In this document: positions 1 through 64,000 of the stretch, one piece after another | Layout of the letters: each line of letters starts with the position of its first letter | Position numbering within the stretch: position 1 is the first letter of the stretch | NCBI GenBank assembly: GCA_028287185.1 | Contig: JAQBQD010000083.1 | Span: forward strand, 1-64,000 | DNA: 64,000 nt | Reading direction: 5' to 3' | From: Gemmatimonadota bacterium | Lineage (GTDB): Bacteria > Gemmatimonadota > Gemmatimonadetes > Longimicrobiales > Longimicrobiaceae | Program-made: the position numbers and the translations under genes | Notes under the pieces: generated by a model | What the model was told of the DNA's origin: nothing | The model's database searches: none | What the model saw: the letters and a program-made list of their open reading frames with translations, nothing else

Positions 1-90
1 GGCGGGCGTGGGGGTGGACACGGTGGCGGCGGTGCCCGAGCAGGCGGCGAGGGCGGCCGCGGCGAGGGCGCCCAGGATCTTGCGTGGCAT
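1..90 (-). CDS. Lipoprotein, N-terminal fragment (cut by window edge)
   Basis: The minus strand from the ATG at 90 reads MPRKILGALAAAALAACSG and continues off the left edge. This is a short basic start, a hydrophobic alanine/leucine stretch and a lipobox (LAAC), so the product should be exported and lipid-anchored. No stop codon lies inside the window. Only about 30 residues are visible, so the mature domain cannot be named. The next gene on the same strand ends about 100 bp upstream, so the two could be co-transcribed. Confidence 0.6.
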   Translation of the reverse strand, partial: MPRKILGALAAAALAACSGTAATVSTPTPA

Positions 91-190
91 GTGTGCGGCG
101 GGCTGGGGTTGGACGGCGGGCCGGGAACGCGTCCGGGCCCGCGCGCATTCTAGCGCGCCGGGGCGGCGGTGCAAGTGCGGCGCCGCCCGT

Positions 191-1690
191 TCAGAGCCAG
201 AACCGGATCACGTACGGGGGCGCGGGCGTCCCGGGCGCGTCCGCGGGGTCGGCCGGGGGCGGCACGGCCACGCGCAGCTCGTTCTCGCCCTTCGGCAGCC
301 CATCCACCGGAACGTGCGCCAGCAGCCCGCTGAGCCCCGAGCGCGGCTGCGTGTACAGGCGGAACCGCACGCCCGCGAGGGGCCTGCCGTTCAGCGTCAC
401 CGGCTGCAGGCGCAGCAGGCAGGCCACCAGCGCGTCCACCTCCGCGTCGCTCGGCTGGCCGGCGGCGCGCGCGCGGCCGCCGCGCAGGGGGCGGACGCCG
501 GGGCAGCGCGCGGCCACGATGGGGTCCTGCACCGGGGCGGAGTACGGGAGGAAGAGCCGCAGGTACGGGTCGCGCACCACGTCCGACTGGATGGAGGGGA
601 TGCGCGCGTACACCGCGTCGTCGTCGCGCTGGTCCTCGTAGAACTCCGCGCGCAGGGCGCGGCCGTCGGTGGCGGCGGGCAGGTAGGCCGAGCCGTTCAG
701 GGACATCGACCCCGGCTTCAGCGCGGCCACCATCTGCACGGCGTTCAGGCCGATCAGCCCGAACATGGCCAGCATCAGCAGCGGCGTGGCCCAGCCGCGG
801 CGGAAGTTGGTGTTCAGGGTGAGCATGATGGGTGCCCAGGCCCCGTACGCCAGCGCCCGCATCGCCGTCTCCATCACCCAGCGCGTCACCCGCCGCCCCG
901 CCGGGGGCATGCGGTCGCCCGCCAGGCGGTCCAGCGCGGCCGCCAGCATCAGGGGCACGAACAGCAGCGCCGTCACGCCGAAGAAGACCGGACGGCCGTA
1001 TCGCCCGCCCAGCACGCGCTCCGTCAGCACCCATGCCACCAGCCCCGCCACGCCCGACCAGACCACCGTGACGGCGAACAGCAGCACCAGCATGAACGCC
1101 GCCGAGAAGATGATGCTGCACGCGTCGTCCGCGACGGCGATCAGGCGCGGCAGCGTGGGCAGGCGCCGCGCGTACACCTCCTTCGTCACCGGGCCGGCGC
1201 GCAGCTCGTCGTAGCGCACGCCCGCGGGAAACACCGAGTTCAGCCCGATCAGCCCCACCCAGTACGCCCGCCCGCACAGGTGCACCACGAACGAGGCGAT
1301 CAGCGTGGTCAGGATCAGCTTCACGTACTCGTACGCCCCGATCGCCGCCGCGAACGACACGCCGGCCAGGTGGGGCGCCGTGCGGCGCATCAGCCCGTCC
1401 ACCACCGGCGGAAACTGCAGCAGCGCGAACACCACCGCGCCCGAGATGATCAGCTCCTGCTCCCACGCCCCGCTGAACACCGGCCGCGGCGCGCGCCCCG
1501 GCTTCCTTTCCGCCTCCCCGTCCTTCCCGTCCTCACCGTCCGACGCGCCCGCGCCTTCCGGACCACCGGACGCGCTCGAACCATCCGGATCCATGGACGC
1601 CCCCGGGATGTCCGGCGCGTCCGTCCGTGCGTCGGCCACGCCCATCGACGCGGCGGAGATCTCCAGCGGATCGTTCGGCGGATCGGTCAT
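191..1690 (-). CDS. Polytopic membrane protein of unknown function
   Basis: 499 residues from an ATG at 1690. The first 80 or so residues are acidic, Pro/Ser/Gly-rich and probably disordered. Several hydrophobic helices follow: near 110-130 (the stretch after WEQELIISG), 150-175 (YVKLILTTLIASFVV), 205-250, 265-285 and 315-335. The last 150 residues are soluble and probably extracytoplasmic, with PSIQSDVVRDPYLRLFLPYS and a proline-rich C-terminus ending PPYVIRFWL. I do not recognise the family. The reading frame is supported by membrane-helix patterning and by the length of open frame in a strand where the opposite frame is low-complexity. Its 3' end faces the lipoprotein gene at the window start. 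Confidence 0.75.
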   Translation of the reverse strand: MTDPPNDPLEISAASMGVADARTDAPDIPGASMDPDGSSASGGPEGAGASDGEDGKDGEAERKPGRAPRPVFSGAWEQELIISGAVVFALLQFPPVVDGLMRRTAPHLAGVSFAAAIGAYEYVKLILTTLIASFVVHLCGRAYWVGLIGLNSVFPAGVRYDELRAGPVTKEVYARRLPTLPRLIAVADDACSIIFSAAFMLVLLFAVTVVWSGVAGLVAWVLTERVLGGRYGRPVFFGVTALLFVPLMLAAALDRLAGDRMPPAGRRVTRWVMETAMRALAYGAWAPIMLTLNTNFRRGWATPLLMLAMFGLIGLNAVQMVAALKPGSMSLNGSAYLPAATDGRALRAEFYEDQRDDDAVYARIPSIQSDVVRDPYLRLFLPYSAPVQDPIVAARCPGVRPLRGGRARAAGQPSDAEVDALVACLLRLQPVTLNGRPLAGVRFRLYTQPRSGLSGLLAHVPVDGLPKGENELRVAVPPPADPADAPGTPAPPYVIRFWL

Positions 1691-2047
1691 GCGGCGGATG
1701 GGGACGATGTGCGGAGCGGCGGAATGCGGCGGGAACGGCGTATCTCAGGGGATGGACAGCAGGATCGGGCATCGCGACGCCGCGCGCAAGGATGCCGCTC
1801 CCCGGCGAACCGCCGCACCGTCGATTGCGCTCGGATCGCCGCACCCCCGAAACCGCGCGCTCCCCCCACCCAGGCGATCGTAGCTCCAGCCATGGGGTTC
1901 ATCCCCATGGACGTCCGGGGCATCGCCCTCCACGGCCACCGTCCGCCGTCCGCCTGCCAGGGCTCACGGCCCGCCGCCCGCCGGACATCGCCACGCCACG
2001 CACGACGACGACTCCGACCGACAATCCGAACTCTCGTCTCCGGTGGG
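1691..2047. other. Intergenic spacer, no gene seen
   Basis: About 360 bp between the membrane protein start and the glycosyltransferase stop. It is slightly less GC-rich than its surroundings and rich in CGAT-type words. The only structure I see is a small palindrome with 8-bp arms (CCATGGGG ... CCCCATGG) at 1890-1910. No convincing coding frame or promoter. Confidence 0.4.
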
Positions 2048-3328
2048 TCAGCGCGACGCCTCGCTTCCGCCGACCAGTCCACCGTCTGATCGCCCGCCCG
2101 CCACCTCCACCGGCCCATCCTCCAGCGCAGACAGCAGCGCGCCGGGCAGCCGCCAGCCGGGATCGCGCTCGGCGGCGCCTTCCGCGAGAGCGCGGGCCAG
2201 GGGGCGGTCGCCCGATGCGGCGGCCACGTGGGCGCATCCCAGCCAGCATGCGGCATCCTCTCCGTCGGCCTCCAGCCCCGCGCGGAAGTGCGCCAGCGCG
2301 GCGGACAGGTCCCCGGCCGCGAGGGCGCAGCATCCCAGCTTGTAGGCGCGCTTCTCCGCCGCCAGGTACAGGTCGCCCGGCAGCCACTCGCGCGGCTCGC
2401 CGCCGTCCAGGGCCGACCCGACGCCGGCGTACGCTTCCGCCGCGCGGGCGTAGTCGCCGGCCGCGTACAGGATCTCGCCGCGCAGGTAGGCGGCGAGGGA
2501 CTGGAGCGGGAACACCTTGAGGCTCCAGTCGAGATACGAGAGCCCCTCCGCGTGCCGCCCCAGCTCGTTGCAGAGCGCGCCCAGCATCGCCAGGGCGGAG
2601 GCGCGCATGGGCGCCGCGCAGCGCACGGCGTCCGCGATGGCGAGGAAGCCGGCCTCCGCGTCGGCGTGGCGGCCCAGGTACCACAGCGTCTTCGCGCGGT
2701 AGTAGGCGGCCCAGAAGTCCCCCGGGTCGCGTGCCGTCTCGCGCTCCAGCAGGCGCAGGTAGCGGCCCTGCTTTGCGCGCAGCACCTCGTCCGGCCGGCC
2801 GCTCACCAGGTGGGCGATGCGGACGTGCGGCGCGCGCGCGATGGAGAAGCCGGCGGCCAGGATGGTGTCGCCCGGCCGCTCGTGCACGGCGCCCACGTAG
2901 CGGATGCCCGGGTGCCGGCGGAACAGGCGCACGATGCCCACGGGATAGCGGTCCGTGCGCCCCGTGGACGCGTGCGCCACCACGTCGTGCCGCTCGACGA
3001 GGAACCCGCCGACCTCCGCCGGGACGTCCGCCAGCAGCGCGGCGAGCGCGTCCGGCGTGACCAGGCGCTCGTCGGCGTCCAGGCACAAGATCCAGTCCCC
3101 CGCCGCGGCGTCGATGCCGGCGTTCCTCGCCGCGGCGTAGTCGTCCGTCCAGGCGCGGTGGATGACGACGCACCCCGCGTCCCGCGCGATGCGCACGGTG
3201 GAATCGATCGATCCCGTGTCCACCACCACGACCTCCGCCGCCACGCCCCGCACCGAGTTCAGGCACGCGGGCAGGAACGCCTCCTCGTCGCGGACGATGA
3301 GGCACACGGAGATGCGGGTTGGGGTCAC
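2048..3328 (-). CDS. Family 2 glycosyltransferase with C-terminal TPR repeats
   Basis: 426 residues from a GTG start. The N-terminus ISVCLIVRDEEAFLPACL, followed by VVVDTGSIDST, is the nucleotide-sugar-binding half of a GT-A fold. LCLDADERL at about residues 80-88 supplies the DXD metal/sugar-nucleotide motif. The C-terminal half (about 190-400) is a run of helical TPR-like repeats (DFWAAYYRAKTLWYLGRHAD, then AAEAYAGVGSALDGG and similar). This layout (GT2 plus TPR) is known from SunS-like and related protein or glycan glycosyltransferases; the acceptor is unknown. A terminator-like hairpin lies just upstream, so it is probably its own transcription unit. Confidence 0.85.
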   Translation of the reverse strand: MTPTRISVCLIVRDEEAFLPACLNSVRGVAAEVVVVDTGSIDSTVRIARDAGCVVIHRAWTDDYAAARNAGIDAAAGDWILCLDADERLVTPDALAALLADVPAEVGGFLVERHDVVAHASTGRTDRYPVGIVRLFRRHPGIRYVGAVHERPGDTILAAGFSIARAPHVRIAHLVSGRPDEVLRAKQGRYLRLLERETARDPGDFWAAYYRAKTLWYLGRHADAEAGFLAIADAVRCAAPMRASALAMLGALCNELGRHAEGLSYLDWSLKVFPLQSLAAYLRGEILYAAGDYARAAEAYAGVGSALDGGEPREWLPGDLYLAAEKRAYKLGCCALAAGDLSAALAHFRAGLEADGEDAACWLGCAHVAAASGDRPLARALAEGAAERDPGWRLPGALLSALEDGPVEVAGGRSDGGLVGGSEASR

Positions 3329-3352
3329 GGGTCCTTCGGAGAGGAGTCGCGC

Positions 3353-3389
3353 GCCCGCCCGGCGCTCCGCGAGGAAGCGCCGGGCGGGC
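3353..3389 (-). terminator. Hairpin terminator after the small lipoprotein gene
   Basis: Perfect 14-bp arms (GCCCGCCCGGCGCT and AGCGCCGGGCGGGC) around a 9-nt loop. It lies 12 bp past the stop of the minus-strand lipoprotein gene and ahead of the glycosyltransferase start, so it separates the two units. There is no T-tract, as is common in very GC-rich genomes. Confidence 0.6.
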
Positions 3390-3400
3390 CGGGGATCATG

Positions 3401-3634
3401 CTACGAGTGGAAGAACGAGCCGAACGGGTCCTGCGGCAGCGTCACGCCGGGCGCCGGGGTGGTGGTGCCGTCCAGGTGGCGCTGGAGCTGGCCCAGGGGC
3501 CGCTGCATCTCCCGCGCGGAGCGGGCTGCCTGCGGAGGCTGCACCGGCTCGGTGGGGCTCGCGCCGCTGCACGCGCCGAGCGCCGCCGTCGCCAGCGCCG
3601 CCGCGACGTACTTCGCCTTCGGGTCCATGCCCAT
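3401..3634 (-). CDS. Small lipoprotein
   Basis: 77 residues from the ATG at 3634 (MGMDPKAKYVAAALATAALG followed by ACSG). A good ribosome site (GGAG, 9 nt upstream) supports this start over the longer upstream frame, whose added residues look non-coding. The signal peptide ends in a lipobox (LGAC). The mature part is a short Pro/Gln-rich chain ending DPFGSFFHS, with no recognisable domain. Expected to be anchored in the envelope. Confidence 0.6.
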   Translation of the reverse strand: MGMDPKAKYVAAALATAALGACSGASPTEPVQPPQAARSAREMQRPLGQLQRHLDGTTTPAPGVTLPQDPFGSFFHS

Positions 3635-4112
3635 AGGGATCGCTCCAGATGTCTTCGGGGGATGCTCGCGGCGGAGTGCCGCATCCGGCGGAGGGTCGTT
3701 CCGGCGCAACCGCCGGCGGTGGGGAACCGCGGCGGCAATATGTGCGTCGACCCGCGCGGGCGGAAGCTTCACGTTCGCCCCGGACGGGGGACGAAACGTT
3801 ACGGCGTGTCATGACCGCGTCTGCCGTGAACGCCCCACCTCGCGGCTCCAACGTACGGGGGATGGACACGGGGCTGAACCACCGCTCGGGTTGAGACCCG
3901 GGGCTGCACGGGCAATCCGCCCACCCGCGTGGGCCGGTTTCGCGCGGGCGCGAACCTCGGCGCGACGTGCGGCGCAGGTGCGTCCCGGCGCCGCACCGCA
4001 GCAACGACCGCGACTCACGGAACGGCGATCGGACACCGAACGACGTCCGCCATCCACCCCGAAGGCCCACGGTCCGCCGGCCTCACGCGCGGGATCGGTG
4101 TACAACGGAACC
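3635..4112. other. Intergenic spacer between divergent genes
   Basis: About 480 bp separating the minus-strand lipoprotein gene and plus-strand hrpB. It must hold the promoters of both. I see no strong -35/-10 pair; TACAAC at 4101-4106, just before the hrpB start, is the best -10-like word. No protein frame is convincing. Confidence 0.35.
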
Positions 4113-6668
4113 ATGCATCCCCCGAACGAACGCGAGATGAGCCACCTTCCCATCGAAGACGCCCTGCCGGAGCTGCGCGCCGCGCTGTCGGACGCCGGTG
4201 CCGCCGTGCTCCAGGCGCCGCCCGGCGCGGGCAAGACCACGCGCGTGCCGCCGGCGCTGCTGGGCGAGCGGTGGATGGCCGGGCAGCGGATGGTGATGCT
4301 GGAGCCGCGCCGCCTGGCCGCGCGCGCCGCCGCCGCCCGCATGGCGTCCACGCTGGGCGAGCGCGTGGGCGACACCGTGGGCCACCGCATGCGGATGGAC
4401 ACGCGGGTCGGCCCCCGGACGCGCATCGAGGTGGTCACCGAGGGCGTGCTGACGCGCATGCTGCAGTCCGACCCGGCGCTGGAAGGCGTGGGGCTGCTGA
4501 TCTTCGACGAGTTCCACGAGCGGAGCCTGAACGCCGACCTGGGCCTGGCGCTCACCCTCCAGTCCCGCGCCGTCCTGCGCCCGGACCTCCGCATCCTGGT
4601 GATGTCCGCCACGCTGCACGGCGCCCCCGTCGCGGAGCTGCTCGGGGGCGCGCCGGTCATCACCAGCGAAGGCCGCGCGTGGCCGGTGGAGACGCGCTAC
4701 CTGGACCGCGCGGTGGAGGGCCGTCTGCCGCCCGCCGTCGCGTCCGCCGTCCGGCGCGCGCTGGACGCGGATGCGGAGGGCGACGTGCTCGTCTTCCTGC
4801 CGGGCGCCGGCGAGATCCGGCAGGTGGAGTCGATGCTGGTGGACGGCGGGCTGGAAGCGAACGTGCGCGTGGCGCCGCTGCACGGAAGCCTGCCGGCCCA
4901 GATGCAGGACCTGGCCATCGCCCCATCGGCGCCCGGACGGCGCAAGGTGGTGCTCGCCACCTCCATCGCCGAGACCAGCCTGACCATCGAGGGCGTGCGC
5001 GTGGTGGTGGACTGCGGGTGGATGCGCGTGCCCCGCTTCGCGCCGCGAACGGGCATGACGCGCCTGGAGACCGTCCGCGTGTCGCGCGCGTCGGCCGACC
5101 AGCGGCGCGGGCGGGCGGGGCGCGTGGGGCCAGGCGTGTGCTGGCGCCTGTGGCCCGAGCACCTGCACGCCTCGCTTCCCGCGCACGGCACGCCGGAGAT
5201 CCTGGACGCGGACCTGGCGCCGCTGGCGCTGGAGCTGGCCGCCTGGGGAGTGGCCGATCCCGCGGAGCGCTCCTGGCTGGACGCGCCGCCGACAGCCGCC
5301 TTCTCGCAGGCACGCGAGCTTCTGCGGGAGCTGGACGCGGTCGACCCCGCCGGATCGATCACCGCGCACGGAAGGCGGATGGCGGAGCTGGCGCTGCATC
5401 CCCGCCTGGCGCACATGCTGCTGCGCGCGAAAGAGATCGGGCACGGCGCCGTCGCCTGCGCCCTCGCCGCGCTGCTCGGCGACCGCGACGTGCTGCGCAC
5501 CGACGGCGGCCCCGCGGAAGCCGACCTTCGCCTGCGCCTGCATGCGCTGCGGAACACCGGGCGGGGCGGGGGATCGGCGTTCGTCGCCGGCGGCCGCGTC
5601 GATCGCGAGGGCGTGCGGCGCGCCGCGGCGGAGGCCCAGCGCTGGCGCCGCGAGCTCCGCATCTCCTCGGACATCCGTGGCGAGGTCGATGAGGACGCGG
5701 CGGCGGGGCTGGTGCTGGCGTTCGCGTATCCCGACCGCATCGCGCAGCGGCGGCCGGGCGGCGGCGGGCGCTACCTGCTGCGGAATGGACGCGGCGCCTC
5801 GTTCGCCGGGCCTGACCCGCTTGCCGCGGAGCCGTACCTCGTCGTGCCCGAGCTGGACGGGCAGGGCCGCGACAGCCGCGTCTACCTGGCCGCGCCGGTG
5901 ACGCCGGCGGAGCTGGAGGAGCACTTCGGCGGGCAGGTGACGACGGAGGAGAGCGTGGCGTGGGACGCGGATGCGCGGGCCGTGCGCGCCCGCCGCCGCG
6001 AGCGCCTGGGGGCCATCGTGCTGCGCGAGGCCACGCTGCGCGACCCCGATCCCGCCGCCGTGGCCGCCGCGATGCTGGACGGCATCCGCGCGGAGAGCGT
6101 GGACGCGCTGCCGTGGACGGACGCCGCGCGCCGCACCCGCGAGCGCATCGCCTTCCTGCACCACGCCGAGTCCACCGCCTGGCCCGACGTGTCCGACAGC
6201 GCGCTGGCGGACTCGCTGGACGACTGGCTCGCGCCGCACCTGCACGGCATCCGCACCGCGGACGACCTGCGCGCGCTGGACCTTTCCGCCGCGCTGCTGG
6301 CCCTGCTGCCGTGGGACCGCCGCGCCGCGCTGGACGAGCTGGCGCCCACGCATGTGACGGTGCCGAGCGGCTCGCGCATCCCCGTGGACTACTCGGACCC
6401 CGCCGCGCCGGTGCTGGCCGTGCGCCTCCAGGAGATGTTCGGGCTGGCGGACACCCCGCGCATCGCCCGCGGCGCCGTGGCGCTCACGCTGCACCTGCTC
6501 TCGCCCGCGCACCGCCCCGTGCAGGTCACGCGCGACCTGGCCGGCTTCTGGCGGGGCTCGTACTTCGAGGTCCGCAAGGACCTCCGCGGCCGCTACCCGC
6601 GCCATCCCTGGCCGGACGACCCGCTCGCCGCCCCCGCGACGCGCAGGGCGAAGCCGCGGGGCACCTGA
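4113..6668 (+). CDS. hrpB: ATP-dependent helicase HrpB
   Basis: 851 residues, the usual length for HrpB, a DEAH-box superfamily 2 helicase of unknown physiological substrate. Motif I is PPGAGKTT near residue 36. Motif II DEFHER falls near 131, where HrpB has H in place of the DEAH alanine pattern. Motif III SATL is near 165, and motif VI QRRGRAGR near 330. A helicase-associated domain and the HrpB-specific C-terminal region (YPRHPWPDDP) follow. Two in-frame starts are possible, ATG 4113 and ATG 4137 (MSHLPIEDALPELRAAL); the second begins right at the conserved region. Upstream in-frame sequence back to about 3160 looks non-coding. Confidence 0.93.
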   Translation: MHPPNEREMSHLPIEDALPELRAALSDAGAAVLQAPPGAGKTTRVPPALLGERWMAGQRMVMLEPRRLAARAAAARMASTLGERVGDTVGHRMRMDTRVGPRTRIEVVTEGVLTRMLQSDPALEGVGLLIFDEFHERSLNADLGLALTLQSRAVLRPDLRILVMSATLHGAPVAELLGGAPVITSEGRAWPVETRYLDRAVEGRLPPAVASAVRRALDADAEGDVLVFLPGAGEIRQVESMLVDGGLEANVRVAPLHGSLPAQMQDLAIAPSAPGRRKVVLATSIAETSLTIEGVRVVVDCGWMRVPRFAPRTGMTRLETVRVSRASADQRRGRAGRVGPGVCWRLWPEHLHASLPAHGTPEILDADLAPLALELAAWGVADPAERSWLDAPPTAAFSQARELLRELDAVDPAGSITAHGRRMAELALHPRLAHMLLRAKEIGHGAVACALAALLGDRDVLRTDGGPAEADLRLRLHALRNTGRGGGSAFVAGGRVDREGVRRAAAEAQRWRRELRISSDIRGEVDEDAAAGLVLAFAYPDRIAQRRPGGGGRYLLRNGRGASFAGPDPLAAEPYLVVPELDGQGRDSRVYLAAPVTPAELEEHFGGQVTTEESVAWDADARAVRARRRERLGAIVLREATLRDPDPAAVAAAMLDGIRAESVDALPWTDAARRTRERIAFLHHAESTAWPDVSDSALADSLDDWLAPHLHGIRTADDLRALDLSAALLALLPWDRRAALDELAPTHVTVPSGSRIPVDYSDPAAPVLAVRLQEMFGLADTPRIARGAVALTLHLLSPAHRPVQVTRDLAGFWRGSYFEVRKDLRGRYPRHPWPDDPLAAPATRRAKPRGT

Positions 6669-7168
6669 CGGGTCGCGGAGCTCCCTTCTTCCGCCGCCGG
6701 TAGACGCGCGTGTGCCGCGGCCTTCAAGAACCTGCGGCGGGGGAGGAACGATGCGCGGGCGGGTCCGGCGGGCGGCGCTGGTCGCCGTGGCGCCGGCGTG
6801 CGGAGGGCGCGCATCGGCCCCCCCAGCGGTGTCCTTCGCCTCCACCGGGCAGGCGAGTCCCTCACGATGAGCTGCACCGTCGATCCGTTCCACCCCCTCG
6901 TCGTCCATCCGCGCCTCGTACGGCCGCCGGACCTCGGCGCCGCTCGGCTCGAATGCGCGCGGGATCCGGTGCTCGAACGCCCGGCCGCGCGGCTACCCGG
7001 CACCGCTCCCGCCCTCGACGTCGGTCCAGAGGGCGCGGAGCCCATCCCATCCAGGGTCCCGGACGCGGGCGTGGGGATCAACCGAGTGCGCGTGGTCTCG
7101 GGCATCCGGCTCAGGACGGCGCGCGGCGGGTGGATGACGGGGCGACGGGCTTCGGTCGGCGGCCGGCC
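6669..7168. other. Intergenic region, no gene recognised
   Basis: About 500 bp between the convergent ends of hrpB and lptG. Open frames exist on both strands, but all are Arg/Pro/Ala-rich, low-complexity readings typical of GC-rich non-coding DNA. No strong terminator hairpin was found by eye. Confidence 0.35.
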
Positions 7169-8239
7169 CTACGTCCGCGTGCGGCCGATCAGCACCACGC
7201 CGGCCAGCAGGAACAGCGCGTTGGGCGACCACGCGGCGATCATGGGGTCCACCGCGCCGCTGCTGCCGAAGGCCTTGCCCACGCGGAACATGAGCATGTA
7301 CAGGATGGTGACGCCGAGGCTGATGCCGATGCCGAACGCCGTGCCGCCGCGCTGGCTGCTGGTGGCCAGCGGCGCGCCGAAGAGCACGATGATGAACACC
7401 GCGCACGGCAGCGCGATCTTCTGCGCCAGCTCCACCTTCAGCGGGTTGGCGTCGCCGCCCGAGCGCTCGATGGCGGTCACGAAGCGCTGCACCTCGGCGT
7501 AGCGCATCTCGGTGGGGTCCTTCGGCTCGGCGAGCAGGTCCTCCGGGGTTTCGCGCAGGCCCTCCACGCGAAGGGAGTCGAAGTGCTGCAGCTTCTCGGA
7601 GCCGTCGGCCGCGAGCGTGCGCACGTAGCCGTTCCGCAGCATCCATCCACGCGCGCGCGTCCACTGCGCGAACTCGGCCAGGCGGTGCATGCCCGGGCCC
7701 GTGCGCGAGGCGTTGCGCTCCAGCACCACGCCCCACATCTGCTTCTCCACCGAGTCCAGCCGGCGCGCCGTCAGCACGCCCTCCTGCTCCGTCTGGTAGA
7801 CGAAGTTGTTGCGCGAGGTGGCGCTGGTTCCCTTGTTCTCGCCGATCAGCTCGGCCCGCTTCTGCAGCGTCACCGGCGCCAGCTCGCCCAGGCCGAACGC
7901 GCCCGCGCTCAGGACCAGAGCCAGCAGCATGATGCTGCGCACCAGGCGGAAGAAGCTCACGCCGCCCGCCTTGGCCGCCGAGATCTCCTGGTGCCGCGTC
8001 ATCCCGCCGATGGTGAACACGGTGGCCACCAGCGCCGCGATGGGAAAGGCGTACTGCATGAAGAGGGGGAACTGGTACACGTAGGCCAGGGCCAGCTTGG
8101 CCCCCGTCACGTGCCGCTCCATGTACTTGTCGATGTTGTCCGTGATGTCGCCCACCACGAACAGCAGCGGGATGCCCAGTACCAGCAGGATGAAGGTGCG
8201 CATGTACTGCCGCGCCACGTACAGGTCCAGGATCTTCAT
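7169..8239 (-). CDS. lptG: LPS export permease LptG (YjgP/YjgQ family)
   Basis: 356 residues (MKILDLYVARQYMRTFILLV), matching the 360-residue norm of LptG. With LptF it forms the inner-membrane half of the LptB2FG transporter that pulls lipopolysaccharide out of the membrane. Hydrophobic segments lie near 15-35, 55-85 and 100-120 and in the last 90 residues (IALPCAVFIIVLFGAPLATS). A jellyroll-type periplasmic domain lies between. The start overlaps the lptF stop by 4 bp (ATGA), so the two are translationally coupled. F/G assignment rests on gene order and length, and could be swapped. Confidence 0.9.
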   Translation of the reverse strand: MKILDLYVARQYMRTFILLVLGIPLLFVVGDITDNIDKYMERHVTGAKLALAYVYQFPLFMQYAFPIAALVATVFTIGGMTRHQEISAAKAGGVSFFRLVRSIMLLALVLSAGAFGLGELAPVTLQKRAELIGENKGTSATSRNNFVYQTEQEGVLTARRLDSVEKQMWGVVLERNASRTGPGMHRLAEFAQWTRARGWMLRNGYVRTLAADGSEKLQHFDSLRVEGLRETPEDLLAEPKDPTEMRYAEVQRFVTAIERSGGDANPLKVELAQKIALPCAVFIIVLFGAPLATSSQRGGTAFGIGISLGVTILYMLMFRVGKAFGSSGAVDPMIAAWSPNALFLLAGVVLIGRTRT

Positions 8240-9636
8240 CGCGCGCCATCCCGACGGAGGGACCGCGGAAGCATGCCGCGCAGCGCCTGCAGGGCGCCGT
8301 CCCACCCCGCGCTGCGGCCGGTGGAGGTCTCGCGGCCCATGCGGGTGATCCCGATCAGCCCCAGCACCGTCATCACCGCGTTCATGATCCACATCGCCAG
8401 CAGGGGCGTCGTGCGGCCCGCGTCGGCCAGCGCCTCGCCGCCGATCAGGCCGATGTAGTAGAGCGAGAAGATGGCGAGGCTGCTGGCGATCACCATGCCG
8501 ATCCCGCCGGCGGGAAAGCGCAGGGCCAGCGGCGCGCCCAGGATCACGAACACCAGGGTGGCGAAGGCGATGGAGTACTTCTTCTGCACCTCCACCTGCA
8601 GCGAGCGCATGTCGCGGTCGTAGTCGTCGATGGAGCGCTGCGCCGCGGAGATGGTGGAGGCGGCCTCGCGCGTGTACGCCGCCAGCGGGGGCGGGCGGAT
8701 GCCGCCGGGGTCCGCCGTGGGCGCCTGCCCGGGCACGCCCTTCAGCGCGCGCTCCAGGTCCTCGTCCGCCACCTTCAGCGCGCGCGCGCGGGTCTCCTTC
8801 TTCTGCCGGGCGATGGTGTCGATGCGGGCGCGCAGCATCCCGATGGTCATCTCGCGGTCGCCGCGGTACGAGTCCTGGTCCGCGTTGTTCACGTTCAGCA
8901 CCGTGCCCACGCCGGGGATGCCCATCACCTGCTCGCGGAACTGCACCAGGTGGAAGGTGGCGGGGTCGTCCAGGTTCACCTGGCGGATGTGGCCGCTGAA
9001 CAGGTGCAGCACCAGGTCGGTGTGCGCCGTGTTGAAGAGCGTGCTCCCCGAGTCGGCATAGATGGTGAGCGCCGTGCGGGGGTTGCTGACGTCGTAGATG
9101 CTGACGTCCCACAGCCGGTTGGTGGCGGGGTCGATCCGGCTGGCGCGGATGTAGAAGGCGCGCCCGTCCGCGGCGGGGATGCGGTTGATGGTCTGCGCCT
9201 GCAGCACCAGCGTGGGCGTCTTGCGGGCGATGTCCGCCCACAGCACGCTCCAGCGGTGGTTGCTCTCGGGCAGCACGCGGTCGTTGAACCACACCATGAA
9301 CGCGGCGATCAGCGCCGCCACCGCCAGCAGCGGCAGCAGCAGGCGCTTGAGGTCCACGCCCGTGGCCTTCAGCGCCGTGATCTCGTTCTCGGAGGTGAAC
9401 TGGCTGAAGGTGTAGAGGATGGAGACCAGCACCGACATGGGAAAGGTGAGCGCCACCGTGGCCGGCAGCGCCAGGATGAAGAACTCCAGCACCACGCCGC
9501 CGGGCAGCCCCTTGCCGGCCAGGTCGGCCAGGCGGCGCGCCAGGGTGTTGATGAGGATCACCCCGGTGAGCGCCATGAAGGCAAAAAGAAACGGGCCGAC
9601 GTGCGCCCGCAGGAGGTACCGCGTAAAGATCTTCAT
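8236..9636 (-). CDS. lptF: LPS export permease LptF (YjgP/YjgQ family)
   Basis: 466 residues from ATG 9636 (MKIFTRYLLRAHVGPFLFAF), with GGAAGG just upstream. The N-terminal helices include ILINTLARRLADL and the family stretch FTSENEITALKATGVDL. The C-terminal helices include FATLVFVILGAPLALRFP. It is about 100 residues longer than E. coli LptF. The extra length is a charged, probably coiled segment around 265-365 (ARIDTIARQKKETRARALK ... SIDDYDRDMRSLQVEVQKK) between the periplasmic domain and the last helices. First gene of the lptF-lptG pair. Its promoter overlaps that of the divergent M28 peptidase gene. Confidence 0.9.
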   Translation of the reverse strand: MKIFTRYLLRAHVGPFLFAFMALTGVILINTLARRLADLAGKGLPGGVVLEFFILALPATVALTFPMSVLVSILYTFSQFTSENEITALKATGVDLKRLLLPLLAVAALIAAFMVWFNDRVLPESNHRWSVLWADIARKTPTLVLQAQTINRIPAADGRAFYIRASRIDPATNRLWDVSIYDVSNPRTALTIYADSGSTLFNTAHTDLVLHLFSGHIRQVNLDDPATFHLVQFREQVMGIPGVGTVLNVNNADQDSYRGDREMTIGMLRARIDTIARQKKETRARALKVADEDLERALKGVPGQAPTADPGGIRPPPLAAYTREAASTISAAQRSIDDYDRDMRSLQVEVQKKYSIAFATLVFVILGAPLALRFPAGGIGMVIASSLAIFSLYYIGLIGGEALADAGRTTPLLAMWIMNAVMTVLGLIGITRMGRETSTGRSAGWDGALQALRGMLPRSLRRDGAR

Positions 9637-9654
9637 GGGCCTTCCCGAGGGGGC

Positions 9655-9683
9655 TTGCTGGGCCGAAACGTGCGCTCTAGTAT
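9655..9683 (+). promoter_or_regulatory. Promoter for the M28 peptidase operon
   Basis: TTGCTG (9655-9660), a 17-bp spacer, then TAGTAT (9678-9683). It lies 69 bp before the M28 start. The -10 overlaps the -10 of the opposing lptF promoter. Confidence 0.5.
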
Positions 9684-9707
9684 ATTCCCCGTCCCACCCG
9701 CATACAA
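9679..9707 (-). promoter_or_regulatory. lptF: Promoter for lptF-lptG
   Basis: On the minus strand TTGTAT (9707-9702), a 17-bp spacer, then TATACT (9684-9679), a near-consensus sigma-70-type pair. The lptF ATG is 43 bp downstream of the -10. It shares almost all of its -10 with the plus-strand promoter, so polymerase could occupy only one at a time. Confidence 0.55.
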
Positions 9708-9751
9708 CCTGCCGCCGCGCGACGCCTCTACTTCGCCTCCATGACGAGCCC

Positions 9752-10729
9752 GTGATACCGCTGCCCGGAGTGTACCGTTCCGCGCGCCTTCTCGCGCTTC
9801 CGCTGCTGCTGCTCCTTCCCGCGCCGGCCTGCGCGGACGCGCGCGGGGGCCCGTCGCGTCCCGACCCGTCCAGGCCCGCGGACCGGCCCGCCTTCAACGC
9901 CGACCGCGCGTGGGCCTACCTGACGGACCAGGTGGCGTTCGGCCCGCGCTACGCCGGCGCGCCCGGGCACGCCCGGCAGCTTCGCTGGATGACGGACTTC
10001 TTCGCCTCCGTGCACGCCGACTCGGTGCGCGTGCAGCCGTTCACGCACGTCGCGGGGGATGGGAAGACGCTGCGGATGTCCAACGTGTTCGCGCGCTTCC
10101 AGGCCGACAACCCCGAGCGCATCCTGCTGGTCGCGCACTGGGACACGCGCGTCTTCGCGGACCGCGCGTCGGACGCCCGCGGCCGCCGCCTGCCCGTTCC
10201 CGGCGCCAACGACGGCGCTTCCGGCGTGGCGCTCATCATGGAGATCGCGCAGGGGCTGAACGCGGCGCCTCCGCCCGTGGGGGTGGACGTGCTGCTGACG
10301 GACGGCGAGGACTACGGGCCGGGCGAGGGGGACATGTACCTGGGCAGCCGGTGGTTCGCCGATCACCTTCCCGCAGGCTACCGGCCGCGGTACGCGCTGG
10401 TGCTGGACATGGTGGCCGATCCGGACGCGCGCTTCGAGGTGGAGGAGCGCTCGCGCCGCGCGGCGCCCGAAGCGGTGGCGCGCGTGTGGGACCTGGCGCG
10501 CGAGATGGGCTACGGCGACGCCTTTCCCACCACCTCCGCCGGCGAGATCGACGACGACCACGTGCCGCTGATCCGCGCCGGGATCCCCGCGGTGGAGATC
10601 ATCGACCTCGATTTCGGCCCGGGGAACGCCTACTGGCACTCGCCGGACGACCTGCCGCGCAACGCCAGCCGCGAGACCCTGCGCACGGTGGGCGAGGTGG
10701 TGGCCGAGCTCATCTACCGGGGAGGCTGA
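9752..10729 (+). CDS. Secreted M28 peptidase / glutaminyl-cyclase-like zinc enzyme
   Basis: 325 residues from GTG 9752; GTG 9770 is an alternative, and neither has a strong ribosome site. A signal peptide (ARLLALPLLLLLPAPACAD, possibly a lipobox) precedes the catalytic domain. Zinc-site motifs are in M28 order: HWDTR (about 130), PGANDGASG (about 152-160), DGEDYG (about 185), LDMVAD (about 218) and YWHS (about 295). The pattern fits the M28 branch shared by bacterial aminopeptidase-like proteins and glutaminyl-peptide cyclotransferases, so the reaction (N-terminal residue removal or pyroglutamate formation) is open. The helix-hairpin-helix gene starts 1 bp after its stop. Confidence 0.82.
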   Translation: MIPLPGVYRSARLLALPLLLLLPAPACADARGGPSRPDPSRPADRPAFNADRAWAYLTDQVAFGPRYAGAPGHARQLRWMTDFFASVHADSVRVQPFTHVAGDGKTLRMSNVFARFQADNPERILLVAHWDTRVFADRASDARGRRLPVPGANDGASGVALIMEIAQGLNAAPPPVGVDVLLTDGEDYGPGEGDMYLGSRWFADHLPAGYRPRYALVLDMVADPDARFEVEERSRRAAPEAVARVWDLAREMGYGDAFPTTSAGEIDDDHVPLIRAGIPAVEIIDLDFGPGNAYWHSPDDLPRNASRETLRTVGEVVAELIYRGG

Positions 10730-10730
10730 C

Positions 10731-11447
10731 GTGGCCGCGACCAAGCAGGAGCGCCTGGCGCTGGGCGTGCTCGCCCTCCTTCTCGCCGCCGGGGCCGGCG
10801 CGCGCGGCCTCCGAAGCACCCCGGCGCCGGCGCAGTGGGCCCCGCCCGATCCCGCCGCCGAGACCCCCGCCGCGGCGCAGGCGCTGCTCGCCCGCTCCCA
10901 GGCCGCCGAGCGCGCGGACGCCTTCGCCGCGACGCCGCTGGGTGCGGGCGAGAAGGTGGACGTGAACGTCGCGACGGAGGACGAGCTGCGCCGCCTTCCG
11001 CGCGTGAGCAAGGCGCTCGCCGGCCGCATCGTCGCCTGGCGCACGCAGCACGGGCCCTTCCGCACGACCGCCGACCTCGACGCCGTCTCCGGCGTCGGCG
11101 AGGGCACCCTCTCCCGCCTGGCACCCTATCTCTCCCTTCCCGCCGGGCCCGCGACGGCATCGACTGTGACCTCGACGGACGCGGCCGGCGCCGCGACGCC
11201 CCCGCCGTCGTCCCCCGGCACCCCGTCGGCGGTTGCTTCGACGGCCGGTGGAACGGTGGATCTGAACCGGGCGACGGCGACGGAGCTGGAGGCGCTGCCC
11301 GGCGTCGGCCGCGCGCTGGCGGCACGCATCGTCGACTGGCGGTCGAAGAACGGCGGCTTCGCGACGGTGGAGGATCTCGCGAAGGTGCCGGGAATCGGGC
11401 CGGCGAAGCTCGCGCGCCTGCGGCCCCTCGTCCGCACCGGGAGTTGA
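10731..11447 (+). CDS. ComEA-like protein with two helix-hairpin-helix domains
   Basis: 238 residues from a GTG, with GGAGG 4 nt upstream. An N-terminal helix (LALGVLALLLAAGAGA) looks like a signal anchor. Two ComEA-type HhH units follow: about 78-135 (VDVNVATEDELRRLPRVSKA ... LDAVSGVGEG) and about 175-235 (VDLNRATATELEALPGVGRA ... LAKVPGIGPAKL), joined by a Pro/Ser/Thr-rich linker. Such units bind DNA without sequence specificity. ComEA captures DNA in the periplasm during natural transformation, which fits the pilus operon just downstream, but a competence role is inference. It forms an operon with the M28 gene. Confidence 0.85.
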   Translation: MAATKQERLALGVLALLLAAGAGARGLRSTPAPAQWAPPDPAAETPAAAQALLARSQAAERADAFAATPLGAGEKVDVNVATEDELRRLPRVSKALAGRIVAWRTQHGPFRTTADLDAVSGVGEGTLSRLAPYLSLPAGPATASTVTSTDAAGAATPPPSSPGTPSAVASTAGGTVDLNRATATELEALPGVGRALAARIVDWRSKNGGFATVEDLAKVPGIGPAKLARLRPLVRTGS

Positions 11448-11917
11448 CGCCGGCAGCGGTCGCGCGGTCGAACGGAATCTCGGCGGCGGTGTCGGGGACG
11501 GGTCTGATCCGCCGATGGCGAGTGTCCGGTAGGACGTCCGTCGCCGTGAGGAATGGAGGCCGAGATGATGCGTGAGGCCCGGCGCCCGTCGACCTGACGC
11601 GCGGAGACGGGAACGACGCCGATCGGCCGGCGAAGGAGGGATCGAGAGCCGCTGGACGGCGCGGGAACCGGTTTCCGCGATCGGAGCTCGGGGCGGCAAC
11701 CGGCGGGCCTGGAGCAGTTCGGTGCCGATTCCAGGCGCTGATACCCGCGGGTGCGAAGGACGCGGCGGGGGGAGCGGGTGGCGCCGCCCGCCGCGGTTCG
11801 CGCTACCCCTTGACAGCGCATCGTCTTGCGCGCGAATTTCCACATTCATCCCCCCGATGCACCACCCCGGCGCCACGCCCGCCGCCCGGCTGGGGACCCG
11901 CCCCTCGCAAGCACCCC
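11448..11917. other. Spacer upstream of the pil operon
   Basis: About 470 bp, less GC-rich than the genes and rich in CGAT/GATC words, with no convincing coding frame. It should hold the promoter of pilB-pilT-pilC; the best candidate is listed separately at 11810. Confidence 0.4.
11810..11838 (+). promoter_or_regulatory. Possible promoter of pilB-pilT-pilC
   Basis: A perfect TTGACA at 11810-11815, followed after 17 bp by CGAATT (11833-11838), a weak -10. About 80 bp before the pilB start. Confidence 0.3.
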
Positions 11918-13627
<1,710 letters not shown>

Positions 13628-13668
13628 TCGGCCCGCCCGCCGGTCCTATCCACGGAAAAGAAGCCGCG

Positions 13669-14793
13669 ATGCAGACCCAAGCCGTACCCACGCAGGGCCA
13701 GCCGGCCGTGCCCACCGCGGGCATCAACCTGCGGACGCTGCTGGAGGAGATGATCGAGAAGGGCGCCAGCGACCTGCACGTGACCGCCGGCGAGCGCCCC
13801 AAGCTGCGCGTGGACGGCCACATCACGGACAGCGGGCTGAACCACATCCTGACGCCCAAGGACACGCTGCAGCTCACCTACTCGATCCTCACCGAGAACC
13901 AGAAGAAGCGGTTCGAGACGGAGGACGAGCTGGACTTCTCGTTCGGCATCCAGAACCTGGCGCGCTTCCGCGGCAACGTGTACCGGCAGCGCGGGTGCGT
14001 GGCGCTGGCGGTACGGCAGATCCCCTTCAAGATCCAGACGTTCGAGGAGCTGCGCCTGCCCCACGTGGTGCAGAAGATGGCCGAGCGCCCCCGGGGCCTG
14101 GTGCTGGTGACGGGGCCCACGGGCTCGGGCAAGAGCACCACGCTGGCGGCCATGATCGACAAGATCAACAAGGAGCGCCGCGGGCACATCCTGACCATCG
14201 AGGACCCGATCGAGTTCATCCACCGCCACCAGGGGTGCATGGTGAACCAGCGGGAGGTGGGCAGCGACACCAAGAGCTTCGGGCAGGCCCTGAAGTACGC
14301 GCTGCGGCAGGATCCCGACGTGATCCTGGTGGGCGAGATGCGCGACCTGGAGACCATCCAGGCGGCGCTCACCATCGCCGAGACGGGCCACCTGTGCCTG
14401 GCCACGCTGCACACCAACTCGGCGGCCGAGACCATCAACCGCGTGATCGACGTCTTTCCCAGCCACCAGCAGTCGCAGATCCGCGCGCAGCTCGCCTTCG
14501 TGCTGGAGGGCGTGCTCACGCAGCAGCTGCTGCCCAAGGCGCGGGGCCGCGGCCGCTCGATGGCGGCCGAGATCATGATCTGCACGCCCGCCATCCGCGC
14601 CTGCATTCGCGACGACAAGGTGCACCAGATCTACTCGGTGATGCAGGCGGGCAAGAAGCACGGCATGCAGACGCTGAACGACGCGCTCTCGCAGCTCTAC
14701 ATCCAGCGCGAGGTGACGTTCGAGGAGTGCATCAAGCGGTCGCCCGATCCCCAGGAGTTCGCCAAGATGGTCGGCGAGCCGATCCCCGCGTAA
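13669..14793 (+). CDS. pilT: Type IV pilus retraction ATPase PilT
   Basis: 374 residues from ATG 13669. After a Gln/Pro-rich leader, the PilT fold begins at INLRTLLEEMIEKGASDLHV. Walker A is GPTGSGKSTT near residue 148. Walker B (VGEMRD) and HLCLATLHTNSAAE follow. The retraction-specific AIRNLIRE motif is present in altered form, AIRACIRDDK. PilT depolymerises pili to power twitching or DNA uptake. Second gene of the operon, 41 bp after pilB. Confidence 0.94.
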   Translation: MQTQAVPTQGQPAVPTAGINLRTLLEEMIEKGASDLHVTAGERPKLRVDGHITDSGLNHILTPKDTLQLTYSILTENQKKRFETEDELDFSFGIQNLARFRGNVYRQRGCVALAVRQIPFKIQTFEELRLPHVVQKMAERPRGLVLVTGPTGSGKSTTLAAMIDKINKERRGHILTIEDPIEFIHRHQGCMVNQREVGSDTKSFGQALKYALRQDPDVILVGEMRDLETIQAALTIAETGHLCLATLHTNSAAETINRVIDVFPSHQQSQIRAQLAFVLEGVLTQQLLPKARGRGRSMAAEIMICTPAIRACIRDDKVHQIYSVMQAGKKHGMQTLNDALSQLYIQREVTFEECIKRSPDPQEFAKMVGEPIPA

Positions 14794-14805
14794 CCCCGGA
14801 CGCCC

Positions 14806-16014
14806 ATGCCCGTATTCACCTACAGCGCGCGCGCCAACAGCGGCGAGCTGCTCACCGGCGAGATCGACCTTCCCAGCAAGGACGAGGTCGTCGGCTACCT
14901 GGTGCGCCAGAAGCTGCGGCCGGTGTCGGTGCAGGCCAAGGCCAAGGCGATCAACATCACCTTCGGCAGCGGCGTCAAGACGCGCGACGTGGTGATCTTC
15001 ACCCGCCAGTTCGCCACCATGATCAACTCGGGCCTGCCGCTGGTGCAGAGCCTGAGCATCCTGGCCGAGCAGACGGAGAACAAGATCTTCGCCAAGGTCA
15101 TCTCGGCCGTGCTCTCGGACATCCAGCAGGGCATGACGCTGGCGGACGGGATGAAGAAGCACCCCAAGGTCTTCACCGACCTGTACGTGAACATGGTGGC
15201 GGCGGGCGAGGCGGGCGGCATCCTGGACACCATCCTGCTGCGCCTGGCCACCTTCCTGGAGAAGAACGACGCCCTGGTGCGCAAGATCAAGGGCGCCATG
15301 ACCTACCCGGCGGTGATGCTGGCGGTGGTGATCATCGCCACCACCATCCTGCTGTGGAAGGTGGTGCCCGTGTTCGCCGGCATCTTCAAGGAGGCCAACC
15401 TGGACCTGCCGGCGCCCACGCGCGTGGTGCTGGCGGTGAGCGGCTTCCTGCAGAGCTACATCATCTACATGGTGGCGGCGGTGATCGGCGGCATCTTCCT
15501 GCTGCGCCGCTACTACAAGACGGACGGCGGGCAGCTCGTCATCGACGGCCTGATGCTGAAGCTGCCGGTGCTGGGCGTGATGCTGCGGAAGTCGGCGGTG
15601 TCGCGCTTCACGCGGACGCTGGGCACGCTGATCTCGTCCGGCGTGTCCATCCTTGAGGGCCTGCAGATCACCGCCCGCACCTCGGGCAACCGGGTGATCC
15701 ACGACGCGGTGATGGCGTCGCGCGCCTCCATCGCCGGCGGCGCCACCATCGCGGAGCCGCTCAAGGCGTCGGGCGTGTTCCCGCCCATGGTGGTGCAGAT
15801 GATCAACGTGGGCGAGCAGACGGGCGGACTGGACGAGATGCTCTCCAAGATCGCCGACTTCTACGACGACGAGGTGGACGCGGCCGTGTCGGCGCTCACC
15901 TCGGTGCTGGAGCCCATCATGATCGTGTTCATGGGCGTGGTGGTGGGCGGCATGGTGGTCGCCATGTACCTCCCCATGTTCGACATGATCAAGGCGGCGC
16001 AGGCCACGGGGTGA
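14806..16014 (+). CDS. pilC: Type IV pilus inner-membrane platform protein PilC
   Basis: 402 residues, the standard PilC/GspF length. Two repeated GspF domains are visible: the first starts near 65 (FTRQFATMINSGLPLVQSL), the second near 265 (FTRTLGTLISSGVSILEGL). Each ends in hydrophobic helices (MLAVVIIATTILLWKVVPVF; MIVFMGVVVGGMVVAMYLPM). PilC couples PilB/PilT to the pilin polymer. It lies 12 bp after pilT and closes the operon. No pilin, pilM-Q or fimV genes are nearby; pilD is 23 kb away. Confidence 0.94.
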   Translation: MPVFTYSARANSGELLTGEIDLPSKDEVVGYLVRQKLRPVSVQAKAKAINITFGSGVKTRDVVIFTRQFATMINSGLPLVQSLSILAEQTENKIFAKVISAVLSDIQQGMTLADGMKKHPKVFTDLYVNMVAAGEAGGILDTILLRLATFLEKNDALVRKIKGAMTYPAVMLAVVIIATTILLWKVVPVFAGIFKEANLDLPAPTRVVLAVSGFLQSYIIYMVAAVIGGIFLLRRYYKTDGGQLVIDGLMLKLPVLGVMLRKSAVSRFTRTLGTLISSGVSILEGLQITARTSGNRVIHDAVMASRASIAGGATIAEPLKASGVFPPMVVQMINVGEQTGGLDEMLSKIADFYDDEVDAAVSALTSVLEPIMIVFMGVVVGGMVVAMYLPMFDMIKAAQATG

Positions 16015-16766
16015 GGCGCGCCTGCAGAGCCGGCCCGTGCGGTGCACCGCGAAGGCGGTGAATCCGTGGCGGGGCTGATCGATTGATCATGCCGCAGGCG
16101 CGGGGGACGGGTCCCTGCAATCGCAAAGGGCTTCGTCGGCAGAGCTGCCGGCGGAGCCCTTTGCGCATGATCCAGCAGCAGTCTGTCAGTCCAGATGGGT
16201 TCGATCGCAGAATCGGACCTCCGAGCGAACCGGATGCGGTGCGCAAAGATGGGCCGCTCGTCACGGACGGTTCACCGGTGGATGGAGCCATCGGGCACTG
16301 TCGTGTTTGTGAGCGAGCTCGGGCGAGCGCGTCCAGAAGTTGAGCAAGGCGCGGTTCTCCCCGCGGCCCCTCGGTTCGGCATCCCCGAGACGAGAGCTCT
16401 GCGTTCGACGCGGGAACGCGATTGCGGCGGGCCTACCTTCCTCCTTCCCGACGGGTGGCGCGGGCCAGGGGCCCGATGGGCTCACGCCTGACCTCACGCC
16501 CGATCCGCAGGGCGCATCAAGGGGATCATTCGGCTCGGGTTTCTGCGCCGGGTACCCCGGGCGGCTCGCGAAGGCACGGGCCGATCATCCCGACCTTCCG
16601 ACGAAAATCGGACCCGCAACGAGACTCTACGGGTGGCATGGGACGTGCTTAGCTGGGGTGAGCCGTCCAAGCTCCTCCCTCCCCTCTGCGGCACCGAGTT
16701 GCGCCATAGCCTCCGCTGCGCGACTCGCTTTCATGCCTTCCGATCTCACAACCTGGAAAGTCCACC
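16015..16766. other. 750-bp spacer with strong hairpins
   Basis: No convincing gene. The first 160 bp hold a very strong stem-loop (listed at 16122) nested inside a second pair of arms, GATCATGC (16085-16092) and GCATGATC (16165-16172). The rest (16170-16766) is moderately GC-rich and contains only low-complexity frames. It presumably carries the promoter for the lamin-tail lipoprotein gene, which I could not pin down. Confidence 0.4.
16122..16165 (+). terminator. Long stem-loop terminator after pilC
   Basis: The outer arms CGCAAAGGGCT and AGCCCTTTGCG pair perfectly, and pairing continues inward with two G-U wobbles to a tiny loop, giving about 20 bp of stem. It lies about 110 bp past pilC on the same strand and probably ends the operon. 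The symmetry means it would also stop minus-strand transcripts. Confidence 0.6.
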
Positions 16767-17906
16767 ATGCCGACGATCCTCGATCCGCGGTACGTGCGCG
16801 GCTTGCTCCTGGCAGCCGTGGCGGCGCTCGGTGCCGCCGCCTGCTCCGGCCGCGACATTGCCGGTCCGAAGGGGGTGCAGCATGCGGGGGGAACGCCCTC
16901 GGCGGCCCTCGCGGCGCTGACGTGCACCGGCAGCGTCTCGAACGCGACGATCCACTGCTCGGCGGCGGCATCCGGCGCGAACCGGACGATCTTCGGCGGG
17001 CAGAACAGCAACGTCAGGCTCACGTCGAGCAACGCGAGCTACACGGCCGCGGACTCGATCTTCCAGTTCGACGTCACCGTGCAGAACCTGCTGCCCGAGA
17101 AGATCGGCACGGCGGACGGGGTGAACCTCGCGCCCGAGGGGATCCGGGTCTTCTTCTCCTCGGGGCCGGCGGTGACCTCCGGCACCGGGAGCGCCTACGT
17201 CGCGAACGCGGACGATGTGGCGACCTTCACCGCGCCCGCGCAGCCCTTCTTCCAGTACGACACCATCCTCGGCACGAACCAGGCGTCCGCCCCGCGGCAG
17301 TGGAAGATGCACGTGGATCCGAGCGTGGGCACCTTCTCGTTCGTCGTCTACGTCTCCACCCCGCTGGAGCCGCTGATCGTCATCACCGAGCTGATGGCGA
17401 ACCCGGGCGGAACGGTGCAGGACAGCTCCGGCGAGTACGTGGAGATCTACAATGCCGGCCGGTTCCCCGTGAACCTGGTGGGGATGATCCTGAACGACGG
17501 CTCGGGGGCGGGAATCGGCGCGGTAGACACGGTCCCCGCCGACTTCATCGTGCCCGCCGGGGCGTACCGCGTTCTTGGCCGGACGCAGGATCCGGCCAAG
17601 AACGGGGGGATCACCGTGGACTATCTCTATACCCACAAGGTCGGCGGGACCGCCACGGGCCTGCAGTTCTCGAACAGCGCCGCCGACTACTTCCGGATCC
17701 GCGCCGCGTCGGGCGCGACGATCGACTCGGTGCGCTACTCCAACGCCTCCATCGCCGCGGCGGCGGGGGTCGCCCGCGAACTGACGGACCCCGCGCTCGA
17801 GAACTCCACGGTCGACGGGGCCAACTGGGCCTCAGCCACCACGAACTACCAGGCCGCCAACAAGGGCACGCCGGGGGCGCTCAACAGCACCTCGACGGTC
17901 CTTTAG
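16767..17906 (+). CDS. Lamin-tail-domain lipoprotein
   Basis: 379 residues. A signal peptide with lipobox (LGAAAC, residues about 22-27) is followed by a beta-rich N-terminal region rich in Ser/Thr/Asn. A lamin-tail (LTD) domain lies about 205-345, recognised by VITELMANPGG, GEYVEIYNAG and LVGMILNDGSG, then YRVLGRTQDP. Bacterial LTD domains are immunoglobulin-like modules in secreted or surface proteins, often with nucleases; no nuclease is fused here. Four Cys in the N-terminal part may pair. A perfect terminator hairpin follows 150 bp downstream. Confidence 0.8.
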   Translation: MPTILDPRYVRGLLLAAVAALGAAACSGRDIAGPKGVQHAGGTPSAALAALTCTGSVSNATIHCSAAASGANRTIFGGQNSNVRLTSSNASYTAADSIFQFDVTVQNLLPEKIGTADGVNLAPEGIRVFFSSGPAVTSGTGSAYVANADDVATFTAPAQPFFQYDTILGTNQASAPRQWKMHVDPSVGTFSFVVYVSTPLEPLIVITELMANPGGTVQDSSGEYVEIYNAGRFPVNLVGMILNDGSGAGIGAVDTVPADFIVPAGAYRVLGRTQDPAKNGGITVDYLYTHKVGGTATGLQFSNSAADYFRIRAASGATIDSVRYSNASIAAAAGVARELTDPALENSTVDGANWASATTNYQAANKGTPGALNSTSTVL

Positions 17907-18319
17907 CCGGGAACTTCGACCTCGGTGACCCGGTGCCCGCGTCGATCGGGCTCGCCCCGGGTGGTTCCGGCCCAGCGGTCCGCGACGGCCCTGGACGCTC
18001 ACGGTCGGCGCACGTCGGCGACGCTCGCCCGGTGCGGTGGGCGCAGGCACCATCGAATGCGAAAGGCCCCGGGGATCACGGTCCCGGGGCCTTTCGCATC
18101 GCCTTGCACCATCCTCCGGACGGCCCCGCGCACCGGTGCCGCCACGTCGTGCGGGCGGGAGGTGCGCGCTCGAACGTCCATGGCTCGATGCTGCCTTCCT
18201 TCTCCATCGCGGCGTACCCGCGGGGCGCGGGGTGGCCATAGACGCCGCTTCATCCACCTGATCTCCCGTCGAATCCCCGCCCGCCGGCGGAGTCCTGCCA
18301 CGTGTCCTGTGCCGGAACG
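17907..18319. other. Spacer between convergent genes
   Basis: About 410 bp between the stop of the lamin-tail gene and the stop of the HEPN gene. Apart from the perfect hairpin at 18057-18099 I see nothing functional. Confidence 0.4.
18057..18099. terminator. Perfect 17-bp inverted repeat (bidirectional terminator)
   Basis: Arms ATGCGAAAGGCCCCGGG and CCCGGGGCCTTTCGCAT around a 9-nt loop. It lies between the convergent lamin-tail and HEPN genes, so it can serve both. TTTC inside the 3' arm is the only T-rich part. Confidence 0.7.
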
Positions 18320-18742
18320 TCAGGCGGTGTCCTGGATCAGCGCGTCGGCCCAATCGACATACGCGTTCACCTGCTCGAGCAGCCGCTTTCCTTCGTCCAC
18401 CGTGTAGTAGCTGCCGCTGTAGGAGGCGTGGGTCTTCGCGTCGAGGATGCTCCTCAGGCGGCGGACCTGCTCGGCGGGTGCGCGATGCCCCAGTGCGTGC
18501 ACCAGCACGTCCGCGGCTCGCACGTGGTCTCCGTCCGTGGACTTGATCTCGCGAAAGGTGATCGTCAGCGCGTCGGTGTAGGCGATCGCCGCATGGATGG
18601 CGACGATGGCAAGCCCGTTTCCGTACTTCGCCTCGCCGAGCACCCCGAGCGTCCGTGCCGTCTCGCGCAGGGCGCGCCCGATGGCGAGGTACTTCGAGGC
18701 GCGCGAGCGGTCCTCCTGCTTCGTCTGTCCCAGCCTCACCAT
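18320..18742 (-). CDS. HEPN-domain protein, probable toxin of a HEPN/MNT pair
   Basis: 140 residues, all helical. The central NGLAIVAIHAAIAYTDALTI stretch is the typical second helix of HEPN proteins paired with minimal nucleotidyltransferases. The C-terminal half carries RAADVLVHALGHR. HEPN toxins are usually RNases with an R-x4-6-H motif; R-AADVLV-H is a candidate but I cannot confirm it. In some pairs the MNT partner neutralises HEPN by AMPylation. Its start overlaps the end of the MNT gene by 7 bp, which indicates coupled translation. Confidence 0.7.
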   Translation of the reverse strand: MVRLGQTKQEDRSRASKYLAIGRALRETARTLGVLGEAKYGNGLAIVAIHAAIAYTDALTITFREIKSTDGDHVRAADVLVHALGHRAPAEQVRRLRSILDAKTHASYSGSYYTVDEGKRLLEQVNAYVDWADALIQDTA

Positions 18743-19368
18743 GTTCGAGCCTCAGCGGGAAAAGGTTCTCCATAAAGAAGCCGGCCCTCGGATGCGACAT
18801 CCTGCATCAGCGGGTCTCCGTCCGTGAGCCGCTGCTCGGCGCGGGCGCGGGGCACCACATACGCGGAGATCCGCGCGCCCAGCGAGTCTTCGATGGCGGT
18901 GCCCGCTTCGGCCAGCGCGTGCTCTACGGTTTCCACCGCGGACTCGTCGCCGGCCAGCACCAGGAGGTCTGCATCGCTGGCGGGCCGGGCGCTGCCCCGG
19001 GCGTTGCTGCCGTACAGGATGATCGACACCACCAAGCCCTCCAGCCCGTTCTCGCTGATCGCCGCGTGGAGCATCGTTCGGAGGCGCTGCATGCGGGTCG
19101 CCTCCGCTTCGAACAGGGTGGCGAGCGGCGCGTACAGCTCGTGCCGATGGTTGATGCGGTACAGGTGGCTGCCGCGCGTCTGCTCCCGCCGCAGGATACC
19201 CAGGTCGGAAAGGTCGTTCAGGGCGCTCTGGAGTGCTCCCTTGGACCGGATGCCTGCCAGACGCTGCGTTTCGCGTCCCGACGCCGGGGACGTGAGGGGA
19301 AGGAGCGCGCGAAGGATCTGCACCTTCGTCACGGAACCCAGAATGGCGTTGAGAGGCCGTACGAGCAT
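18736..19368 (-). CDS. MNT-type nucleotidyltransferase with N-terminal winged helix, probable antitoxin
   Basis: 210 residues. Residues 12-75 form a winged-helix DNA-binding domain (VTKVQILRALLPLT ... ALNDLSDLGILRREQTRGSH). Residues 115-140 carry the polymerase-beta-like signature GSNARGSARPASDADLLV, with the metal-binding SDxD at 131-134. Such proteins are antitoxins of HEPN partners. The winged helix suggests it also represses its own operon, and three 18-bp palindromic repeats lie 10 bp upstream of its start (see 19378). The ATG at 19368 begins the conserved helix. Confidence 0.8.
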   Translation of the reverse strand: MLVRPLNAILGSVTKVQILRALLPLTSPASGRETQRLAGIRSKGALQSALNDLSDLGILRREQTRGSHLYRINHRHELYAPLATLFEAEATRMQRLRTMLHAAISENGLEGLVVSIILYGSNARGSARPASDADLLVLAGDESAVETVEHALAEAGTAIEDSLGARISAYVVPRARAEQRLTDGDPLMQDVASEGRLLYGEPFPAEARTW

Positions 19369-19742
19369 ACCGCACCTTGCCCTGCTTAGGGGGCATCCGC
19401 CCTAAAAACGGGGCAGATGCCCTCAATTTGGGGCAACCGAGAAGCACCTGTCAAGGCTGTAGAAGGGTGCGCTCCCGTTGGAGGCTGCCGCGGCTCGTCG
19501 GACGGCAGCCGCCGCGCAGGATGCTCCGAAGCACAACCGGCCGACTGTTCCACAGCGCAAACGACGGTGGGGCATGCAGTTCTCCGCCGTTCGCGGTTAT
19601 CTTTCCATCGATGCCCCCGACGGGCGGCCGTCTCTTCCGACGGATGCGGCGCCGTTCGATCCCGCGAGGGCTGGTCACGCGGCGGTCGACGGCGCGGTTC
19701 GCGTTCGCCGCCGCGTGCTCGATCCGAATCAACCGAAAGAAC
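19369..19742. other. Divergent promoter region of HEPN/MNT and SDR genes
   Basis: About 375 bp. The left 70 bp hold the triple operator-like repeat. The remainder is lower in GC, with no clear gene, and leads into the SDR start at 19743. Confidence 0.45.
19378..19435 (-). promoter_or_regulatory. Three tandem 18-bp operator-like repeats upstream of the MNT/HEPN operon
   Basis: Plus-strand units TGCCCTGCTTAGGGGGCA (19378-19395), CGCCCTAAAAACGGGGCA (19398-19415) and TGCCCTCAATTTGGGGCA (19418-19435), separated by 2 bp each, so the period is exactly 20 bp, about two helical turns. Each unit is an imperfect palindrome (YGCCCT-N6/7-GGGGCA). They end 10 bp before the MNT start codon, where repressor binding would block transcription or initiation. 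The partner is probably the winged helix of the MNT protein itself. Confidence 0.7.
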
Positions 19743-21311
19743 ATGCAGACCATTATCCCGAAGCCCGCGGTGCTGATCGAAGCGGCCGACGTCACGTTCC
19801 CGGAGCGCGCGCGGGCGGCGGCGGCGCTGCTGGAGCAGATCGTGGACGACCGCGCGCTGCTGGCGGGGCTCACGAAGGACGAGCGCAGGCGGCTGATGAC
19901 GGCGGCGGGCCGCGTCTCGCGCCCGGATGCGGACGACCGGCGCAAGCTGCTGAAGGCGTCGAAGCGCGGGCGGAAGGAGGCGCGGGTGCAGCGCGCGGAA
20001 AGCGTGCTGGACGAGGTGGGCATCCGCAGGCTGCGCCGCGAGCCGGTGTTCGCCACGCCCACGCTCTTTCCCCCGACCGGCTTCGACGCGGCGGGGGAGC
20101 CGCGGGGGAGCGAGTCGCTGGAGACGCAGAACTGCTACGTCTGCAAGCGCGACTTCCGCACGCTGCACCACTTCTACGACCAGCTCTGCCCGGCGTGCGC
20201 CGAGGAGAACTTCCGCAAGCGCGGCGAGCTGGCCGATCTGCGCGGGCGCGTGGCCCTGCTCACGGGCGGCCGGGTGAAGATCGGCTACCAGGCGGGCATC
20301 AAGCTGCTGCGCGCGGGCGCGCACCTGATCGTCACCACCCGCTTTCCGCGCGACTCGGCGGTGCGCTACGCGGCGGAGCCCGACTTCGCGGAGTGGGGGC
20401 ACCGGCTGGAGATCTTTGGGCTGGACCTGCGCCACACGCCCAGCGTGGAGGCGTTCTGCAGCGAGCTTCTGCGCACGCGCGAGCGGCTGGACTTCATCGT
20501 CAACAACGCCTGCCAGACGGTGCGCCGCCCGCCCGCCTTCTACGAGCACATGATGGAGGGCGAGTCGGCGCCGATGGATCGCCTGCCGCAGCACGTGCGC
20601 GGGCTGTTGGGCAGCTACGAGGGCCTGCGCGGCTACCACATGCTGCCCGAGGGCGGCGCGCTGCCCGCCTCCGCGGAATCGACCGTGATGCCGGCGGTCG
20701 CGGGGCTGACCCACGCGGCGCAGCTCTCGCAGGTGGCGCTGCTGCCGGACGAGGCGGCGGCGCAGCACCACCTGTTCCCGGTCGGCAGCCTGGACGCGGA
20801 CATGCAGCAGGTGGACCTTCGCGGGCGCAACTCGTGGAGGCTGATGATGGACGAGGTGGCGTCCGTGGAGCTTCTGGAGGTGCAGCTGGTGAACGCCGTG
20901 GCGCCCTTCATCCTGAATGCCCGCCTCAAGCCGCTGATGCTGCGCACGCCCGAGCGCGACAAGCACATCGTCAACGTGTCCGCGGTGGAGGGGCAGTTCT
21001 ACCGGCGCTTCAAGACGGCGCGGCACCCGCACACCAACATGGCGAAGGCGGCGCTCAACATGATGACGCGCACCGCGGCGTCGGACTATCACGCGGACGG
21101 CATCCACATGAACAGCGTGGACACGGGCTGGGTGACGGACGAAGACCCGGCCGAGATCGCCGCGCGGAAGCAGGCCGAGCACCGCTTCCACCCGCCGCTG
21201 GACATCGTGGACGGCGCGGCGCGAATCGTGGACCCCATCATCCACGGGTTCAACACCGGGCAGCACGTGTGGGGATGCTTCCTGAAGGACTACAAGCCCG
21301 CGCACTGGTGA
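19743..21311 (+). CDS. SDR-family protein with zinc ribbon and altered active site
   Basis: 522 residues from ATG 19743. Residues 1-125 are helical and charged. Residues about 132-155 hold CYVC ... CPAC, a probable zinc ribbon. The C-terminal 350 residues are a Rossmann-fold short-chain dehydrogenase: the nucleotide loop is LLTGGRVKIGYQ, then FIVNNACQTVRRPP, then HIVNVSAVEGQF, then PHTNMAKAALNMMTRTAA. The catalytic YxxxK is replaced by TNMAK, so the general-acid Tyr appears to be missing. The dinucleotide loop is also non-standard. It may not be a normal oxidoreductase. The substrate is unknown. Confidence 0.8.
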   Translation: MQTIIPKPAVLIEAADVTFPERARAAAALLEQIVDDRALLAGLTKDERRRLMTAAGRVSRPDADDRRKLLKASKRGRKEARVQRAESVLDEVGIRRLRREPVFATPTLFPPTGFDAAGEPRGSESLETQNCYVCKRDFRTLHHFYDQLCPACAEENFRKRGELADLRGRVALLTGGRVKIGYQAGIKLLRAGAHLIVTTRFPRDSAVRYAAEPDFAEWGHRLEIFGLDLRHTPSVEAFCSELLRTRERLDFIVNNACQTVRRPPAFYEHMMEGESAPMDRLPQHVRGLLGSYEGLRGYHMLPEGGALPASAESTVMPAVAGLTHAAQLSQVALLPDEAAAQHHLFPVGSLDADMQQVDLRGRNSWRLMMDEVASVELLEVQLVNAVAPFILNARLKPLMLRTPERDKHIVNVSAVEGQFYRRFKTARHPHTNMAKAALNMMTRTAASDYHADGIHMNSVDTGWVTDEDPAEIAARKQAEHRFHPPLDIVDGAARIVDPIIHGFNTGQHVWGCFLKDYKPAHW

Positions 21312-21413
21312 GGCCGACGGCGTCCACGTCGCCCGCGGGCCGGCGGACGGATGGACGGGAGCGGTCTCCGGCGATGGTGCCGGGGACCGCCGCGTCGTTT
21401 CCGGTCGATGGCG

Positions 21414-23228
21414 TCAGGAGGAGAGGCGGGCGAGCTCGTCGGGGGGGATGGCGGGGAGCGAGAGGGTGAAGCGGCTTCCTCCGCCGGGGCGGGGCTCGTA
21501 GCGCACCTCGCCGTCCTGCGCTTCGGCCAGGCGGCGGGCGAGGGCCAGGCCGATGCCGCTGCCGGGGCCCTGCTGGCCGTCGCCGCGGTGGAAGGGGCGG
21601 AACACGTGCTCGCGCTCGTGCGGCGCCAGGCCAGGGCCGCGGTCGGCGACGGTGAAGACGATGCGGCCGGCCTCGGAGTGGACGGCCACCTCCACCGAGG
21701 TGTCGTCGGGGGAGTACTTGACGGCGTTCTCGATGAGGTTGGTGATCACGTGCAGCGTGTGCACGAAGTCGAAGCGCCCCACCAGCAGCTCGCCCGGCTG
21801 CACGCTCGCGTCCACCGTGCGCGCGGGCCACACGGCGGCGGCCTGCTGCAGCGCGGCGCCCAGCACGTCCTCGGCGGCGGCGGGCTCGGGGCGGATGGGG
21901 AGGGCGCCGGCGTTCAGGCGGGCCAGGTCCAGCAGGTCGGCGACGAAGCGGTTCAGCCGGTCGGCCTCGGCCTCCACCACGTGCGCGCGCTCGTCCCCGC
22001 CGGCGGCCAGCTCGTGGGCCAGCGCCTTGATGGTGGTGAGCGGCGTGCGCAGGTCGTGCGACACGGAAGCCAGCAGCGCGTCCTTCAGCCGGTCGGCCTC
22101 GCGCAGGGCCTCGGCGTGGCCGGCGGCCTCCGTCAGCCGCACGCGCTCCAGCCCCAGCGCCGCGTAGTAGGCCAGCGCCTCGGCGAAGCGCCGCTGCCGC
22201 GCATCCAGCATCAGCCCCCCCGCCGTCTCCAGCCGCAGCACGCCCACCGGCTCGTCCTTCACCCGCAGCGCCATCAGCCAGCTCCGCGAGTCGGTGCCGC
22301 GCAGGAACTCCGCCGACGACAGCGCCGTCTCCGGGATCGACACGTCGTCCGCAGAGAACCCATCCACCGAAATCGCGGTTTGACGGTTATCGGCCGTATC
22401 CACCGTCTCAACGGCGCTGTGATCGATCAACGGAGCCGACACGCCATCGACCATCTCCGCGGAAATCTCACCGATCCGCGCCTCATCCCATGCTGCGGTC
22501 GCTCGGCGCGAAGCTCCGTCCGCCGAGCCCGTTGATCGAACACCCGCGACAGCGTCGGTCCTCGGATTCCACCGACGGCCTCGCGCTCGCCAATCGCGAC
22601 GGAGACCATCGACCGATCCGATGGCCGACGATCCATCCCCCGCGCCGGCCGTGTCCGTCGATGTGCCCGAACGATCGTCGACTGCTCCATCGGCGGACGT
22701 GCTGCGGGCCATGAGGCGCAGGCGGGCGGTGGCGTCGTCGCGCAGATAGATGTCGCAGCGGTCCACGGCCAGGGCGGTGCGGATCACGCCGGCGATGGTG
22801 ACCACGGCGTCCTCGGCGCGGGCGGCCTTGAGCGCTTCGGCGCCCAGGGTGGCGAGCTGGTCGATCTCGTCGGCGCGGCGGCGGGCGTGGGCGGCCTCGC
22901 GCTGGGCGCGGTGCAGGAGCTGGGCGGCGACGGCCCCAGCCGCCAGGAACGCCAGCAGCACCAGCCAGTCCAGCGGGTTGCGCACCTCCAGCGTGTAGTA
23001 GGGGCGCAGGAAGAGGTAGTTGAAGGCGAGGAAGGCCAGCACGGCCAGCCCCATTCCCACCCGCCGCCCGCCCCGCGCGCTGGCGCCCAGCACCACCAGC
23101 AGGTACCCGAGCGCCACGTGCGCTTCGCCGATGCGGTCGCGCACGTGGAGCATGGCGGCCGTGAGCAGCGCGGCGGCCAGGGTCCAGAGCAGGGCTTCGC
23201 GCGCCGCGCCGCGCGGGGAGGCGGGCAC
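21414..23228 (-). CDS. KdpD-like sensor histidine kinase lacking the N-terminal KdpD domains
   Basis: 604 residues from a GTG 2 nt past the response-regulator stop. Residues about 10-105 are four membrane helices of the DUF4118 type seen in KdpD (LGYLLVVLGASARGGRRVGM). A GAF-like domain (about 125-340) is split by a Ser/Asp/Thr-rich insert. The kinase core has the H-box ASVSHDLRTPLTTIKAL, N-box NLIENAVKYSP, G1 DRGPGL and G2 GSGIGLALARRL. The cytoplasmic KdpD sensor and USP domains are absent and no kdpFABC lies nearby, so a potassium signal should not be assumed. Operon with the regulator. Confidence 0.88.
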   Translation of the reverse strand: MPASPRGAAREALLWTLAAALLTAAMLHVRDRIGEAHVALGYLLVVLGASARGGRRVGMGLAVLAFLAFNYLFLRPYYTLEVRNPLDWLVLLAFLAAGAVAAQLLHRAQREAAHARRRADEIDQLATLGAEALKAARAEDAVVTIAGVIRTALAVDRCDIYLRDDATARLRLMARSTSADGAVDDRSGTSTDTAGAGDGSSAIGSVDGLRRDWRARGRRWNPRTDAVAGVRSTGSADGASRRATAAWDEARIGEISAEMVDGVSAPLIDHSAVETVDTADNRQTAISVDGFSADDVSIPETALSSAEFLRGTDSRSWLMALRVKDEPVGVLRLETAGGLMLDARQRRFAEALAYYAALGLERVRLTEAAGHAEALREADRLKDALLASVSHDLRTPLTTIKALAHELAAGGDERAHVVEAEADRLNRFVADLLDLARLNAGALPIRPEPAAAEDVLGAALQQAAAVWPARTVDASVQPGELLVGRFDFVHTLHVITNLIENAVKYSPDDTSVEVAVHSEAGRIVFTVADRGPGLAPHEREHVFRPFHRGDGQQGPGSGIGLALARRLAEAQDGEVRYEPRPGGGSRFTLSLPAIPPDELARLSS

Positions 23229-23230
23229 GC

Positions 23231-23926
23231 TCAGGCGCCTCCACCCTCGAAGCGGTAGCCCACGCCCGGCTCGGTGACGATCAGCGCGGGGCGCAGCGAG
23301 TCCATCTCGATCTTGCGGCGCAGGTTGGCCACGTGCACGCGAAGGTACTGCTGCGGGTCGCCGTCCGATCGGTTCCATACGGCGCGGAAGAGCTGCCCGT
23401 GCGTGAGGGTGCGCCCCCGGTGCCGCACGAAGGCGCGCAGCAGGTCCCACTCGGTGGGCGTCAGGTGGATGGCCTGCCCGCCGCGCTCCACGCGCCGCCG
23501 CGCGACGTCCACCGCCAGCCCGCCGAACGCCAGCGCCTGCGCGCCGTCCGGCGCCTGCGCGCGCGCCCGGCGGAGCTGCGCACGCACGCGCGCCCGGAGC
23601 TCGGCGGGGCTGAACGGCTTGGTCACGTAGTCGTCCGCGCCCGCGTCCAGCAGCTGCACCTTCTCGTGGTCGGCATGGCGGGCGGAGAGCACGACGATGG
23701 GCGCCGAGCACCACTTGCGGAGCTCGGCGCAGACCTGGATGCCGGACAGGTCGGGGAGCCCCAGGTCCAGCACCACCAGCGCGGGCCGCTCGGCCGCCGC
23801 GGCGTCGATGCCCGCCTCGCCCGTCGCCGCCTCCACCACGCGCACGCCGTCCCCCGCCAGCGCGTTCCGCACCGCCCGCCGCACCTGCGGCTCGTCGTCG
23901 ATCACCAGGATCAGGTCGGGCTCCAT
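23231..23926 (-). CDS. KdpE-like OmpR-family response regulator
   Basis: 231 residues from ATG 23926 (MEPDLILVIDDEPQVRRAVR). The receiver domain has the acidic pair DDE near 10, phospho-acceptor Asp in LVVLDLGLPDLSG (about 53) and the conserved Lys in DDYVTKPFSP. The winged-helix output domain (about 135-228) has LTPTEWDLLRAFVRHRGRTL and VTEPGVGYRFE. First gene of the two-gene unit; the kinase GTG follows directly. In-frame sequence upstream of 23926 looks non-coding. Confidence 0.92.
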   Translation of the reverse strand: MEPDLILVIDDEPQVRRAVRNALAGDGVRVVEAATGEAGIDAAAAERPALVVLDLGLPDLSGIQVCAELRKWCSAPIVVLSARHADHEKVQLLDAGADDYVTKPFSPAELRARVRAQLRRARAQAPDGAQALAFGGLAVDVARRRVERGGQAIHLTPTEWDLLRAFVRHRGRTLTHGQLFRAVWNRSDGDPQQYLRVHVANLRRKIEMDSLRPALIVTEPGVGYRFEGGGA

Positions 23927-24534
23927 CGGCGGGTCGGTGCGGGGATCGCGGCTGTCGGAAACGCGCCGGCGGCACGAGGTCCGGCCGGCCGATTGAACAT
24001 CATCCCCCACCGCATGATCGGCAATGCCGCGGCCCTGCCGACCCACTGATCCCTCCGCAGCCGAAGCCCGCTCCGCACCTTCGCATCAAGGCGTATCTAC
24101 GGCACGGGGGCCACTCGGCACGTACCCTGATCAGGATTGCGACATCCGCCGCCGCGCCCGCTGCCATTCTCAAAAAGCATCTTCAACCGCAGCCCTGTAC
24201 ACAAGCCACAGAGCCTCGGTGCCGGCCGCACGAGAGAAAGCTGAGAGAGCACAGCCTCACTCGTACAGACGCTCAAACGTAGAAGGAACTGACACGCAAC
24301 TGGTTGATGTGTTTCGACTTGCCATGGGACGGTCGCGATCTCATGGGATTACAGGCAGCTCATGTTTCTACTGCACTTCCCGTTTTTGCGCCAGCACGGT
24401 TGTCATTGGCAGTAGCGGGCGTTAGAGTCTACGTGGCGGCGTTTTCCGAGCGTGTATGCGCCGCCGCCGCCGCTCCCGCCGCGCTGCCGCGAAGGGGACG
24501 GCCGCCTGCCAAAACTTCAACGGCGAGGTGCGAG
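23927..24534. other. 600-bp spacer, AT-richer, upstream of the RiPP precursor
   Basis: Divergent region between the response regulator and the RiPP precursor. From about 24100 to 24450 the GC content drops noticeably. A good promoter (24400-24428) points at the precursor. No other gene seen. Confidence 0.4.
24400..24428 (+). promoter_or_regulatory. Promoter of the first RiPP precursor
   Basis: TTGTCA (24400-24405), 17-bp spacer, TAGAGT (24423-24428). The start codon lies about 107 bp downstream, leaving a longish leader. Confidence 0.45.
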
Positions 24535-24720
24535 ATGGACAGGAAGCTGAAACTGGACGTGGAGACGCTGGAGGTGTCGACGTTCGATGCGGGCGACGCG
24601 AGCGGCGTGCAGGGAACCGTGCACGCCAACGGCGCCGACGCGATCCCCGTGACGCGCACCAACTGTCTCACCACGCCGTGCTGCCCCTACACGGTGACGT
24701 GCCCGACCGCCGCAGCCTGA
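24535..24720 (+). CDS. Lanthipeptide-like (pinensin-type) RiPP precursor
   Basis: 61 residues from ATG 24535, with GAGGTG upstream. The N-terminal leader KLKLDVETLEVSTFDAG and the GxVQGTVHANG segment match the leader style of pinensin-type class I lanthipeptides known from Bacteroidota and relatives. The C-terminal core TNCLTTPCCPYTVTCPT is rich in Cys and Thr, the residues joined into lanthionine-type rings. A second precursor with the same leader lies at 52457-52747. No LanB/LanC, protease or transporter that obviously belongs to it is nearby; the ABC transporter at 24905-29386 is of another type. Modification is therefore inferred. Confidence 0.7.
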   Translation: MDRKLKLDVETLEVSTFDAGDASGVQGTVHANGADAIPVTRTNCLTTPCCPYTVTCPTAAA

Positions 24721-24904
24721 GCGCCGCTGTCCGCCGCAGACGCGGGTCGGCGGACCGGCGGGGAACCCACGGGCCCGTGGAAGCCGAAGCGCTTCCGCGG
24801 GCTCGTTCTCTTCCCGCGAACGACACGGACCGTCCCCTCGCCCCGCCACCTCCGAACCTCCACGTGCAGGTCCGACCGTAGTCCGACGGTGGTCCGGCCG
24901 CGGG

Positions 24905-27900
24905 CTACCGGCAGTCCTCCACCTTCCGCAGGTTGTCGGACGGGTCGCGGTCGACGCGGTGGACGTACGGGTCGACCGCGACGTACGCCGGCGCCTGCGC
25001 GACCGTGAACGACACCTGCGTGCGCGGCCCGCGGATCTGCTGCTTCGCGGAGTAGAGGATTCTGCCGGCCGACGCAAGTCCGCGCGGGTTGGCGGCGAAG
25101 GCAGCGACGTCCAGCGCCTCGTCGAACGGCAGCGGTACGTCCCGCCCGCCGCGGCGCATGGTCTTCCCGGCATCCACCGTCGCGGTGACGCGGAAGCCCC
25201 CGCCGGGAAGGCGGCGGCATGTCGCGGGGCCCGCGGCCAGGTCGTAGACCACGACCTCACGCAGCCACTGGTCGATGAGCGCACGCTGCTCCGGCGGTGC
25301 CTGGGCGTGCAGCAGAGCGATGAGATCCAGCGACGTGGGCGGATGGTCCGATCCCGCGTGCTCGCGGACGAGGCGGGCGAGCACGCGGTCCAGTGCCGGC
25401 TCGCCCAGCAGGTCGCGCAAGCCCGACATCACCACCGCGCCCTTGCCGTAGTAGAGGTACGCCTCGCCCGTCACGCGGTACAGCGGCGCCTCCACGGACT
25501 CCTCGCCCGCGCGGCCGCGGAGATAGCGGTCCAGGTCGAAGGCGAGCAGGGCGGGCAGCGCGCGCTCGCCGTGCGTCTCCTTCAGCACCATCTGCTCGCT
25601 GTACTTGGCGAGCGTCTCCACCAGCATGGAGGCGCCGGGCTGGTCGGTGGGATCGACCTGGTGGCCCCACCACTGGTGCCCCACCTCGTGCGCCACGCGC
25701 CGGGTGACGAGGTCCAGGTCGGCGCTGTCGCGGGCGTCGGTCAGAAATCCGCGGTCCTCCACGAAGTACACCGTGCCCGGCAGCGCCAGCGCCCCGAATC
25801 CCCAGTACGACGGCACCTCCACGATGCGCAGCTCGCGGTGCGGATAGGGTCCGAAGCGCGCGCCGAACAGGTCCAGCGAGCGCGTGGCGGCCGCCAGCAT
25901 GCGGTTCACGTTGTAGGCGTGCGTGGGATGGTAGTACACCTGCACCAGCACGCCCCGATGGCGCACCTGCTTCACCGCGTAGCGCGCGGAGACGTAGGCG
26001 AACTGGCCCGTCATCGGCCGGTCCATCACGTAGCGGAAGTAGCGCCGCCGGCCCCGCCGCCACTCGCCCGCGAGCGCGCCCGGCGCCACCGCCACCTGGT
26101 CCGCCGAGGTGGAGACCGTAGTTTCGAAGCTCGTCCACGCGGCGCTGGGATCGGCACCGCCCGCAGGCTCCGTCGCGGCCAGCGCCGTCTCCGTGGACGG
26201 GCCGGCGAGCCCGCGCTTCCGCCGCTGGGCCGGGTCGTCCAGCTCGTAGCTGCTGCGGTACCCCAGGGCGGGGAAGGACGAGCGGCTGGCGAGGAACGAG
26301 CCGTTCTCCACCACCGACAGGTCGAAATCGCCGGTGCGCACGCCGCGCTGCGCCACGTCCGTCCGGAACCGCAGCTCCGCCGTCCCTCCGGGCGCCATCG
26401 GCCGCGAAAGCCGGAAGCGGTAGACGCCGAAGCGCGCGTCGTGCTCCGCCGGCGGGCCGCCCGCCATCTCGATCCGCGCGTCCTGGATGTCTCGCGGCAG
26501 GGAGCCCCATACGTCCCGCACCTCGCGCCCGGTCCGGTTCTCCAGGCGGTACGTGCCGTCGATGCGGTAGCGCCGCTCGGCGGGATACAGGTCCACGTTG
26601 GCGCGAATGCCCACGATGCTCGGCTGGGGCTCCGCTGCGAACGGCCGGTACGCCTTCTCGTACGCCGCCTTCCAGTCCATCCGCGCGGCGTCCGTCTCGT
26701 AGCGGTTGACGACGTTGGTGCCGTGGAAGACGAAGGCGCCGGTGGCCAGGAAGAGCGCCACGCAGGCCGCGGCGCCCAGGGCTCCACGCCGCCCGAGCGT
26801 CCGCGGAACGGCGGAGATGCGCGCGATGAGCGGCGCCGCGCGGCCCCGGCGCCAGAGCGCGAAGGTCAGGAAGCCGAGGAGGACTGCGAACGACGTCCAG
26901 TACGCCATGAACCACGCGAACGACTCGCCGCCCTGGCCCCATCCGCCCATGTCGGTGCGCGGAAGCGCGGGGGCGCCGGCGTAGCGGACAAGCGCGTGGT
27001 TCAGCCCGAACGCCTCGCCGCGGCGCACGACGACGGCGGCGGCCAGGGAGAAGACGATGCCGGCGTAGCGGTTGGGGCTGAGCGTCTGCACCAGCAGGGC
27101 GGCCGCCGCGAACAGCGCCAGCGGCAGGCACTCGACGTAGAGTAGCGTGAGGTACGGGCCCATCTCGATGCCCTCGTACCCGCGCGAAAGCTGGTACGCG
27201 GCGCCCACGCACGCGCCGGTGAGGGCGAGGGCGACGGGGATCGCGCAGAGTGCGGTGAGCTTCGACAGGTGGAAGACGGCGCTGGACGCCGGCGTGGCGT
27301 CGATCACGTCGTCGAACCGCGCCGCGCGCTCGCGCCACGCCAGCTCCGCCGCGTAGTACGCCAGCGCGACGATGCCGATCATCCCCAGCGGCCCGCCGAT
27401 CGCCGCCGCCATCAGCCCCGTCGTGGGGTAGACGCGCGTGCCGTACTCCAGCGTGTTGACGCCGGTCACAACCTCCATGCCCACGAAGAAGATCCAGAGC
27501 GCCATCAGCCCCGCGAACGACCAGCTCCGCAGCACGTAGCGCAGCTCCAGCCGTGTGGCCGAGAGCAGCGCGTGCCACGGGACCGGCGAACTGCGGAAAG
27601 GGACGGCGACGGTCTGGTAGCCGCCCACGTGCTTCGACGGCGCCGCCGTGTCCGCCCGTCCGCTCCGGCTTCGCGCCGCGATGCGGAAGGCGAAGAGGTG
27701 GTGGACGAGGGCGAGCACGGCGAGCGAGACCCCCGTCCAGAGCATCCGGTTGAGAAGGAAGTGCCCGGACAGCGAAGGGAGGCGCACGTTGCGCTCGGCC
27801 GGCGTCCAGTAGCGCGTCTGCTCGAAGAAGGCGGACGGGCCGAAGGGGTCGAGCACCGCCGCGCGCGCCAGTGAGCCCGGCGACGGCGGCGCGGACCCCG

Positions 27901-28507
27901 CCATGAGCGGAGAGTCGATGAGCGTGGCGGCGACCAGGTACAGCGCGTAGACGAAGACGCCGGCCACGTAGCTGGCCCGCGCGCTCCGCGTGAGCGCGGA
28001 CACGCCGAAAACCAGCGATCCGGCGAACAGCAGGTTAGGGAGTACGACGACGGCAAGGCCCCACAGGTAGTACGCGGGATGGACGGCGCCCAGTCGCTCC
28101 GGCGAAACCCGGACGAGCATGGGAGCCACCATCAGCGCGATCGCGGCGGCGGCGAGCACCGCGAGCGCGGCCAGCAGCGCCCCGGCGAAGCGGCCGAACA
28201 GGTACTGCGCGCGGCTCACGGAGGTTGCGTAGACGATCTCCGTCATCCCGCTCTCCGCGTCGCGCAGGGCGGAGGCGGCGCAGAAGACGGTGAGCACGAA
28301 GACGGCGGGAAGGGAGAGCAGGCCCATCGCCTGTGCCACGACGTACGGCGAGTTGACGTTGACGCCGTCCGGCCCGTAGCCGGTGGCGACGAGCAGCACC
28401 GCCATCCCGACGAACCCGGCGGCCGCGGCGTAGAACGCCAGGTGGCGCGCGTGGCAGCGCCACTCGAAGGCGACGATGCCGCGCAGCACGGAGGTTCTCG
28501 CGCGCAT
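24905..28507 (-). CDS. ABC-2 permease fused to an M1-family aminopeptidase
   Basis: 1200 residues. The N-terminal half (1-580) is two sets of about six membrane helices of the ABC-2 permease type. After a last helix (ACVALFLATGAFVFHG, about 600), the C-terminal 580 residues are extracytoplasmic and form an M1 gluzincin. The zinc site is VAHEVGHQWWGHQV near 937, with the third ligand in MLVETLAKYSE. The substrate-side motif GAMEN is replaced by WGFGALALPG. The ATP-binding partner is encoded 3 bp upstream. Such fusions are common in Bacteroidota and Gemmatimonadota; the transported or cleaved substrate is unknown. Confidence 0.88.
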   Translation of the reverse strand: MRARTSVLRGIVAFEWRCHARHLAFYAAAAGFVGMAVLLVATGYGPDGVNVNSPYVVAQAMGLLSLPAVFVLTVFCAASALRDAESGMTEIVYATSVSRAQYLFGRFAGALLAALAVLAAAAIALMVAPMLVRVSPERLGAVHPAYYLWGLAVVVLPNLLFAGSLVFGVSALTRSARASYVAGVFVYALYLVAATLIDSPLMAGSAPPSPGSLARAAVLDPFGPSAFFEQTRYWTPAERNVRLPSLSGHFLLNRMLWTGVSLAVLALVHHLFAFRIAARSRSGRADTAAPSKHVGGYQTVAVPFRSSPVPWHALLSATRLELRYVLRSWSFAGLMALWIFFVGMEVVTGVNTLEYGTRVYPTTGLMAAAIGGPLGMIGIVALAYYAAELAWRERAARFDDVIDATPASSAVFHLSKLTALCAIPVALALTGACVGAAYQLSRGYEGIEMGPYLTLLYVECLPLALFAAAALLVQTLSPNRYAGIVFSLAAAVVVRRGEAFGLNHALVRYAGAPALPRTDMGGWGQGGESFAWFMAYWTSFAVLLGFLTFALWRRGRAAPLIARISAVPRTLGRRGALGAAACVALFLATGAFVFHGTNVVNRYETDAARMDWKAAYEKAYRPFAAEPQPSIVGIRANVDLYPAERRYRIDGTYRLENRTGREVRDVWGSLPRDIQDARIEMAGGPPAEHDARFGVYRFRLSRPMAPGGTAELRFRTDVAQRGVRTGDFDLSVVENGSFLASRSSFPALGYRSSYELDDPAQRRKRGLAGPSTETALAATEPAGGADPSAAWTSFETTVSTSADQVAVAPGALAGEWRRGRRRYFRYVMDRPMTGQFAYVSARYAVKQVRHRGVLVQVYYHPTHAYNVNRMLAAATRSLDLFGARFGPYPHRELRIVEVPSYWGFGALALPGTVYFVEDRGFLTDARDSADLDLVTRRVAHEVGHQWWGHQVDPTDQPGASMLVETLAKYSEQMVLKETHGERALPALLAFDLDRYLRGRAGEESVEAPLYRVTGEAYLYYGKGAVVMSGLRDLLGEPALDRVLARLVREHAGSDHPPTSLDLIALLHAQAPPEQRALIDQWLREVVVYDLAAGPATCRRLPGGGFRVTATVDAGKTMRRGGRDVPLPFDEALDVAAFAANPRGLASAGRILYSAKQQIRGPRTQVSFTVAQAPAYVAVDPYVHRVDRDPSDNLRKVEDCR

Positions 28508-28510
28508 CGG

Positions 28511-29386
28511 CTAGGCCGCCCGCGCGGCGGAGAGCGCGGAGAAGTACACGTCCTCCAGGTCCGCCTCCGCGGGCGCGAAGCCGGCGTCCGGGCGGGCGTC
28601 GGCCAGCACGCGCACCAGCGTGCGGCCGGCCTGGCGCTGGGTGGAGAGCACGGCGTGCGCGGCCCGGAGCGAGTCCACCTCGCCGCGCTCCGCGGTGCGC
28701 TGCCACAGGCGTCCTCGCAGCGCGTCCAGCAGCCGCGCGGGCTCGCCTTCGCACAGCACGCGGCCGTGGGAGAGCACGGCCATGCGGGGGCAGAGCTGGC
28801 GGACGTCCTCCACGATGTGGGTGGAGAGGATCACCACCACCGTCTCGCCCACCTCGCTCAGCAGGTCGTGGAAGCGGTTGCGCTCCTCCGGGTCCAGCCC
28901 CGCGGTGGGCTCGTCCACGATCACCAGGCGCGGATCGCCCAGCAGCGCCTGCGCGATCCCGAAGCGCTGCCGCATGCCGCCCGAGAAGCTGCTGACGGCC
29001 TTGCGCCGGTGCGCGTGCAGGTTGGTGCGGTGCAGCAGGTCCGACACCTGCGCCCGCCGCTGGGCCGCGTTCGTCAGCCCCTTCAGCAGCGCCAGGTGGT
29101 CCAGCAGCACCTCCGCCGGCACGCCGGGATACACGCCGAACTCCTGCGGCAGGTAGCCCAGCCTGCGCCGCAGCCCCGTGGGGTCGCGCAGCACGTCCAT
29201 CCCATCGAGCGTGATCGAACCCGAATCCGGCTCCTGCAGCGTCGCCAGGGTGCGCATGAGCGTCGACTTGCCGGCGCCGTTGGGTCCCAGCAGGCCGAAG
29301 AGGCCCGCGCCGATGGAAAGGCTCACCCCGTCCAGCGCGCGCACGCCGTGGGGATACGTCTTGGAAAGCCCGGTGATCTGGAGCAT
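28511..29386 (-). CDS. ABC transporter ATP-binding protein
   Basis: 291 residues from ATG 29386 (MLQITGLSKTYPHGVRALDG). Walker A is GPNGAGKST near 33-41, the Q-loop YLPQEFG, the signature FSGGMRQRFGIAQAL, Walker B LVIVDEPTAGLDP, and the H-loop STHIVED. The C-terminal 80 residues (ADLEDVYFSALSAARAA) are the tail typical of CcmA/NodI-type ATPases. It works with the M1-fused permease 3 bp downstream. Its start faces the purine nucleoside phosphorylase gene. Confidence 0.92.
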   Translation of the reverse strand: MLQITGLSKTYPHGVRALDGVSLSIGAGLFGLLGPNGAGKSTLMRTLATLQEPDSGSITLDGMDVLRDPTGLRRRLGYLPQEFGVYPGVPAEVLLDHLALLKGLTNAAQRRAQVSDLLHRTNLHAHRRKAVSSFSGGMRQRFGIAQALLGDPRLVIVDEPTAGLDPEERNRFHDLLSEVGETVVVILSTHIVEDVRQLCPRMAVLSHGRVLCEGEPARLLDALRGRLWQRTAERGEVDSLRAAHAVLSTQRQAGRTLVRVLADARPDAGFAPAEADLEDVYFSALSAARAA

Positions 29387-29564
29387 GCGGAAGCTGCGGA
29401 GTGTACGGGGGGGGAAACGGACGGCGTCACGCCGGAGGATGGGGCTACTTCGGATTCTACCGGGCCGGAGTTTCAGTCCGCCGACGGGTGTGGAGGGGAA
29501 ACAGGTGTAGGGCCGCGTCCGCACCCGGCCGTGGACGGGGCTCCGCGGCGCCCGGGCGGCGAAG

Positions 29565-29593
29565 TTGACGCGTGCGGCGGCGGGGTGCATCTT
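29565..29593 (+). promoter_or_regulatory. Promoter of the nucleoside phosphorylase gene
   Basis: TTGACG (29565-29570), 17-bp spacer, CATCTT (29588-29593), 28 bp before the ATG. It belongs to the same TTGnCG/TTTGCG-17-YAKCTT pattern as the promoters at 39714 and 42645. Confidence 0.4.
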
Positions 29594-29621
29594 CCGCATC
29601 CGCCCGTTCCCCACGAGAGAG

Positions 29622-30476
29622 ATGCCGAGCAGCAGACCCTTGGAAGACACCATCACCTTCCTGCGCGAGCGGGTGACGCGCGCGCCGCACGCCGTGCTGG
29701 TCCTGGGATCGGGGCTGGGGGGGCTGGCCGACGAGATCGAGGACGCGGTGCGCATCCCGTTCGAGGACGTCCCCGGTTTTCCCCGCCGCACCCAGCAGCT
29801 GGAGGGGCACGCCGGCAGGCTGGTGGCCGGGCGGCTGGAGGGCGTGGAAGTGGTGGCGATGCAGGGTCGCTTCCACCTGTACGAGGGGTGGGCGCCCGAG
29901 GCGGTGGCGCTGCCGCTGCGCGCGCTGGCGGCGCTGGGGGCGGGCACCGTGGTGCTCACCAACGCGGCCGGCGGCCTGCGCCCCGGCATGCGCCCGGGCG
30001 ACCTGATGCTGATGGCCGACCACATCAACTTCATGGCCCGCAACCCCCTCATCGGCCGCGTGGCCGCCGGCGAGGAGCGCTTTCCCGACATGTCCGATCC
30101 GTACGACGCCGAGTACCGGCGCATCGCGGAGGAGGTGGCGCGGGAGCTTCGCATTCCCCTGCTCTCGGGCGTGTACGCGGCGCTGCTGGGGCCCAGCTAC
30201 GAGACGCCGGCCGAGATCCGCATGCTGGGCCGCCTGGGCGCGGACGCCGTGGGCATGTCCACCGTGCCCGAGGTGCTGGTCGCGCGCGCCATGGGCATGC
30301 GCTGCATCGGGTTCAGCGCCATCACCAACCTGGCGGCCGGGCTTGGGGGCAGCACCCTGTCGCACGCCGAGGTGATGGAGGTGGGCGCCTCCGTCCGCGA
30401 CCGCCTGGTGGCCCTGGTGCGTGGCATCCTTCCCCGCGTCGCCGGCCTGAACCTGGCCTCCGAAGCCGCGTCCTGA
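29622..30476 (+). CDS. Purine nucleoside phosphorylase (trimeric PNP type)
   Basis: 284 residues from ATG 29622, with GAGAGAG immediately upstream; a longer in-frame reading adds poor sequence. Cleaves purine (deoxy)ribonucleosides with phosphate to base plus (deoxy)ribose-1-phosphate. Motifs: VLVLGSGLGGLADEIE (phosphate loop), FPRRTQQLEGHAG, MQGRFHLYEGW, VVLTNAAGGLRPGM, LLGPSYETPAEIRMLGRLGA and GMSTVPEVLVARAMGM (substrate site), then FSAITNLAAGL. The length fits the low-molecular-mass trimeric class. Purine salvage enzyme in the cytoplasm. Confidence 0.95.
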   Translation: MPSSRPLEDTITFLRERVTRAPHAVLVLGSGLGGLADEIEDAVRIPFEDVPGFPRRTQQLEGHAGRLVAGRLEGVEVVAMQGRFHLYEGWAPEAVALPLRALAALGAGTVVLTNAAGGLRPGMRPGDLMLMADHINFMARNPLIGRVAAGEERFPDMSDPYDAEYRRIAEEVARELRIPLLSGVYAALLGPSYETPAEIRMLGRLGADAVGMSTVPEVLVARAMGMRCIGFSAITNLAAGLGGSTLSHAEVMEVGASVRDRLVALVRGILPRVAGLNLASEAAS

Positions 30477-30572
30477 CCCGGTGCCGGCGGCGCGCTCTCG
30501 ATCGAGGGCGCCGCCGCACGGCCGGTTCGCAGGATGAACGGTGCCCGCGGAGGGTCGGTCGATCGGTCCCCA

Positions 30573-30599
30573 CGGTCGATTCGGTCGATTCGGTCGATT
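30573..30599. repeat. Three tandem 9-bp repeats
   Basis: CGGTCGATT three times in a row, with two diverged partial copies just upstream (GGTCGGTCGATCGG). It lies in the spacer between the phosphorylase and cyclase genes and looks like local replication slippage. Confidence 0.6.
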
Positions 30600-30734
30600 A
30601 TGGGCCGTGCTTCTCTCGTATCGACGGAGGCTGACGGTCGGGCATCGATCAACCAGGCTCCTGCGACGCCAGGCCGGACGATCCCCGCGTCCGCCGATCT
30701 ACCGAAAGCATCCCCCAATCTCCCGACCGTCGAG

Positions 30735-33521
30735 ATGCCCGAGCCCGCCGCCACCACCGCCCGCGCGCGACGCCTGCGCCGATGGCTGCTGCACGGGGTG
30801 CTGGGCGGCACCGTGGCAGCCGGCGGGGCGCTGGCGCTGCGCGACACGCCGGGCATGCGCGAGGCCGAGCTGCAGAGCTACGACCTTCGCATGCGCAACA
30901 GCGCGCCCGCGGCGGCGAACCGGGACATCGTGATCGTGGCGATCGACGACCGCAGCATGGAGGCGCTGGGGCCGCGCCTGGGCCAGTGGCCGTGGCCGCG
31001 CTTCGCGTATGCGCGGGCGCTGGACTTTCTCCGCAGCGCCCGCGTTAAGCAGGTGGTCTTCGACCTGGCCTTCGCCGAGCCCGACCTGGTCCGCCAGGGC
31101 AGCGACGCCGAGCTCGCCGACGCCATCGCACAGGCGGGCAACGTGGTGCTGCCCATCGCGCTGCACGCCGGGGACGCGGACCGCGAGCGGCGCGCGCGCG
31201 AGGCGGAGGGCGACACGTCCACGGCCTATCTGCCGCGCTTCGCCGTCCCGTCCGCGCCGGGTTCGCTCGCCCTGCCGGAGCTGGCGCGGGTGACGGCCGT
31301 CCCGCTTCCCGCGTTCGGCGGGCCGGCGCTGGCGCTGGGGTCGATGAACCTGTTCTCCGACCCGGAGGACGGCGCCACGCGGCGCGCGGACCTGCTGTAT
31401 CGCCACGACGGCCGCCTGTATCCCGCGCTGGCGGTTGCCGCCGCCCGCATCGCCAATCCCGCGCGCTTCGGCGGTGCGGTGAAGGTCGAGCGCGACCGGC
31501 TGACCATCGGCAGCGTGGCGGTGCCGCTGACGGACGGGCGGATGCTGATCCGCTGGCGTGGGCCGTTCCTGGAGGGGAAGCGGGAGACGTATCGCGTGAT
31601 CCCGTTCTCGCTGGTCACCAACAGCTACGAGCAGGTGGCGCGCGGCGACGCACCGGACGTCGATCCCGCCTCGCTCGCGGGCAAGACGGTGTTCGTCGCC
31701 ACCACCGCGGCGGGGCTGCTGGACCTGCGCGTGACCCCGTTCGGACAGGCGCCGGGGGTGCTGATGCACGCCGCGATGCTGGACGACCTGCTCCAGTACG
31801 GCTGGATCGTACGGGCGCCGCGCGCTGCGAACGTGGCGTTCGTGGTGGCGGTGGCGCTGCTGGCGGGCGCGGCCGTGACGCTGCTCGGCTCGGCGCTGGC
31901 GGAGGCCCTCGCTGCGGCGGCCGTGCTGCTGGCCTCGCTGGCGGCGGCGCACCTGGCGTTCCGGGCGGGCATCTGGCTGGACCTGGTCGCCCCGCTCACG
32001 GGCGGTGCGCTGGCCGCCGTGGGCGGGATGGTGGCGAACTACATGACCGAGGGACGCGACAAGCGCCGCGTTCGCGAGATGTTCAGCCGCTACGTCTCGC
32101 CCGAGTACGTGCGCCAGCTCGCGGACGAGCACCGCGGCCTTCGGCTCGGGGGGCAGCGCATCCCGCTCACGTTACTGTTCAGCGACATCCGCGGCTTCAC
32201 CACCATCAGCGAGACGTACCCGCCCGAGGTGGTGGTGGAGGTGCTGAACGAGTACCTGGCGCGCATGTCCGAGGTGGTCTTCCGCCATGGCGGCACGCTG
32301 GACAAGTTCATCGGCGACGCGGTCATGGCGTTCTGGGGCGCGCCGCTGCCGGTGGCCGACCACGCCCGCCGCGCGGCCGAGACGGCGCTGGACATGGTGG
32401 ACGAGCTGGAGCGCCTGAACGCACGCTGGGAGGCCGAGGGGCGCCCCATCCGCATCGACATCGGCATCGGCATCAACACGGGCGAGGCCATCGTGGGCAA
32501 CATCGGCTCGCTGGGGCACAAGCTGGACTACACGGCCATCGGCGACACGGTGAACCTGGCCAGCCGCCTGGAAGGGCTCAACAAGCAGTATGGCACGCGC
32601 GTGATCGTGAGCGAGGCCACGCGCCAGGCGCTGGGGAACGCGTACGAGTCGCGCCCCCTGGACGAGGTACGGGTGAAAGGAAAGGAGCAAGCGGTGCAGA
32701 TCCACGAGCTCACGGGCCGGCGCGCGGCGGCGCCTCCCCGCGCGGTGCCCGCCGCCGCCCTCGCCGCGCTGGCCGGCCTGCTGCTGGCGGCCGCGCCCCT
32801 GCACGCCCAGAAGGCACGGTGGACCGACCAGGTCTATCAGCCGGGCCGCTGGCAGGCGGGGCGCCTGGCGCCGCTCACCACCTCCAACGCCGCCACCGAC
32901 ACCCTGGCCCTGGTGGCGCAGGTGGAGACGTACTCGCAGCCGCCTCGCTGGCGCGCCGAGATCCGCAAGGTGGAGGGGGGCCGCGTGGGCGAGCCGCTGG
33001 TGTTGCTGGCCGACGGGGCGAACGTGAGCGTGCTGACCGGCGTCTCCGCCACCGCGCTCCGCGACCACCGCGCGGCGGCGGACCCCATCGCGCAGGCGGT
33101 GGCCGCCCGCTTCGACGTGCGCGGCCAGCCGAAGGACCGCGGCCCGGCGCGCCTGGTGGACCGCGCGGCCGACCGCCACGTCCTTCGCGTCACGCTTCGC
33201 CGGCCGGCGACGAGCACCGCGTTCCCGGACGCGCTTCTGGCGAGCAGCCGAACCCGGCGGACCTTCGGCAACCTGATGACGGCCACGGCACAGCAGCTGG
33301 GGTCCAACCGCTCGCAGGAGGTGGTGGCTACCGCCGGCTCGCGCGCGCTCAGCACGGAAAGCAAGGTCAGCACGCCCGAAGGCCAGCTCACCATCCGGAA
33401 CGACACGATGGCGGTGATCGCCATGGAGCACCGCCCGGTGGACGTTCTGGCGCTGGACGACTTCATCCGCGCCGGCAGGCTCGGGACGGCGATGCCCGTG
33501 AAGGAGGAGCAGATCCCATGA
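30735..33521 (+). CDS. CHASE2-domain adenylate cyclase with an extra exported C-terminal domain
   Basis: 928 residues from ATG 30735. One helix, then a periplasmic CHASE2 sensor (about 35-360, with DIVIVAIDDRSMEALGPRLG), three membrane helices (about 370-440), then a class III cyclase domain (about 470-660). Cyclase motifs: FSDIRGFTTISE and KFIGDAVMAFWGAP (two metal Asp), and YTAIGDTVNLASRLEGL. It makes cAMP (or possibly cGMP) in response to an unknown periplasmic signal. After the cyclase comes a second signal-like helix (AALAALAGLLLAAAPLHAQ) and 235 more residues of unknown type. A GTG at 32694 with AAAGGAG upstream could start that part separately. Its stop overlaps the M48 gene start. Confidence 0.88.
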   Translation: MPEPAATTARARRLRRWLLHGVLGGTVAAGGALALRDTPGMREAELQSYDLRMRNSAPAAANRDIVIVAIDDRSMEALGPRLGQWPWPRFAYARALDFLRSARVKQVVFDLAFAEPDLVRQGSDAELADAIAQAGNVVLPIALHAGDADRERRAREAEGDTSTAYLPRFAVPSAPGSLALPELARVTAVPLPAFGGPALALGSMNLFSDPEDGATRRADLLYRHDGRLYPALAVAAARIANPARFGGAVKVERDRLTIGSVAVPLTDGRMLIRWRGPFLEGKRETYRVIPFSLVTNSYEQVARGDAPDVDPASLAGKTVFVATTAAGLLDLRVTPFGQAPGVLMHAAMLDDLLQYGWIVRAPRAANVAFVVAVALLAGAAVTLLGSALAEALAAAAVLLASLAAAHLAFRAGIWLDLVAPLTGGALAAVGGMVANYMTEGRDKRRVREMFSRYVSPEYVRQLADEHRGLRLGGQRIPLTLLFSDIRGFTTISETYPPEVVVEVLNEYLARMSEVVFRHGGTLDKFIGDAVMAFWGAPLPVADHARRAAETALDMVDELERLNARWEAEGRPIRIDIGIGINTGEAIVGNIGSLGHKLDYTAIGDTVNLASRLEGLNKQYGTRVIVSEATRQALGNAYESRPLDEVRVKGKEQAVQIHELTGRRAAAPPRAVPAAALAALAGLLLAAAPLHAQKARWTDQVYQPGRWQAGRLAPLTTSNAATDTLALVAQVETYSQPPRWRAEIRKVEGGRVGEPLVLLADGANVSVLTGVSATALRDHRAAADPIAQAVAARFDVRGQPKDRGPARLVDRAADRHVLRVTLRRPATSTAFPDALLASSRTRRTFGNLMTATAQQLGSNRSQEVVATAGSRALSTESKVSTPEGQLTIRNDTMAVIAMEHRPVDVLALDDFIRAGRLGTAMPVKEEQIP

Positions 33522-34372
33522 GAACCCGCATCGCGGCCGGCTTCGTCGCACTGGCAGCCCTGCTCTCCGCGTCCACGGCCGGCGCGCAGCTCCGCGACCG
33601 GCTGGCGCGCGCCGCGGGGGCGGCGGTCGTCTCCCGGGCGCCCATCGGGCCTGCGAAGGAGATCGAGATCGGCCGGAACATCGCATCGACGCTGGCCGGA
33701 CGATACCACGTGGTGCACGACACGGCGCTGGTGGGCTACGTGAACCTGGTGGGCCAGGTGGTGGCGCGCATGTCGCCGCGGGCCAACGAGATCACCTTCC
33801 GCTTCGACGTGCTGGACTCGGACGACGTGAACGCCTTCGCGGCGCCCGGGGGCTACGTGTTCGTCACCCGCGGCGCCCTGGCCATGATGCAGAGCGAGGC
33901 CGAGCTGGCGGGCGTGCTGGCCCACGAGATCGGCCACGTGGACGCGAAGCACGTGCTGGAGAAGATCCAGCGCGCCGACATGCTGAAGAGCGTGCGCCAG
34001 GAGGCCGACCTGACCGGCCCGCTGCTGGACCAGGTGGCCGACCTGGGCGCGGGCGCCATCTTCACCGGCTTCGACCGCCGCGAGGAAATGGAGGCCGACT
34101 CCCTCGGCCAGGTGTACGCCGCGGCCGCCGGCTACCGGTCGAACGGCCTCGCCACCTTCCTCACGCGCCTGCACGAGGGGGAGCAGGGGCGCGGCGCCGC
34201 CTCCGGCCTGCGCGCACGGCTGGCGCGCACGCACCCGGACCTGGACGTCCGGCTGACGGCCCTGCAGCGCCAGGCCGCCGCCGCCCAGCTGGACCCCGCC
34301 GCCGGCGAGGCGCTGGCGGACCGCTTCCACGCCCGCATGCGCGTCGCTCCACGGGCGGCGGCGCGGCACTGA
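33518..34372 (+). CDS. Secreted M48-family metalloprotease
   Basis: 284 residues with a signal peptide (MRTRIAAGFVALAALLSAST ... AGAQ). The M48 catalytic motif is LAHEIGHVDAKH near 130, with the third zinc ligand Glu in FDRREEMEADSLG near 192. The upstream substrate-binding strand VNAFAAPGGYVFVTRG is typical of BepA/YggG-like periplasmic proteases of the envelope quality-control type. ATGA overlap with the cyclase stop shows translational coupling. A strong terminator follows 22 bp downstream. Two further M48 genes lie at 36218-37941. Confidence 0.9.
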   Translation: MRTRIAAGFVALAALLSASTAGAQLRDRLARAAGAAVVSRAPIGPAKEIEIGRNIASTLAGRYHVVHDTALVGYVNLVGQVVARMSPRANEITFRFDVLDSDDVNAFAAPGGYVFVTRGALAMMQSEAELAGVLAHEIGHVDAKHVLEKIQRADMLKSVRQEADLTGPLLDQVADLGAGAIFTGFDRREEMEADSLGQVYAAAAGYRSNGLATFLTRLHEGEQGRGAASGLRARLARTHPDLDVRLTALQRQAAAAQLDPAAGEALADRFHARMRVAPRAAARH

Positions 34373-34393
34373 TCTTCGCGGCTTCCGCGGAAA

Positions 34394-34433
34394 CGAGAAG
34401 CCCTGCCGGATGCGAGCCCGGCAGGGCTTCTCG
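34394..34433. terminator. Perfect 16-bp hairpin terminator
   Basis: CGAGAAGCCCTGCCGG and CCGGCAGGGCTTCTCG around an 8-nt loop, between the convergent M48 and DUF2442 genes. It can serve both strands. Confidence 0.7.
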
Positions 34434-34461
34434 ATGTTGGCGGTGGGGCCTGCACGACGAG

Positions 34462-35016
34462 CTACGACTCGCCGTCCGTGTCCTCTGCCGGATCCTGCGT
34501 CTCGGGGCCGTAGGGATGCGACGGACGCTCGCGCACCATCCACCCCTGCCGGCGCTGCGGCGCCAGTGTCTCGCCGCGCGGCGGGGCGGATTTGCGGGGG
34601 CGGCCGCCCTTCTGCCCGTTGACGCGGGCGGCCCGTGCCTTGGCGTCGCTGGTGGCCCGGCCGGCCCGGCGCACCGCCTCCAGCTGCCACCACGCCGCCA
34701 GCCCGGTGAGGTCCGCCAGCAGGCCCGCCACGTGGATGTGCACGTCCAGCGGCGGGCACGTCACCGCGTCGCCGAACGGCGTGAGGCCAAGCTCGGCCAG
34801 CTCCGCGGGCCCCGCGCCGCCCAGCTCGGCCAGCATGGCGGGCGCGAACGCCAGCGTCAGGCCGCTGGTCAGCGCCAGCTCCACCACGCCCTCGTCGGCG
34901 CGGTAGCGGACGGCGGATGCGCGCGGCTCCACGCGGTCGGACTCCGCGGCGCGCGCGCGGGCGGCCTCGATCTGCTCCAGCAGCGCCGCCGCTTCCAGCC
35001 CGGTGGGATCAGCCAT
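34462..35016 (-). CDS. DUF2442-domain protein
   Basis: 184 residues. The region from about 40 to 115 fits DUF2442 (LTSGLTLAFAPAMLAEL ... WDVD-like strand LDVHIHVAGLLADL). The C-terminus is basic, with GQKGGRPRKSA, an AT-hook-like GRP core, which suggests nucleic-acid contact. Overlaps the DUF4160 gene by 8 bp. DUF4160/DUF2442 pairs recur in many genomes and have been discussed as possible toxin-antitoxin-like units; no activity is visible here. Confidence 0.7.
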   Translation of the reverse strand: MADPTGLEAAALLEQIEAARARAAESDRVEPRASAVRYRADEGVVELALTSGLTLAFAPAMLAELGGAGPAELAELGLTPFGDAVTCPPLDVHIHVAGLLADLTGLAAWWQLEAVRRAGRATSDAKARAARVNGQKGGRPRKSAPPRGETLAPQRRQGWMVRERPSHPYGPETQDPAEDTDGES

Positions 35017-35251
35017 GGATCGTGCTCCATTCTTGGAGGAATCGTTCGTTGTGCTCGTGCACCACCCGGAGCGCCCGGACCGCGCCCTTCGTGCTCATCC
35101 CCCGCACCTCGCGGAACGTGGGCGCGCCGCCGTCCAGCGCCAGGTTGACGATGGCCTGCCCATCGGCGTCGAACACGTGCACGTGCGGCGGGCGATGGTC
35201 ACGGAAGTACAGCATCACCGTGAAGCCGTTGATCCGGAATAGCTCGGGCAT
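35009..35251 (-). CDS. DUF4160-domain protein
   Basis: 80 residues from ATG 35251 (MPELFRINGFTVMLYFRDH). RPPHVHVFDADGQAIVNLAL is the DUF4160 hallmark, and the family is usually 75-90 residues. A TTG at 35284 would add 11 residues but has no better ribosome site. Upstream partner of the DUF2442 gene, whose start it overlaps. Function unknown. Confidence 0.75.
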   Translation of the reverse strand: MPELFRINGFTVMLYFRDHRPPHVHVFDADGQAIVNLALDGGAPTFREVRGMSTKGAVRALRVVHEHNERFLQEWSTIHG

Positions 35252-35414
35252 GAGGAATGTAAACCGTTCGCGATGGGTTTTCAAGGGGTGGGCTCCCGAA
35301 GGTGTAAGAGACGGGGCGCATATGCCCGCGAGAGCCCGTTAGGAGCTGTAGCATAGCAGCTGGAATTGAAAGTGGACAGAGGGAGCGGGCGAGCAGGTGC
35401 GGAACGAGGGGAGC

Positions 35415-36221
35415 TCAGGCCGTTGGACGCGCCGCGACCAGGTGGTTGAGGGGGCCATGCCCGGCGCCGTACCCCGGCGCGGCGGCGATGGCGCGCTGCA
35501 CGTAGTCCAGCGCGTCGGCGACGGCTTCGCGCAGCGGCCGGCCGTGCGCGAGGCCGGCGGCGATCGCGGCGGAAAGGGTGCAGCCGGTGCCGTGGGTGCT
35601 GCGGGTGGCCAGCTTCGGGCGGCGCCACTCGTGCCACTCGCGGCCGTCGTACAGCACGTCCACCAGCTCGTCCGACGCGAGATGGCCGCCCTTGAGGAGC
35701 ACGGCGGCCGCCCCACCGGAGACGAGCGTCTCCGCGGCGCGGCGCATGGCGTCCTCGCCCGTCACGGGGAAGCCGGCGAGGATGGCGGCTTCGTCCAGGT
35801 TGGGCGTGACGAGGGCGGCCAGCGGCAGCAGCTCGTCGCGCAGGGCGCGCTCGGCGCCGGCGTCCAGCAGGCGGTGGCCGCTGGTGGAGACCATCACCGG
35901 GTCCACGACCAGCGCGCGGAGTCCGCGGGCGCGCACCTCGTCCGCGACGAGGCGGACGATGGGCGCGGTGGCGAGCATCCCCGTCTTGAGCGCGCGCGGG
36001 CGAAGGTCGGCGAGCACGGCGTGGAGCTGCGCGCGGACGACGTCGGCCGGGATCGGGTGGACGGCGGTGACGGCGAGGGTGTTCTGCGCCGTGACGGCGG
36101 TGAGCACCGAGGTGCCGAACGCGCCGAAGGCGTGGAAGGTCTTGAGGTCGGCCTGGATGCCCGCCCCTCCCCCCGAGTCGGATCCGGCGATGGTCAGCGC
36201 GATGGGGGGGCGTTCGGTCAT
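35415..36221 (-). CDS. thiD: Hydroxymethylpyrimidine/phosphomethylpyrimidine kinase ThiD
   Basis: 268 residues. Ribokinase-fold enzyme phosphorylating HMP and HMP-P in thiamine biosynthesis. Motifs: ALTIAGSDSGGGAGIQADLK at the N-terminus, VVDPVMVSTSGHRLL (about 115-130), LVTPNLDEAAILAG, LLKGGHL, and the ATP/anion-hole motif STHGTGCTLSAAIAAGLA with catalytic Asp/Gly region near 215. Its ATG overlaps the stop of the upstream M48 gene (ATGA), so a vitamin enzyme is translationally tied to two envelope proteases. No other thi genes are in the window. Confidence 0.94.
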   Translation of the reverse strand: MTERPPIALTIAGSDSGGGAGIQADLKTFHAFGAFGTSVLTAVTAQNTLAVTAVHPIPADVVRAQLHAVLADLRPRALKTGMLATAPIVRLVADEVRARGLRALVVDPVMVSTSGHRLLDAGAERALRDELLPLAALVTPNLDEAAILAGFPVTGEDAMRRAAETLVSGGAAAVLLKGGHLASDELVDVLYDGREWHEWRRPKLATRSTHGTGCTLSAAIAAGLAHGRPLREAVADALDYVQRAIAAAPGYGAGHGPLNHLVAARPTA

Positions 36222-37090
36222 TGGGGCACGGGCAGCGGCACGGGAATGGGGGGCGGCGGGAGCGACTCCATCCGCTTGAGGAACGCGGGGAAAGATGCGT
36301 TGTCCAGCGCCAGGCTGCGAGGCCCAAGCGGCAGGTCGGCGCGGATCTCGCGCTCGGCGTTCACCACGCGGCTCTCCGTGGTGGGATGCGTGGAGAACCA
36401 TGCGACCTGGTTGCCGGGCTCCGGGTGCTCCCGCTCCTCGCGCATGAGCCGGCGCAGGAGCTGCACCATTCCGCTGGGGTCCACGCCGGTGCGGATCAGG
36501 TACTTCACCGCCAGCCGGTCCGCCTCGGCCTCGTCGGCGCGCGAGTTGGAGGCCGACCACAGGGCGCCGCCGAGGTTCAGCGCGTCCTGGTTCAGGATCT
36601 CGGGCTCGCGGCCCAGGATCATCTCGTACAGCACGCCGACGAGCGAGCTGGTGCGGAGCTGGCGCTGCAGGTTGCGCGCGCCGTGCCGCGCCGCCACGTG
36701 CCCGATCTCGTGGGCCAGCACGGACGAGAGCTCCGCCACGTTGCGGGTGCGCTCGATGAGGCCGCGGTTGATGTAGATGTGGCCGCCCGGCAGCGCGAAG
36801 GCGTTCACCTGGTCGGTGTCCACGATATAGAATCGGTACTTCACGTCCGGCCGGTCGCTGTGCCGGGCGATCATGCCGCCCAGATTGCTCACGTACAGCG
36901 CCAGCGGGGCGTCGTGCACCATGGGGACCTGCGCGTCGATCTGCGCGGCCACCCGGTCGCCGAGCTGCTGCTCCTGGCGGTCGCTCACGCAGCCGGCCAG
37001 GCCCAGGGCGACCACGCCGAGGGCGAGCCCCCGCGCCGCGCGGAGGCCCGCCCTCGTTCCGGAAGGCGACGTACGCCGCCCGAAGGTCAC
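36218..37090 (-). CDS. M48-family metalloprotease lipoprotein
   Basis: 290 residues from a GTG that overlaps the stop of the upstream M48 gene (GTGA). Signal peptide with lipobox (LALGVVALGLAGC). Zinc motif LAHEIGHVAARHGARN near 145, third ligand in SRADEAEADRLAVKYLI near 205, and ALPGGHIYINRGLIERT ahead of the active site. Belongs to the Loip/YcaL-like periplasmic lipoprotein proteases. The C-terminus is proline-rich (PPPPIPVPLPVPQ). Middle gene of M48-M48-thiD. Confidence 0.9.
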   Translation of the reverse strand: MTFGRRTSPSGTRAGLRAARGLALGVVALGLAGCVSDRQEQQLGDRVAAQIDAQVPMVHDAPLALYVSNLGGMIARHSDRPDVKYRFYIVDTDQVNAFALPGGHIYINRGLIERTRNVAELSSVLAHEIGHVAARHGARNLQRQLRTSSLVGVLYEMILGREPEILNQDALNLGGALWSASNSRADEAEADRLAVKYLIRTGVDPSGMVQLLRRLMREEREHPEPGNQVAWFSTHPTTESRVVNAEREIRADLPLGPRSLALDNASFPAFLKRMESLPPPPIPVPLPVPQ

Positions 37091-37941
37091 TTGCGGTCCG
37101 ACGGGTACGGCGTCAGGGTCCGCAGCCGCGACCGGAAGCTCTGGAACGGGCGCGTGTCCGTGGTCAGGTTGGTGGCCCGCGCGGCGGGCGTGGCGTTGAT
37201 CTCGGCCTGCACGTTGGTGATGCGCTCCTGCGCGCCGGGGTGCGTGGCGAAGAACTGGCTCAGGCGGCCGGGGCTGTTCTGCTCCTCGGTGACCAGCTTC
37301 TGGAACATGGTGACCATGCCGCGCGGGTTGTACCCGGCGCGCGTCTCGAAGATCACGCCGTCGTGGTCGGCCTGCCGCTCGTCCGCGCGGCTGAACCCGG
37401 CGAAGATGGCGCTGCCGCCCACCTGCACCGCCACCTGCGCGCCCTGCTGCACCACCGGCGAGGCGCGGCCCAGCAGCACGGTCCCCAGCACGCCCAGGAG
37501 GTTGTTGGCGTTCTGCGCCTTGGCCATCTGGTTGATGGAGTGCCGATCCACCACGTGCGCGATCTCGTGGCCGAGCACGCCCGCCAGCTCCGAGGCGTTG
37601 CTGGCGCGCTCGATCAGGCCCCGATTGACGTAGACGTAGCCGCCGGGGATGGAGAAGGCGTTGACAACGTCGGAGTTGACGATGTAGAACGTGTACGGGA
37701 TGCCACGCGGGTCGGCCACGCGGGCGATGCGCTTGCCCAGCTCGTTGATGTAGTCGTTGCTGGCCGCGTCGCGAACCAGCGGGAGCTGCGCGTTGATCTG
37801 GCGCGAGTAGTCGGCGCCCACCTGCTGCTCCTGCTGCACCGTCACGGACGAAGCGGACGCGCATCCCCCGAGGGCGGCCGTGCCGGCCAGCGCCACGACG
37901 GCCACGGAACGCGCCGCGAACGTGGTAAGTCCAATCCTCAT
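37087..37941 (-). CDS. M48-family metalloprotease lipoprotein
   Basis: 284 residues from ATG 37941, with GGAGA upstream. Lipobox LGGC at about 24-27. Zinc motif LGHEIAHVVDRHSINQMAK near 125, third ligand in FSRADERQADHDGV near 185, and FSIPGGYVYVNRGLIERA. Paralogous to the next gene; both carry the STHPxxxxRI-like C-terminal motif (FFATHPGAQERI here). First gene of the unit, divergent from the SpoU methyltransferase 63 bp away. Confidence 0.9.
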   Translation of the reverse strand: MRIGLTTFAARSVAVVALAGTAALGGCASASSVTVQQEQQVGADYSRQINAQLPLVRDAASNDYINELGKRIARVADPRGIPYTFYIVNSDVVNAFSIPGGYVYVNRGLIERASNASELAGVLGHEIAHVVDRHSINQMAKAQNANNLLGVLGTVLLGRASPVVQQGAQVAVQVGGSAIFAGFSRADERQADHDGVIFETRAGYNPRGMVTMFQKLVTEEQNSPGRLSQFFATHPGAQERITNVQAEINATPAARATNLTTDTRPFQSFRSRLRTLTPYPSDRK

Positions 37942-38004
37942 AGCAGTCTCCAGGGTTCGGTTGGTCCTGCGCCGGACCGGGCAATTCCTGGACCAACGGA
38001 CCGG

Positions 38005-38817
38005 ATGCTTTCTCGCCGCGAAGCGAAGCAGTTCCACGCCCTGCGGCTGCGCAAGGCCCGCGAGGCGCAGGGCCTTTTCCTGGCCGAGGGAATCCGCACC
38101 GTGGAGGACCTTCTCGCGTCCCGCCTGCGCGTGCGCCTGGCTGCCTCTTCGTCCTCATTGGAGGACACAGAACGCGGTGTCCGTCTCTTGCAAGCGATTG
38201 CTGCGAAAGGAGTTGAGGTACGCGATGTGACGGACGCGGAGCTCGGCGCCCTCGCCGGCACCGACACGCCGCAGGGCATCGTGGTGATGGCCGAGTCGCC
38301 GTCCGCCACGCTGGACGACCTGCATCCGCCGGGCATCCCCGTGGACTCTCCTCGTCCCTCCGGGTCCCCCGCGTCCGGCGAGGCGCCGTCCGCCATCGTG
38401 GTGCTGGACGCGGTGCAGGATCCCGGCAACCTGGGGACGCTGCTGCGCACGGCGGAGGCCCTCGGGGCGGCCGGCGCGGTGCTGCTGCCGGGGACGGTGG
38501 ACGCGTGGAACCCCAAGGCCGTGCGGGCCGCGATGGGCGCGTCGTTCCGGCTGCCGGTGGTGGAGGTGGGGTGGGACGCGCTGGAGCCGTGGCTGCGGGC
38601 CCGCGGCTTCGCCGTGCTGGCGGCGGCGGGCGAGGGCGCGCTCCTGGGCGAGCGGCCCGTGCGCGCGGCACTGGTGCTGGGCAACGAGGGTGCGGGAGTG
38701 GGTGATGAGACCCGCCGCCGCGCCGACCGGCTGGTGGGCATCCCGCTGCGGGGGCGCGCCGAGTCGCTGAACGTGGCCGCCGCGGGGGCCATCCTTCTCC
38801 ACGAACTGCTCCGCTGA
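38005..38817 (+). CDS. SpoU/TrmH-family RNA 2'-O-methyltransferase
   Basis: 270 residues. The N-terminal substrate-binding domain (about 8-100, RKAREAQGLFLAEGIRTVED) resembles the L30e-like domain of 23S rRNA methyltransferases. The SPOUT domain has motif 1 LDAVQDPGNLGTLLRTAEAL, motif 2 LVLGNEGAGV and motif 3 IPLRGRAESLNVAAAGAILL, forming the knotted SAM site. The target nucleotide cannot be told from sequence. 6 bp ahead of pilD on the same strand. Confidence 0.9.
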   Translation: MLSRREAKQFHALRLRKAREAQGLFLAEGIRTVEDLLASRLRVRLAASSSSLEDTERGVRLLQAIAAKGVEVRDVTDAELGALAGTDTPQGIVVMAESPSATLDDLHPPGIPVDSPRPSGSPASGEAPSAIVVLDAVQDPGNLGTLLRTAEALGAAGAVLLPGTVDAWNPKAVRAAMGASFRLPVVEVGWDALEPWLRARGFAVLAAAGEGALLGERPVRAALVLGNEGAGVGDETRRRADRLVGIPLRGRAESLNVAAAGAILLHELLR

Positions 38818-38823
38818 AAGGCC

Positions 38824-39591
38824 ATGCCCCTCGCCGTCCTGTACGTCTACGCCGGCATCGTCGGCGCCTGCGTGGGCTCGTTCCTCAACGTGTGCGTCTA
38901 CCGCTGGCCCGCGGACCAGTCCGTCGTCACGCCGCGCTCGCGTTGCGGGTCGTGCCGCACGCAGCTCGGGTGGCGCGACAACATCCCCGTCTTCGGGTGG
39001 ATCTTCCTGCGCGGGCGCTGCCGCTACTGCGGGGCCAAGGTCTCCGTGCAGTATCCGCTGGTGGAGCTGGCGACGGCGCTGCTGTGGGTGGCGGCGGCGC
39101 TGCGCTTCGGGTTCACGCTCCGGGCGCTGGGCTCCGCGGTGTTCTTCACCACCCTGCTGGGCATCGCCCTCTCGGATGCGCGGACGTACATCATCCCCGA
39201 CGAGTTCACGCTGGGCGGGCTGGTCATCGGCCTCGCCTTCGCGTTCGTGCCCGGCGGTATCGGGTGGAGGCGCGCGGCGATCGGGGCGGCGGTGGGGTTC
39301 GGGCTGCTGTGGCTGGTGGCGGTGCTCGGCAAGCTGGCCTTCAAGAAGGACGCGATGGGCGGCGGCGACATCAAGATGATGGCGATGGTGGGCGCCTTCC
39401 TCGGCCCCGTCGGCGTGCTGCTGACGGTGTTCCTAGGGGCGGCGTTCGGATCGCTCATCTTCGCGCCGATCTCCATCAAGACCGGCAAGCTGGTGCCGTT
39501 CGGCATCTTCCTGGCCCTGGGAGCGGCCGTGACGGAGCCGTGGGGCCAGGCGCTCGTCCACTGGTACTCCGTGCACTTCCTGGGCGGGTGA
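38824..39591 (+). CDS. pilD: Prepilin peptidase PilD (A24 aspartic peptidase)
   Basis: 255 residues, polytopic. N-terminal domain GACVGSFLNVCVYRWP with two CxxC pairs (CGSC, CRYC; residues about 40-73) as in bifunctional prepilin peptidase/N-methyltransferases. Catalytic Asp residues sit in SDARTYIIPDEFTLGG and MGGGDIKMMAMVGAFLG. It cleaves the leader of pilin precursors and methylates the new N-terminus, so it should serve the pilB-pilT-pilC machine at 11.9-16 kb. Follows the SpoU gene by 6 bp. Confidence 0.94.
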   Translation: MPLAVLYVYAGIVGACVGSFLNVCVYRWPADQSVVTPRSRCGSCRTQLGWRDNIPVFGWIFLRGRCRYCGAKVSVQYPLVELATALLWVAAALRFGFTLRALGSAVFFTTLLGIALSDARTYIIPDEFTLGGLVIGLAFAFVPGGIGWRRAAIGAAVGFGLLWLVAVLGKLAFKKDAMGGGDIKMMAMVGAFLGPVGVLLTVFLGAAFGSLIFAPISIKTGKLVPFGIFLALGAAVTEPWGQALVHWYSVHFLGG

Positions 39592-39713
39592 TGGACTCCC
39601 CGTCGTCCTGGACGTTAGTGTGGCGACGGAGACGGGGTCGATCCGGAGCCGGGGACGGTCGGCGGCCGGCGGACGATCCGCGGATCACGGGGTCCTGAGA
39701 CCGGCGCCGAGGG

Positions 39714-39742
39714 TTTGCGCCGTCCCCGCCGGCCTGTATCTT
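39714..39742 (+). promoter_or_regulatory. Promoter of ETF-QO gene
   Basis: TTTGCG (39714-39719), 17-bp spacer, TATCTT (39737-39742). The start codon is about 115 bp downstream. Confidence 0.4.
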
Positions 39743-39857
39743 CCCGCACGCTGAACTCCGGGCCGGCAGGCGGCCCTTCATCCACCGGAAGACAACCCGA
39801 CGCCCCCGCCTTCGTCCGCCATGGACGGGACGCGGGCCGGCGCGACAGGGAGACCCC

Positions 39858-41528
39858 ATGGCAGAGAGCGCATCCGGCTCCGTCGTCCCCGCCCGCCACC
39901 AGGCGCCGCTGCCGCGCGAGGTGCTGGTCCGCGCCGAGGCGCCGGACGCCGAGGCCATCGAGATGGACGTGGTGTTCGTGGGCGCCGGGCCGGCGGGGCT
40001 GGCGGGCGCCATCGAGCTGGCGCGGCTGGCCAAGGCGGACGGCGAGGCGGGGGGATCGCTGGGCGAGCTGCAGATCGCCGTGCTGGACAAGGCGGCGGCG
40101 CTGGGCGAGCACAACCTGTCCGGCGCGGTGGTGAACCCGCGCGCCTTCCACGAGCTCTTTCCCGAGCTGACGGACGCGGACTTTCCCTTCCGCCAGGCGG
40201 TATCGAAGGAAGCGGTTTACCTGCTGACGGAGACGGGGAAGATCCGCATCCCCACGCCGCCGCCCATGCACAACAAGGGCAACTTCACGGCGTCGCTGAG
40301 CGAGGTGGTGCGGTGGCTGGGCGGGAAGGCCGAGGAGCTGGGGGTGAACGTGCTGCCCGGCTTTCCGGTGGAGTCGCTGCTGGTGGAGGGGAGCGCGGTG
40401 CAGGGGGTGCGCACGGTGCCCACGGGCCTGGGGCGCGACGGCCAGCCCAAGGGCGGGTACGAGCCGCCCACGGACGTGACGGCCCGGGTGACGGTGCTGG
40501 CCGAGGGCACGCGCGGGCCGCTGGCGCAGGCGTACCGCGACTGGCAGGGCATCACCTCCGAGAACCCGCAGCTCTTCGCGCTGGGCGTGAAGGAGGTGTG
40601 GGAGGTGAAGACGCCGCTGAACCACGTGGTGCACACGCTGGGCTGGCCCCTTCCGCGCGACGCCTTCGGCGGCAGCTTCATGTATCCCCTGGGGCCCCAC
40701 ACGGTCGCGCTGGGCCTGGTGGTGGGGCTGGACTACAGGCAGACCACGCTGGACGTGCACGAGCTGATGCAGCGCATGAAGCTGCACCCCCTGTTCCGCA
40801 AGCAGCTGGAAGGGGGCGAGATGGTGGAGTGGGGCGCCAAGACCATCCCCGAGGGCGGCTACTACGCCCTGCCCGAGCGGCGCTACGGCGAGGGGCTGCT
40901 GATGATCGGCGACACGGCGGGCTTCGTGGACGTGCCGTCGCTCAAGGGCATCCACTACGCCATGCAGTCGGGCATCTACGCGGCGCGGGCCATCTTCGAG
41001 GCGCTCAAGGGCGGCGACCTGGCCCCGGACGCGCTGTCCTCGTTCGACCAGGTGCTCAACCACAGCTACGTGGTGGAGGACATGTACCGCTCGCGCAACA
41101 TGCGGCTGGCGTTCAAGGACGGCTTCTTCGTGGGCGGCGCCAAGGCGGCGCTCATGACGCTCACCGGCGGCCGCTTTCCCGGCGGCAAGATCGACATGCA
41201 CGCCGACGCCGACGAGCCGCGCGCCGTCACGCCCGAGCAGCTCTTCGTGCCCGACGGCAAGCTCACCTTCAGCAAGGTGGACGCGGTCTTCAAGTCGGGC
41301 AACCAGACGCGCGACGACATTCCCAGCCACCTGATCGTGGGTCAGGACATCCCCGCGGACGTGGCCCGCATGTACGTGCACCTGTGCCCCGCCGGCGTCT
41401 ACGAGCTGGACGGCGACCGCCTGGTGGTGAACGCGCCCAACTGCATCGACTGCAAGGCCACCGACGTGGTGGGCCCGCGCTGGACGCCGCGCGAGGGCGG
41501 CAGCGGCCCGTCGTACAAGTCGATGTGA
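39858..41528 (+). CDS. Electron-transfer flavoprotein:ubiquinone oxidoreductase
   Basis: 556 residues. Moves electrons from ETF (fed by acyl-CoA and amino-acid dehydrogenases) to the membrane quinone pool. FAD-binding GAGPAGLAGAIELARL near 43; quinone/membrane-association region around LGPHTVALGLVVGLDYR; GLLMIGDTAGFVDVPSLKGI (second FAD contact). The C-terminal Fe-S domain has CPAGVYE (C510) and NCIDCKATD (C529, C532), but the position of the usual fourth Cys is Thr535. EGGSGPSY at the end matches the family. Upstream GGGAGACCCC is a poor ribosome site, but the conserved region leaves no better start. Confidence 0.93.
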   Translation: MAESASGSVVPARHQAPLPREVLVRAEAPDAEAIEMDVVFVGAGPAGLAGAIELARLAKADGEAGGSLGELQIAVLDKAAALGEHNLSGAVVNPRAFHELFPELTDADFPFRQAVSKEAVYLLTETGKIRIPTPPPMHNKGNFTASLSEVVRWLGGKAEELGVNVLPGFPVESLLVEGSAVQGVRTVPTGLGRDGQPKGGYEPPTDVTARVTVLAEGTRGPLAQAYRDWQGITSENPQLFALGVKEVWEVKTPLNHVVHTLGWPLPRDAFGGSFMYPLGPHTVALGLVVGLDYRQTTLDVHELMQRMKLHPLFRKQLEGGEMVEWGAKTIPEGGYYALPERRYGEGLLMIGDTAGFVDVPSLKGIHYAMQSGIYAARAIFEALKGGDLAPDALSSFDQVLNHSYVVEDMYRSRNMRLAFKDGFFVGGAKAALMTLTGGRFPGGKIDMHADADEPRAVTPEQLFVPDGKLTFSKVDAVFKSGNQTRDDIPSHLIVGQDIPADVARMYVHLCPAGVYELDGDRLVVNAPNCIDCKATDVVGPRWTPREGGSGPSYKSM

Positions 41529-41954
41529 TCCGCCGCCGGCATTCCGTCTCACGGACTGCCGACTTTGTCGCATCGAACGGCGTTTACGGCGTCGTCGGTT
41601 GATGATCGGCACACACCGTCGCGGATCGCGACAGCCGACGCGGACGCGGGGTTCGTCGACGGGCTGACGCGTGAAGTCCATGCGGAGCCGTTGGATCGCC
41701 GGTCCGCGTTGACGTTTCGGCGGATGGACAACACGATGGCCCGCGGTCGAGTGGACTGCGGGCCCTCGTCCGTTCATCGACCGGAGCGCAATCGAGAAGC
41801 TTGCCAGCCGTGGAATGCGCGTCAATCTTGGGCGGCAGCTGGTCCTTGCCGGATGTTCGGTCGATTTCGGCATCCGCCGACGGACCTGCCGCCCCTCCCG
41901 GCCCCGTGCGCCCGCGCGGCCGCCTGCCCTCCGAACGACTGCCCCCGGAACAAC
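41529..41954. other. Spacer, lower GC, no gene recognised
   Basis: About 425 bp between ETF-QO and the next secreted protein. Rich in CGAT/GATCG words like other spacers in this genome. A modest hairpin (GGCCCGC ... GCGGGCC, 41738-41764) may be a terminator. No convincing coding frame. Confidence 0.4.
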
Positions 41955-42581
41955 ATGCGCCGTGCGCTGTTCATCCTCCCCGTGCTGCTGTGCGTGACCG
42001 CGGCGTGTGTGCAGGCCCAGAGCGCGGCGCAGGACAGCCTGCCGGCGGGCTTCCGGGAGCTGAGCTTCGACGAGTTCACGCGGCACCACTTCGCGGCCGA
42101 CCTGCCGGTGCGCTTCCGCATGCCGGCGGAATACGTGCCGGTGGCCCAGACCACGCACCGCGACCAGACGTACTGGATGAGCACCGCCGACAGCACGGCG
42201 CAGGCGGCGGATCCCGAGGTGCGGATGAAGGACGGCTTCTACTCCGTGCGCCTGAGCCTGAGCCTGGGCTACGACCAGGACCGCAGGATGTTCATGGGCG
42301 CGGACGGCGACGAGACGATGCTGGCGGATGCCTACACGAAGGGGGGATTCACGGACGTGACGGTGGAGCGCTACGACGTGAACGGATACCCCGTGCTGTT
42401 CGTGGAGGCCGGCAAGGATGGGCGGCGGGCCACGATCGTGTACGTGGCGGCGCTGGTGGAGACCAACTCCATCGTCGCCTTCTACTCCGCTCCGTCGCCC
42501 GCGCGCGAGGTCGACCGGGTTCGCTGGGCCACCTTGAAGCGGGGCATCCTGGGCTCCGGCCCGTCGCGGCGCATCCGCTGA
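41955..42581 (+). CDS. Secreted protein of unknown function
   Basis: 208 residues from ATG 41955. Signal peptide MRRALFILPVLLCVTAACVQ ending at AQS (the Cys could also be a lipobox). The mature part is a single mixed alpha/beta domain (FRELSFDEFTRHHFAADLPV, VERYDVNGYPVLFVEAGKDG, ATIVYVAALVETNSIVAFYS). It recalls the fold of proteins that handle hydrophobic ligands or stress (PsbP/YbbD-like), but I cannot name a family. Upstream in-frame sequence is not protein-like. Confidence 0.65.
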   Translation: MRRALFILPVLLCVTAACVQAQSAAQDSLPAGFRELSFDEFTRHHFAADLPVRFRMPAEYVPVAQTTHRDQTYWMSTADSTAQAADPEVRMKDGFYSVRLSLSLGYDQDRRMFMGADGDETMLADAYTKGGFTDVTVERYDVNGYPVLFVEAGKDGRRATIVYVAALVETNSIVAFYSAPSPAREVDRVRWATLKRGILGSGPSRRIR

Positions 42582-42644
42582 CGCGCGCGCCCGGATCGAC
42601 CCTGCATCGATCACCCAAGCGAACCGGCCGAGAGCCGCAACCCG

Positions 42645-42673
42645 TTGCGGAATCGGCGGATGGGGTGTAGCTT
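42645..42673 (+). promoter_or_regulatory. Promoter of the RDD membrane protein gene
   Basis: TTGCGG (42645-42650), 17-bp spacer, TAGCTT (42668-42673). 73 bp before the ATG. Same architecture as the promoters at 29565 and 39714. Confidence 0.45.
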
Positions 42674-42746
42674 CGACGCTGCCGGACGACGGGCGTTCCC
42701 CCGCGCGTCCGCCGCCTCTTCCGCACGCTCCCTCCCGCTGCATTCC

Positions 42747-43901
42747 ATGGCGCACGCCGCGCACGACTCCATCACCCAGGAAGCCTTCTCCGTCGCCCCC
42801 GGGCTGATCGGCATGCCGCTGGCGCGCCCCGGGCGGCGGGCCGTGGCCATGGGCCTGGACCTGCTGTGCGTGGCGTTCCTGGTGAACGTGGGCGGCGCCA
42901 CGGTGCTGGGACTGGCGCTGGTGGCGGTGTTCTTCCGCTGGTCGTCGCGGCCGGCGGCGCCGGGGCGCGGGCGCATGCTGCGGCTGGGGATGCGCGGGCT
43001 GGGCGCGCTGGTGCTGTTCACCCTGGGGATGCGCCTGTTCCACCGCGCCGAGAAGGGCGTGACCGACGTGGCGACGTCCGCGCTGATGGGGCTGGGGGGC
43101 GACGCGCCCAAGGGCGGCGGCGGCGGCTCGCGCGTGCTGAACGGGCTGAGCTCGGGCGCCAGCTTCGTGGCGCTGCAGCAGGCGGACGACGAGGGTGAGG
43201 CGCGCCCCGTTGCCCGCGAGCTGGTGAAGCACCTGCGGGCGACGGGGATGAAGGATGCCGAGATCCGCGGCGCGCTGGACTCGTTCGCCGAGGCCGACAC
43301 CGCGCGGCCCTGGCTGGCCGGCGTCCTGACCGCCGCGGCGGACTCGGGCGGGCTGCGGCGTGCGGTGCCGGTGGCGAAGGCGCGGCCCGACTCGCTGGCG
43401 CTGGCGTACACGGCCGCCCTGCGCGCGCACGACACGGCCCGCGCGGCGGCCCTCGCCCCGCAGCTGGGCGCCATGCTCGCCACGGACACGCTGCGGCGCC
43501 TGAACGGCGGCCTCGCCAAGCTGCGCTCCGAGCGGGACGCCCTGTCCGCCACGGCGCAGGAGGCCAAGGAGCAGAACGAGGCGCTGGAGAAGCGCGGCCT
43601 GCTGCACCTGATCGCCACCGTTTCCGACGAGCTGGGGCTGGGGTTCGGGTGGACGGGCCTGTACTTCACCGCGTTCCTGGCGCTGTGGAACGGGCAGACG
43701 CCCGGCAAGCGCCTGATGGGGATCCGGGTGGTGCGCCTGGACGCGGAGAAGATCGGCATCTGGGCCGCCTTCGAGCGCTTCGGCGGGTACGCGGCCTCCA
43801 TCTTCACAGGGCTGCTCGGCTTCGCGCAGATCTTCTGGGACCGCAACCGCCAGGCGCTGCACGACAAGATCTCGGAGACGGTGGTGGTGCGGGTGGTGTG
43901 A
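42747..43901 (+). CDS. RDD-family membrane protein with large internal insert
   Basis: 384 residues from ATG 42747. The RDD membrane domain is split. The N-terminal part is ARPGRRAVAMGLDLLCVAFL with the following two helices. The C-terminal part is FLALWNGQTPGKRLMGIRVV, AFERFGGYAASIFTGLLGFA and FWDRNRQALHDKISETVVV. Between them (about 110-300) sits an Ala-rich, largely helical soluble insert with a probable coiled coil near 275-300 (SATAQEAKEQNEALEKRG). RDD proteins are transport-related, but their substrates are mostly unknown. The Arg and two Asp of the name motif are in the N-terminal helix (GRRAVAMGLDLL) and the C-terminal end. Confidence 0.8.
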   Translation: MAHAAHDSITQEAFSVAPGLIGMPLARPGRRAVAMGLDLLCVAFLVNVGGATVLGLALVAVFFRWSSRPAAPGRGRMLRLGMRGLGALVLFTLGMRLFHRAEKGVTDVATSALMGLGGDAPKGGGGGSRVLNGLSSGASFVALQQADDEGEARPVARELVKHLRATGMKDAEIRGALDSFAEADTARPWLAGVLTAAADSGGLRRAVPVAKARPDSLALAYTAALRAHDTARAAALAPQLGAMLATDTLRRLNGGLAKLRSERDALSATAQEAKEQNEALEKRGLLHLIATVSDELGLGFGWTGLYFTAFLALWNGQTPGKRLMGIRVVRLDAEKIGIWAAFERFGGYAASIFTGLLGFAQIFWDRNRQALHDKISETVVVRVV

Positions 43902-44257
43902 GCGCCACCCGTCGAAACCATTCGGCGGAATAGACGGAATAGGTGAAGGATGATGATCGGCCCCGGCGTCTTTGGACGTGCGGGGCCGATGTCGTCTGCG
44001 GTCGGATGCTACATCGGCAGCGAAGACACAAGAAGTCTGCCTTCGCAGATTGCAGAGATCCGCGACGCGTTGGCATACGTCCGCGGCGGAGAACTGCTCG
44101 GTTGATGGCGAACGACTCGTCCACAGGTGCACGGGCTGCGTCTCGAGGATGCCGTGGCTGCGTCGTCGGGCGGCGGGTGGCACGGGTGGGTGGAGACATA
44201 CGTTTTGTCGGACGATGACCGGCCGACGCGTTCCCCATCCACCGAGGGCGAAATCCC
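43902..44257. other. Spacer with terminator hairpin
   Basis: About 355 bp, lower in GC than the genes, holding the hairpin at 43956-43990 and otherwise no gene. The promoter for the following secreted protein must lie here but is not obvious. Confidence 0.4.
43956..43990 (+). terminator. Hairpin terminator after the RDD gene
   Basis: ATCGGCCCCG and CGGGGCCGAT, 10-bp arms around a loop that can pair further, 55 bp past the stop. Confidence 0.5.
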
Positions 44258-44887
44258 ATGGCTCGATCAATCCTGGCTGCTTCACTGCTCGGCCTTCTCG
44301 CGCTTTCGGCTCCGTTGCGGGCGCAGTCCGTGGACTCCGTGACGCCGCCGCGCCGGATGGCCGCGCGGGGAGAGAAGGTGCGCATGACGGCGCCGCTCGC
44401 CTTTCGCGGCTGGAAGGCGGGTACGCTGGAGCGTGCGGACGGCGATTCCGTGCTGATCGACCTGGAGCACGGCGGCGGCCGGCTGGCGGTGGCGCGCTGG
44501 CAGGTGGAGGCCATGGAGCGCGCGCACGGGCGGAACCGCGTGACCGGCGCCATGCGCGGGCTGGGCATCGGCCTGGCGGTGGCCGCGGTCCCGCTCGGCG
44601 TGAAGGAAGCCGAATGGGCCCGCCGCAGCACCAGCAGGAACGACGACGGAGTGGCGGCCATCGTCATCGGCGAGCTTGGCATCATCGCTGGCTTCGTCGG
44701 ACTGCTGGGCGGCGCGGCGGTGGGCGTGCAGGGCTGGGAGAAGGTCGATCTGCCACCCGTCAACGTGGCGCCACAGCCCGGTACCACGGCGGCGGACCGC
44801 GGGTCGTTCGGCGGGACAGCGCCTCTCGTCACGCCCGAGTCGGGTCCGCCGGCCGCTGATCTCCGCTCCTATGAGAAGGCCCGCTGA
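44258..44887 (+). CDS. Secreted or membrane-anchored protein of unknown function
   Basis: 209 residues. Signal peptide MARSILAASLLGLLALSAPL ending RAQS. Residues 30-85 form a small beta domain (GEKVRMTAPLAFRGWKAGTL, DSVLIDLEHGGG) of the kind seen in RNA-chaperone-like or SH3-like folds. Two glycine-rich helices follow (RGLGIGLAVAAVPLGV; IVIGELGIIAGFVGLLGGA). The pattern is common in Gemmatimonadota hypothetical envelope proteins. A terminator-like hairpin follows the stop. Confidence 0.6.
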   Translation: MARSILAASLLGLLALSAPLRAQSVDSVTPPRRMAARGEKVRMTAPLAFRGWKAGTLERADGDSVLIDLEHGGGRLAVARWQVEAMERAHGRNRVTGAMRGLGIGLAVAAVPLGVKEAEWARRSTSRNDDGVAAIVIGELGIIAGFVGLLGGAAVGVQGWEKVDLPPVNVAPQPGTTAADRGSFGGTAPLVTPESGPPAADLRSYEKAR

Positions 44888-44924
44888 TCGCCGACGGGAC
44901 CGGCGCGTTGGAATCATCCGATGA

Positions 44925-46094
44925 ATGCGTCGGCTGGTGCATCCGCGAAGGCAGACGTCGGAATCGGGCCGATCCCTCCGGGGGTCGGCCCGATTCTTGA
45001 CTTCGGCAGGCGCGTTGGGCGCGCGGGGTGGCGAAGGGCCCCCGCGGGCGGCGGCGGACGCGTTCACGGAGGCGGGCATCCCATCTCACGCGCGGCGGTT
45101 CGATGCGGATTCCGGCTCGGCCGACACTGGACCGGGGGCGGCGGAGTTCGAGGTGATCGGCGGCGAGGCCGACCATCCCGACCTGGCGCACTGGCACGGC
45201 AACGTGGGCCGGCCCGTGGCGCTGGACCTGGCGCCGGCGCTGGCGGGCGGCGCGGCGGGCGTGGACGTGCTGTCGTGGAACCTGGGCGTGGGCACGGCGC
45301 GTCTGGGCGAGGTGCTGGAGCGCCTGCGCGGCGGGGAGTGGGGCGGGGCGGGGGTGGACGCCGCGCGGCCGCTGGTGGTGCTGGCGCAGGAGGCCTATCG
45401 CACCGACGAGAGCGTGCCGGCGCGCGCCGCCTCCGCGCACCACGGCGGCCTGATCGTGGAAGGCGGCCAGTGCGACGTGGTGGACACGGCGCGAGAGCTG
45501 GGGCTGAGCCTTCGCTACGCCCCGTCGATGCGGAACGGCGCGGAGCGCAGCGACCGGGGAAACGCCGTCTTCTGCACCGCCGCGCTGGCGGCTTCGCACG
45601 CCTTTCCGCTGCCGCTCATCCAGCAGCGCCGCGTGGCGGTGGCGGCCGAGGTGGCGGGGCTGGAGGGAATCACCTTCGTGAGCGCGCACCTGGACACCTG
45701 GGGCCGGCCCCCGCGCGACGACGGGTGGTTCTGGCGCTTCGGGTCGGGGCGCGCGGCCCAGGCGGCCGAGCTGGCGCGGCGCATCGTGCGGGCGGACGGG
45801 CCGGGGGGCGTGGTGCTGGGCGCCGACCTGAACACCCCGCTGGGCCGGCGCGATCCCGCCGTGCGGGCGCTGGTGCGGGGCGGCTTCACCCCCGCGGCGC
45901 CCGTGGGGGAGTGGGGATACAGCTTCCGCGGGCCCGTGCGCCTGCTGCTGGACCACGTGCTGTACCACGCCGCCCGCGGCCGCATCGCCGGCGTGCGCGT
46001 GGCGCGGCTGGACGAGCACGGGCCGGGAGGGAAGCGGGTGTTCGGCTCGGACCACCACCCCCTGCTGGCCCGCGTGGAGCTTCGCGGCGCCTGA
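44925..46094 (+). CDS. Endonuclease/exonuclease/phosphatase (EEP) family protein
   Basis: Up to 389 residues from ATG 44925. That start lies before a terminator hairpin, so TTG 45015 or GTG 45153 (GGAG 7 nt upstream; 313 residues) may be the true start. EEP motifs: VDVLSWNLGVG, LVVLAQEAYRTDE (metal Glu), FVSAHLDTWG (catalytic His), VVLGADLNTPLG (Asp/Asn), LLLDHVLYH, and the C-terminal GSDHHPLLARVEL (catalytic Asp-His). It could act on DNA, lipid headgroup phosphates or nucleotides. Placement directly before two PLD-type genes hints at phospholipid chemistry, but this is inference. 21 bp ahead of the first PLD gene. Confidence 0.8.
   Translation: MRRLVHPRRQTSESGRSLRGSARFLTSAGALGARGGEGPPRAAADAFTEAGIPSHARRFDADSGSADTGPGAAEFEVIGGEADHPDLAHWHGNVGRPVALDLAPALAGGAAGVDVLSWNLGVGTARLGEVLERLRGGEWGGAGVDAARPLVVLAQEAYRTDESVPARAASAHHGGLIVEGGQCDVVDTARELGLSLRYAPSMRNGAERSDRGNAVFCTAALAASHAFPLPLIQQRRVAVAAEVAGLEGITFVSAHLDTWGRPPRDDGWFWRFGSGRAAQAAELARRIVRADGPGGVVLGADLNTPLGRRDPAVRALVRGGFTPAAPVGEWGYSFRGPVRLLLDHVLYHAARGRIAGVRVARLDEHGPGGKRVFGSDHHPLLARVELRGA
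44961..44996 (+). terminator. Hairpin terminator
   Basis: GAATCGGGCCGA and TCGGCCCGATTC, 12-bp perfect arms with a 12-nt loop, 73 bp after the preceding stop. It overlaps the first codons of the longest reading of the next gene, which argues for a later start there. Confidence 0.55.
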
Positions 46095-46115
46095 CCCCCT
46101 CGCGAGCCGGTCCCG

Positions 46116-47438
46116 GTGATCGACAGCCTGTTCGGACATCCCTGGTGGCTGCTGCTGTTCGCCGGCGTGGGCGCGGCGGCCGTCGCGGGCGCCGTCATCA
46201 CCCTGTTCTTCGCGCTGGGGCGGCGGCCGCAGAAGTTCACCACCACGGCGGCGCCCCCCGTCACCTCGCGCGACTTCCTGCTCACGGTGGCGGGCACGGT
46301 GAACGCGCCGGTGTCGCACGGTGGACGGGCGCGGCTGCTCAACAACGGGGTGCAGATCTTCCCGGCCATGCTGGACGCCATCCGCAACGCGAAGCACAGC
46401 GTCAACTTCATGGTCTACATCTGGGAGCCGGGGCGGACGGGCGACGCCTTCATGGAGGCGTTCTGCGAGCGGGCCGGGGCGGGGGTGGAGGTGCGGGTGA
46501 TGCTCGACGCGTTCGGCGGCTTCGGCGCGCCGGGGCGCACCCTGAAGCGGCTTCGCGAGGCGGGGGTGAAGGTGTTGTGGTTCCGCCGCTTCCGCTTCGG
46601 CAAGCTCACCCGCTTCTACCGGCGCAACCACCGGCGCGCCATCGTCATCGACGGCGTGGTGGCATTCACCGGCGGCGCGGCCGTGGCGGACAAGTGGCAG
46701 GGCGACGCCGACAGCCCGGACCACTGGCGCGACCTGATGGTGGAGGTCACCGGGCGCCCCGCCGCGCACATGCAGAGCGCCTTCGCCCAGCTCTGGACGA
46801 GCGTCTGCGGCGAGGTGCTGGCGGGCGAGCGCTTCTTCCCGCGGCACCCGGAGGACGAGGAGGCGCCGCGGGCGGGCGACGTGGAGGTGTTCCGCCACGT
46901 GAACGTCATCAGCTCGCCGGCCGACGAGTCGCACCCGCTGCGCAAGGTGTTCTGGATGTCGTTCCGCTGCGCGCGCGAGCGCATCTGGATCACCACGCCC
47001 TACTTCGTGCCCGACCGCGAGACGCGCCGCGTGATCGAGGACCGGGCGCGCGCCGGGGTGGACGTGCGGTTGCTGCTGCCGGGGCGGCGCACCGACGCCT
47101 GGCCCATCCGCCTGGCCAGCCACAGCTACTACCACGAGCTGCTGGCGGCGGGCGTCCGCATCTACGAGTACCAGCCCACCATGATGCACAGCAAGGCGCT
47201 GGTGGTGGACGGCGCGTGGTCCATCATCGGCAGCGCCAACCTGGACGTGCGCAGCAAGGAGCTGAACCAGGAGAACGTGATCGGGATGCTGGACCGGGCG
47301 CTGGGGCGGCAGGTGGAGGACACCTTCCGCGCGGACCTGGAGCGGTGCACCGAGATCCGGCTGGAAGAGTGGCGCCGACGCGGCATCGTGCCGCGCATCC
47401 TGGAGCGCTTCTTCGTCCTTTTCGCGGAGCAATACTGA
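46116..47438 (+). CDS. Cardiolipin-synthase-like phospholipase D protein 1
   Basis: 440 residues from a GTG. One N-terminal membrane helix (WWLLLFAGVGAAAVAGAVIT), then two PLD domains. The second HKD motif is intact (MHSKALVVDG, His at about 358). The first reads NHRRAIVIDG (His172) with Arg in place of the catalytic-motif Lys. GSANLDVRSKELNQENV is the standard Cls downstream signature. Cardiolipin synthases join two phosphatidylglycerols. Tandem paralogue of the next gene, which starts 1 bp after its stop. Confidence 0.88.
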   Translation: MIDSLFGHPWWLLLFAGVGAAAVAGAVITLFFALGRRPQKFTTTAAPPVTSRDFLLTVAGTVNAPVSHGGRARLLNNGVQIFPAMLDAIRNAKHSVNFMVYIWEPGRTGDAFMEAFCERAGAGVEVRVMLDAFGGFGAPGRTLKRLREAGVKVLWFRRFRFGKLTRFYRRNHRRAIVIDGVVAFTGGAAVADKWQGDADSPDHWRDLMVEVTGRPAAHMQSAFAQLWTSVCGEVLAGERFFPRHPEDEEAPRAGDVEVFRHVNVISSPADESHPLRKVFWMSFRCARERIWITTPYFVPDRETRRVIEDRARAGVDVRLLLPGRRTDAWPIRLASHSYYHELLAAGVRIYEYQPTMMHSKALVVDGAWSIIGSANLDVRSKELNQENVIGMLDRALGRQVEDTFRADLERCTEIRLEEWRRRGIVPRILERFFVLFAEQY

Positions 47439-47439
47439 G

Positions 47440-48801
47440 ATGCGGCTTCCCTGGCGCAGGAAGAGGGAAAAGGAGCTGCGGGGCGAACGGAAGGAGCCCC
47501 ACGGGCGCATCCCGCACTGGGTGTCGTTCTTCGCCGCCCTGGGTGTGCTCGCGGCGGTGGGGGTGGTCGTGTCGCTCTTCTCGCACTACGGCCGCCAGCC
47601 GGAACGGATGTTCGCCACCACGCGCCCGGGGCTGGAGACGGGCGAGTTCGTGGACGCGCTGGCCGGCGCCGTGGGCGCGCCCGTCAGCACCGGCGGCCGC
47701 GCGCAGCTCCTGAACAACGGCGACACCTTCTTTCCCTCGGTGATCCGCGAGATCGGGGGGGCGAAGCGCACGGTGGACTTCATGGTCTACATCTGGGAGC
47801 CGGGCAAGGCCACGGACGCCGTGCTGGGCGCGCTGATCGCGGCGGCGAAGCGGGGGGTGCAGGTGCGGCTGGTGCTGGACGGGATGGGGGCGATGAAGTT
47901 TCCCGACGAGGGGCTGGAGCGCTTCAAGGCCGCCGGCGGCCGGGTGACCACCTTCGACGCGCTCACCTGGGGCAAGATCACCCGCTTCTACAAGCGCAAC
48001 CACCGGCGCGCCGTCGTCATCGACGGCCTGGTGGCGTACACGGGCGGCGAGGCGGTGTCGGACAAGTGGATCGGCAACGCGGACAGCCCCGAGCACTGGC
48101 ACGACAGCATGGTGCGCGTGACGGGTCCGCTGGCCATCAGCCTGCAGCAGGTGTTCGCGCAGCTCTGGTCGGGCAACACCGGCGAGGTGCTGGCCGGCCC
48201 CGCCTTCTTCCCCGACTCGGTGGAGGCGCCGCGTCCCGGCGAGGCAGTGACCCGCCACCTGAACGTCATCTCGTCCCCCGGCAACGACAACCACCCGCTG
48301 CGGAAGACCTTCTGGTTCAGCTTCGCCTCGGCGCGCAAGAAGCTGTACATCGCCAGCTCGTACTTCGTGCCGGACAAGGCCACGCGCACCATCGTGGCCG
48401 AGCGCGCCCGCGCGGGGGTGGACGTGCGCATCCTGGTGCCCGCGCTGAACCGCACGGACGCCAAGAGCATCGCATGGGCGGGGCAAGGTTACTACGACGA
48501 GCTGCTGTCCGCGGGCGTGAAGATCTACGAATACCAGCCCACGATGATGCATGCCAAGACCGTGGTGGCGGACGGCGTCTGGTCCCTCGTGGGCTCCGCC
48601 AACATGGACGTGCGCAGCGACGAGCTGAACCAGGAGAACGTGCTGGGCATCCAGGACGCCGGCTTCGCAGCCCAGATCGAGCAGTCGTTCCTGTACGACT
48701 TGACAAAGTCGAAGCAGATCAACCTGCGGGAGTGGCGCCAGCGGGGCTTGTGGCCGCACATCCGCGAGAAGGGCGCGCAGCTCTTCGAGGAGCAGTTCTA
48801 G
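47440..48801 (+). CDS. Cardiolipin-synthase-like phospholipase D protein 2
   Basis: 453 residues. Basic N-terminus (MRLPWRRKREKELRGERK), one membrane helix (VSFFAALGVLAAVGVVVSLF) and two PLD domains. First motif NHRRAVVIDG (His188) again has Arg for Lys; second is MHAKTVVADG (about 371). GSANMDVRSDELNQENV follows. Clearly a duplication of the preceding gene (shared FMVYIWEPG, TRFY-RNHRRA, EYQPTMMH). Both may work as a complex or have different lipid substrates. A terminator follows. Confidence 0.88.
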   Translation: MRLPWRRKREKELRGERKEPHGRIPHWVSFFAALGVLAAVGVVVSLFSHYGRQPERMFATTRPGLETGEFVDALAGAVGAPVSTGGRAQLLNNGDTFFPSVIREIGGAKRTVDFMVYIWEPGKATDAVLGALIAAAKRGVQVRLVLDGMGAMKFPDEGLERFKAAGGRVTTFDALTWGKITRFYKRNHRRAVVIDGLVAYTGGEAVSDKWIGNADSPEHWHDSMVRVTGPLAISLQQVFAQLWSGNTGEVLAGPAFFPDSVEAPRPGEAVTRHLNVISSPGNDNHPLRKTFWFSFASARKKLYIASSYFVPDKATRTIVAERARAGVDVRILVPALNRTDAKSIAWAGQGYYDELLSAGVKIYEYQPTMMHAKTVVADGVWSLVGSANMDVRSDELNQENVLGIQDAGFAAQIEQSFLYDLTKSKQINLREWRQRGLWPHIREKGAQLFEEQF

Positions 48802-48826
48802 CGGTCTTTCCCGCGGGCTCGTAAAG

Positions 48827-48864
48827 AACGCGAGGGCGCCGGCGGAAGCGGGTGCCCTCGCGTT
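48827..48864 (+). terminator. Hairpin terminator after the PLD pair
   Basis: AACGCGAGGGC and GCCCTCGCGTT, 11-bp perfect arms, followed by GTTGGTT. 25 bp after the stop. Confidence 0.65.
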
Positions 48865-49015
48865 GTTGGTTCCGGGGCCGCTCGCCTCGACAGGTACGAG
48901 GCGCTACGGACGCGGCATGGCCCGGCGGTTCAGCGTGCATCGCTGGAACACGGAGCACCCGCCCAATCCTCGCGCGCGACCCAGCAGGGCGGGGCCGCGA
49001 GTGGGAGGTGCGCGA

Positions 49016-49090
49016 TCCGACGACGAGTTGGTCTGCCTCACCGTGGACCGGAAGGGCATGCGAGGGGTGGTGCGACCGCTCGCGGCCTGA
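49016..49090 (+). pseudogene. C-terminal gene remnant, copy 1 (SDDELVCLTV type)
   Basis: The last 24 codons before a TGA read SDDELVCLTVDRKGMRGVVR and PLAA. A closely similar stretch (SDDELVCLTVYRKGAREVVR then RLAA) ends at 53505, and a weaker one lies before 58773. Upstream in-frame sequence does not resemble the other copies, so these look like left-over 3' ends of one gene family. All are followed by the same kind of hairpin. Confidence 0.5.
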
Positions 49091-49195
49091 GGCGGGCCGA
49101 GGACAACAGAAGGCGGCCGCAGGCAGGGACACGATCACCTGCGACTGTCGGTGTGATTGGACAGCCCTACGCATTGGCGCGGGCGGCAGCCCGTG

Positions 49196-49567
49196 CTACG
49201 GTGCTTTGCGCGTGAAAATTTCCGACGCGATGCTCACGGACTTCCAGAGCACGGTGCTCTCCACCTGATTTGCCAGGAGGAAGATGATCTCGATCTGCTC
49301 GTGGCCGTCCACCTTGGTGTATTGCCCGGTGTAACTCGTCACCGAGGGGCCGTAACCATTGCCGGCAGGCCAGGAAGCAGAGAAGGACACGGGGAGGAAG
49401 CTGGGATTGGGCTGGATGCTTGCGACGGCTCCGAACACGGGAACGGGGGCGCCCGGATCCTGAGTGCTCTCGAATTTCCCCTCCAGCGCGGTGCTCTTGA
49501 TCTCCAGCACGAGCTTCGAACCGACAGAGCTGTACCACGTGCCGTGCAGTGGATTTTTCTCACTCAT
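49196..49567 (-). CDS. Divergent avidin-family protein
   Basis: 123 residues from ATG 49567 with a strong AAAGGAGAC ribosome site; no signal peptide. The avidin beta-barrel pattern is clear: HGTWYSSVGSKLVLEI at the N-terminus, ALEGKFESTQ, PVSFSASWPAG, SVTSYTGQYTKV and STVLWKSVSIASEIFTRK. Compared with streptavidin, the Trp of the third and seventh strands are Phe (VSF for VAW; IIFLL for TQWLL) and SATTW is SVTSY, while the last Trp (LWKS) is kept. Biotin affinity may be weak or the ligand different. Flanked by gene debris in the accessory region. Confidence 0.8.
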   Translation of the reverse strand: MSEKNPLHGTWYSSVGSKLVLEIKSTALEGKFESTQDPGAPVPVFGAVASIQPNPSFLPVSFSASWPAGNGYGPSVTSYTGQYTKVDGHEQIEIIFLLANQVESTVLWKSVSIASEIFTRKAP

Positions 49568-49736
49568 GAAACGTCTCCTTTGCAACGTCAAGAAGCAAAA
49601 AACGGCGCCCTGTGCGCGGGTACCCCGGAAGAATAGATGAACGATTCGAGCCGTGTCAAGCTGTTCGTGGAGAGGGGTGGTAAGTGGGATGCCGAGGACC
49701 AGAATTCTTCCATGATGGGACAATGAGATCGAAGCA

Positions 49737-49965
49737 CACCGATCTCACGTAGTCGAGGGTCGCACTCGGGGTGGGGTTGGTCAGGTTGATGTCGGGCGGC
49801 ATCACGGGCGTCGCGCAGGGCGAACACGACCATGCCCGCCTCGATCGCCGCGCTGCCGCCCAGCATGCTCTTCGTGGATGATACGGCCAGCTTCTCGGTG
49901 TGGTCGCCGAACACGTCGCGGATGGCGCGCGTCTCGGTCAGGTCGCCACGGGGCTGGACGTGCCA
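49737..49965 (-). pseudogene. Fragment of a beta-ketoacyl-ACP synthase II (fabF)
   Basis: Minus-strand reading DLTETRAIRDVFGDHTEK, then LAVSSTKSMLGG and AAIEAGMVVFALRD, matches the C-terminal active-site region of FabF. The GHLLGAAG segment is shortened. A frameshift then moves the match into another frame (VMPPDINLTNP ... LDYV). Only about 75 codons of a 410-codon gene remain, without start or true end. Non-functional. Confidence 0.65.
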
Positions 49966-50034
49966 TGCGCGTTCACGCAGTCCGCGCGCTCGGGCCAGCG
50001 CTCTTCAGCGCACGCTGCATGACAGGCTTTGGGA

Positions 50035-50364
50035 TCACGTTCGCCGTGTCGAAACGCTCGACGCAATGCGCTGCCGCCAGCGGATGTGGTCGGGATGGAC
50101 ATCGTGTCGATCCATCATGAAGCCGGACGAGAGCGCGATGACCTCGAGCCGTTCCGGCTCGCCGACCAGAGCAGAATAGACAGACACATGCTGTTCGGCG
50201 TATGCATCGTGGCCATGCACGGCAAGATCGGTCGAGATGTCACCGTTCCTCGTCGTGAAGTCCGCGTCCAGGTCCACGAACGGCACGGCACGCCGTTCCG
50301 CCACCGCGGCGCCGACCGTAGGCTTGCCAGACCACGACTTGCCGGCACCGTAGCGAGATGCAAT
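50035..50364 (-). pseudogene. Truncated P-loop kinase fragment (shikimate-kinase-like)
   Basis: Open minus-strand frame with a P-loop-like start (GAGKSWSGKPTVGAAVAERR) followed by AVPFVDLDADFTTRNGDIS and VIALSSGFM. This is the order seen in shikimate-kinase-like small kinases. No ATG/GTG/TTG lies ahead of the P-loop in frame, and the frame runs back into the end of the VOC gene. The C-terminal third after HIRWRQRIA is lost. I read it as a 5'- and 3'-truncated remnant; an alternative is a short live gene from GTG 50304 lacking the P-loop. Confidence 0.45.
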
Positions 50365-50365
50365 C

Positions 50366-50851
50366 TCAACCGCGGCGCGCCGCCTCGATTGCAGCGATGT
50401 CGATCCTTCCCATCTGCATCATCGCATCGAACGAGCGCTTGGCGACAGCGGGATCGGGATCGGTGATCGCTTGGGTCAGGGCGATCGGCGTGATCTGCCA
50501 GGACAACCCCCACCTGTCCTTGCACCAGCCGCACGCGCTCTCCTGGCCGCCGTTGCCGATGATCGCGTTCCAGTAGCGATCCGTCTCGGCCTGGTCGGCG
50601 GTTGCGACCTGGAACGAGAACGCTTCGGTGTGCTTGAACGCAGGCCCGCCGTTGAGCCCCAGGCACGGAATGCCCATCACGGTGAACTCGACGGTCAACA
50701 CGTCCCCTTGCTTCCCCGACGGATAGTCTCCCGGTGCGCGGTGCACCGCGTCGACGGACGAGTCGGGAAAGGTCTCGGCGTAGAAACGCGCCGCGTCCTC
50801 GGCGGTTCCATCGTACCAGAGGCAGATCGTGTTCTTTGCTGGCTTCCCCAT
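50366..50851 (-). CDS. PhnB-like VOC-superfamily protein
   Basis: 161 residues from ATG 50851, with GGAG 8 nt upstream. NTICLWYDGTAEDAARFYAE at the N-terminus and FTVMGIPCLGLNGGPAFKHT are typical of the PhnB/3-demethylubiquinone-9 3-methyltransferase-annotated branch of the glyoxalase/VOC fold. SACGWCKDRWGLSWQITPIAL is the C-terminal half-motif, and GWCKDRWGLSWQ is highly conserved in this branch. The biochemical role is unknown despite the common name. Its 3' end abuts the kinase remnant. Confidence 0.88.
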   Translation of the reverse strand: MGKPAKNTICLWYDGTAEDAARFYAETFPDSSVDAVHRAPGDYPSGKQGDVLTVEFTVMGIPCLGLNGGPAFKHTEAFSFQVATADQAETDRYWNAIIGNGGQESACGWCKDRWGLSWQITPIALTQAITDPDPAVAKRSFDAMMQMGRIDIAAIEAARRG

Positions 50852-51119
50852 GTCAAGTTCTCCATCGAGAAATGAGCCACCCGGGACCGGAGCCGATGAT
50901 GTGCCCGCAGACGAAAGGCGTTGGCTCGGTCAACATTTCGTGGCAACATGCGACAAGATTCGTACCGTTCCGGCGCGCTTCGTCGGCCTTCACGGAGGCC
51001 GGGTGCTGCAGCAGCTTGGCTTCAAGGCCACAGCGCGGGTCATCGCCACCTGGCACGTCGTCACCAGGTGCGGGCGGAGGTCAGTGCGGGCGGCCGGGTA
51101 GGGGGAATCTCCTGCGCGG

Positions 51120-51794
51120 CTATTCCACGTAAAGATACACCTGCTCCCGTACCACCCAGGCACTCCGCTGGCGGTGAAGCGCGACGAGAACGGACTCTCC
51201 CTGTGCAGCCTCATCGCCGTCCGGATCCATCGCGAGCTCGCGCGCTCCGTTGCAGGGTTGGACGGCCAGCACAAGCGCGTCGGTGCCATCTGGACTGTAC
51301 GCGACCCGCGAGAGCGTGATGGGACTCTCCATCCCCCGCCCGTCCTGTGTGCCGGCAACGAGGACGACGGGCACGGCAACGGCGAAGCTGTCAGGATCCA
51401 GCACCCGCGCAGGCCGGGCCGAGAGTGCGCGGAGTGCCGGCAGCAGCCGGGCAGCGTGGGGCGATAGCTCGCTGACGAGCGCGGAGTCTCGGCTCCGGCC
51501 AGGCCGGCGACGCAGCATCGTCTCGCGCACGATCCTGAGATGATTCACGGGTGCGGTGATCTCGCAGACCTGCGGCTCCCCATCGGCATGGGCATCCGCC
51601 GGCGGCGCCATGAAGTACGCGCGGAGCACGGTCGCATACACCGCATAGTCACTCGTCGTCGGCTGTCGATGGGTGGTAGCGTCACTCCTTGGGGCACAGG
51701 ATGGGCACACCCCAGCAAGGAGGAGAAGCCATCCCGCCGCGCCAGGCCAGCTCAAGAGATTCCACGGAAGTTTGCGCACTCGCAGGTGGTTCAT
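51120..51794 (-). CDS. Lipoprotein of unknown function
   Basis: 224 residues from ATG 51794 (MNHLRVRKLPWNLLSWPGAA). Signal sequence with WLLLLAGVCPSCAPRSD, the Cys after CPS being the likely lipid anchor. The mature region includes YAVYATVLRAYFM, LVSELSPHAARLLPALRAL and a C-terminal beta-rich part (ITLSRVAYSPDG, SAWVVREQVYLYVE). I do not recognise a family, although the pattern recalls small secreted cassette-borne proteins. Its start lies 25 bp from an attC-like element; the attC expected after its 3' end is not visible. Confidence 0.6.
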   Translation of the reverse strand: MNHLRVRKLPWNLLSWPGAAGWLLLLAGVCPSCAPRSDATTHRQPTTSDYAVYATVLRAYFMAPPADAHADGEPQVCEITAPVNHLRIVRETMLRRRPGRSRDSALVSELSPHAARLLPALRALSARPARVLDPDSFAVAVPVVLVAGTQDGRGMESPITLSRVAYSPDGTDALVLAVQPCNGARELAMDPDGDEAAQGESVLVALHRQRSAWVVREQVYLYVE

Positions 51795-51818
51795 CGTGCA
51801 TTCGTCGTGGGAGAACCC

Positions 51819-51918
51819 GCCTAGCGACACAAGAGTCAGGGATACGGGGCCGGCGCGCAAGCTTGTCGTCGGTCGGAAGCATGAACGGCCCCGCATCGGC
51901 TGCCGCCGATTGTTCGGC
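51819..51918 (-). mobile_element. attC-like site 1 (degenerate cores)
   Basis: 100-bp palindromic element. Plus-strand ends GCCTAGC and GTTCGGC, inner arms ACGGGGCC ... GGCCCCG. Belongs to the same family as the sites at 54380, 55133, 56570, 57217, 57888, 58822 and 63749. Leftmost recognisable site of the array. Confidence 0.65.
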
Positions 51919-52456
51919 CGCACCCGCGGGGAATGTCAGTCGGTTTCTCGTAATTTGCTCGCGAGCTGACGTAGCTCTCGTACACGCTCCCCTGGCTCGC
52001 GCGCCTGTGCTTCAGCCATTTCGGCGATCATCGATTGCCAGTGAGCGGGCGGGGGTCGCCCGCGGCCCCAGAAGAGCCACCGGCGCGGTCGCGCGCAACG
52101 AGAGCGCGAACGAAGCAGCCGCCCAGCAGGTAGAGCGTTCGCATGGAACCATGGGGAAGAAACGAAGGCGTGCCGCTGCCCTAGCCCGGGCCGCGGCACG
52201 CCGTCCCGTCCTCCGCACCGCCGGAACCCAGCCCGTGGCACGGTGGATCGGGTCGTCTACGACGCGTTCAGCACCCCTGCGCCGCGGCTCCTGGACCCGC
52301 GCGGCCCGGCTTGCAGGTGAGGTGATCCAGCCCGAAGCGCTCGTGCAGCGGCCCGTCTACGTCCGCCAGGATCTCGCCGGAGGCGCGGCGCTCGTCGCGG
52401 CCGCCCACCAGCGTGGCGGTTCCGGGTGCAGCCAGGCGCCCCTACGGCCGCATCAT
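51919..52456. other. Debris region upstream of the lipoprotein cassette
   Basis: No intact gene. The minus strand near 51950-52030 reads MIAEMAEAQAREPGERVREL then RQLASKLRETD, which looks like a real protein C-terminus without its front. 52268-52430 is a cation-efflux fragment (listed separately). Confidence 0.4.
52268..52430 (-). pseudogene. C-terminal fragment of a cation diffusion facilitator, copy 1
   Basis: Minus-strand reading RASGEILADVDGPLHERFGL then DHLTCKPGR. This resembles the cytoplasmic end of CDF (CzcD-like) transporters, where LHERFGI-H-T is typical. No upstream transporter domain is present. A second, similar fragment lies at 53067-53234. Confidence 0.45.
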
Positions 52457-52747
52457 CTAGCACGTGCAGGGACTCGCGATCGCCGAAACGACCCGGCTCG
52501 CGGTGTTCGTGTTTATCACCGGACAGTTCCACGTTTCGGCACAGCAGTAGGTCGGGCCGATGCAGGTCCCGACGGTGTAGCCCCCACCTCCCCCGCCTCC
52601 GCCACCTCCCCCCTCCCAGTCGATGAACGGGTCCTGGTAGAGGGGTTCCATGAGATGGGCGCCTACCGTTCCGCGCCGTTTCGGCGCCGGAAGGGCCTCG
52701 AACGATTCCACGTGCAGCATCTCAACGTCCAGCTTCAGCTTGCGCAT
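52457..52747 (-). CDS. Lanthipeptide-like (pinensin-type) RiPP precursor with glycine run
   Basis: 96 residues from ATG 52747, with AAGGAG 5 nt upstream. Leader RKLKLDVEMLHVESFEALPA and KRRGTVGAH closely match the leader of the peptide at 24535 (KLKLDVETLEVSTFDAG, GTVHANG). A run of 11 glycines then leads to a Cys/Thr-rich core (YTVGTCIGPTYCCAETWNC ... ASPCTC) with six Cys. This fits class I lanthipeptide precursors of the pinensin style; rings and bioactivity are inferred. No maturation genes nearby, so both precursors probably rely on enzymes elsewhere in the genome. Confidence 0.7.
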   Translation of the reverse strand: MRKLKLDVEMLHVESFEALPAPKRRGTVGAHLMEPLYQDPFIDWEGGGGGGGGGGGYTVGTCIGPTYCCAETWNCPVINTNTASRVVSAIASPCTC

Positions 52748-53066
52748 GGGCACTCCTTCGGACCAAGGGGAAAGGTTGGTTAACGCCTGCTCGAACCTGC
52801 ACTTCCGTCAGCGGGCGAGGCGAAGAGTGGCGGGAGCAGCAGCCCTGCGCCACGCTCTTTCCGTGAGTGGCGCCGCAACGGGGGCGAGCGGTATCAAACG
52901 GCGGCCGAATGGTCGGAAGAACGCCCGCCGCTCGACAGCTTCCGCTGACGGGTCAGTGACGCTCGCCTCGCGGCGGCACGGTGGCGAAGAGCCGGATCGA
53001 GGATGAACGGCCGTGCTGTTTGGGTAGAAAGAACCGCGGCGTGACCGCACCGCGACGAAGTCTTGA

Positions 53067-53234
53067 TCACTTCGGTTGCCAGACGTGATTCCTCGACTCA
53101 GCACCCAGTGCGGCGCAGTCGAGCTTCTGGAAGCCGCGGAGCTCGATCTCCACGGTCAGGCGGCGCAAGTCGAAGCGCTCGTGCAGCAGCCGGTGCACAT
53201 CGGAGCGGATCTCACCGGAGGCGCGGTGCTGAGG
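53067..53234 (-). pseudogene. C-terminal fragment of a cation diffusion facilitator, copy 2
   Basis: Minus-strand reading HRASGEIRSDVHRLLHERFD, then LRRLTVEIELRGFQKLDC. LHERF-x-LRRLTVEIE matches the C-terminal metal-binding domain of CDF efflux proteins. It has a stop codon but no membrane domain. Paralogous to the fragment at 52268-52430. Confidence 0.5.
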
Positions 53235-53246
53235 CCGGGATGAACC

Positions 53247-53278
53247 ACGGGCGCGGAGGTCACGACCTCCGCGCCCGT
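53247..53278. terminator. Perfect 15-bp hairpin
   Basis: ACGGGCGCGGAGGTC, two bases, then GACCTCCGCGCCCGT. Upstream of the cation-efflux fragment on its strand; probably a left-over terminator. Confidence 0.55.
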
Positions 53279-53408
53279 TCGATTCCCCTCCCGTCGTCCT
53301 CTTCTCAGCATTTCCTTCACCGCAGCGGTCGCAGCCAGCGCGACGGTCACCACGGCGGCCGCACCACGCGGAGCGCGAATGATCTGGCCCATCATCGAGC
53401 AGAAGCAC

Positions 53409-53505
53409 AGCCGCTGGCGAGATCCACGATTCGGACGACGAGCTGGTGTGCCTCACCGTCTACCGGAAGGGTGCGCGAGAGGTGGTGCGGCGCCTCGCCG
53501 CCTGA
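53409..53505 (+). pseudogene. C-terminal gene remnant, copy 2 (SDDELVCLTV type)
   Basis: The plus strand ends with SDDELVCLTVYRKGAREVVR, RLAA and TGA, nearly the same as at 49016-49090. It is followed at 53521-53564 by a hairpin (GGCAGCCGCGGG ... CCCTGCGGCTGCC), and 12 bp later by an attC core. Family of the parent gene unknown. Confidence 0.5.
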
Positions 53506-53576
53506 GCGGGTCAGGATGGAACAACACGGCAGCCGCGGGACGCGCTCCCTGCGGCTGCCGCGATGTTTGGTCAGCG

Positions 53577-53670
53577 GCCTAACGCTCGAGTTCGGGCGCG
53601 TGGCGGCAGAGTTGGAGCAGCTGCCGTGGGGACGCTGCGCCGCCACGGCAGCTGCAACGATTCGTTAGGC
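53577..53670 (-). mobile_element. attC-like site 2
   Basis: 94 bp bounded by GCCTAAC (53577) and GTTAGGC (53670), both perfect matches to the RYYYAAC/GTTRRRY core consensus. Inner arms GTTGGAGCAGCTGCCG and CGGCAGCTGCAAC pair. The interior differs from the common 100-bp family. Confidence 0.7.
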
Positions 53671-53820
53671 ACCGCGCGCGCGCCGCTCTCGCATGCCCTG
53701 CCATCGCTCCTGGATGCTCTTGACCCCCGCCTATCCGAGGTGTACTCTGCATCACAAAGTGCTTGTCGTTCTATCGTCCGCACGCGGCAAGCGCGTCCGA
53801 TTGAGCGTCGGGAGGTAGTC

Positions 53821-54309
53821 ATGAAGAAGTGGGGGCGACGCATCCGCGCGGCAATCGGGATGGGCCTCATCTGGGGAGCGGCATGGTTTGGTGCGGGGCT
53901 CCTGCTGGCGCGGGTGCCCGGTTTCTACTCCGACCTTCCGTTTGCCCTGCTGTTTGCTCCGCTCGGATTCGTTGCCGGCATCATATTCTCCGGGACCCTC
54001 ATGGTTATCGGCGGCCGTCGCGGGTTTGATCGCATGTCGATTTCGCGCTTCGCGGGGTTGGGCGCCGTGAGCGGCCTTCTGCTGTCCGGGACCTTCGTCG
54101 TGGGCGCGGCCCTTCGAGGGGGCGCCTTGTGGGGAGAGTTCCTGGTGTTCGGCCCTCCCCTCGCCATGGCGAGCGCGGTCTGCGCCGCTGGTTCGCTGGC
54201 CGTAGCCAGACGGGCTGACCGGCGAGAACTTCCCGGCGACAGTGGGCATCCGGCGGAGGTCGAAATTACCGAGGACGAAAAGCGGGAACTGATCGGACGC
54301 GGTGACTGA
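53821..54309 (+). CDS. Small membrane protein, cassette-borne, opposite strand to its neighbours
   Basis: 162 residues from ATG 53821, preceded by GGGAGG. Four hydrophobic helices: IGMGLIWGAAWFGAGLLLA, FALLFAPLGFVAGIIFSG, RFAGLGAVSGLLLSGTFVVG and FGPPLAMASAVCAAGSLAVA. A charged tail follows (VEITEDEKRELIGRGD). No family recognised. It sits between attC-like sites at 53577 and 54380. It is the only plus-strand gene in the array, so within its cassette it is inverted and needs its own promoter. Confidence 0.75.
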   Translation: MKKWGRRIRAAIGMGLIWGAAWFGAGLLLARVPGFYSDLPFALLFAPLGFVAGIIFSGTLMVIGGRRGFDRMSISRFAGLGAVSGLLLSGTFVVGAALRGGALWGEFLVFGPPLAMASAVCAAGSLAVARRADRRELPGDSGHPAEVEITEDEKRELIGRGD

Positions 54310-54379
54310 CAGGTCCGCGTGGCTACAGCCCGCCGCTTCGGAGGACGGCGCTCATCCAGATATGGATGGTGGCAGGTGC

Positions 54380-54479
54380 GCCTAACGGACCAAGGGTCAG
54401 GGGTGCGGGGCCGGCACGCAAGCCTCTCGTCTGGCGAAAGCATGGATGGCCCCGCATCCCCTGCAGCCGATTGTTAGGC
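54380..54479 (-). mobile_element. attC-like site 3 (100-bp family)
   Basis: Bounded by GCCTAAC (54380) and GTTAGGC (54479). Inner arms GGGGTGCGGGGCC and GGCCCCGCATCCCC pair. Very similar to sites at 55133, 56570, 57217, 57888, 58822 and 63749. Confidence 0.8.
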
Positions 54480-54652
54480 GGCGGCTGACCGCCGTGCCTG
54501 GCTCATCAACCGCGAGAGTACCGGCCACAATAGCTCGTCGCCGGGCCGAGCGCGTCGGGACTTGGTCCAGTGGCGTCTAACGAGTGTAGCTGCATCCGCA
54601 TTGCAGCGAAGCAGCCATGTCGGCTGGGAGTGCTAGTCGGACGGCGTCGCAC

Positions 54653-54856
54653 TCAGTCATCCCAGATTGCACAGACGCCTCCAGCGATCATAGATGCCAA
54701 GCCGCCACCGCCGCCAAGTAGCCACAAAATGCGCCAAGCATAAGGCGGAAGGTGCAAGCCTGTGAGCCACTGCGTAACGAGAGTGAGCAAGGACAGGCCG
54801 ACGGTTAGCAGCCAAGCCGTACCACCGAGCCGAAAGAACAATTCGCTTTGCTTCAT
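54653..54856 (-). CDS. Two-helix small membrane protein (cassette gene)
   Basis: 67 residues from ATG 54856 (MKQSELFFRLGGTAWLLTVG). Two hydrophobic helices (WLLTVGLSLLTLVTQWLTGL; ILWLLGGGGGLASMIAGGV) joined by HLPPYAW. Its GC content is visibly lower than the chromosome. Lies between attC-like sites 54380 and 54900 in the expected cassette orientation, 3' end towards the former. Unknown function. Confidence 0.55.
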   Translation of the reverse strand: MKQSELFFRLGGTAWLLTVGLSLLTLVTQWLTGLHLPPYAWRILWLLGGGGGLASMIAGGVCAIWDD

Positions 54857-54899
54857 CTCTTGCCCCTATCTGCGTTTAATATATGTGAAGCCCAACGAC

Positions 54900-55024
54900 A
54901 GAAGGTCCGGGGGTGCGGGGCGGCCAAATACTCGGCAGCTGCGGAGAGGTCACCTCCGACTGTCGCCATGGGTGCGAGCAGACCGCCACGCCGCATCTGC
55001 GGCCGCCGAAGCGCGTCGAACCAT
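54900..55024 (-). mobile_element. Degenerate attC-like site with inserted hairpin
   Basis: Starts GCCCAACGACAGAAGGTCCG then GGGGTGCGGGGCGG as in the 100-bp family. The middle is replaced by a hairpin-type sequence (CGGCAGCTGCGGAGAGG ... CACCTCCGACTGTCGCC), and the right core is not recognisable. Probably inactive. Confidence 0.4.
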
Positions 55025-55132
55025 GGCGCGGCGGTGGCTTGCCTACAGCGTGGATCCGTCGGCTATGGGGGTACCGCGCACGGGAGCCTGTCGCCACACC
55101 GCGTGCGCCGCGCCGGGGCCTGTTCCGGCGGC

Positions 55133-55231
55133 GCCTAACGACACAAGGGTCAGGGGTGCGGGGCCGGCGGGCAAGCCTCTTCTCGGCGAAAGCATGGACG
55201 GCCCCACATCCCCTGCAGCCGCTTGTTAGGC
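55133..55231 (-). mobile_element. attC-like site 4 (100-bp family)
   Basis: Bounded by GCCTAAC (55133) and GTTAGGC (55231), with the same inner arms as site 3. Confidence 0.8.
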
Positions 55232-55265
55232 CGCGACTGCACGGGCGTCAAGCGGCTGAACGGCG

Positions 55266-55816
55266 TCAGTAGAACAACGCAGCCCAAGGGCGAAGCACCT
55301 GCCACATCGATGTCGGCGTGAACACACCTAGGCTCGTTCGTCGGCCAAGATGTGCGGCATTGCGCGGTAGCCGGTTTTCAAACGTAAGGAAACTGTCGCA
55401 CCCAAGGAGGATTGCGTCCTTGAGGAGCAACCGGTCGCCGCCTCCCAAATACCCGAACTCCTTACCGTCCAACAGACGCACCACCTCAGGATTGCCATAG
55501 TCGTAGTCTGACTCCTCGATGCACACCTCCCAATGATCGAGGACGTCGTAAGCCCAACGTAAATACGCCTTGTCGTTCTTTCGCCCGACTTCGGCGAGAC
55601 TGTTCGGCGAGAGTGCAAACTGGAAGTGCGCGCTCGTTCACGTGCAAGATGTCGCGGAGCGCCTCCAAGTTGGCCATCCCCTGTGGGTTCTGCTAGATCC
55701 TGTCCGACTCGTCAACTGGCTCGTTTTCGTAGAGAAACCCGCCGTAGTGGAGAAGGGCTGGAGGATCGTAGAATCTAGAAAACCCACTGAGGGATTTCTT
55801 CAAAACGACTCGACAT
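55266..55816 (-). pseudogene. Decayed PIN-like gene (cassette)
   Basis: A single protein can be pieced together from several frames: MSSRFEEIPQWVF, then LDSTILQP, then LLHYGGFLYENEPVDESDRI, a TAG stop, then QNPQGMANLEALRDILHVNE, then HFQFALSPNSLAEVGRKND. The last part stays open to the natural stop, with GGGDRLLLKDAILLGCDSFL and a C-terminal LRPWAALFY. LDST plus the later CDSFLTFENR suggests a PIN-like nuclease fold. At least three frame changes and one stop make it non-functional unless the sequence contains errors. It lies correctly between attC sites 55133 and 55843. Confidence 0.6.
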
Positions 55817-55842
55817 AGGAGGACCGCGGGGAAGCTGTTGCG

Positions 55843-55906
55843 GCCCAACGCTCCGGTTCAGCGGCTGGCCGCGCAGCGGACCGTCCGCTGCAACCCGTTG
55901 TTAGGC
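55843..55906 (-). mobile_element. attC-like site 5 (short, 64 bp)
   Basis: GCCCAAC (55843) to GTTAGGC (55906), with inner GGTTCAGCGG ... CCGCTGCAACC arms. The size and layout are those of short attC sites in mobile integrons. Confidence 0.8.
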
Positions 55907-55911
55907 CGCCC

Positions 55912-56541
55912 TCACTGACGCACATAGCGCAGGTGTGTGGCGGCTGGACCATCGAGAACCCTGTCGATGCGAAACTGCGGCGCGGGCTCGCGCAGGTTCT
56001 CGAAGAGACGCCGCCCGCCGCCGAACAACACGGGTGCCAGGGCGATCTCCAGCTCGTCGATGACACTCAGGTTCAGGTACTGCTGGATCACATCCGCTCC
56101 ACCCGCGATACGAATATCACGACTGCCTGCGGATTCCCGAGCCAACTCCAGGGCATGCTCCGGCCCGTCATTGATGAAGTAAAAGGTCGTCCCGCCGGGG
56201 CGCGCCCAGGGTTCGCGTTTCTCGTGGGTAAGAACGTATACCGGTGTGTGAAACGGAGCCTCCTCTGGCCAGGCCTGCTCGCCCTGGTCGAACATTCGCT
56301 TGCCCATGATGTTGGCACCGATGCGCTCCGTGGTGCTGCGAACCAGGTCGTTGACCGGGCCGGTCTCTCCCCCGGGTCCGAACTTGAGGTTCTCGCGGAA
56401 GTACCGTTGGTTGATGATCCAGCCCATCAGCGCACCCCACTTGGCGCCCCAGTTCTTGTACTCAGGCTTGTCCATGGACATTCCTTCCGGTGCCATGTAG
56501 CCATCGAGGCTAAGTCCAATGCTGACGAATACTTTGCTCAT
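55912..56541 (-). CDS. RibD C-terminal/dihydrofolate-reductase-like protein
   Basis: 209 residues from ATG 56541 with GAGGAAA upstream. SKVFVSIGLSLDGYMAPEG at the N-terminus, IGANIMGKRMFDQGEQAWPE, PVYVLTHEKREPWARPGGTT, GSRDIRIAGGADVIQQYLN and ELEIALAPVLFGGGRRLFE are the family motifs of the DHFR-like reductases (YwjB/YyaP type) common in cassettes and stress loci. Reduces a pterin- or flavin-related substrate, unproven. The stop lies 6 bp from attC 55843-55906, as expected for a gene cassette. Confidence 0.9.
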   Translation of the reverse strand: MSKVFVSIGLSLDGYMAPEGMSMDKPEYKNWGAKWGALMGWIINQRYFRENLKFGPGGETGPVNDLVRSTTERIGANIMGKRMFDQGEQAWPEEAPFHTPVYVLTHEKREPWARPGGTTFYFINDGPEHALELARESAGSRDIRIAGGADVIQQYLNLSVIDELEIALAPVLFGGGRRLFENLREPAPQFRIDRVLDGPAATHLRYVRQ

Positions 56542-56569
56542 GATTTTCCTCTCGCATGTTCCGATGTCG

Positions 56570-56675
56570 GCCTGACGACACAAGGGTCAGGGGTGCGGGG
56601 CCGGCGCGCAAGACTGTCGTTCAGCCGAAAACATGGACGGCCCCGCATCCCCCCCCCGGGAGCCGATTGTTAGGC
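56570..56675 (-). mobile_element. attC-like site 6 (100-bp family, 106 bp)
   Basis: GCCTGAC (56570) to GTTAGGC (56675). The family arms are present; a run of nine C near 56650 lengthens it. Confidence 0.8.
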
Positions 56676-56699
56676 CGCGGGTGCATCGAGCGTGGCGCC

Positions 56700-57167
56700 C
56701 TACTCGACCAGGAGATAGTACACATCCGTCCGCGGCTGGGCGTCCCCCGGACTCCAGTGCCCGTAAACCTCCCAGCGCGGGCCCGCGAGCACGTGTGCGT
56801 GGGCGCGGCACCAGGCGACCACCGCCGCGTGCGTTTCGCCGAGCCGGCCATAGTCGCCCCAGTGCGTCGCCGTGGCTACCCGCCCTGCGGGGAGTTCGGC
56901 GTATCGCACCGGACCCGCCGCGGGGAACGGCGTGGCAACTCCGACACCGAAATCGACCTCCACCTCGCCGTCCGAACCGTCGCGGTAGAGGAAGACGTTC
57001 TGGCCGTCGAGGGCGACGGCGCCGTCGCGCGCCGCCGTATAGACCTGATCAAGGTACGCCGCGAAGGCTGCGGGGACGCGCTCCGCCGCAAGCCGGGCGT
57101 GCACGGCGGCGATGCCTCGCGGCCGCGCCCTCTGCACCGATACCGTATGACTCGGATCCACTGCCAT
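56700..57167 (-). CDS. GyrI-like small-molecule-binding protein
   Basis: 155 residues from ATG 57167, with GAGAGG 4 nt upstream. A single SOUL/GyrI-like (AraC effector-binding) domain: RARPRGIAAVHARL, VEVDFGVGVATPF, YAELPAGRVATATHWGDYGR, WEVYGHWSPG and TDVYYLLVE at the end. Such stand-alone domains bind drugs or metabolites and sometimes hydrolyse them. Its stop lies 25 bp from attC 56570-56675. It is GC-rich like the chromosome, so the cassette may have been captured locally. Confidence 0.85.
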   Translation of the reverse strand: MAVDPSHTVSVQRARPRGIAAVHARLAAERVPAAFAAYLDQVYTAARDGAVALDGQNVFLYRDGSDGEVEVDFGVGVATPFPAAGPVRYAELPAGRVATATHWGDYGRLGETHAAVVAWCRAHAHVLAGPRWEVYGHWSPGDAQPRTDVYYLLVE

Positions 57168-57216
57168 GGTGCCTCTCGGGCCGGATCACGGTGAGGCTGC
57201 CGCGAAGTTTCCAGCG

Positions 57217-57315
57217 GCCGAACGGATCAAGGGTCAGGGGGTGCGGGGCCGCACGCAAGACTTTCGTCCGCGAAAACCTGGACGGCCCCGCATCCTCTGC
57301 AGCCGATTGTTCGGC
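57217..57315 (-). mobile_element. attC-like site 7 (100-bp family)
   Basis: GCCGAAC (57217) to GTTCGGC (57315). The two cores vary in concert, which keeps them complementary. Family inner arms present. Confidence 0.75.
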
Positions 57316-57401
57316 CGTCACCGCGCCGGAGTCGACCAGCTCCACCACCGAGGTTGTCTATGGCTCTGCCAACCCGGGTCTCGCTCGCTACCCGGCACGC
57401 G

Positions 57402-57836
57402 TTAGCCGAGCTGCTCTGCAAGCGCGACGATGATGCCCTCAGGCCCGCGGATGTAGGCTAGCCGGTACGTATCCTCGTACTGCATCTCGCCAATGATCTC
57501 GGCCCCGTTGGCACGCAAGCGCGCGACGATGTCGTCGATGCCGTCGACGGCGAACATGATGCGACGGATGCCCAGCGTGTTCACCGGCGCGTCCACGGGC
57601 CCAAACCTGATCGCGTCGGGCGTGTGGAACTTGTCCAGCTCAATGCCCTGCCCATCGGGAGTCCGCATCATCGCGAGGGTGGCCCGGACATCCTTGAGCC
57701 CGATCAGGTCCCCGACCAAAGGCCCATCGACGGTCGACTCGCCCTCGAGCTTGAGGCCCAGTTCGATGAAGAACGCCTTGACGGCTTCGAGATCGTCGAC
57801 AACGATGAGGACGTTGTCCATCCGTTTAAGCGTCAT
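57402..57836 (-). CDS. Glyoxalase/VOC-family protein
   Basis: 144 residues from ATG 57836, with AGAAGG just upstream; a second ATG at 57857 is less likely. One VOC module pair: MDNVLIVVDDLEAVKAFFIE, DGQGIELDKFHTP, IRRIMFAVDGIDDIVARLRA and YRLAYIRGPEGIIVALAEQL, the last containing a metal-ligand Glu position. Substrates of this fold include lactoylglutathione, antibiotics and aromatic diols; none can be assigned. It lies in cassette orientation ahead of attC 57217-57315. Confidence 0.88.
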   Translation of the reverse strand: MTLKRMDNVLIVVDDLEAVKAFFIELGLKLEGESTVDGPLVGDLIGLKDVRATLAMMRTPDGQGIELDKFHTPDAIRFGPVDAPVNTLGIRRIMFAVDGIDDIVARLRANGAEIIGEMQYEDTYRLAYIRGPEGIIVALAEQLG

Positions 57837-57887
57837 ATCCTTCTTCTCTCGTTTCATTGGTGATGCCCCGTACTTGCCGCACGTGGC

Positions 57888-57987
57888 GTAGAACGACACA
57901 TGGGTCAGGGGTGCGGGCCCGGCGCGCAAGACTTTCGTCCCGGCAGAACTTGGCCGGCCCCGCATCCCCTGCAGCCGATTGTTAGGC
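57888..57987 (-). mobile_element. attC-like site 8 (100-bp family)
   Basis: GTAGAAC (57888; degenerate) to GTTAGGC (57987). Family inner arms GGGGTGCGGGCCC ... GGCCCCGCATCCCC. Confidence 0.75.
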
Positions 57988-58030
57988 CGCGTCTGGCGTT
58001 TCAGCCGTTGCGTACGCTGCCGTAGGTACC

Positions 58031-58336
58031 TCAAGGGATCAGCTCCTCTGGGTCCTGCGCTTGGTGCCGAATGTGGAGCACATGGACGGTATCCTCACGG
58101 ATCGCAAAGAGGATCTTGTACGAATCGAAGAGCCGCTGACGGATCGTTCCGACGAAGAAACGGTCTTCGTACGCCCGTCCGCACTGCTGGGCCGATCCGG
58201 CAAGATCCCGTATGGCGGCTCGAACCCCGTAGTACCACTGGTCGGGGTACTCCGAACCAGGGTTCCGCGAGCGAAGGTTCTGGTAGTGCTGCCGGAGATT
58301 GTTCTTGGCCTCGATCTCGATCCTGACGCGGAACAC
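58031..58336 (-). CDS. ParE/RelE-family toxin
   Basis: 101 residues from a GTG that shares one base with the antitoxin stop. RelE-fold pattern: RVRIEIEAKNNLRQHYQNLR, then DLAGSAQQCGRAYEDRFFVG, then RQRLFDSYKILFAIREDTVH and VLHIRHQAQDP. RLFDSYKILFAI-x-VHVLHIRH is typical of ParE-type gyrase poisons and RelE-like RNases; the target cannot be chosen from sequence. It forms a toxin-antitoxin cassette with the Phd-like gene and would stabilise the array against loss. Confidence 0.88.
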   Translation of the reverse strand: MFRVRIEIEAKNNLRQHYQNLRSRNPGSEYPDQWYYGVRAAIRDLAGSAQQCGRAYEDRFFVGTIRQRLFDSYKILFAIREDTVHVLHIRHQAQDPEELIP

Positions 58337-58629
58337 TACGCCTGCTCCGCGATCCCGAGTTCACGTTGGAGAGAGGCGAACGCATCCTCGGCATCTTCGC
58401 CGGTCCCGTCGTACATCCCCTGCAAGCCGCGCTGGATGCCCACGATTGCCGCGGCATTGGCTGCTAGATCGAGGAGCCTCTGGTACGCGTCCGCGTGCTG
58501 CACGACGAGTTCGGCCTGCCCGTGAACGGTCAGAACCTGCGGACGGCCGGTCGCCTTCAGATGCTCCACGTACGCCCGCGCGTTCCGCTGGAAGTCGGAA
58601 AGCGAGTGAATCTCGTTCAGGTTAATCAT
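58336..58629 (-). CDS. Phd/YefM-family antitoxin
   Basis: 97 residues from ATG 58629. The N-terminal DNA-binding fold is INLNEIHSLSDFQRNARAYV, then EHLKATGRPQVLTVHGQAEL and VVQHADAYQRLLDLAA. The C-terminal toxin-neutralising tail is acidic (GTGEDAEDAFASLQREL). Precedes the toxin by a 1-bp overlap and probably represses the operon. In-frame residues before the ATG look unrelated. Confidence 0.88.
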   Translation of the reverse strand: MINLNEIHSLSDFQRNARAYVEHLKATGRPQVLTVHGQAELVVQHADAYQRLLDLAANAAAIVGIQRGLQGMYDGTGEDAEDAFASLQRELGIAEQA

Positions 58630-58726
58630 GTGAGCCCCAGGGGTTTCATGAAATATCATGTTCAACCTACCGTGTTCGGCCTGGCTCGTCAACGCCTGAA
58701 CTGAGTCCGACCCGGTTCGGGTCAAG

Positions 58727-58816
58727 ACGATGAACGCGCGCGCGGTGGTACAGCGGCGCCGCCTTGAAACACACGCAAGCCGCGGGTAGGATCACCTGCG
58801 GCTGCCGCGAATCTTG
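58727..58816 (+). repeat. Third copy of the remnant-plus-hairpin module
   Basis: GCGCGGTGGTACAGCGGCG then CCGCCTTGA resembles the gene end at 53485-53505. It is followed by a hairpin (AAGCCGCGGGTAGG, ATCACCTGCGGCTGCCGCGA) matching those at 49112-49150 and 53521-53564. It ends 6 bp before the attC-like core at 58822, just as copy 2 abuts the attC at 53577. Confidence 0.45.
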
Positions 58817-58821
58817 TCCAG

Positions 58822-58920
58822 CAGTAACCGACAAGGGTCAGGGGTGCGGGGCCGACGCGCAAGGCTCTCGGCCCGCCGAAAAGATGGACGGCCTCGCATC
58901 CCCCGCGGCCGATTTTCGGC
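58822..58920 (-). mobile_element. attC-like site 9 (100-bp family, degenerate cores)
   Basis: CAGTAAC (58822) to TTTCGGC (58920). The inner arms of the family are kept; the right core has lost its GTT. Confidence 0.65.
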
Positions 58921-58938
58921 GCGGTGCGCGAATCCTGG

Positions 58939-59400
58939 TCAGTCCAGCCGCAGCAGGAACTCTTCGACCTCGTCTCCGGAACTCTCGACCGTGGACTCCC
59001 TCGCCTCGATGAAGAAGCCAACCTTCTCGAGCACGCGGCGGGAGGCCGTATGGTCCACAGTCACCCGGGCAAAGAGCGGCCGTTCGTGGACCTCGGCGAG
59101 GAATTCTCGTAGCCCGGCGGTCGCGATGCCCTTCCCCCAGTGCTCCCGCCCGTACCAGTATGCGACCTCGCGCAGACCCTCCCGCACGAAGCTGCCGACG
59201 TACCCGACCACGGCGCTCTCGCTCTCGACGGTGCGCAGGATCCCGAGAGGATCCGCGAGAATCCTCGCCCAGTGGGTGTCGAACTCGGCTCGGTCGCGTG
59301 ACGTGAGCGTGCCCACGCGAAGAGCGACCGGATCACACTGGTGCTCGAAGAACGTGTCGAGATCCGAGGCCGCAACAGGTCGCAGTCCGATGCCGGTCAT
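58939..59400 (-). CDS. GNAT-family N-acetyltransferase
   Basis: 153 residues from ATG 59400. MTGIGLRPVAASDLDTFFEH at the N-terminus, AVVGYVGSF, then the acetyl-CoA loop in YWYGREHWGKGIATAGLREF (motif A, Q/RxxGxG/A-like) and ARVTVDHTASRRVLEKVGFF (motif B). Resembles the RimJ/RimL-like branch. Substrate unknown. Its stop is 18 bp from attC 58822-58920, as expected for a cassette. Confidence 0.9.
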   Translation of the reverse strand: MTGIGLRPVAASDLDTFFEHQCDPVALRVGTLTSRDRAEFDTHWARILADPLGILRTVESESAVVGYVGSFVREGLREVAYWYGREHWGKGIATAGLREFLAEVHERPLFARVTVDHTASRRVLEKVGFFIEARESTVESSGDEVEEFLLRLD

Positions 59401-59447
59401 AGAGCGTCGGGGAGCTGACTCGCGGTGTCGCAGAGACGGCCCTCGCC

Positions 59448-59506
59448 GCCTAGCGCCTGAATTAAGCCGAGCCGCGAAGCGGCTTCGGCTTGATGAATTG
59501 TCGGGC
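59448..59506 (-). mobile_element. attC-like site 10: classic 60-bp aadA-type stem
   Basis: On the minus strand the element runs GCCCGAC, AATTCATCAAGCCGA, AGCCGCTTCGCGGCT, CGGCTTAATTCAGGC, GCTAGGC. The CAAGCCG ... CGCTTCGCGG ... CGGCTTAATTCAG stem is that of the attC sites of aadA-type resistance cassettes in class 1 integrons (recalled, not searched). Both outer cores carry substitutions. It lies 32 bp past the YCII gene in cassette orientation. Confidence 0.85.
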
Positions 59507-59538
59507 CGCACACTTCCCGCGCCATTTCAGTGTCGCCC

Positions 59539-59880
59539 TCAGGACTGTGGGTCGAACCCGAAGACGCGCAGTTCCTGGTCGCACCGACAGGCCTTGGCGA
59601 TACGCGCCGCCCACGCGACGGCCTCGTCGCGCGAAGGCAGTTCCAACACGGTGAAGCCGCCGTCGAGCGTGGGCGCCCAAGGATAGCCTCCCATTGCAAC
59701 CGTGCCGTCAGCCGAGACGAGCACGGGCGGTACGTCTTCGTCGATTCCGCCGCCGAAGACGTAAACACTGGCGGCTTTCGCCTCATCGATCACAGCGTGC
59801 GCGTCGCGGCCTACCGCTCCCAATTCGCCATCGGGCACAACCATTGCCGCGCTTGGAAAAGAGATCAGGTATTTGGCCAT
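59539..59880 (-). CDS. YCII-related protein
   Basis: 113 residues from ATG 59880 with an AGGAGGAG ribosome site. MAKYLISFPSAAMVVPDGEL, DEAKAASVYVFGGGIDEDVP, DGTVAMGGYPWAPTLDGGFT and VLELPSRDEAVAWAARIAKA match the YCII/DGPF ferredoxin-like fold, often partnered with sigma factors and stress genes in GC-rich bacteria. Chemistry unknown. Between attC sites 59448 and 59926 in the usual orientation. Confidence 0.85.
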   Translation of the reverse strand: MAKYLISFPSAAMVVPDGELGAVGRDAHAVIDEAKAASVYVFGGGIDEDVPPVLVSADGTVAMGGYPWAPTLDGGFTVLELPSRDEAVAWAARIAKACRCDQELRVFGFDPQS

Positions 59881-59925
59881 GGTGCTCCTCCTGGGAATTG
59901 ACGGCGGTCGTGAAGCGTGCGTGCG

Positions 59926-60029
59926 GCCTAACGACCGCGGTGTCAGTGGTGCGGAGCGACCACGCCGTAGCTCAGCCCCCACTCAGAAGTTGGCCAAGCT
60001 CCGCATCCACTGCACGCCTGCAGTTAGGC
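59926..60029 (-). mobile_element. attC-like site 11
   Basis: GCCTAAC (59926) to GTTAGGC (60029), perfect cores. Inner arms GTGGTGCGGAGC ... GCTCCGCATCCAC. Related to, but diverged from, the 100-bp family. Confidence 0.8.
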
Positions 60030-60050
60030 CGCTGCCCGCTGGTCCCCCGT

Positions 60051-60098
60051 TACTTCGGTCATTACCCTGTGTGCAACCCGCCGCACACGAAGTTAGGC
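60051..60098 (-). mobile_element. Short degenerate attC-like hairpin
   Basis: CGTTACTTCG ... CGAAGTTAGGC with an inner TGTGTGC ... GCACACG stem. Only the right core (GTTAGGC, 60092-60098) matches the consensus; the left one (GTTACTT-like) is altered. It overlaps the 3' end of the ABC-3C ATPase gene, so that gene's cassette may carry its own attC here. Confidence 0.4.
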
Positions 60099-61943
60099 GC
60101 CCGGAAAGAACCCATAGCGGCCCTGATGCGGGTTCTTAGTGAATACCGTCACATTTGCTCTGTCCAACACGGAATCCGGTGGGTGCTCGTTTTCAACAAT
60201 TATAAGTTGATTATCCTGTCGGAGCCCGAGCAGATAGCTATAGAACATCTCCTTCAAATCGGAGCCTCGCAGGTCATCTTCGTCGCCCTCCGGTTTCCAG
60301 TACGCTAGGAGCGGAGAATCGAGAACAACGAAGCCTGGATGCGGCAAGCTTCGTTCACGGCAGAACTCCATAAGCCCGATTTTCACTGCTGCATGTGTGA
60401 TCGCCCGAAGGCCCTTCCCAGTGCTACCTCGGTCTTTTCCTGCTATTTGGAAATCGCGCTTCGCCTCATCGAAGAACACCCGGGTGGCGTTCGGGAAATG
60501 CCACTCCTGCAAAATTCGCTCGACCGTTTGAGCGAACTCATTGAGCACAGTCTTGGATACCTGGGTTCTGGCACCGGAGGAGGTTGGTTCAACCTCAGCC
60601 TGCTCCGGGTCAAGATCGGCGCGGTGCGCGGTGAGCCTCTTCAGCCTTTCGACCTTATCGAGGATAGCCAGGATCTCAGCACGCTTCGACACGAGAACGT
60701 TGTAGGACGCTCGCTCGGAAAGAACCGCGGGGGAGGCAATGTCATTCAACTCCCGCTCAGACGCCTTGTACGCAGTGCGTGCATCATGTAGTCCGCTCAA
60801 CAAGCCCTGTCGCTCAACGGCAAGAGAATTAGTGGTATCCTCAAGTTCACGCTGCAGACGCGCGATCTTGACCATCTCAGCCTCAGCCGCTGTGACGATG
60901 GCTTCGGTGTTGCCCTCGCAATCCGTATCGAGATGCTGGTTGCCGGGCGCTGCTCCGCACAAGGGGCACGGCTGCTTTTCAAGGTGTACAAACAACGAGC
61001 CGGACTCGTGTATAGCAGCGAGCCTATCAAGATCAGTTTGATAGTGACGGTCGAGCAACCCAAATCGCTCGACGAGTTCATCGATCTCCGCAACTCTAGC
61101 AGCCGTGCTCCGTATCTCGGTTGCTGCTGCAGAGCGGCGCTCTAGAATGACATCTAGAGCTTTCTGTGTCGTCGCCAGTGCCTCATTCTGCTGTCGAATC
61201 GAGTTATTGAGACGGGCAAGCTGATCGTCTAGTTCTGCTTCCTCAGAACCTTTCTCATCCAGCTCCGCTTCCAAGTCGTCGATCATGTGATCAAGAAGCT
61301 CAATTTTTCCAGCGTCCTGTTCTCGGCGACCTGGCAGGGTTTCTGCTCCTACCAGCGCACTGTCGTCGACACCCGTGAGGAGAAGTTTGAAAGCGGCATA
61401 CTCCGACGTGGCGGTAGTGTATTGACCGGACAAAAATGGAGACCCTCGCCCTTGGATTTCCTCTTCATTAACAACACAAAGGCGCGCCATGTCTCGAAAG
61501 CTCAACGAGCGGGTTGCGCCGGCTAGGTTCCTTCGCAGAACCTTTGATGGAAGCCCTGCGAAGCTCAGCAAGACATGGGACAGCGTGTCCCGGTGGCTGG
61601 CATTGTGGCGCCACCTGAGCGTCTTCGGGGCTGCTTCGGGCAAAGCGCGCTCAAGCAGTTCCTCGTACGCCCTAAACTCGCCGCCTTCCACGCTACGGTC
61701 TAGGGTGAGTTGCCGTCCGTCATCGCTCTGAAGAGCGAGCCTAACCCGATCATAGCCGTGCCTCTCCGGTATGTCGCGGACCGGAGCCCCCTGGCCCAGC
61801 ATGAAGTCAATACTCTCCACGACGAAGGTTTTGCCCGTTTCAGAGGCTCCACAGATGACGTTCAGACCCGGCTCGAATGAGAGATCGGCAGGTGTCCGTT
61901 CCGGTCCGAAGTACGCGAGATATCGAAGAATGATACCGCTCAT
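60093..61943 (-). CDS. Rad50/SMC-like ATPase of an ABC-three-component (ABC-3C) conflict system
   Basis: 616 residues from ATG 61943 (MSGIILRYLAYFGPERTPAD). Walker A GASETGKT at 32-39. A long coiled coil from about 190 to 455 is interrupted by a zinc hook CPLCGAAPGN near 325. The C-terminal ATPase lobe has GKGLRAITHAAVKIGLMEFC and Walker B FVVLDSPLLAYWKP near 536. This is the ABC ATPase layout of the ABC-3C systems described by Aravind and co-workers. Its ATG overlaps the middle-component stop by 4 bp. Likely recognises invading DNA or its replication and activates the effector subunit. Lower GC than the chromosome. Confidence 0.85.
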   Translation of the reverse strand: MSGIILRYLAYFGPERTPADLSFEPGLNVICGASETGKTFVVESIDFMLGQGAPVRDIPERHGYDRVRLALQSDDGRQLTLDRSVEGGEFRAYEELLERALPEAAPKTLRWRHNASHRDTLSHVLLSFAGLPSKVLRRNLAGATRSLSFRDMARLCVVNEEEIQGRGSPFLSGQYTTATSEYAAFKLLLTGVDDSALVGAETLPGRREQDAGKIELLDHMIDDLEAELDEKGSEEAELDDQLARLNNSIRQQNEALATTQKALDVILERRSAAATEIRSTAARVAEIDELVERFGLLDRHYQTDLDRLAAIHESGSLFVHLEKQPCPLCGAAPGNQHLDTDCEGNTEAIVTAAEAEMVKIARLQRELEDTTNSLAVERQGLLSGLHDARTAYKASERELNDIASPAVLSERASYNVLVSKRAEILAILDKVERLKRLTAHRADLDPEQAEVEPTSSGARTQVSKTVLNEFAQTVERILQEWHFPNATRVFFDEAKRDFQIAGKDRGSTGKGLRAITHAAVKIGLMEFCRERSLPHPGFVVLDSPLLAYWKPEGDEDDLRGSDLKEMFYSYLLGLRQDNQLIIVENEHPPDSVLDRANVTVFTKNPHQGRYGFFPGA

Positions 61944-62449
61944 AGCGTTAGCTCTGCCTGCGTTCCGAACCCAACCGGCTGAAATTCGGTGGTCCACGAT
62001 TCGAACAAGTGTCTAATGATGGCATTCAGCTCGTCATCGGTTAGGATGTCGAACGTGGCCGCCACCCACTCGGCTCGATCCCGCAAGGCGACCATGTACG
62101 AAGACTTCACGTTATCGAGGAACGAAGCGGCCGAGTCATCAGCTCTGTATAGAAACCCACTAACGTGAACCTCCCGGTAGACAAGAGACCGACTCATCAT
62201 TAGGCGTAAACCGGACTCGATCAGCCCACGCCTGACGAGGAGTTCGCCAGAGCGAAGGGGCAACGGCGGATGAAGGCTGGGTGGCCCATCGGCATCCGCC
62301 GAATGAACGGCTAGGTAGTCGTACTGGACCAGCCTGCCCAAGTCATGCGCTCTTGGGTAACAAGCAATTAGAACTGTGAGCGTCCGAACTCCGGTCTCCA
62401 GAGCGCTGTTGAAGGGACCCACCAGTTTGTCGGTTACGGCTTCTTCCAT
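61940..62449 (-). CDS. ABC-3C middle component (MC2-like)
   Basis: 169 residues. VGPFNSALETGVRTLTVLIA, then CYPRAHDLGRLVQYDYLAVH, then PPSLHPPLPLRSGELLVRRG and LIESGLRLMMSRSLVYREVH match the small winged-helix middle component seen between ATPase and effector in ABC-3C operons. RLVQYDYLAVHS-D--GPPSLHPPLPLRSGE is its hallmark. Overlaps the effector gene by 16 bp and the ATPase gene by 4 bp, so all three are co-translated. Probably bridges the two partners or binds DNA. Confidence 0.82.
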   Translation of the reverse strand: MEEAVTDKLVGPFNSALETGVRTLTVLIACYPRAHDLGRLVQYDYLAVHSADADGPPSLHPPLPLRSGELLVRRGLIESGLRLMMSRSLVYREVHVSGFLYRADDSAASFLDNVKSSYMVALRDRAEWVAATFDILTDDELNAIIRHLFESWTTEFQPVGFGTQAELTL

Positions 62450-63549
62450 GTAAGCCTATCCTCGTTCGCGAGCTGGTGACAGATTCCTTGTTTGTCTGCG
62501 ATCTTCGTTACTCCGACGAGCGCGTTTCCACTCACGTCAAGTTGCCCAGCTGCCGTCACAGTGTTGCGAACGCGGGCCAGCGCGTCTGTATGAGGGCCCT
62601 CACAAATGTCGACTACGCCGTTATAGATGTCATCTCGTAGCGATTCATACGTCCGGGGCGGAGTTCGGTCACGCGCAAAGTTCCGCAAAGACTCTGCGCT
62701 GTAGAAGAGCACACGCTGTCTGTAATAATGACTCTCGAGTTCAGGATAGAGCGCCAAGGCCGTTCTATCGGATACGGTCGCTGCTACATGGTCCCCATAT
62801 GCGTCGAGCAACTTGCGGAGATAGAGACTTTCTACCTCAGTTGGCTCCGAGGGCGGGACGTCAGGCATTCCGCGCGGCGGGAGGCCGCCGCCAAAGCGAG
62901 GAGCGTAAAAAACGGTTTGGGCGTGCTGCTCGATCAATTCCACAGCGGATCGGTCATCGAAAATGGAGAACTCGAAGTCATCGAAATATGCCAGAAGTTC
63001 GCCTTTCAATGGGGCGGGAATCCCCGCTCCGATGGCCGGCCCACAATGGCTATCCCATTTCGCACGCACCTCCTTCTTGAACCGGATCGGATCCCTCAAG
63101 AACCGTCCAAGCATGATTCCGACGCCGAGCGGCGCAATGAACACGTGCCTCCTCGGGACCCGGCACCTTTGGTTGTAAGGTGGTGTTCGCTGAAACGAAT
63201 GGTAGATGATCTTCCCGATCTCTCCATACACGTCGCCAGGCGTCAGCGGGTGGTCGTAGTGCTTGCACTGGTAGCTGTCCCAGGGCTTGTCAAAGCCCTC
63301 CGCTTCCGTGAAGGCAACAACGTCCAGTCCTAAGTCGCCTGGGCCGGAGTAGCGTTTGATGGAATGGTAACTTCCACTAGCCTTGTGGAACGACAGCCAC
63401 TCTTCAGTGAAGCCCTCCCACTCCCCCGGTGACATTATCTGAAGGAGCCTTACTGCTGGCACCGGTATCCCTCCCGCAACCTGCGCAGCGCACGGCACTT
63501 CGGACGCTGCTGAGGGGGTTATCTCCGAAAGCGCAAGGGGTTCACTCAT
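62434..63549 (-). CDS. ABC-3C effector/C-terminal component with Mrr-like nuclease domain
   Basis: 371 residues from ATG 63549. Residues 40-175 look like a PD-(D/E)xK restriction-endonuclease fold: WEGFTEEWLSFHKASGSYHS, GPGDLGLDVVAF (Asp76) and DSYQCKHYDHPL (Q94-C-K96), which together give the D...QxK catalytic set of Mrr-type nucleases. Residues 200-371 form the ABC-3C C-terminal domain (LAYFDDFEFSIFDDRSAVEL; VTKIADKQGICHQLANEDRL). Predicted to cut DNA when the ATPase senses an intruder. First known gene of the operon. Confidence 0.8.
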   Translation of the reverse strand: MSEPLALSEITPSAASEVPCAAQVAGGIPVPAVRLLQIMSPGEWEGFTEEWLSFHKASGSYHSIKRYSGPGDLGLDVVAFTEAEGFDKPWDSYQCKHYDHPLTPGDVYGEIGKIIYHSFQRTPPYNQRCRVPRRHVFIAPLGVGIMLGRFLRDPIRFKKEVRAKWDSHCGPAIGAGIPAPLKGELLAYFDDFEFSIFDDRSAVELIEQHAQTVFYAPRFGGGLPPRGMPDVPPSEPTEVESLYLRKLLDAYGDHVAATVSDRTALALYPELESHYYRQRVLFYSAESLRNFARDRTPPRTYESLRDDIYNGVVDICEGPHTDALARVRNTVTAAGQLDVSGNALVGVTKIADKQGICHQLANEDRLTWKKP

Positions 63550-63712
63550 CGAGAATCAACTCTGGGCCGAATGTCGATTGGTTCCTCACCCCGTCCTCTC
63601 CTGACGATGATGGAGAAGCACTCTCGCCGAAGTCGTCACGAACTGTGGGGCGCTGCAACGCACCAATGATCGGCCCAAAGTAGCGCCCAAGAAGTCGAAT
63701 ATGCAAATGCAA
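63542..63712 (-). CDS. Possible small leader ORF of the ABC-3C operon
   Basis: 56 codons from TTG 63712 (or TTG 63706): LHLHIRLLGRYFGPIIGALQ, then RPTVRDDFGESASPSSSGED and QSTFGPELILDE. It ends inside the first codons of the effector gene (8-bp overlap). The composition is protein-like, unlike the stretch before it. No good ribosome site. It could be a translated leader, a small fourth component, or a chance open frame. Confidence 0.3.
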   Translation of the reverse strand: MHLHIRLLGRYFGPIIGALQRPTVRDDFGESASPSSSGEDGVRNQSTFGPELILDE

Positions 63713-63748
63713 GCCGGGGCTTTGCGTCCGGGAGAGGCTATTCCAGCG

Positions 63749-63846
63749 GCCTAACACAAGGGTCGGGGGTGTGGGGCGGGCGCGCAAGACTGTCGTCCGG
63801 CGAAAGGATGGACGGCCCCGCATCCCCCTGCAGCCGATTGTTAGGC
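63749..63846 (-). mobile_element. attC-like site 12 (100-bp family)
   Basis: GCCTAAC (63749) to GTTAGGC (63846), perfect cores and the family inner arms GGGGTGTGGGGCG ... GGCCCCGCATCCCC. Right-hand boundary of the ABC-3C cassette. Confidence 0.8.
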
Positions 63847-63890
63847 GGCGGGCGCGGCGACCCCTCTCCCTGCAGAGCGAGAATGCCTTG

Positions 63891-64000
63891 TCACGGGGCA
63901 CCGTACATAGCATCGAGGATATCGAGCGCGTCCACTGCATCTAGGCTTCTGTCGCGGAGCAGACGCCTCGCCAGTACGTCGATTGCGGCCCAGTGTATCT
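63891..64000 (-). CDS. C-terminal end of a further cassette gene (cut by window edge)
   Basis: The minus strand reads IHWAAIDVLARRLLRDRSLD, then AVDALDILDAMYGAP and TGA at 63891. It is clearly protein-like (amphipathic helix with LDAVDALDILDAMYG) and lies 45 bp from attC 63749-63846 with its 3' end towards it, as in the other cassettes. Too short to assign a family. Confidence 0.6.
   Translation of the reverse strand, partial: IHWAAIDVLARRLLRDRSLDAVDALDILDAMYGAP

Follow-up and report, generated by a model that had tools for sequence, protein, structure and literature searches.

Pinensins are class I lanthipeptides from Chitinophaga pinensis, whose precursor lies in a single cluster together with LanC and whose pathway uses a LanB split on two polypeptides (PMC7268733). 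Prochlorosins belong to class II (LanM) and have Nif11-type leaders. In prochlorosins and synechococsins, one enzyme, ProcM or SyncM, serves many scattered precursors with a conserved leader and variable cores; 79 SyncA precursors are reported for SyncM (PMC10783134, PMC9872173). The accessible text of these two reports describes recombinases, integrases and transposases in the precursor neighbourhoods, and not integron cassettes. Sedentary chromosomal integrons have an array of attC sites on one strand, an intI-like gene at one end and cassettes that are common to different genomes. Integrons have already been reported in Gemmatimonadota (PMC8618304). A literature search, for which most subscription journals were out of range, returned no paper on RiPP precursors as integron cassettes and none on a pinensin-type expansion in Gemmatimonadota.

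The locus analysed here resembles all three systems in part. It lies in a 64-kb stretch of DNA (the window) from a member of Gemmatimonadota, probably of the Longimicrobiaceae, and the source genome, G000, is a 6.04-Mb draft assembly that is 93.8% complete. Leader type and the split LanB with LanC are like those of the pinensins, but the bacterial family is different, and dozens to more than 150 precursors are dispersed over each genome instead of a single cluster. Many scattered precursors for one enzyme set, a conserved leader, variable cores and recombination-related genes nearby recall the prochlorosins and synechococsins, although the enzymes are of class I. The attC array is that of a sedentary chromosomal integron, except that intI is frameshifted and the cargo includes RiPP precursors.

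A precursor gene with an eleven-glycine run

The following features define the gene and the peptide with which it was compared.

52457-52747, minus strand: candidate LanA precursor gene of an orphan class I-type lanthipeptide, 96 aa (ORF and translation, leader profile, Shine-Dalgarno)
52580-52612 (approximate), minus strand: run of 11 glycine codons, mixed GGG/GGA/GGT/GGC
24535-24720, plus strand: sibling precursor, 61 aa, same leader type, different core with four Cys, no attC nearby

The reading frame runs from ATG at 52747 to TAG at 52457, exactly where the earlier note had placed a second RiPP precursor with an 11-glycine run and six Cys. The ATG, which is the family start, has an AAGGAG Shine-Dalgarno motif 5 nt ahead of it; translation from a GTG two codons earlier would yield 98 aa. 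The peptide consists of a leader (residues 1-28, MRKLKLDVEMLHVESFEALPAPKRRGTV), a linker, Gly11 and the core YTVGTCIGPTYCCAETWNCPVINTNTASRVVSAIASPCTC; its N-terminal part reads MRKLKLDVEMLHVESF...RGTV and is followed by the glycines and then by the Cys-bearing core. This core has six Cys, all of them C-terminal to the glycine run, and ten Ser/Thr, the residues that class I lanthipeptides need for lanthionine rings. RiPP precursor identity was borne out, and the type is that of a lanthipeptide. The exact peptide had no match in GTDB contigs or plasmids, and the leader had none as a PDB query. A Pfam match to Hormone_5 (E=0.015) was below the cut-off and was rejected as a coincidence of the Cys pattern.

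The frame sits among gene relics and its poly-Gly run is unusual, as might be expected if it had arisen by chance or were a pseudogene in decay. However, the leader is intact and is scored by the leader profile of the family at E=2.3e-18, a Shine-Dalgarno motif is present, and six core Cys is the family median. It is therefore very improbable that the frame is meaningless.

Gly11 is the longest glycine run among 160 precursors examined in full; the next has eight glycines, in a sibling on contig C39 whose counterpart in genome G016 carries GGGGTGTGTGG. The peptide also has the largest distance between start and first Cys in this set (residue 62, compared with a median near 40). As the glycine codons are mixed, a single simple triplet expansion is a less likely origin. 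Gly11 follows a nearly invariant GTV motif, at which the leader probably ends, and with this position the run is likely to remain part of the released peptide. It is most likely a fast-changing, low-complexity linker in the released part. The earlier proposal that it acts as a spacer which helps the core towards an enzyme is possible.

A large family with one leader and unrelated cores

A search of G000 with the full-length peptide gave weak matches across the genome, confined to the leader. The recurring architecture is M-[RK]-K-L-x-L-D-x-[DE]-x-L-x-V-E-S-F-x-T ... R-G-T-V-x-[GA], followed by an unrelated Cys-rich core. A profile built from 14 leaders detected 42 loci on many contigs of G000 at a threshold of E<=1e-6. 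As 28 of them lie outside the profile set, the leader similarity is not a matter of chance. The leader had been described as common to this peptide and the one at 24.5 kb; the pairwise similarity of the two is weak (E=0.16), yet both score strongly in the profile. The claim of a completely different core also held, since no significant core match was found among about 160 siblings, save a TWNCP pentapeptide.

Within the same bacterial family, G005 has 66 precursors, G006 79, G015 145, and G016 and G018 at least 150 each, as counted in draft assemblies. None was found in other genomes of the family, nor in any of 20 genomes from other families of the order. Dense tandem arrays exist, with more than 20 precursors in 11.7 kb of one contig (L225). 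In the 160 precursors, the core has a median of six Cys (range 2-25), and Cys makes up 0.08% of leader residues compared with 15.7% after residue 30. A Shine-Dalgarno-like motif precedes 154 of the 160, compared with 13% of random positions. In 117 leaders, codon position 3 varies most and position 2 least. At L221:4239-5073, precursor cores open with at least six consecutive or near-consecutive Cys (CCCCCCPCCC). Homology among dispersed siblings stops at the start codon and leader and includes no attC, and no conserved mobile-element ends were found around them.

Candidate modifying enzymes

The earlier note had suggested a test of modification by a trans-acting synthetase, and a likely enzyme cluster was found elsewhere in the genome, on contig C200.

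C200: LanB glutamylation protein, PF04738, ORF of 1144 aa
C200: LanB elimination protein, PF14028, 323 aa
C200: LanC cyclase, PF05147
C200: ABC transporter
C200: putative HlyD-like protein, named from its sequence by eye
C200: putative subtilisin-like (S8-type) protease, named from its sequence by eye
C4, C7, C75 and C200:129253: LanM and LanKC-type loci of G000 (LanM on C4 and C7)

G000 therefore has both parts of LanB, LanC and precursors, the components of a class I lanthipeptide system. The C200 cluster is its one cluster of split LanB and LanC, with one PF14028 protein for 42 or more precursors, and G015 and G016 also have one PF14028 protein each. Two sibling precursors lie within about 3 kb of the C200 cluster, and the adjacency of LanB and precursors is repeated at G005:C234 and G006:C6 (LanB/LanC). 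PF14028 and precursors occur in the identical 10 of 29 genomes, and three genomes within one genus are without both; the chance of this co-occurrence is 1 in 2e7 if genomes are taken as independent, a figure that ignores phylogeny. The closest named relative of the LanB elimination protein is from a Gemmatimonadetes MAG (42%), which suggests Gemmatimonadota as the phylum of G000, and the next named ones are mostly from Bacteroidetes.

With E<=0.01 as threshold, 22 of 60 siblings match the NCBIfam leader model of the pinensins (NF038180, leader_pinensin), the best at 2.5e-6. The peptide at 52457-52747 is not matched even at E 0.01; the curated cut-off of the model is 24 bits, and siblings reach 19.7 bits.

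The modifying enzyme is unproven because G000 also carries two LanM (DUF4135) and two LanKC-type (RamC/kinase-type) synthetases. These could modify the siblings, or the cores, which are rich enough in Cys, could form disulfides independently of LanB and LanC. However, siblings adjoin LanB/LanC, and the leader profile search listed none on the LanM contigs C4 and C7. The LanB elimination domain also occurs in exactly those genomes that have precursors, and the leader is similar to that of the class I pinensins. Modification by LanM or LanKC, or disulfide formation instead, is thus unlikely, and the best reading is a probable modification in trans by the C200 class I enzymes.

With a probability of roughly 0.66 for the explanation as a whole, 52457-52747 would be an orphan class I (pinensin-like) lanthipeptide precursor gene from a large, dispersed, fast-evolving pool served by one enzyme set, and, by analogy, the system would follow a prochlorosin-like logic with class I enzymes. 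The leader (KLxLDxxxLxVESF) would be recognised by the single split LanB pair and LanC of C200. Ser and Thr of the core would be dehydrated and would then form lanthionine rings with Cys. Cleavage near the conserved GTV motif, for which the C200 subtilisin-like protease is a possible enzyme, would take off the leader, and the product may be exported by the C200 ABC transporter.

The attC array and the integrase remnant

The precursor lies at one end of the following array.

51817-63848, minus strand (cassette sense): chromosomal integron array with 12 attC sites, at 51817, 53575, 54378, 55131, 55841, 56568, 57215, 57884, 58819, 59449 (short), 59924 and 63747
51817-51920, minus strand: distal attC at the end of the array, core boxes eroded to GCCGAAC / GCTAGGC (cassette strand), covariance model E=6.4e-21
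53575-53672, minus strand: attC upstream of the precursor interval, core boxes intact, strong hairpin, covariance model E=1.3e-11, DNA fold z=-5.1

These two sites, which the earlier note had given as 51819 and 53577, flank the precursor; both belong to the eight window attC sites from which the covariance model was built. Homology and covariation were used because single-sequence DNA folding was uninformative for several sites; covariation of the hairpin pairs was above that of shuffles. Between 51817 and 63848 the model detects 11 sites, each of them on the minus strand, with those at 57884 and 58819 newly added, and elsewhere in G000 a few more on C150, C140 and C213. The twelfth site, a short attC of about 57 bp at about 59449-59505 (minus strand), was found by eye (GCCCGACAATTCATCAAG...GGCTTAATTCAGGCGCTAGGC). 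It is unlike the long local attC type and presumably resembles attC sites of other bacteria, which suggests a cassette of foreign origin. Rfam had no match in the window.

Beside the array, intI is present as broken fragments, namely intI-like pieces in different frames at C95:64723-65216, just past the window. The attC at 51817 is the last one on the side away from this remnant, so the precursor does lie at the array edge, as had been proposed. A second broken copy is at C140:1629-2300, and nothing in G000 scored above the TIGR02249 integron-integrase cut-off. In several relatives, intI-like sequence adjoins the array and is divergent from it.

Other genomes share cassettes with the window, with a DNA identity of 84-88%.

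53712-54376: cassette recurring in G016
56592-57317: cassette recurring in G005
57391-57998: cassette recurring in G016
58831-59457: cassette recurring in G010

The homology between 58831-59457 and G010 starts exactly at the attC core (GGCGCTAGGC / GGCGTCAGGC), and the preceding attC sites are unrelated. Judged from the two sequences, this boundary is a classic cassette junction. The attC sites are those of a genuine chromosomal integron that has lost its integrase.

Precursors as cassettes in related genomes

In four arrays of relatives, a precursor is followed directly by an attC on the same strand.

L265 (G010), 2729-2890, minus strand: precursor, stop codon 90 bp before attC
L266 (G006): precursor ending 29 bp before attC, with a second precursor in the same attC-to-attC interval
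L283 (G015): precursor with a triplicated 20-residue core, ending 105 bp before attC
L286 (G016): related triplicated-core precursor, ending 121 bp before attC

The L265 precursor cassette immediately precedes the exact attC-core junction of the 58831-59457 homologue. Several of the attC sites next to these precursors have eroded cores. With about 670 precursors and 118 attC sites in 59 Mb, 0.10 such arrangements would be expected by chance (P=4e-6). Four were seen, and together with the exact junction in L265 this indicates that precursors can be cassettes. Enrichment of precursors beyond random gene content was considered and rejected, since about 1.6 precursor cassettes are expected by gene share; integrons thus carry precursors without clear preference. 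Precursors near attC at G005:C527 were rejected as cassettes as they lie on the opposite strand, and those at G016:C83 and G015:C115 sit 1-2.4 kb past the last attC.

The earlier idea that RiPP precursors may themselves travel as cassettes therefore stands for four relatives' arrays and fails as a general rule: in G000, 52457-52747 alone of 42-46 precursors lies between attC sites. Likewise, a check of the flanks of homologous leaders found attC in L265, L266, L283 and L286 and not beside dispersed siblings.

Three tandem 20-residue repeats (VSGGGATQCGGVQTCGGGCQ) occur in two genomes at three places (L283:6179-6466, L286:2535-2822 and L286:5877-6161), and each of these triplicated-core precursors has the same terminator-like hairpin downstream and then an attC-like site. 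A reductase-like gene (MSKVxAIMSMSLDGYVAD..) lies at L286 2990-3620 and L283 6740-7330. It precedes the precursor in one of the two genomes and follows the precursor's attC in the other, as if the cassette order had been swapped.

The interval around the precursor

The interval 53575-51920 is a 1.66-kb mosaic of gene relics around the intact precursor.

53389-53583: cassette-start segment, homologous DNA (75-84%) present in seven or more other integron loci, in most cases directly next to an attC
53154-53230, minus strand: relic of a putative CDF (cation diffusion facilitator) transporter C-terminus, copy 1, a 75% DNA repeat of copy 2
52266-52410, minus strand: relic of the putative CDF transporter C-terminus, copy 2, between precursor and attC, followed by about 350 bp to attC

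The segment at 53389-53583 includes the tail of a small gene from the opposite strand (..SDDELVCLTVYRKGAREVVRRLAA*). This tail recurs at 49016-49150 and C213:11271-11418 and in many integron loci, also outside the array. Intact homologues of the CDF relics are present in L124, L126 and L130; the CDF identity would follow from these, which were themselves named from their sequence. Pfam gave no name for the relic ORFs around the precursor, and the covariance model scored no hidden attC within 53575-51920.

The precursor and the attC sites that flank it at 51817 and 53575 are all on the minus strand. The anatomy is not that of a compact cassette: the stop codon is 537 bp from the attC at 51817, with a CDF relic between. 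Because the gene is amid 1.66 kb of relics and 537 bp from this putative attC, it is doubtful whether it forms a clean cassette. The locus was absent from every tested relative, none of which is congeneric.

A chromosomal orphan gene could also have come to lie between attC sites by chance, the distal array having decayed and other recombination having brought the CDF relics and the precursor into it, with the integron playing no part. Other G000 precursors are not between attC sites, the ORF lies beside a 537-bp gap and between two CDF relics, homology of dispersed siblings is limited to start codon and leader with no attC, and the local intI is broken. With about 45 precursors in a 6-Mb genome, one or more would fall in a 12-kb array with a chance of about 9%. 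However, the first segment of the interval is one that adjoins attC sites in several further integrons, and siblings have a tight cassette anatomy in the arrays of four relatives. Placement by chance is therefore a serious alternative, at somewhat below even odds. The interval may instead be a distal cassette, composite or decayed, in which an intact precursor persists, and whether this copy truly travelled as a cassette is close to an even bet. If so, the precursor would have entered as a composite cassette or been caught in one.

Implications

In this bacterial family, integrons might shuffle and transfer lanthipeptide precursors, and a resident permissive LanB/LanC might modify any incoming core that bears the leader; we put this forward tentatively, as more doubtful than not. 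If true, new ring peptides would be gained by the capture of a single-gene cassette, without moving a biosynthetic cluster, and the peptide repertoire of a cell could be reshuffled by gene capture. Should a single permissive class I set serve from 40 to more than 150 precursors, the system would be to class I what the prochlorosins are to class II, and a large natural library of ring peptides. Precursors as integron cassettes tie the biosynthesis of a natural product to an established machinery of gene capture, and they would offer a testable route by which single cores move between strains.
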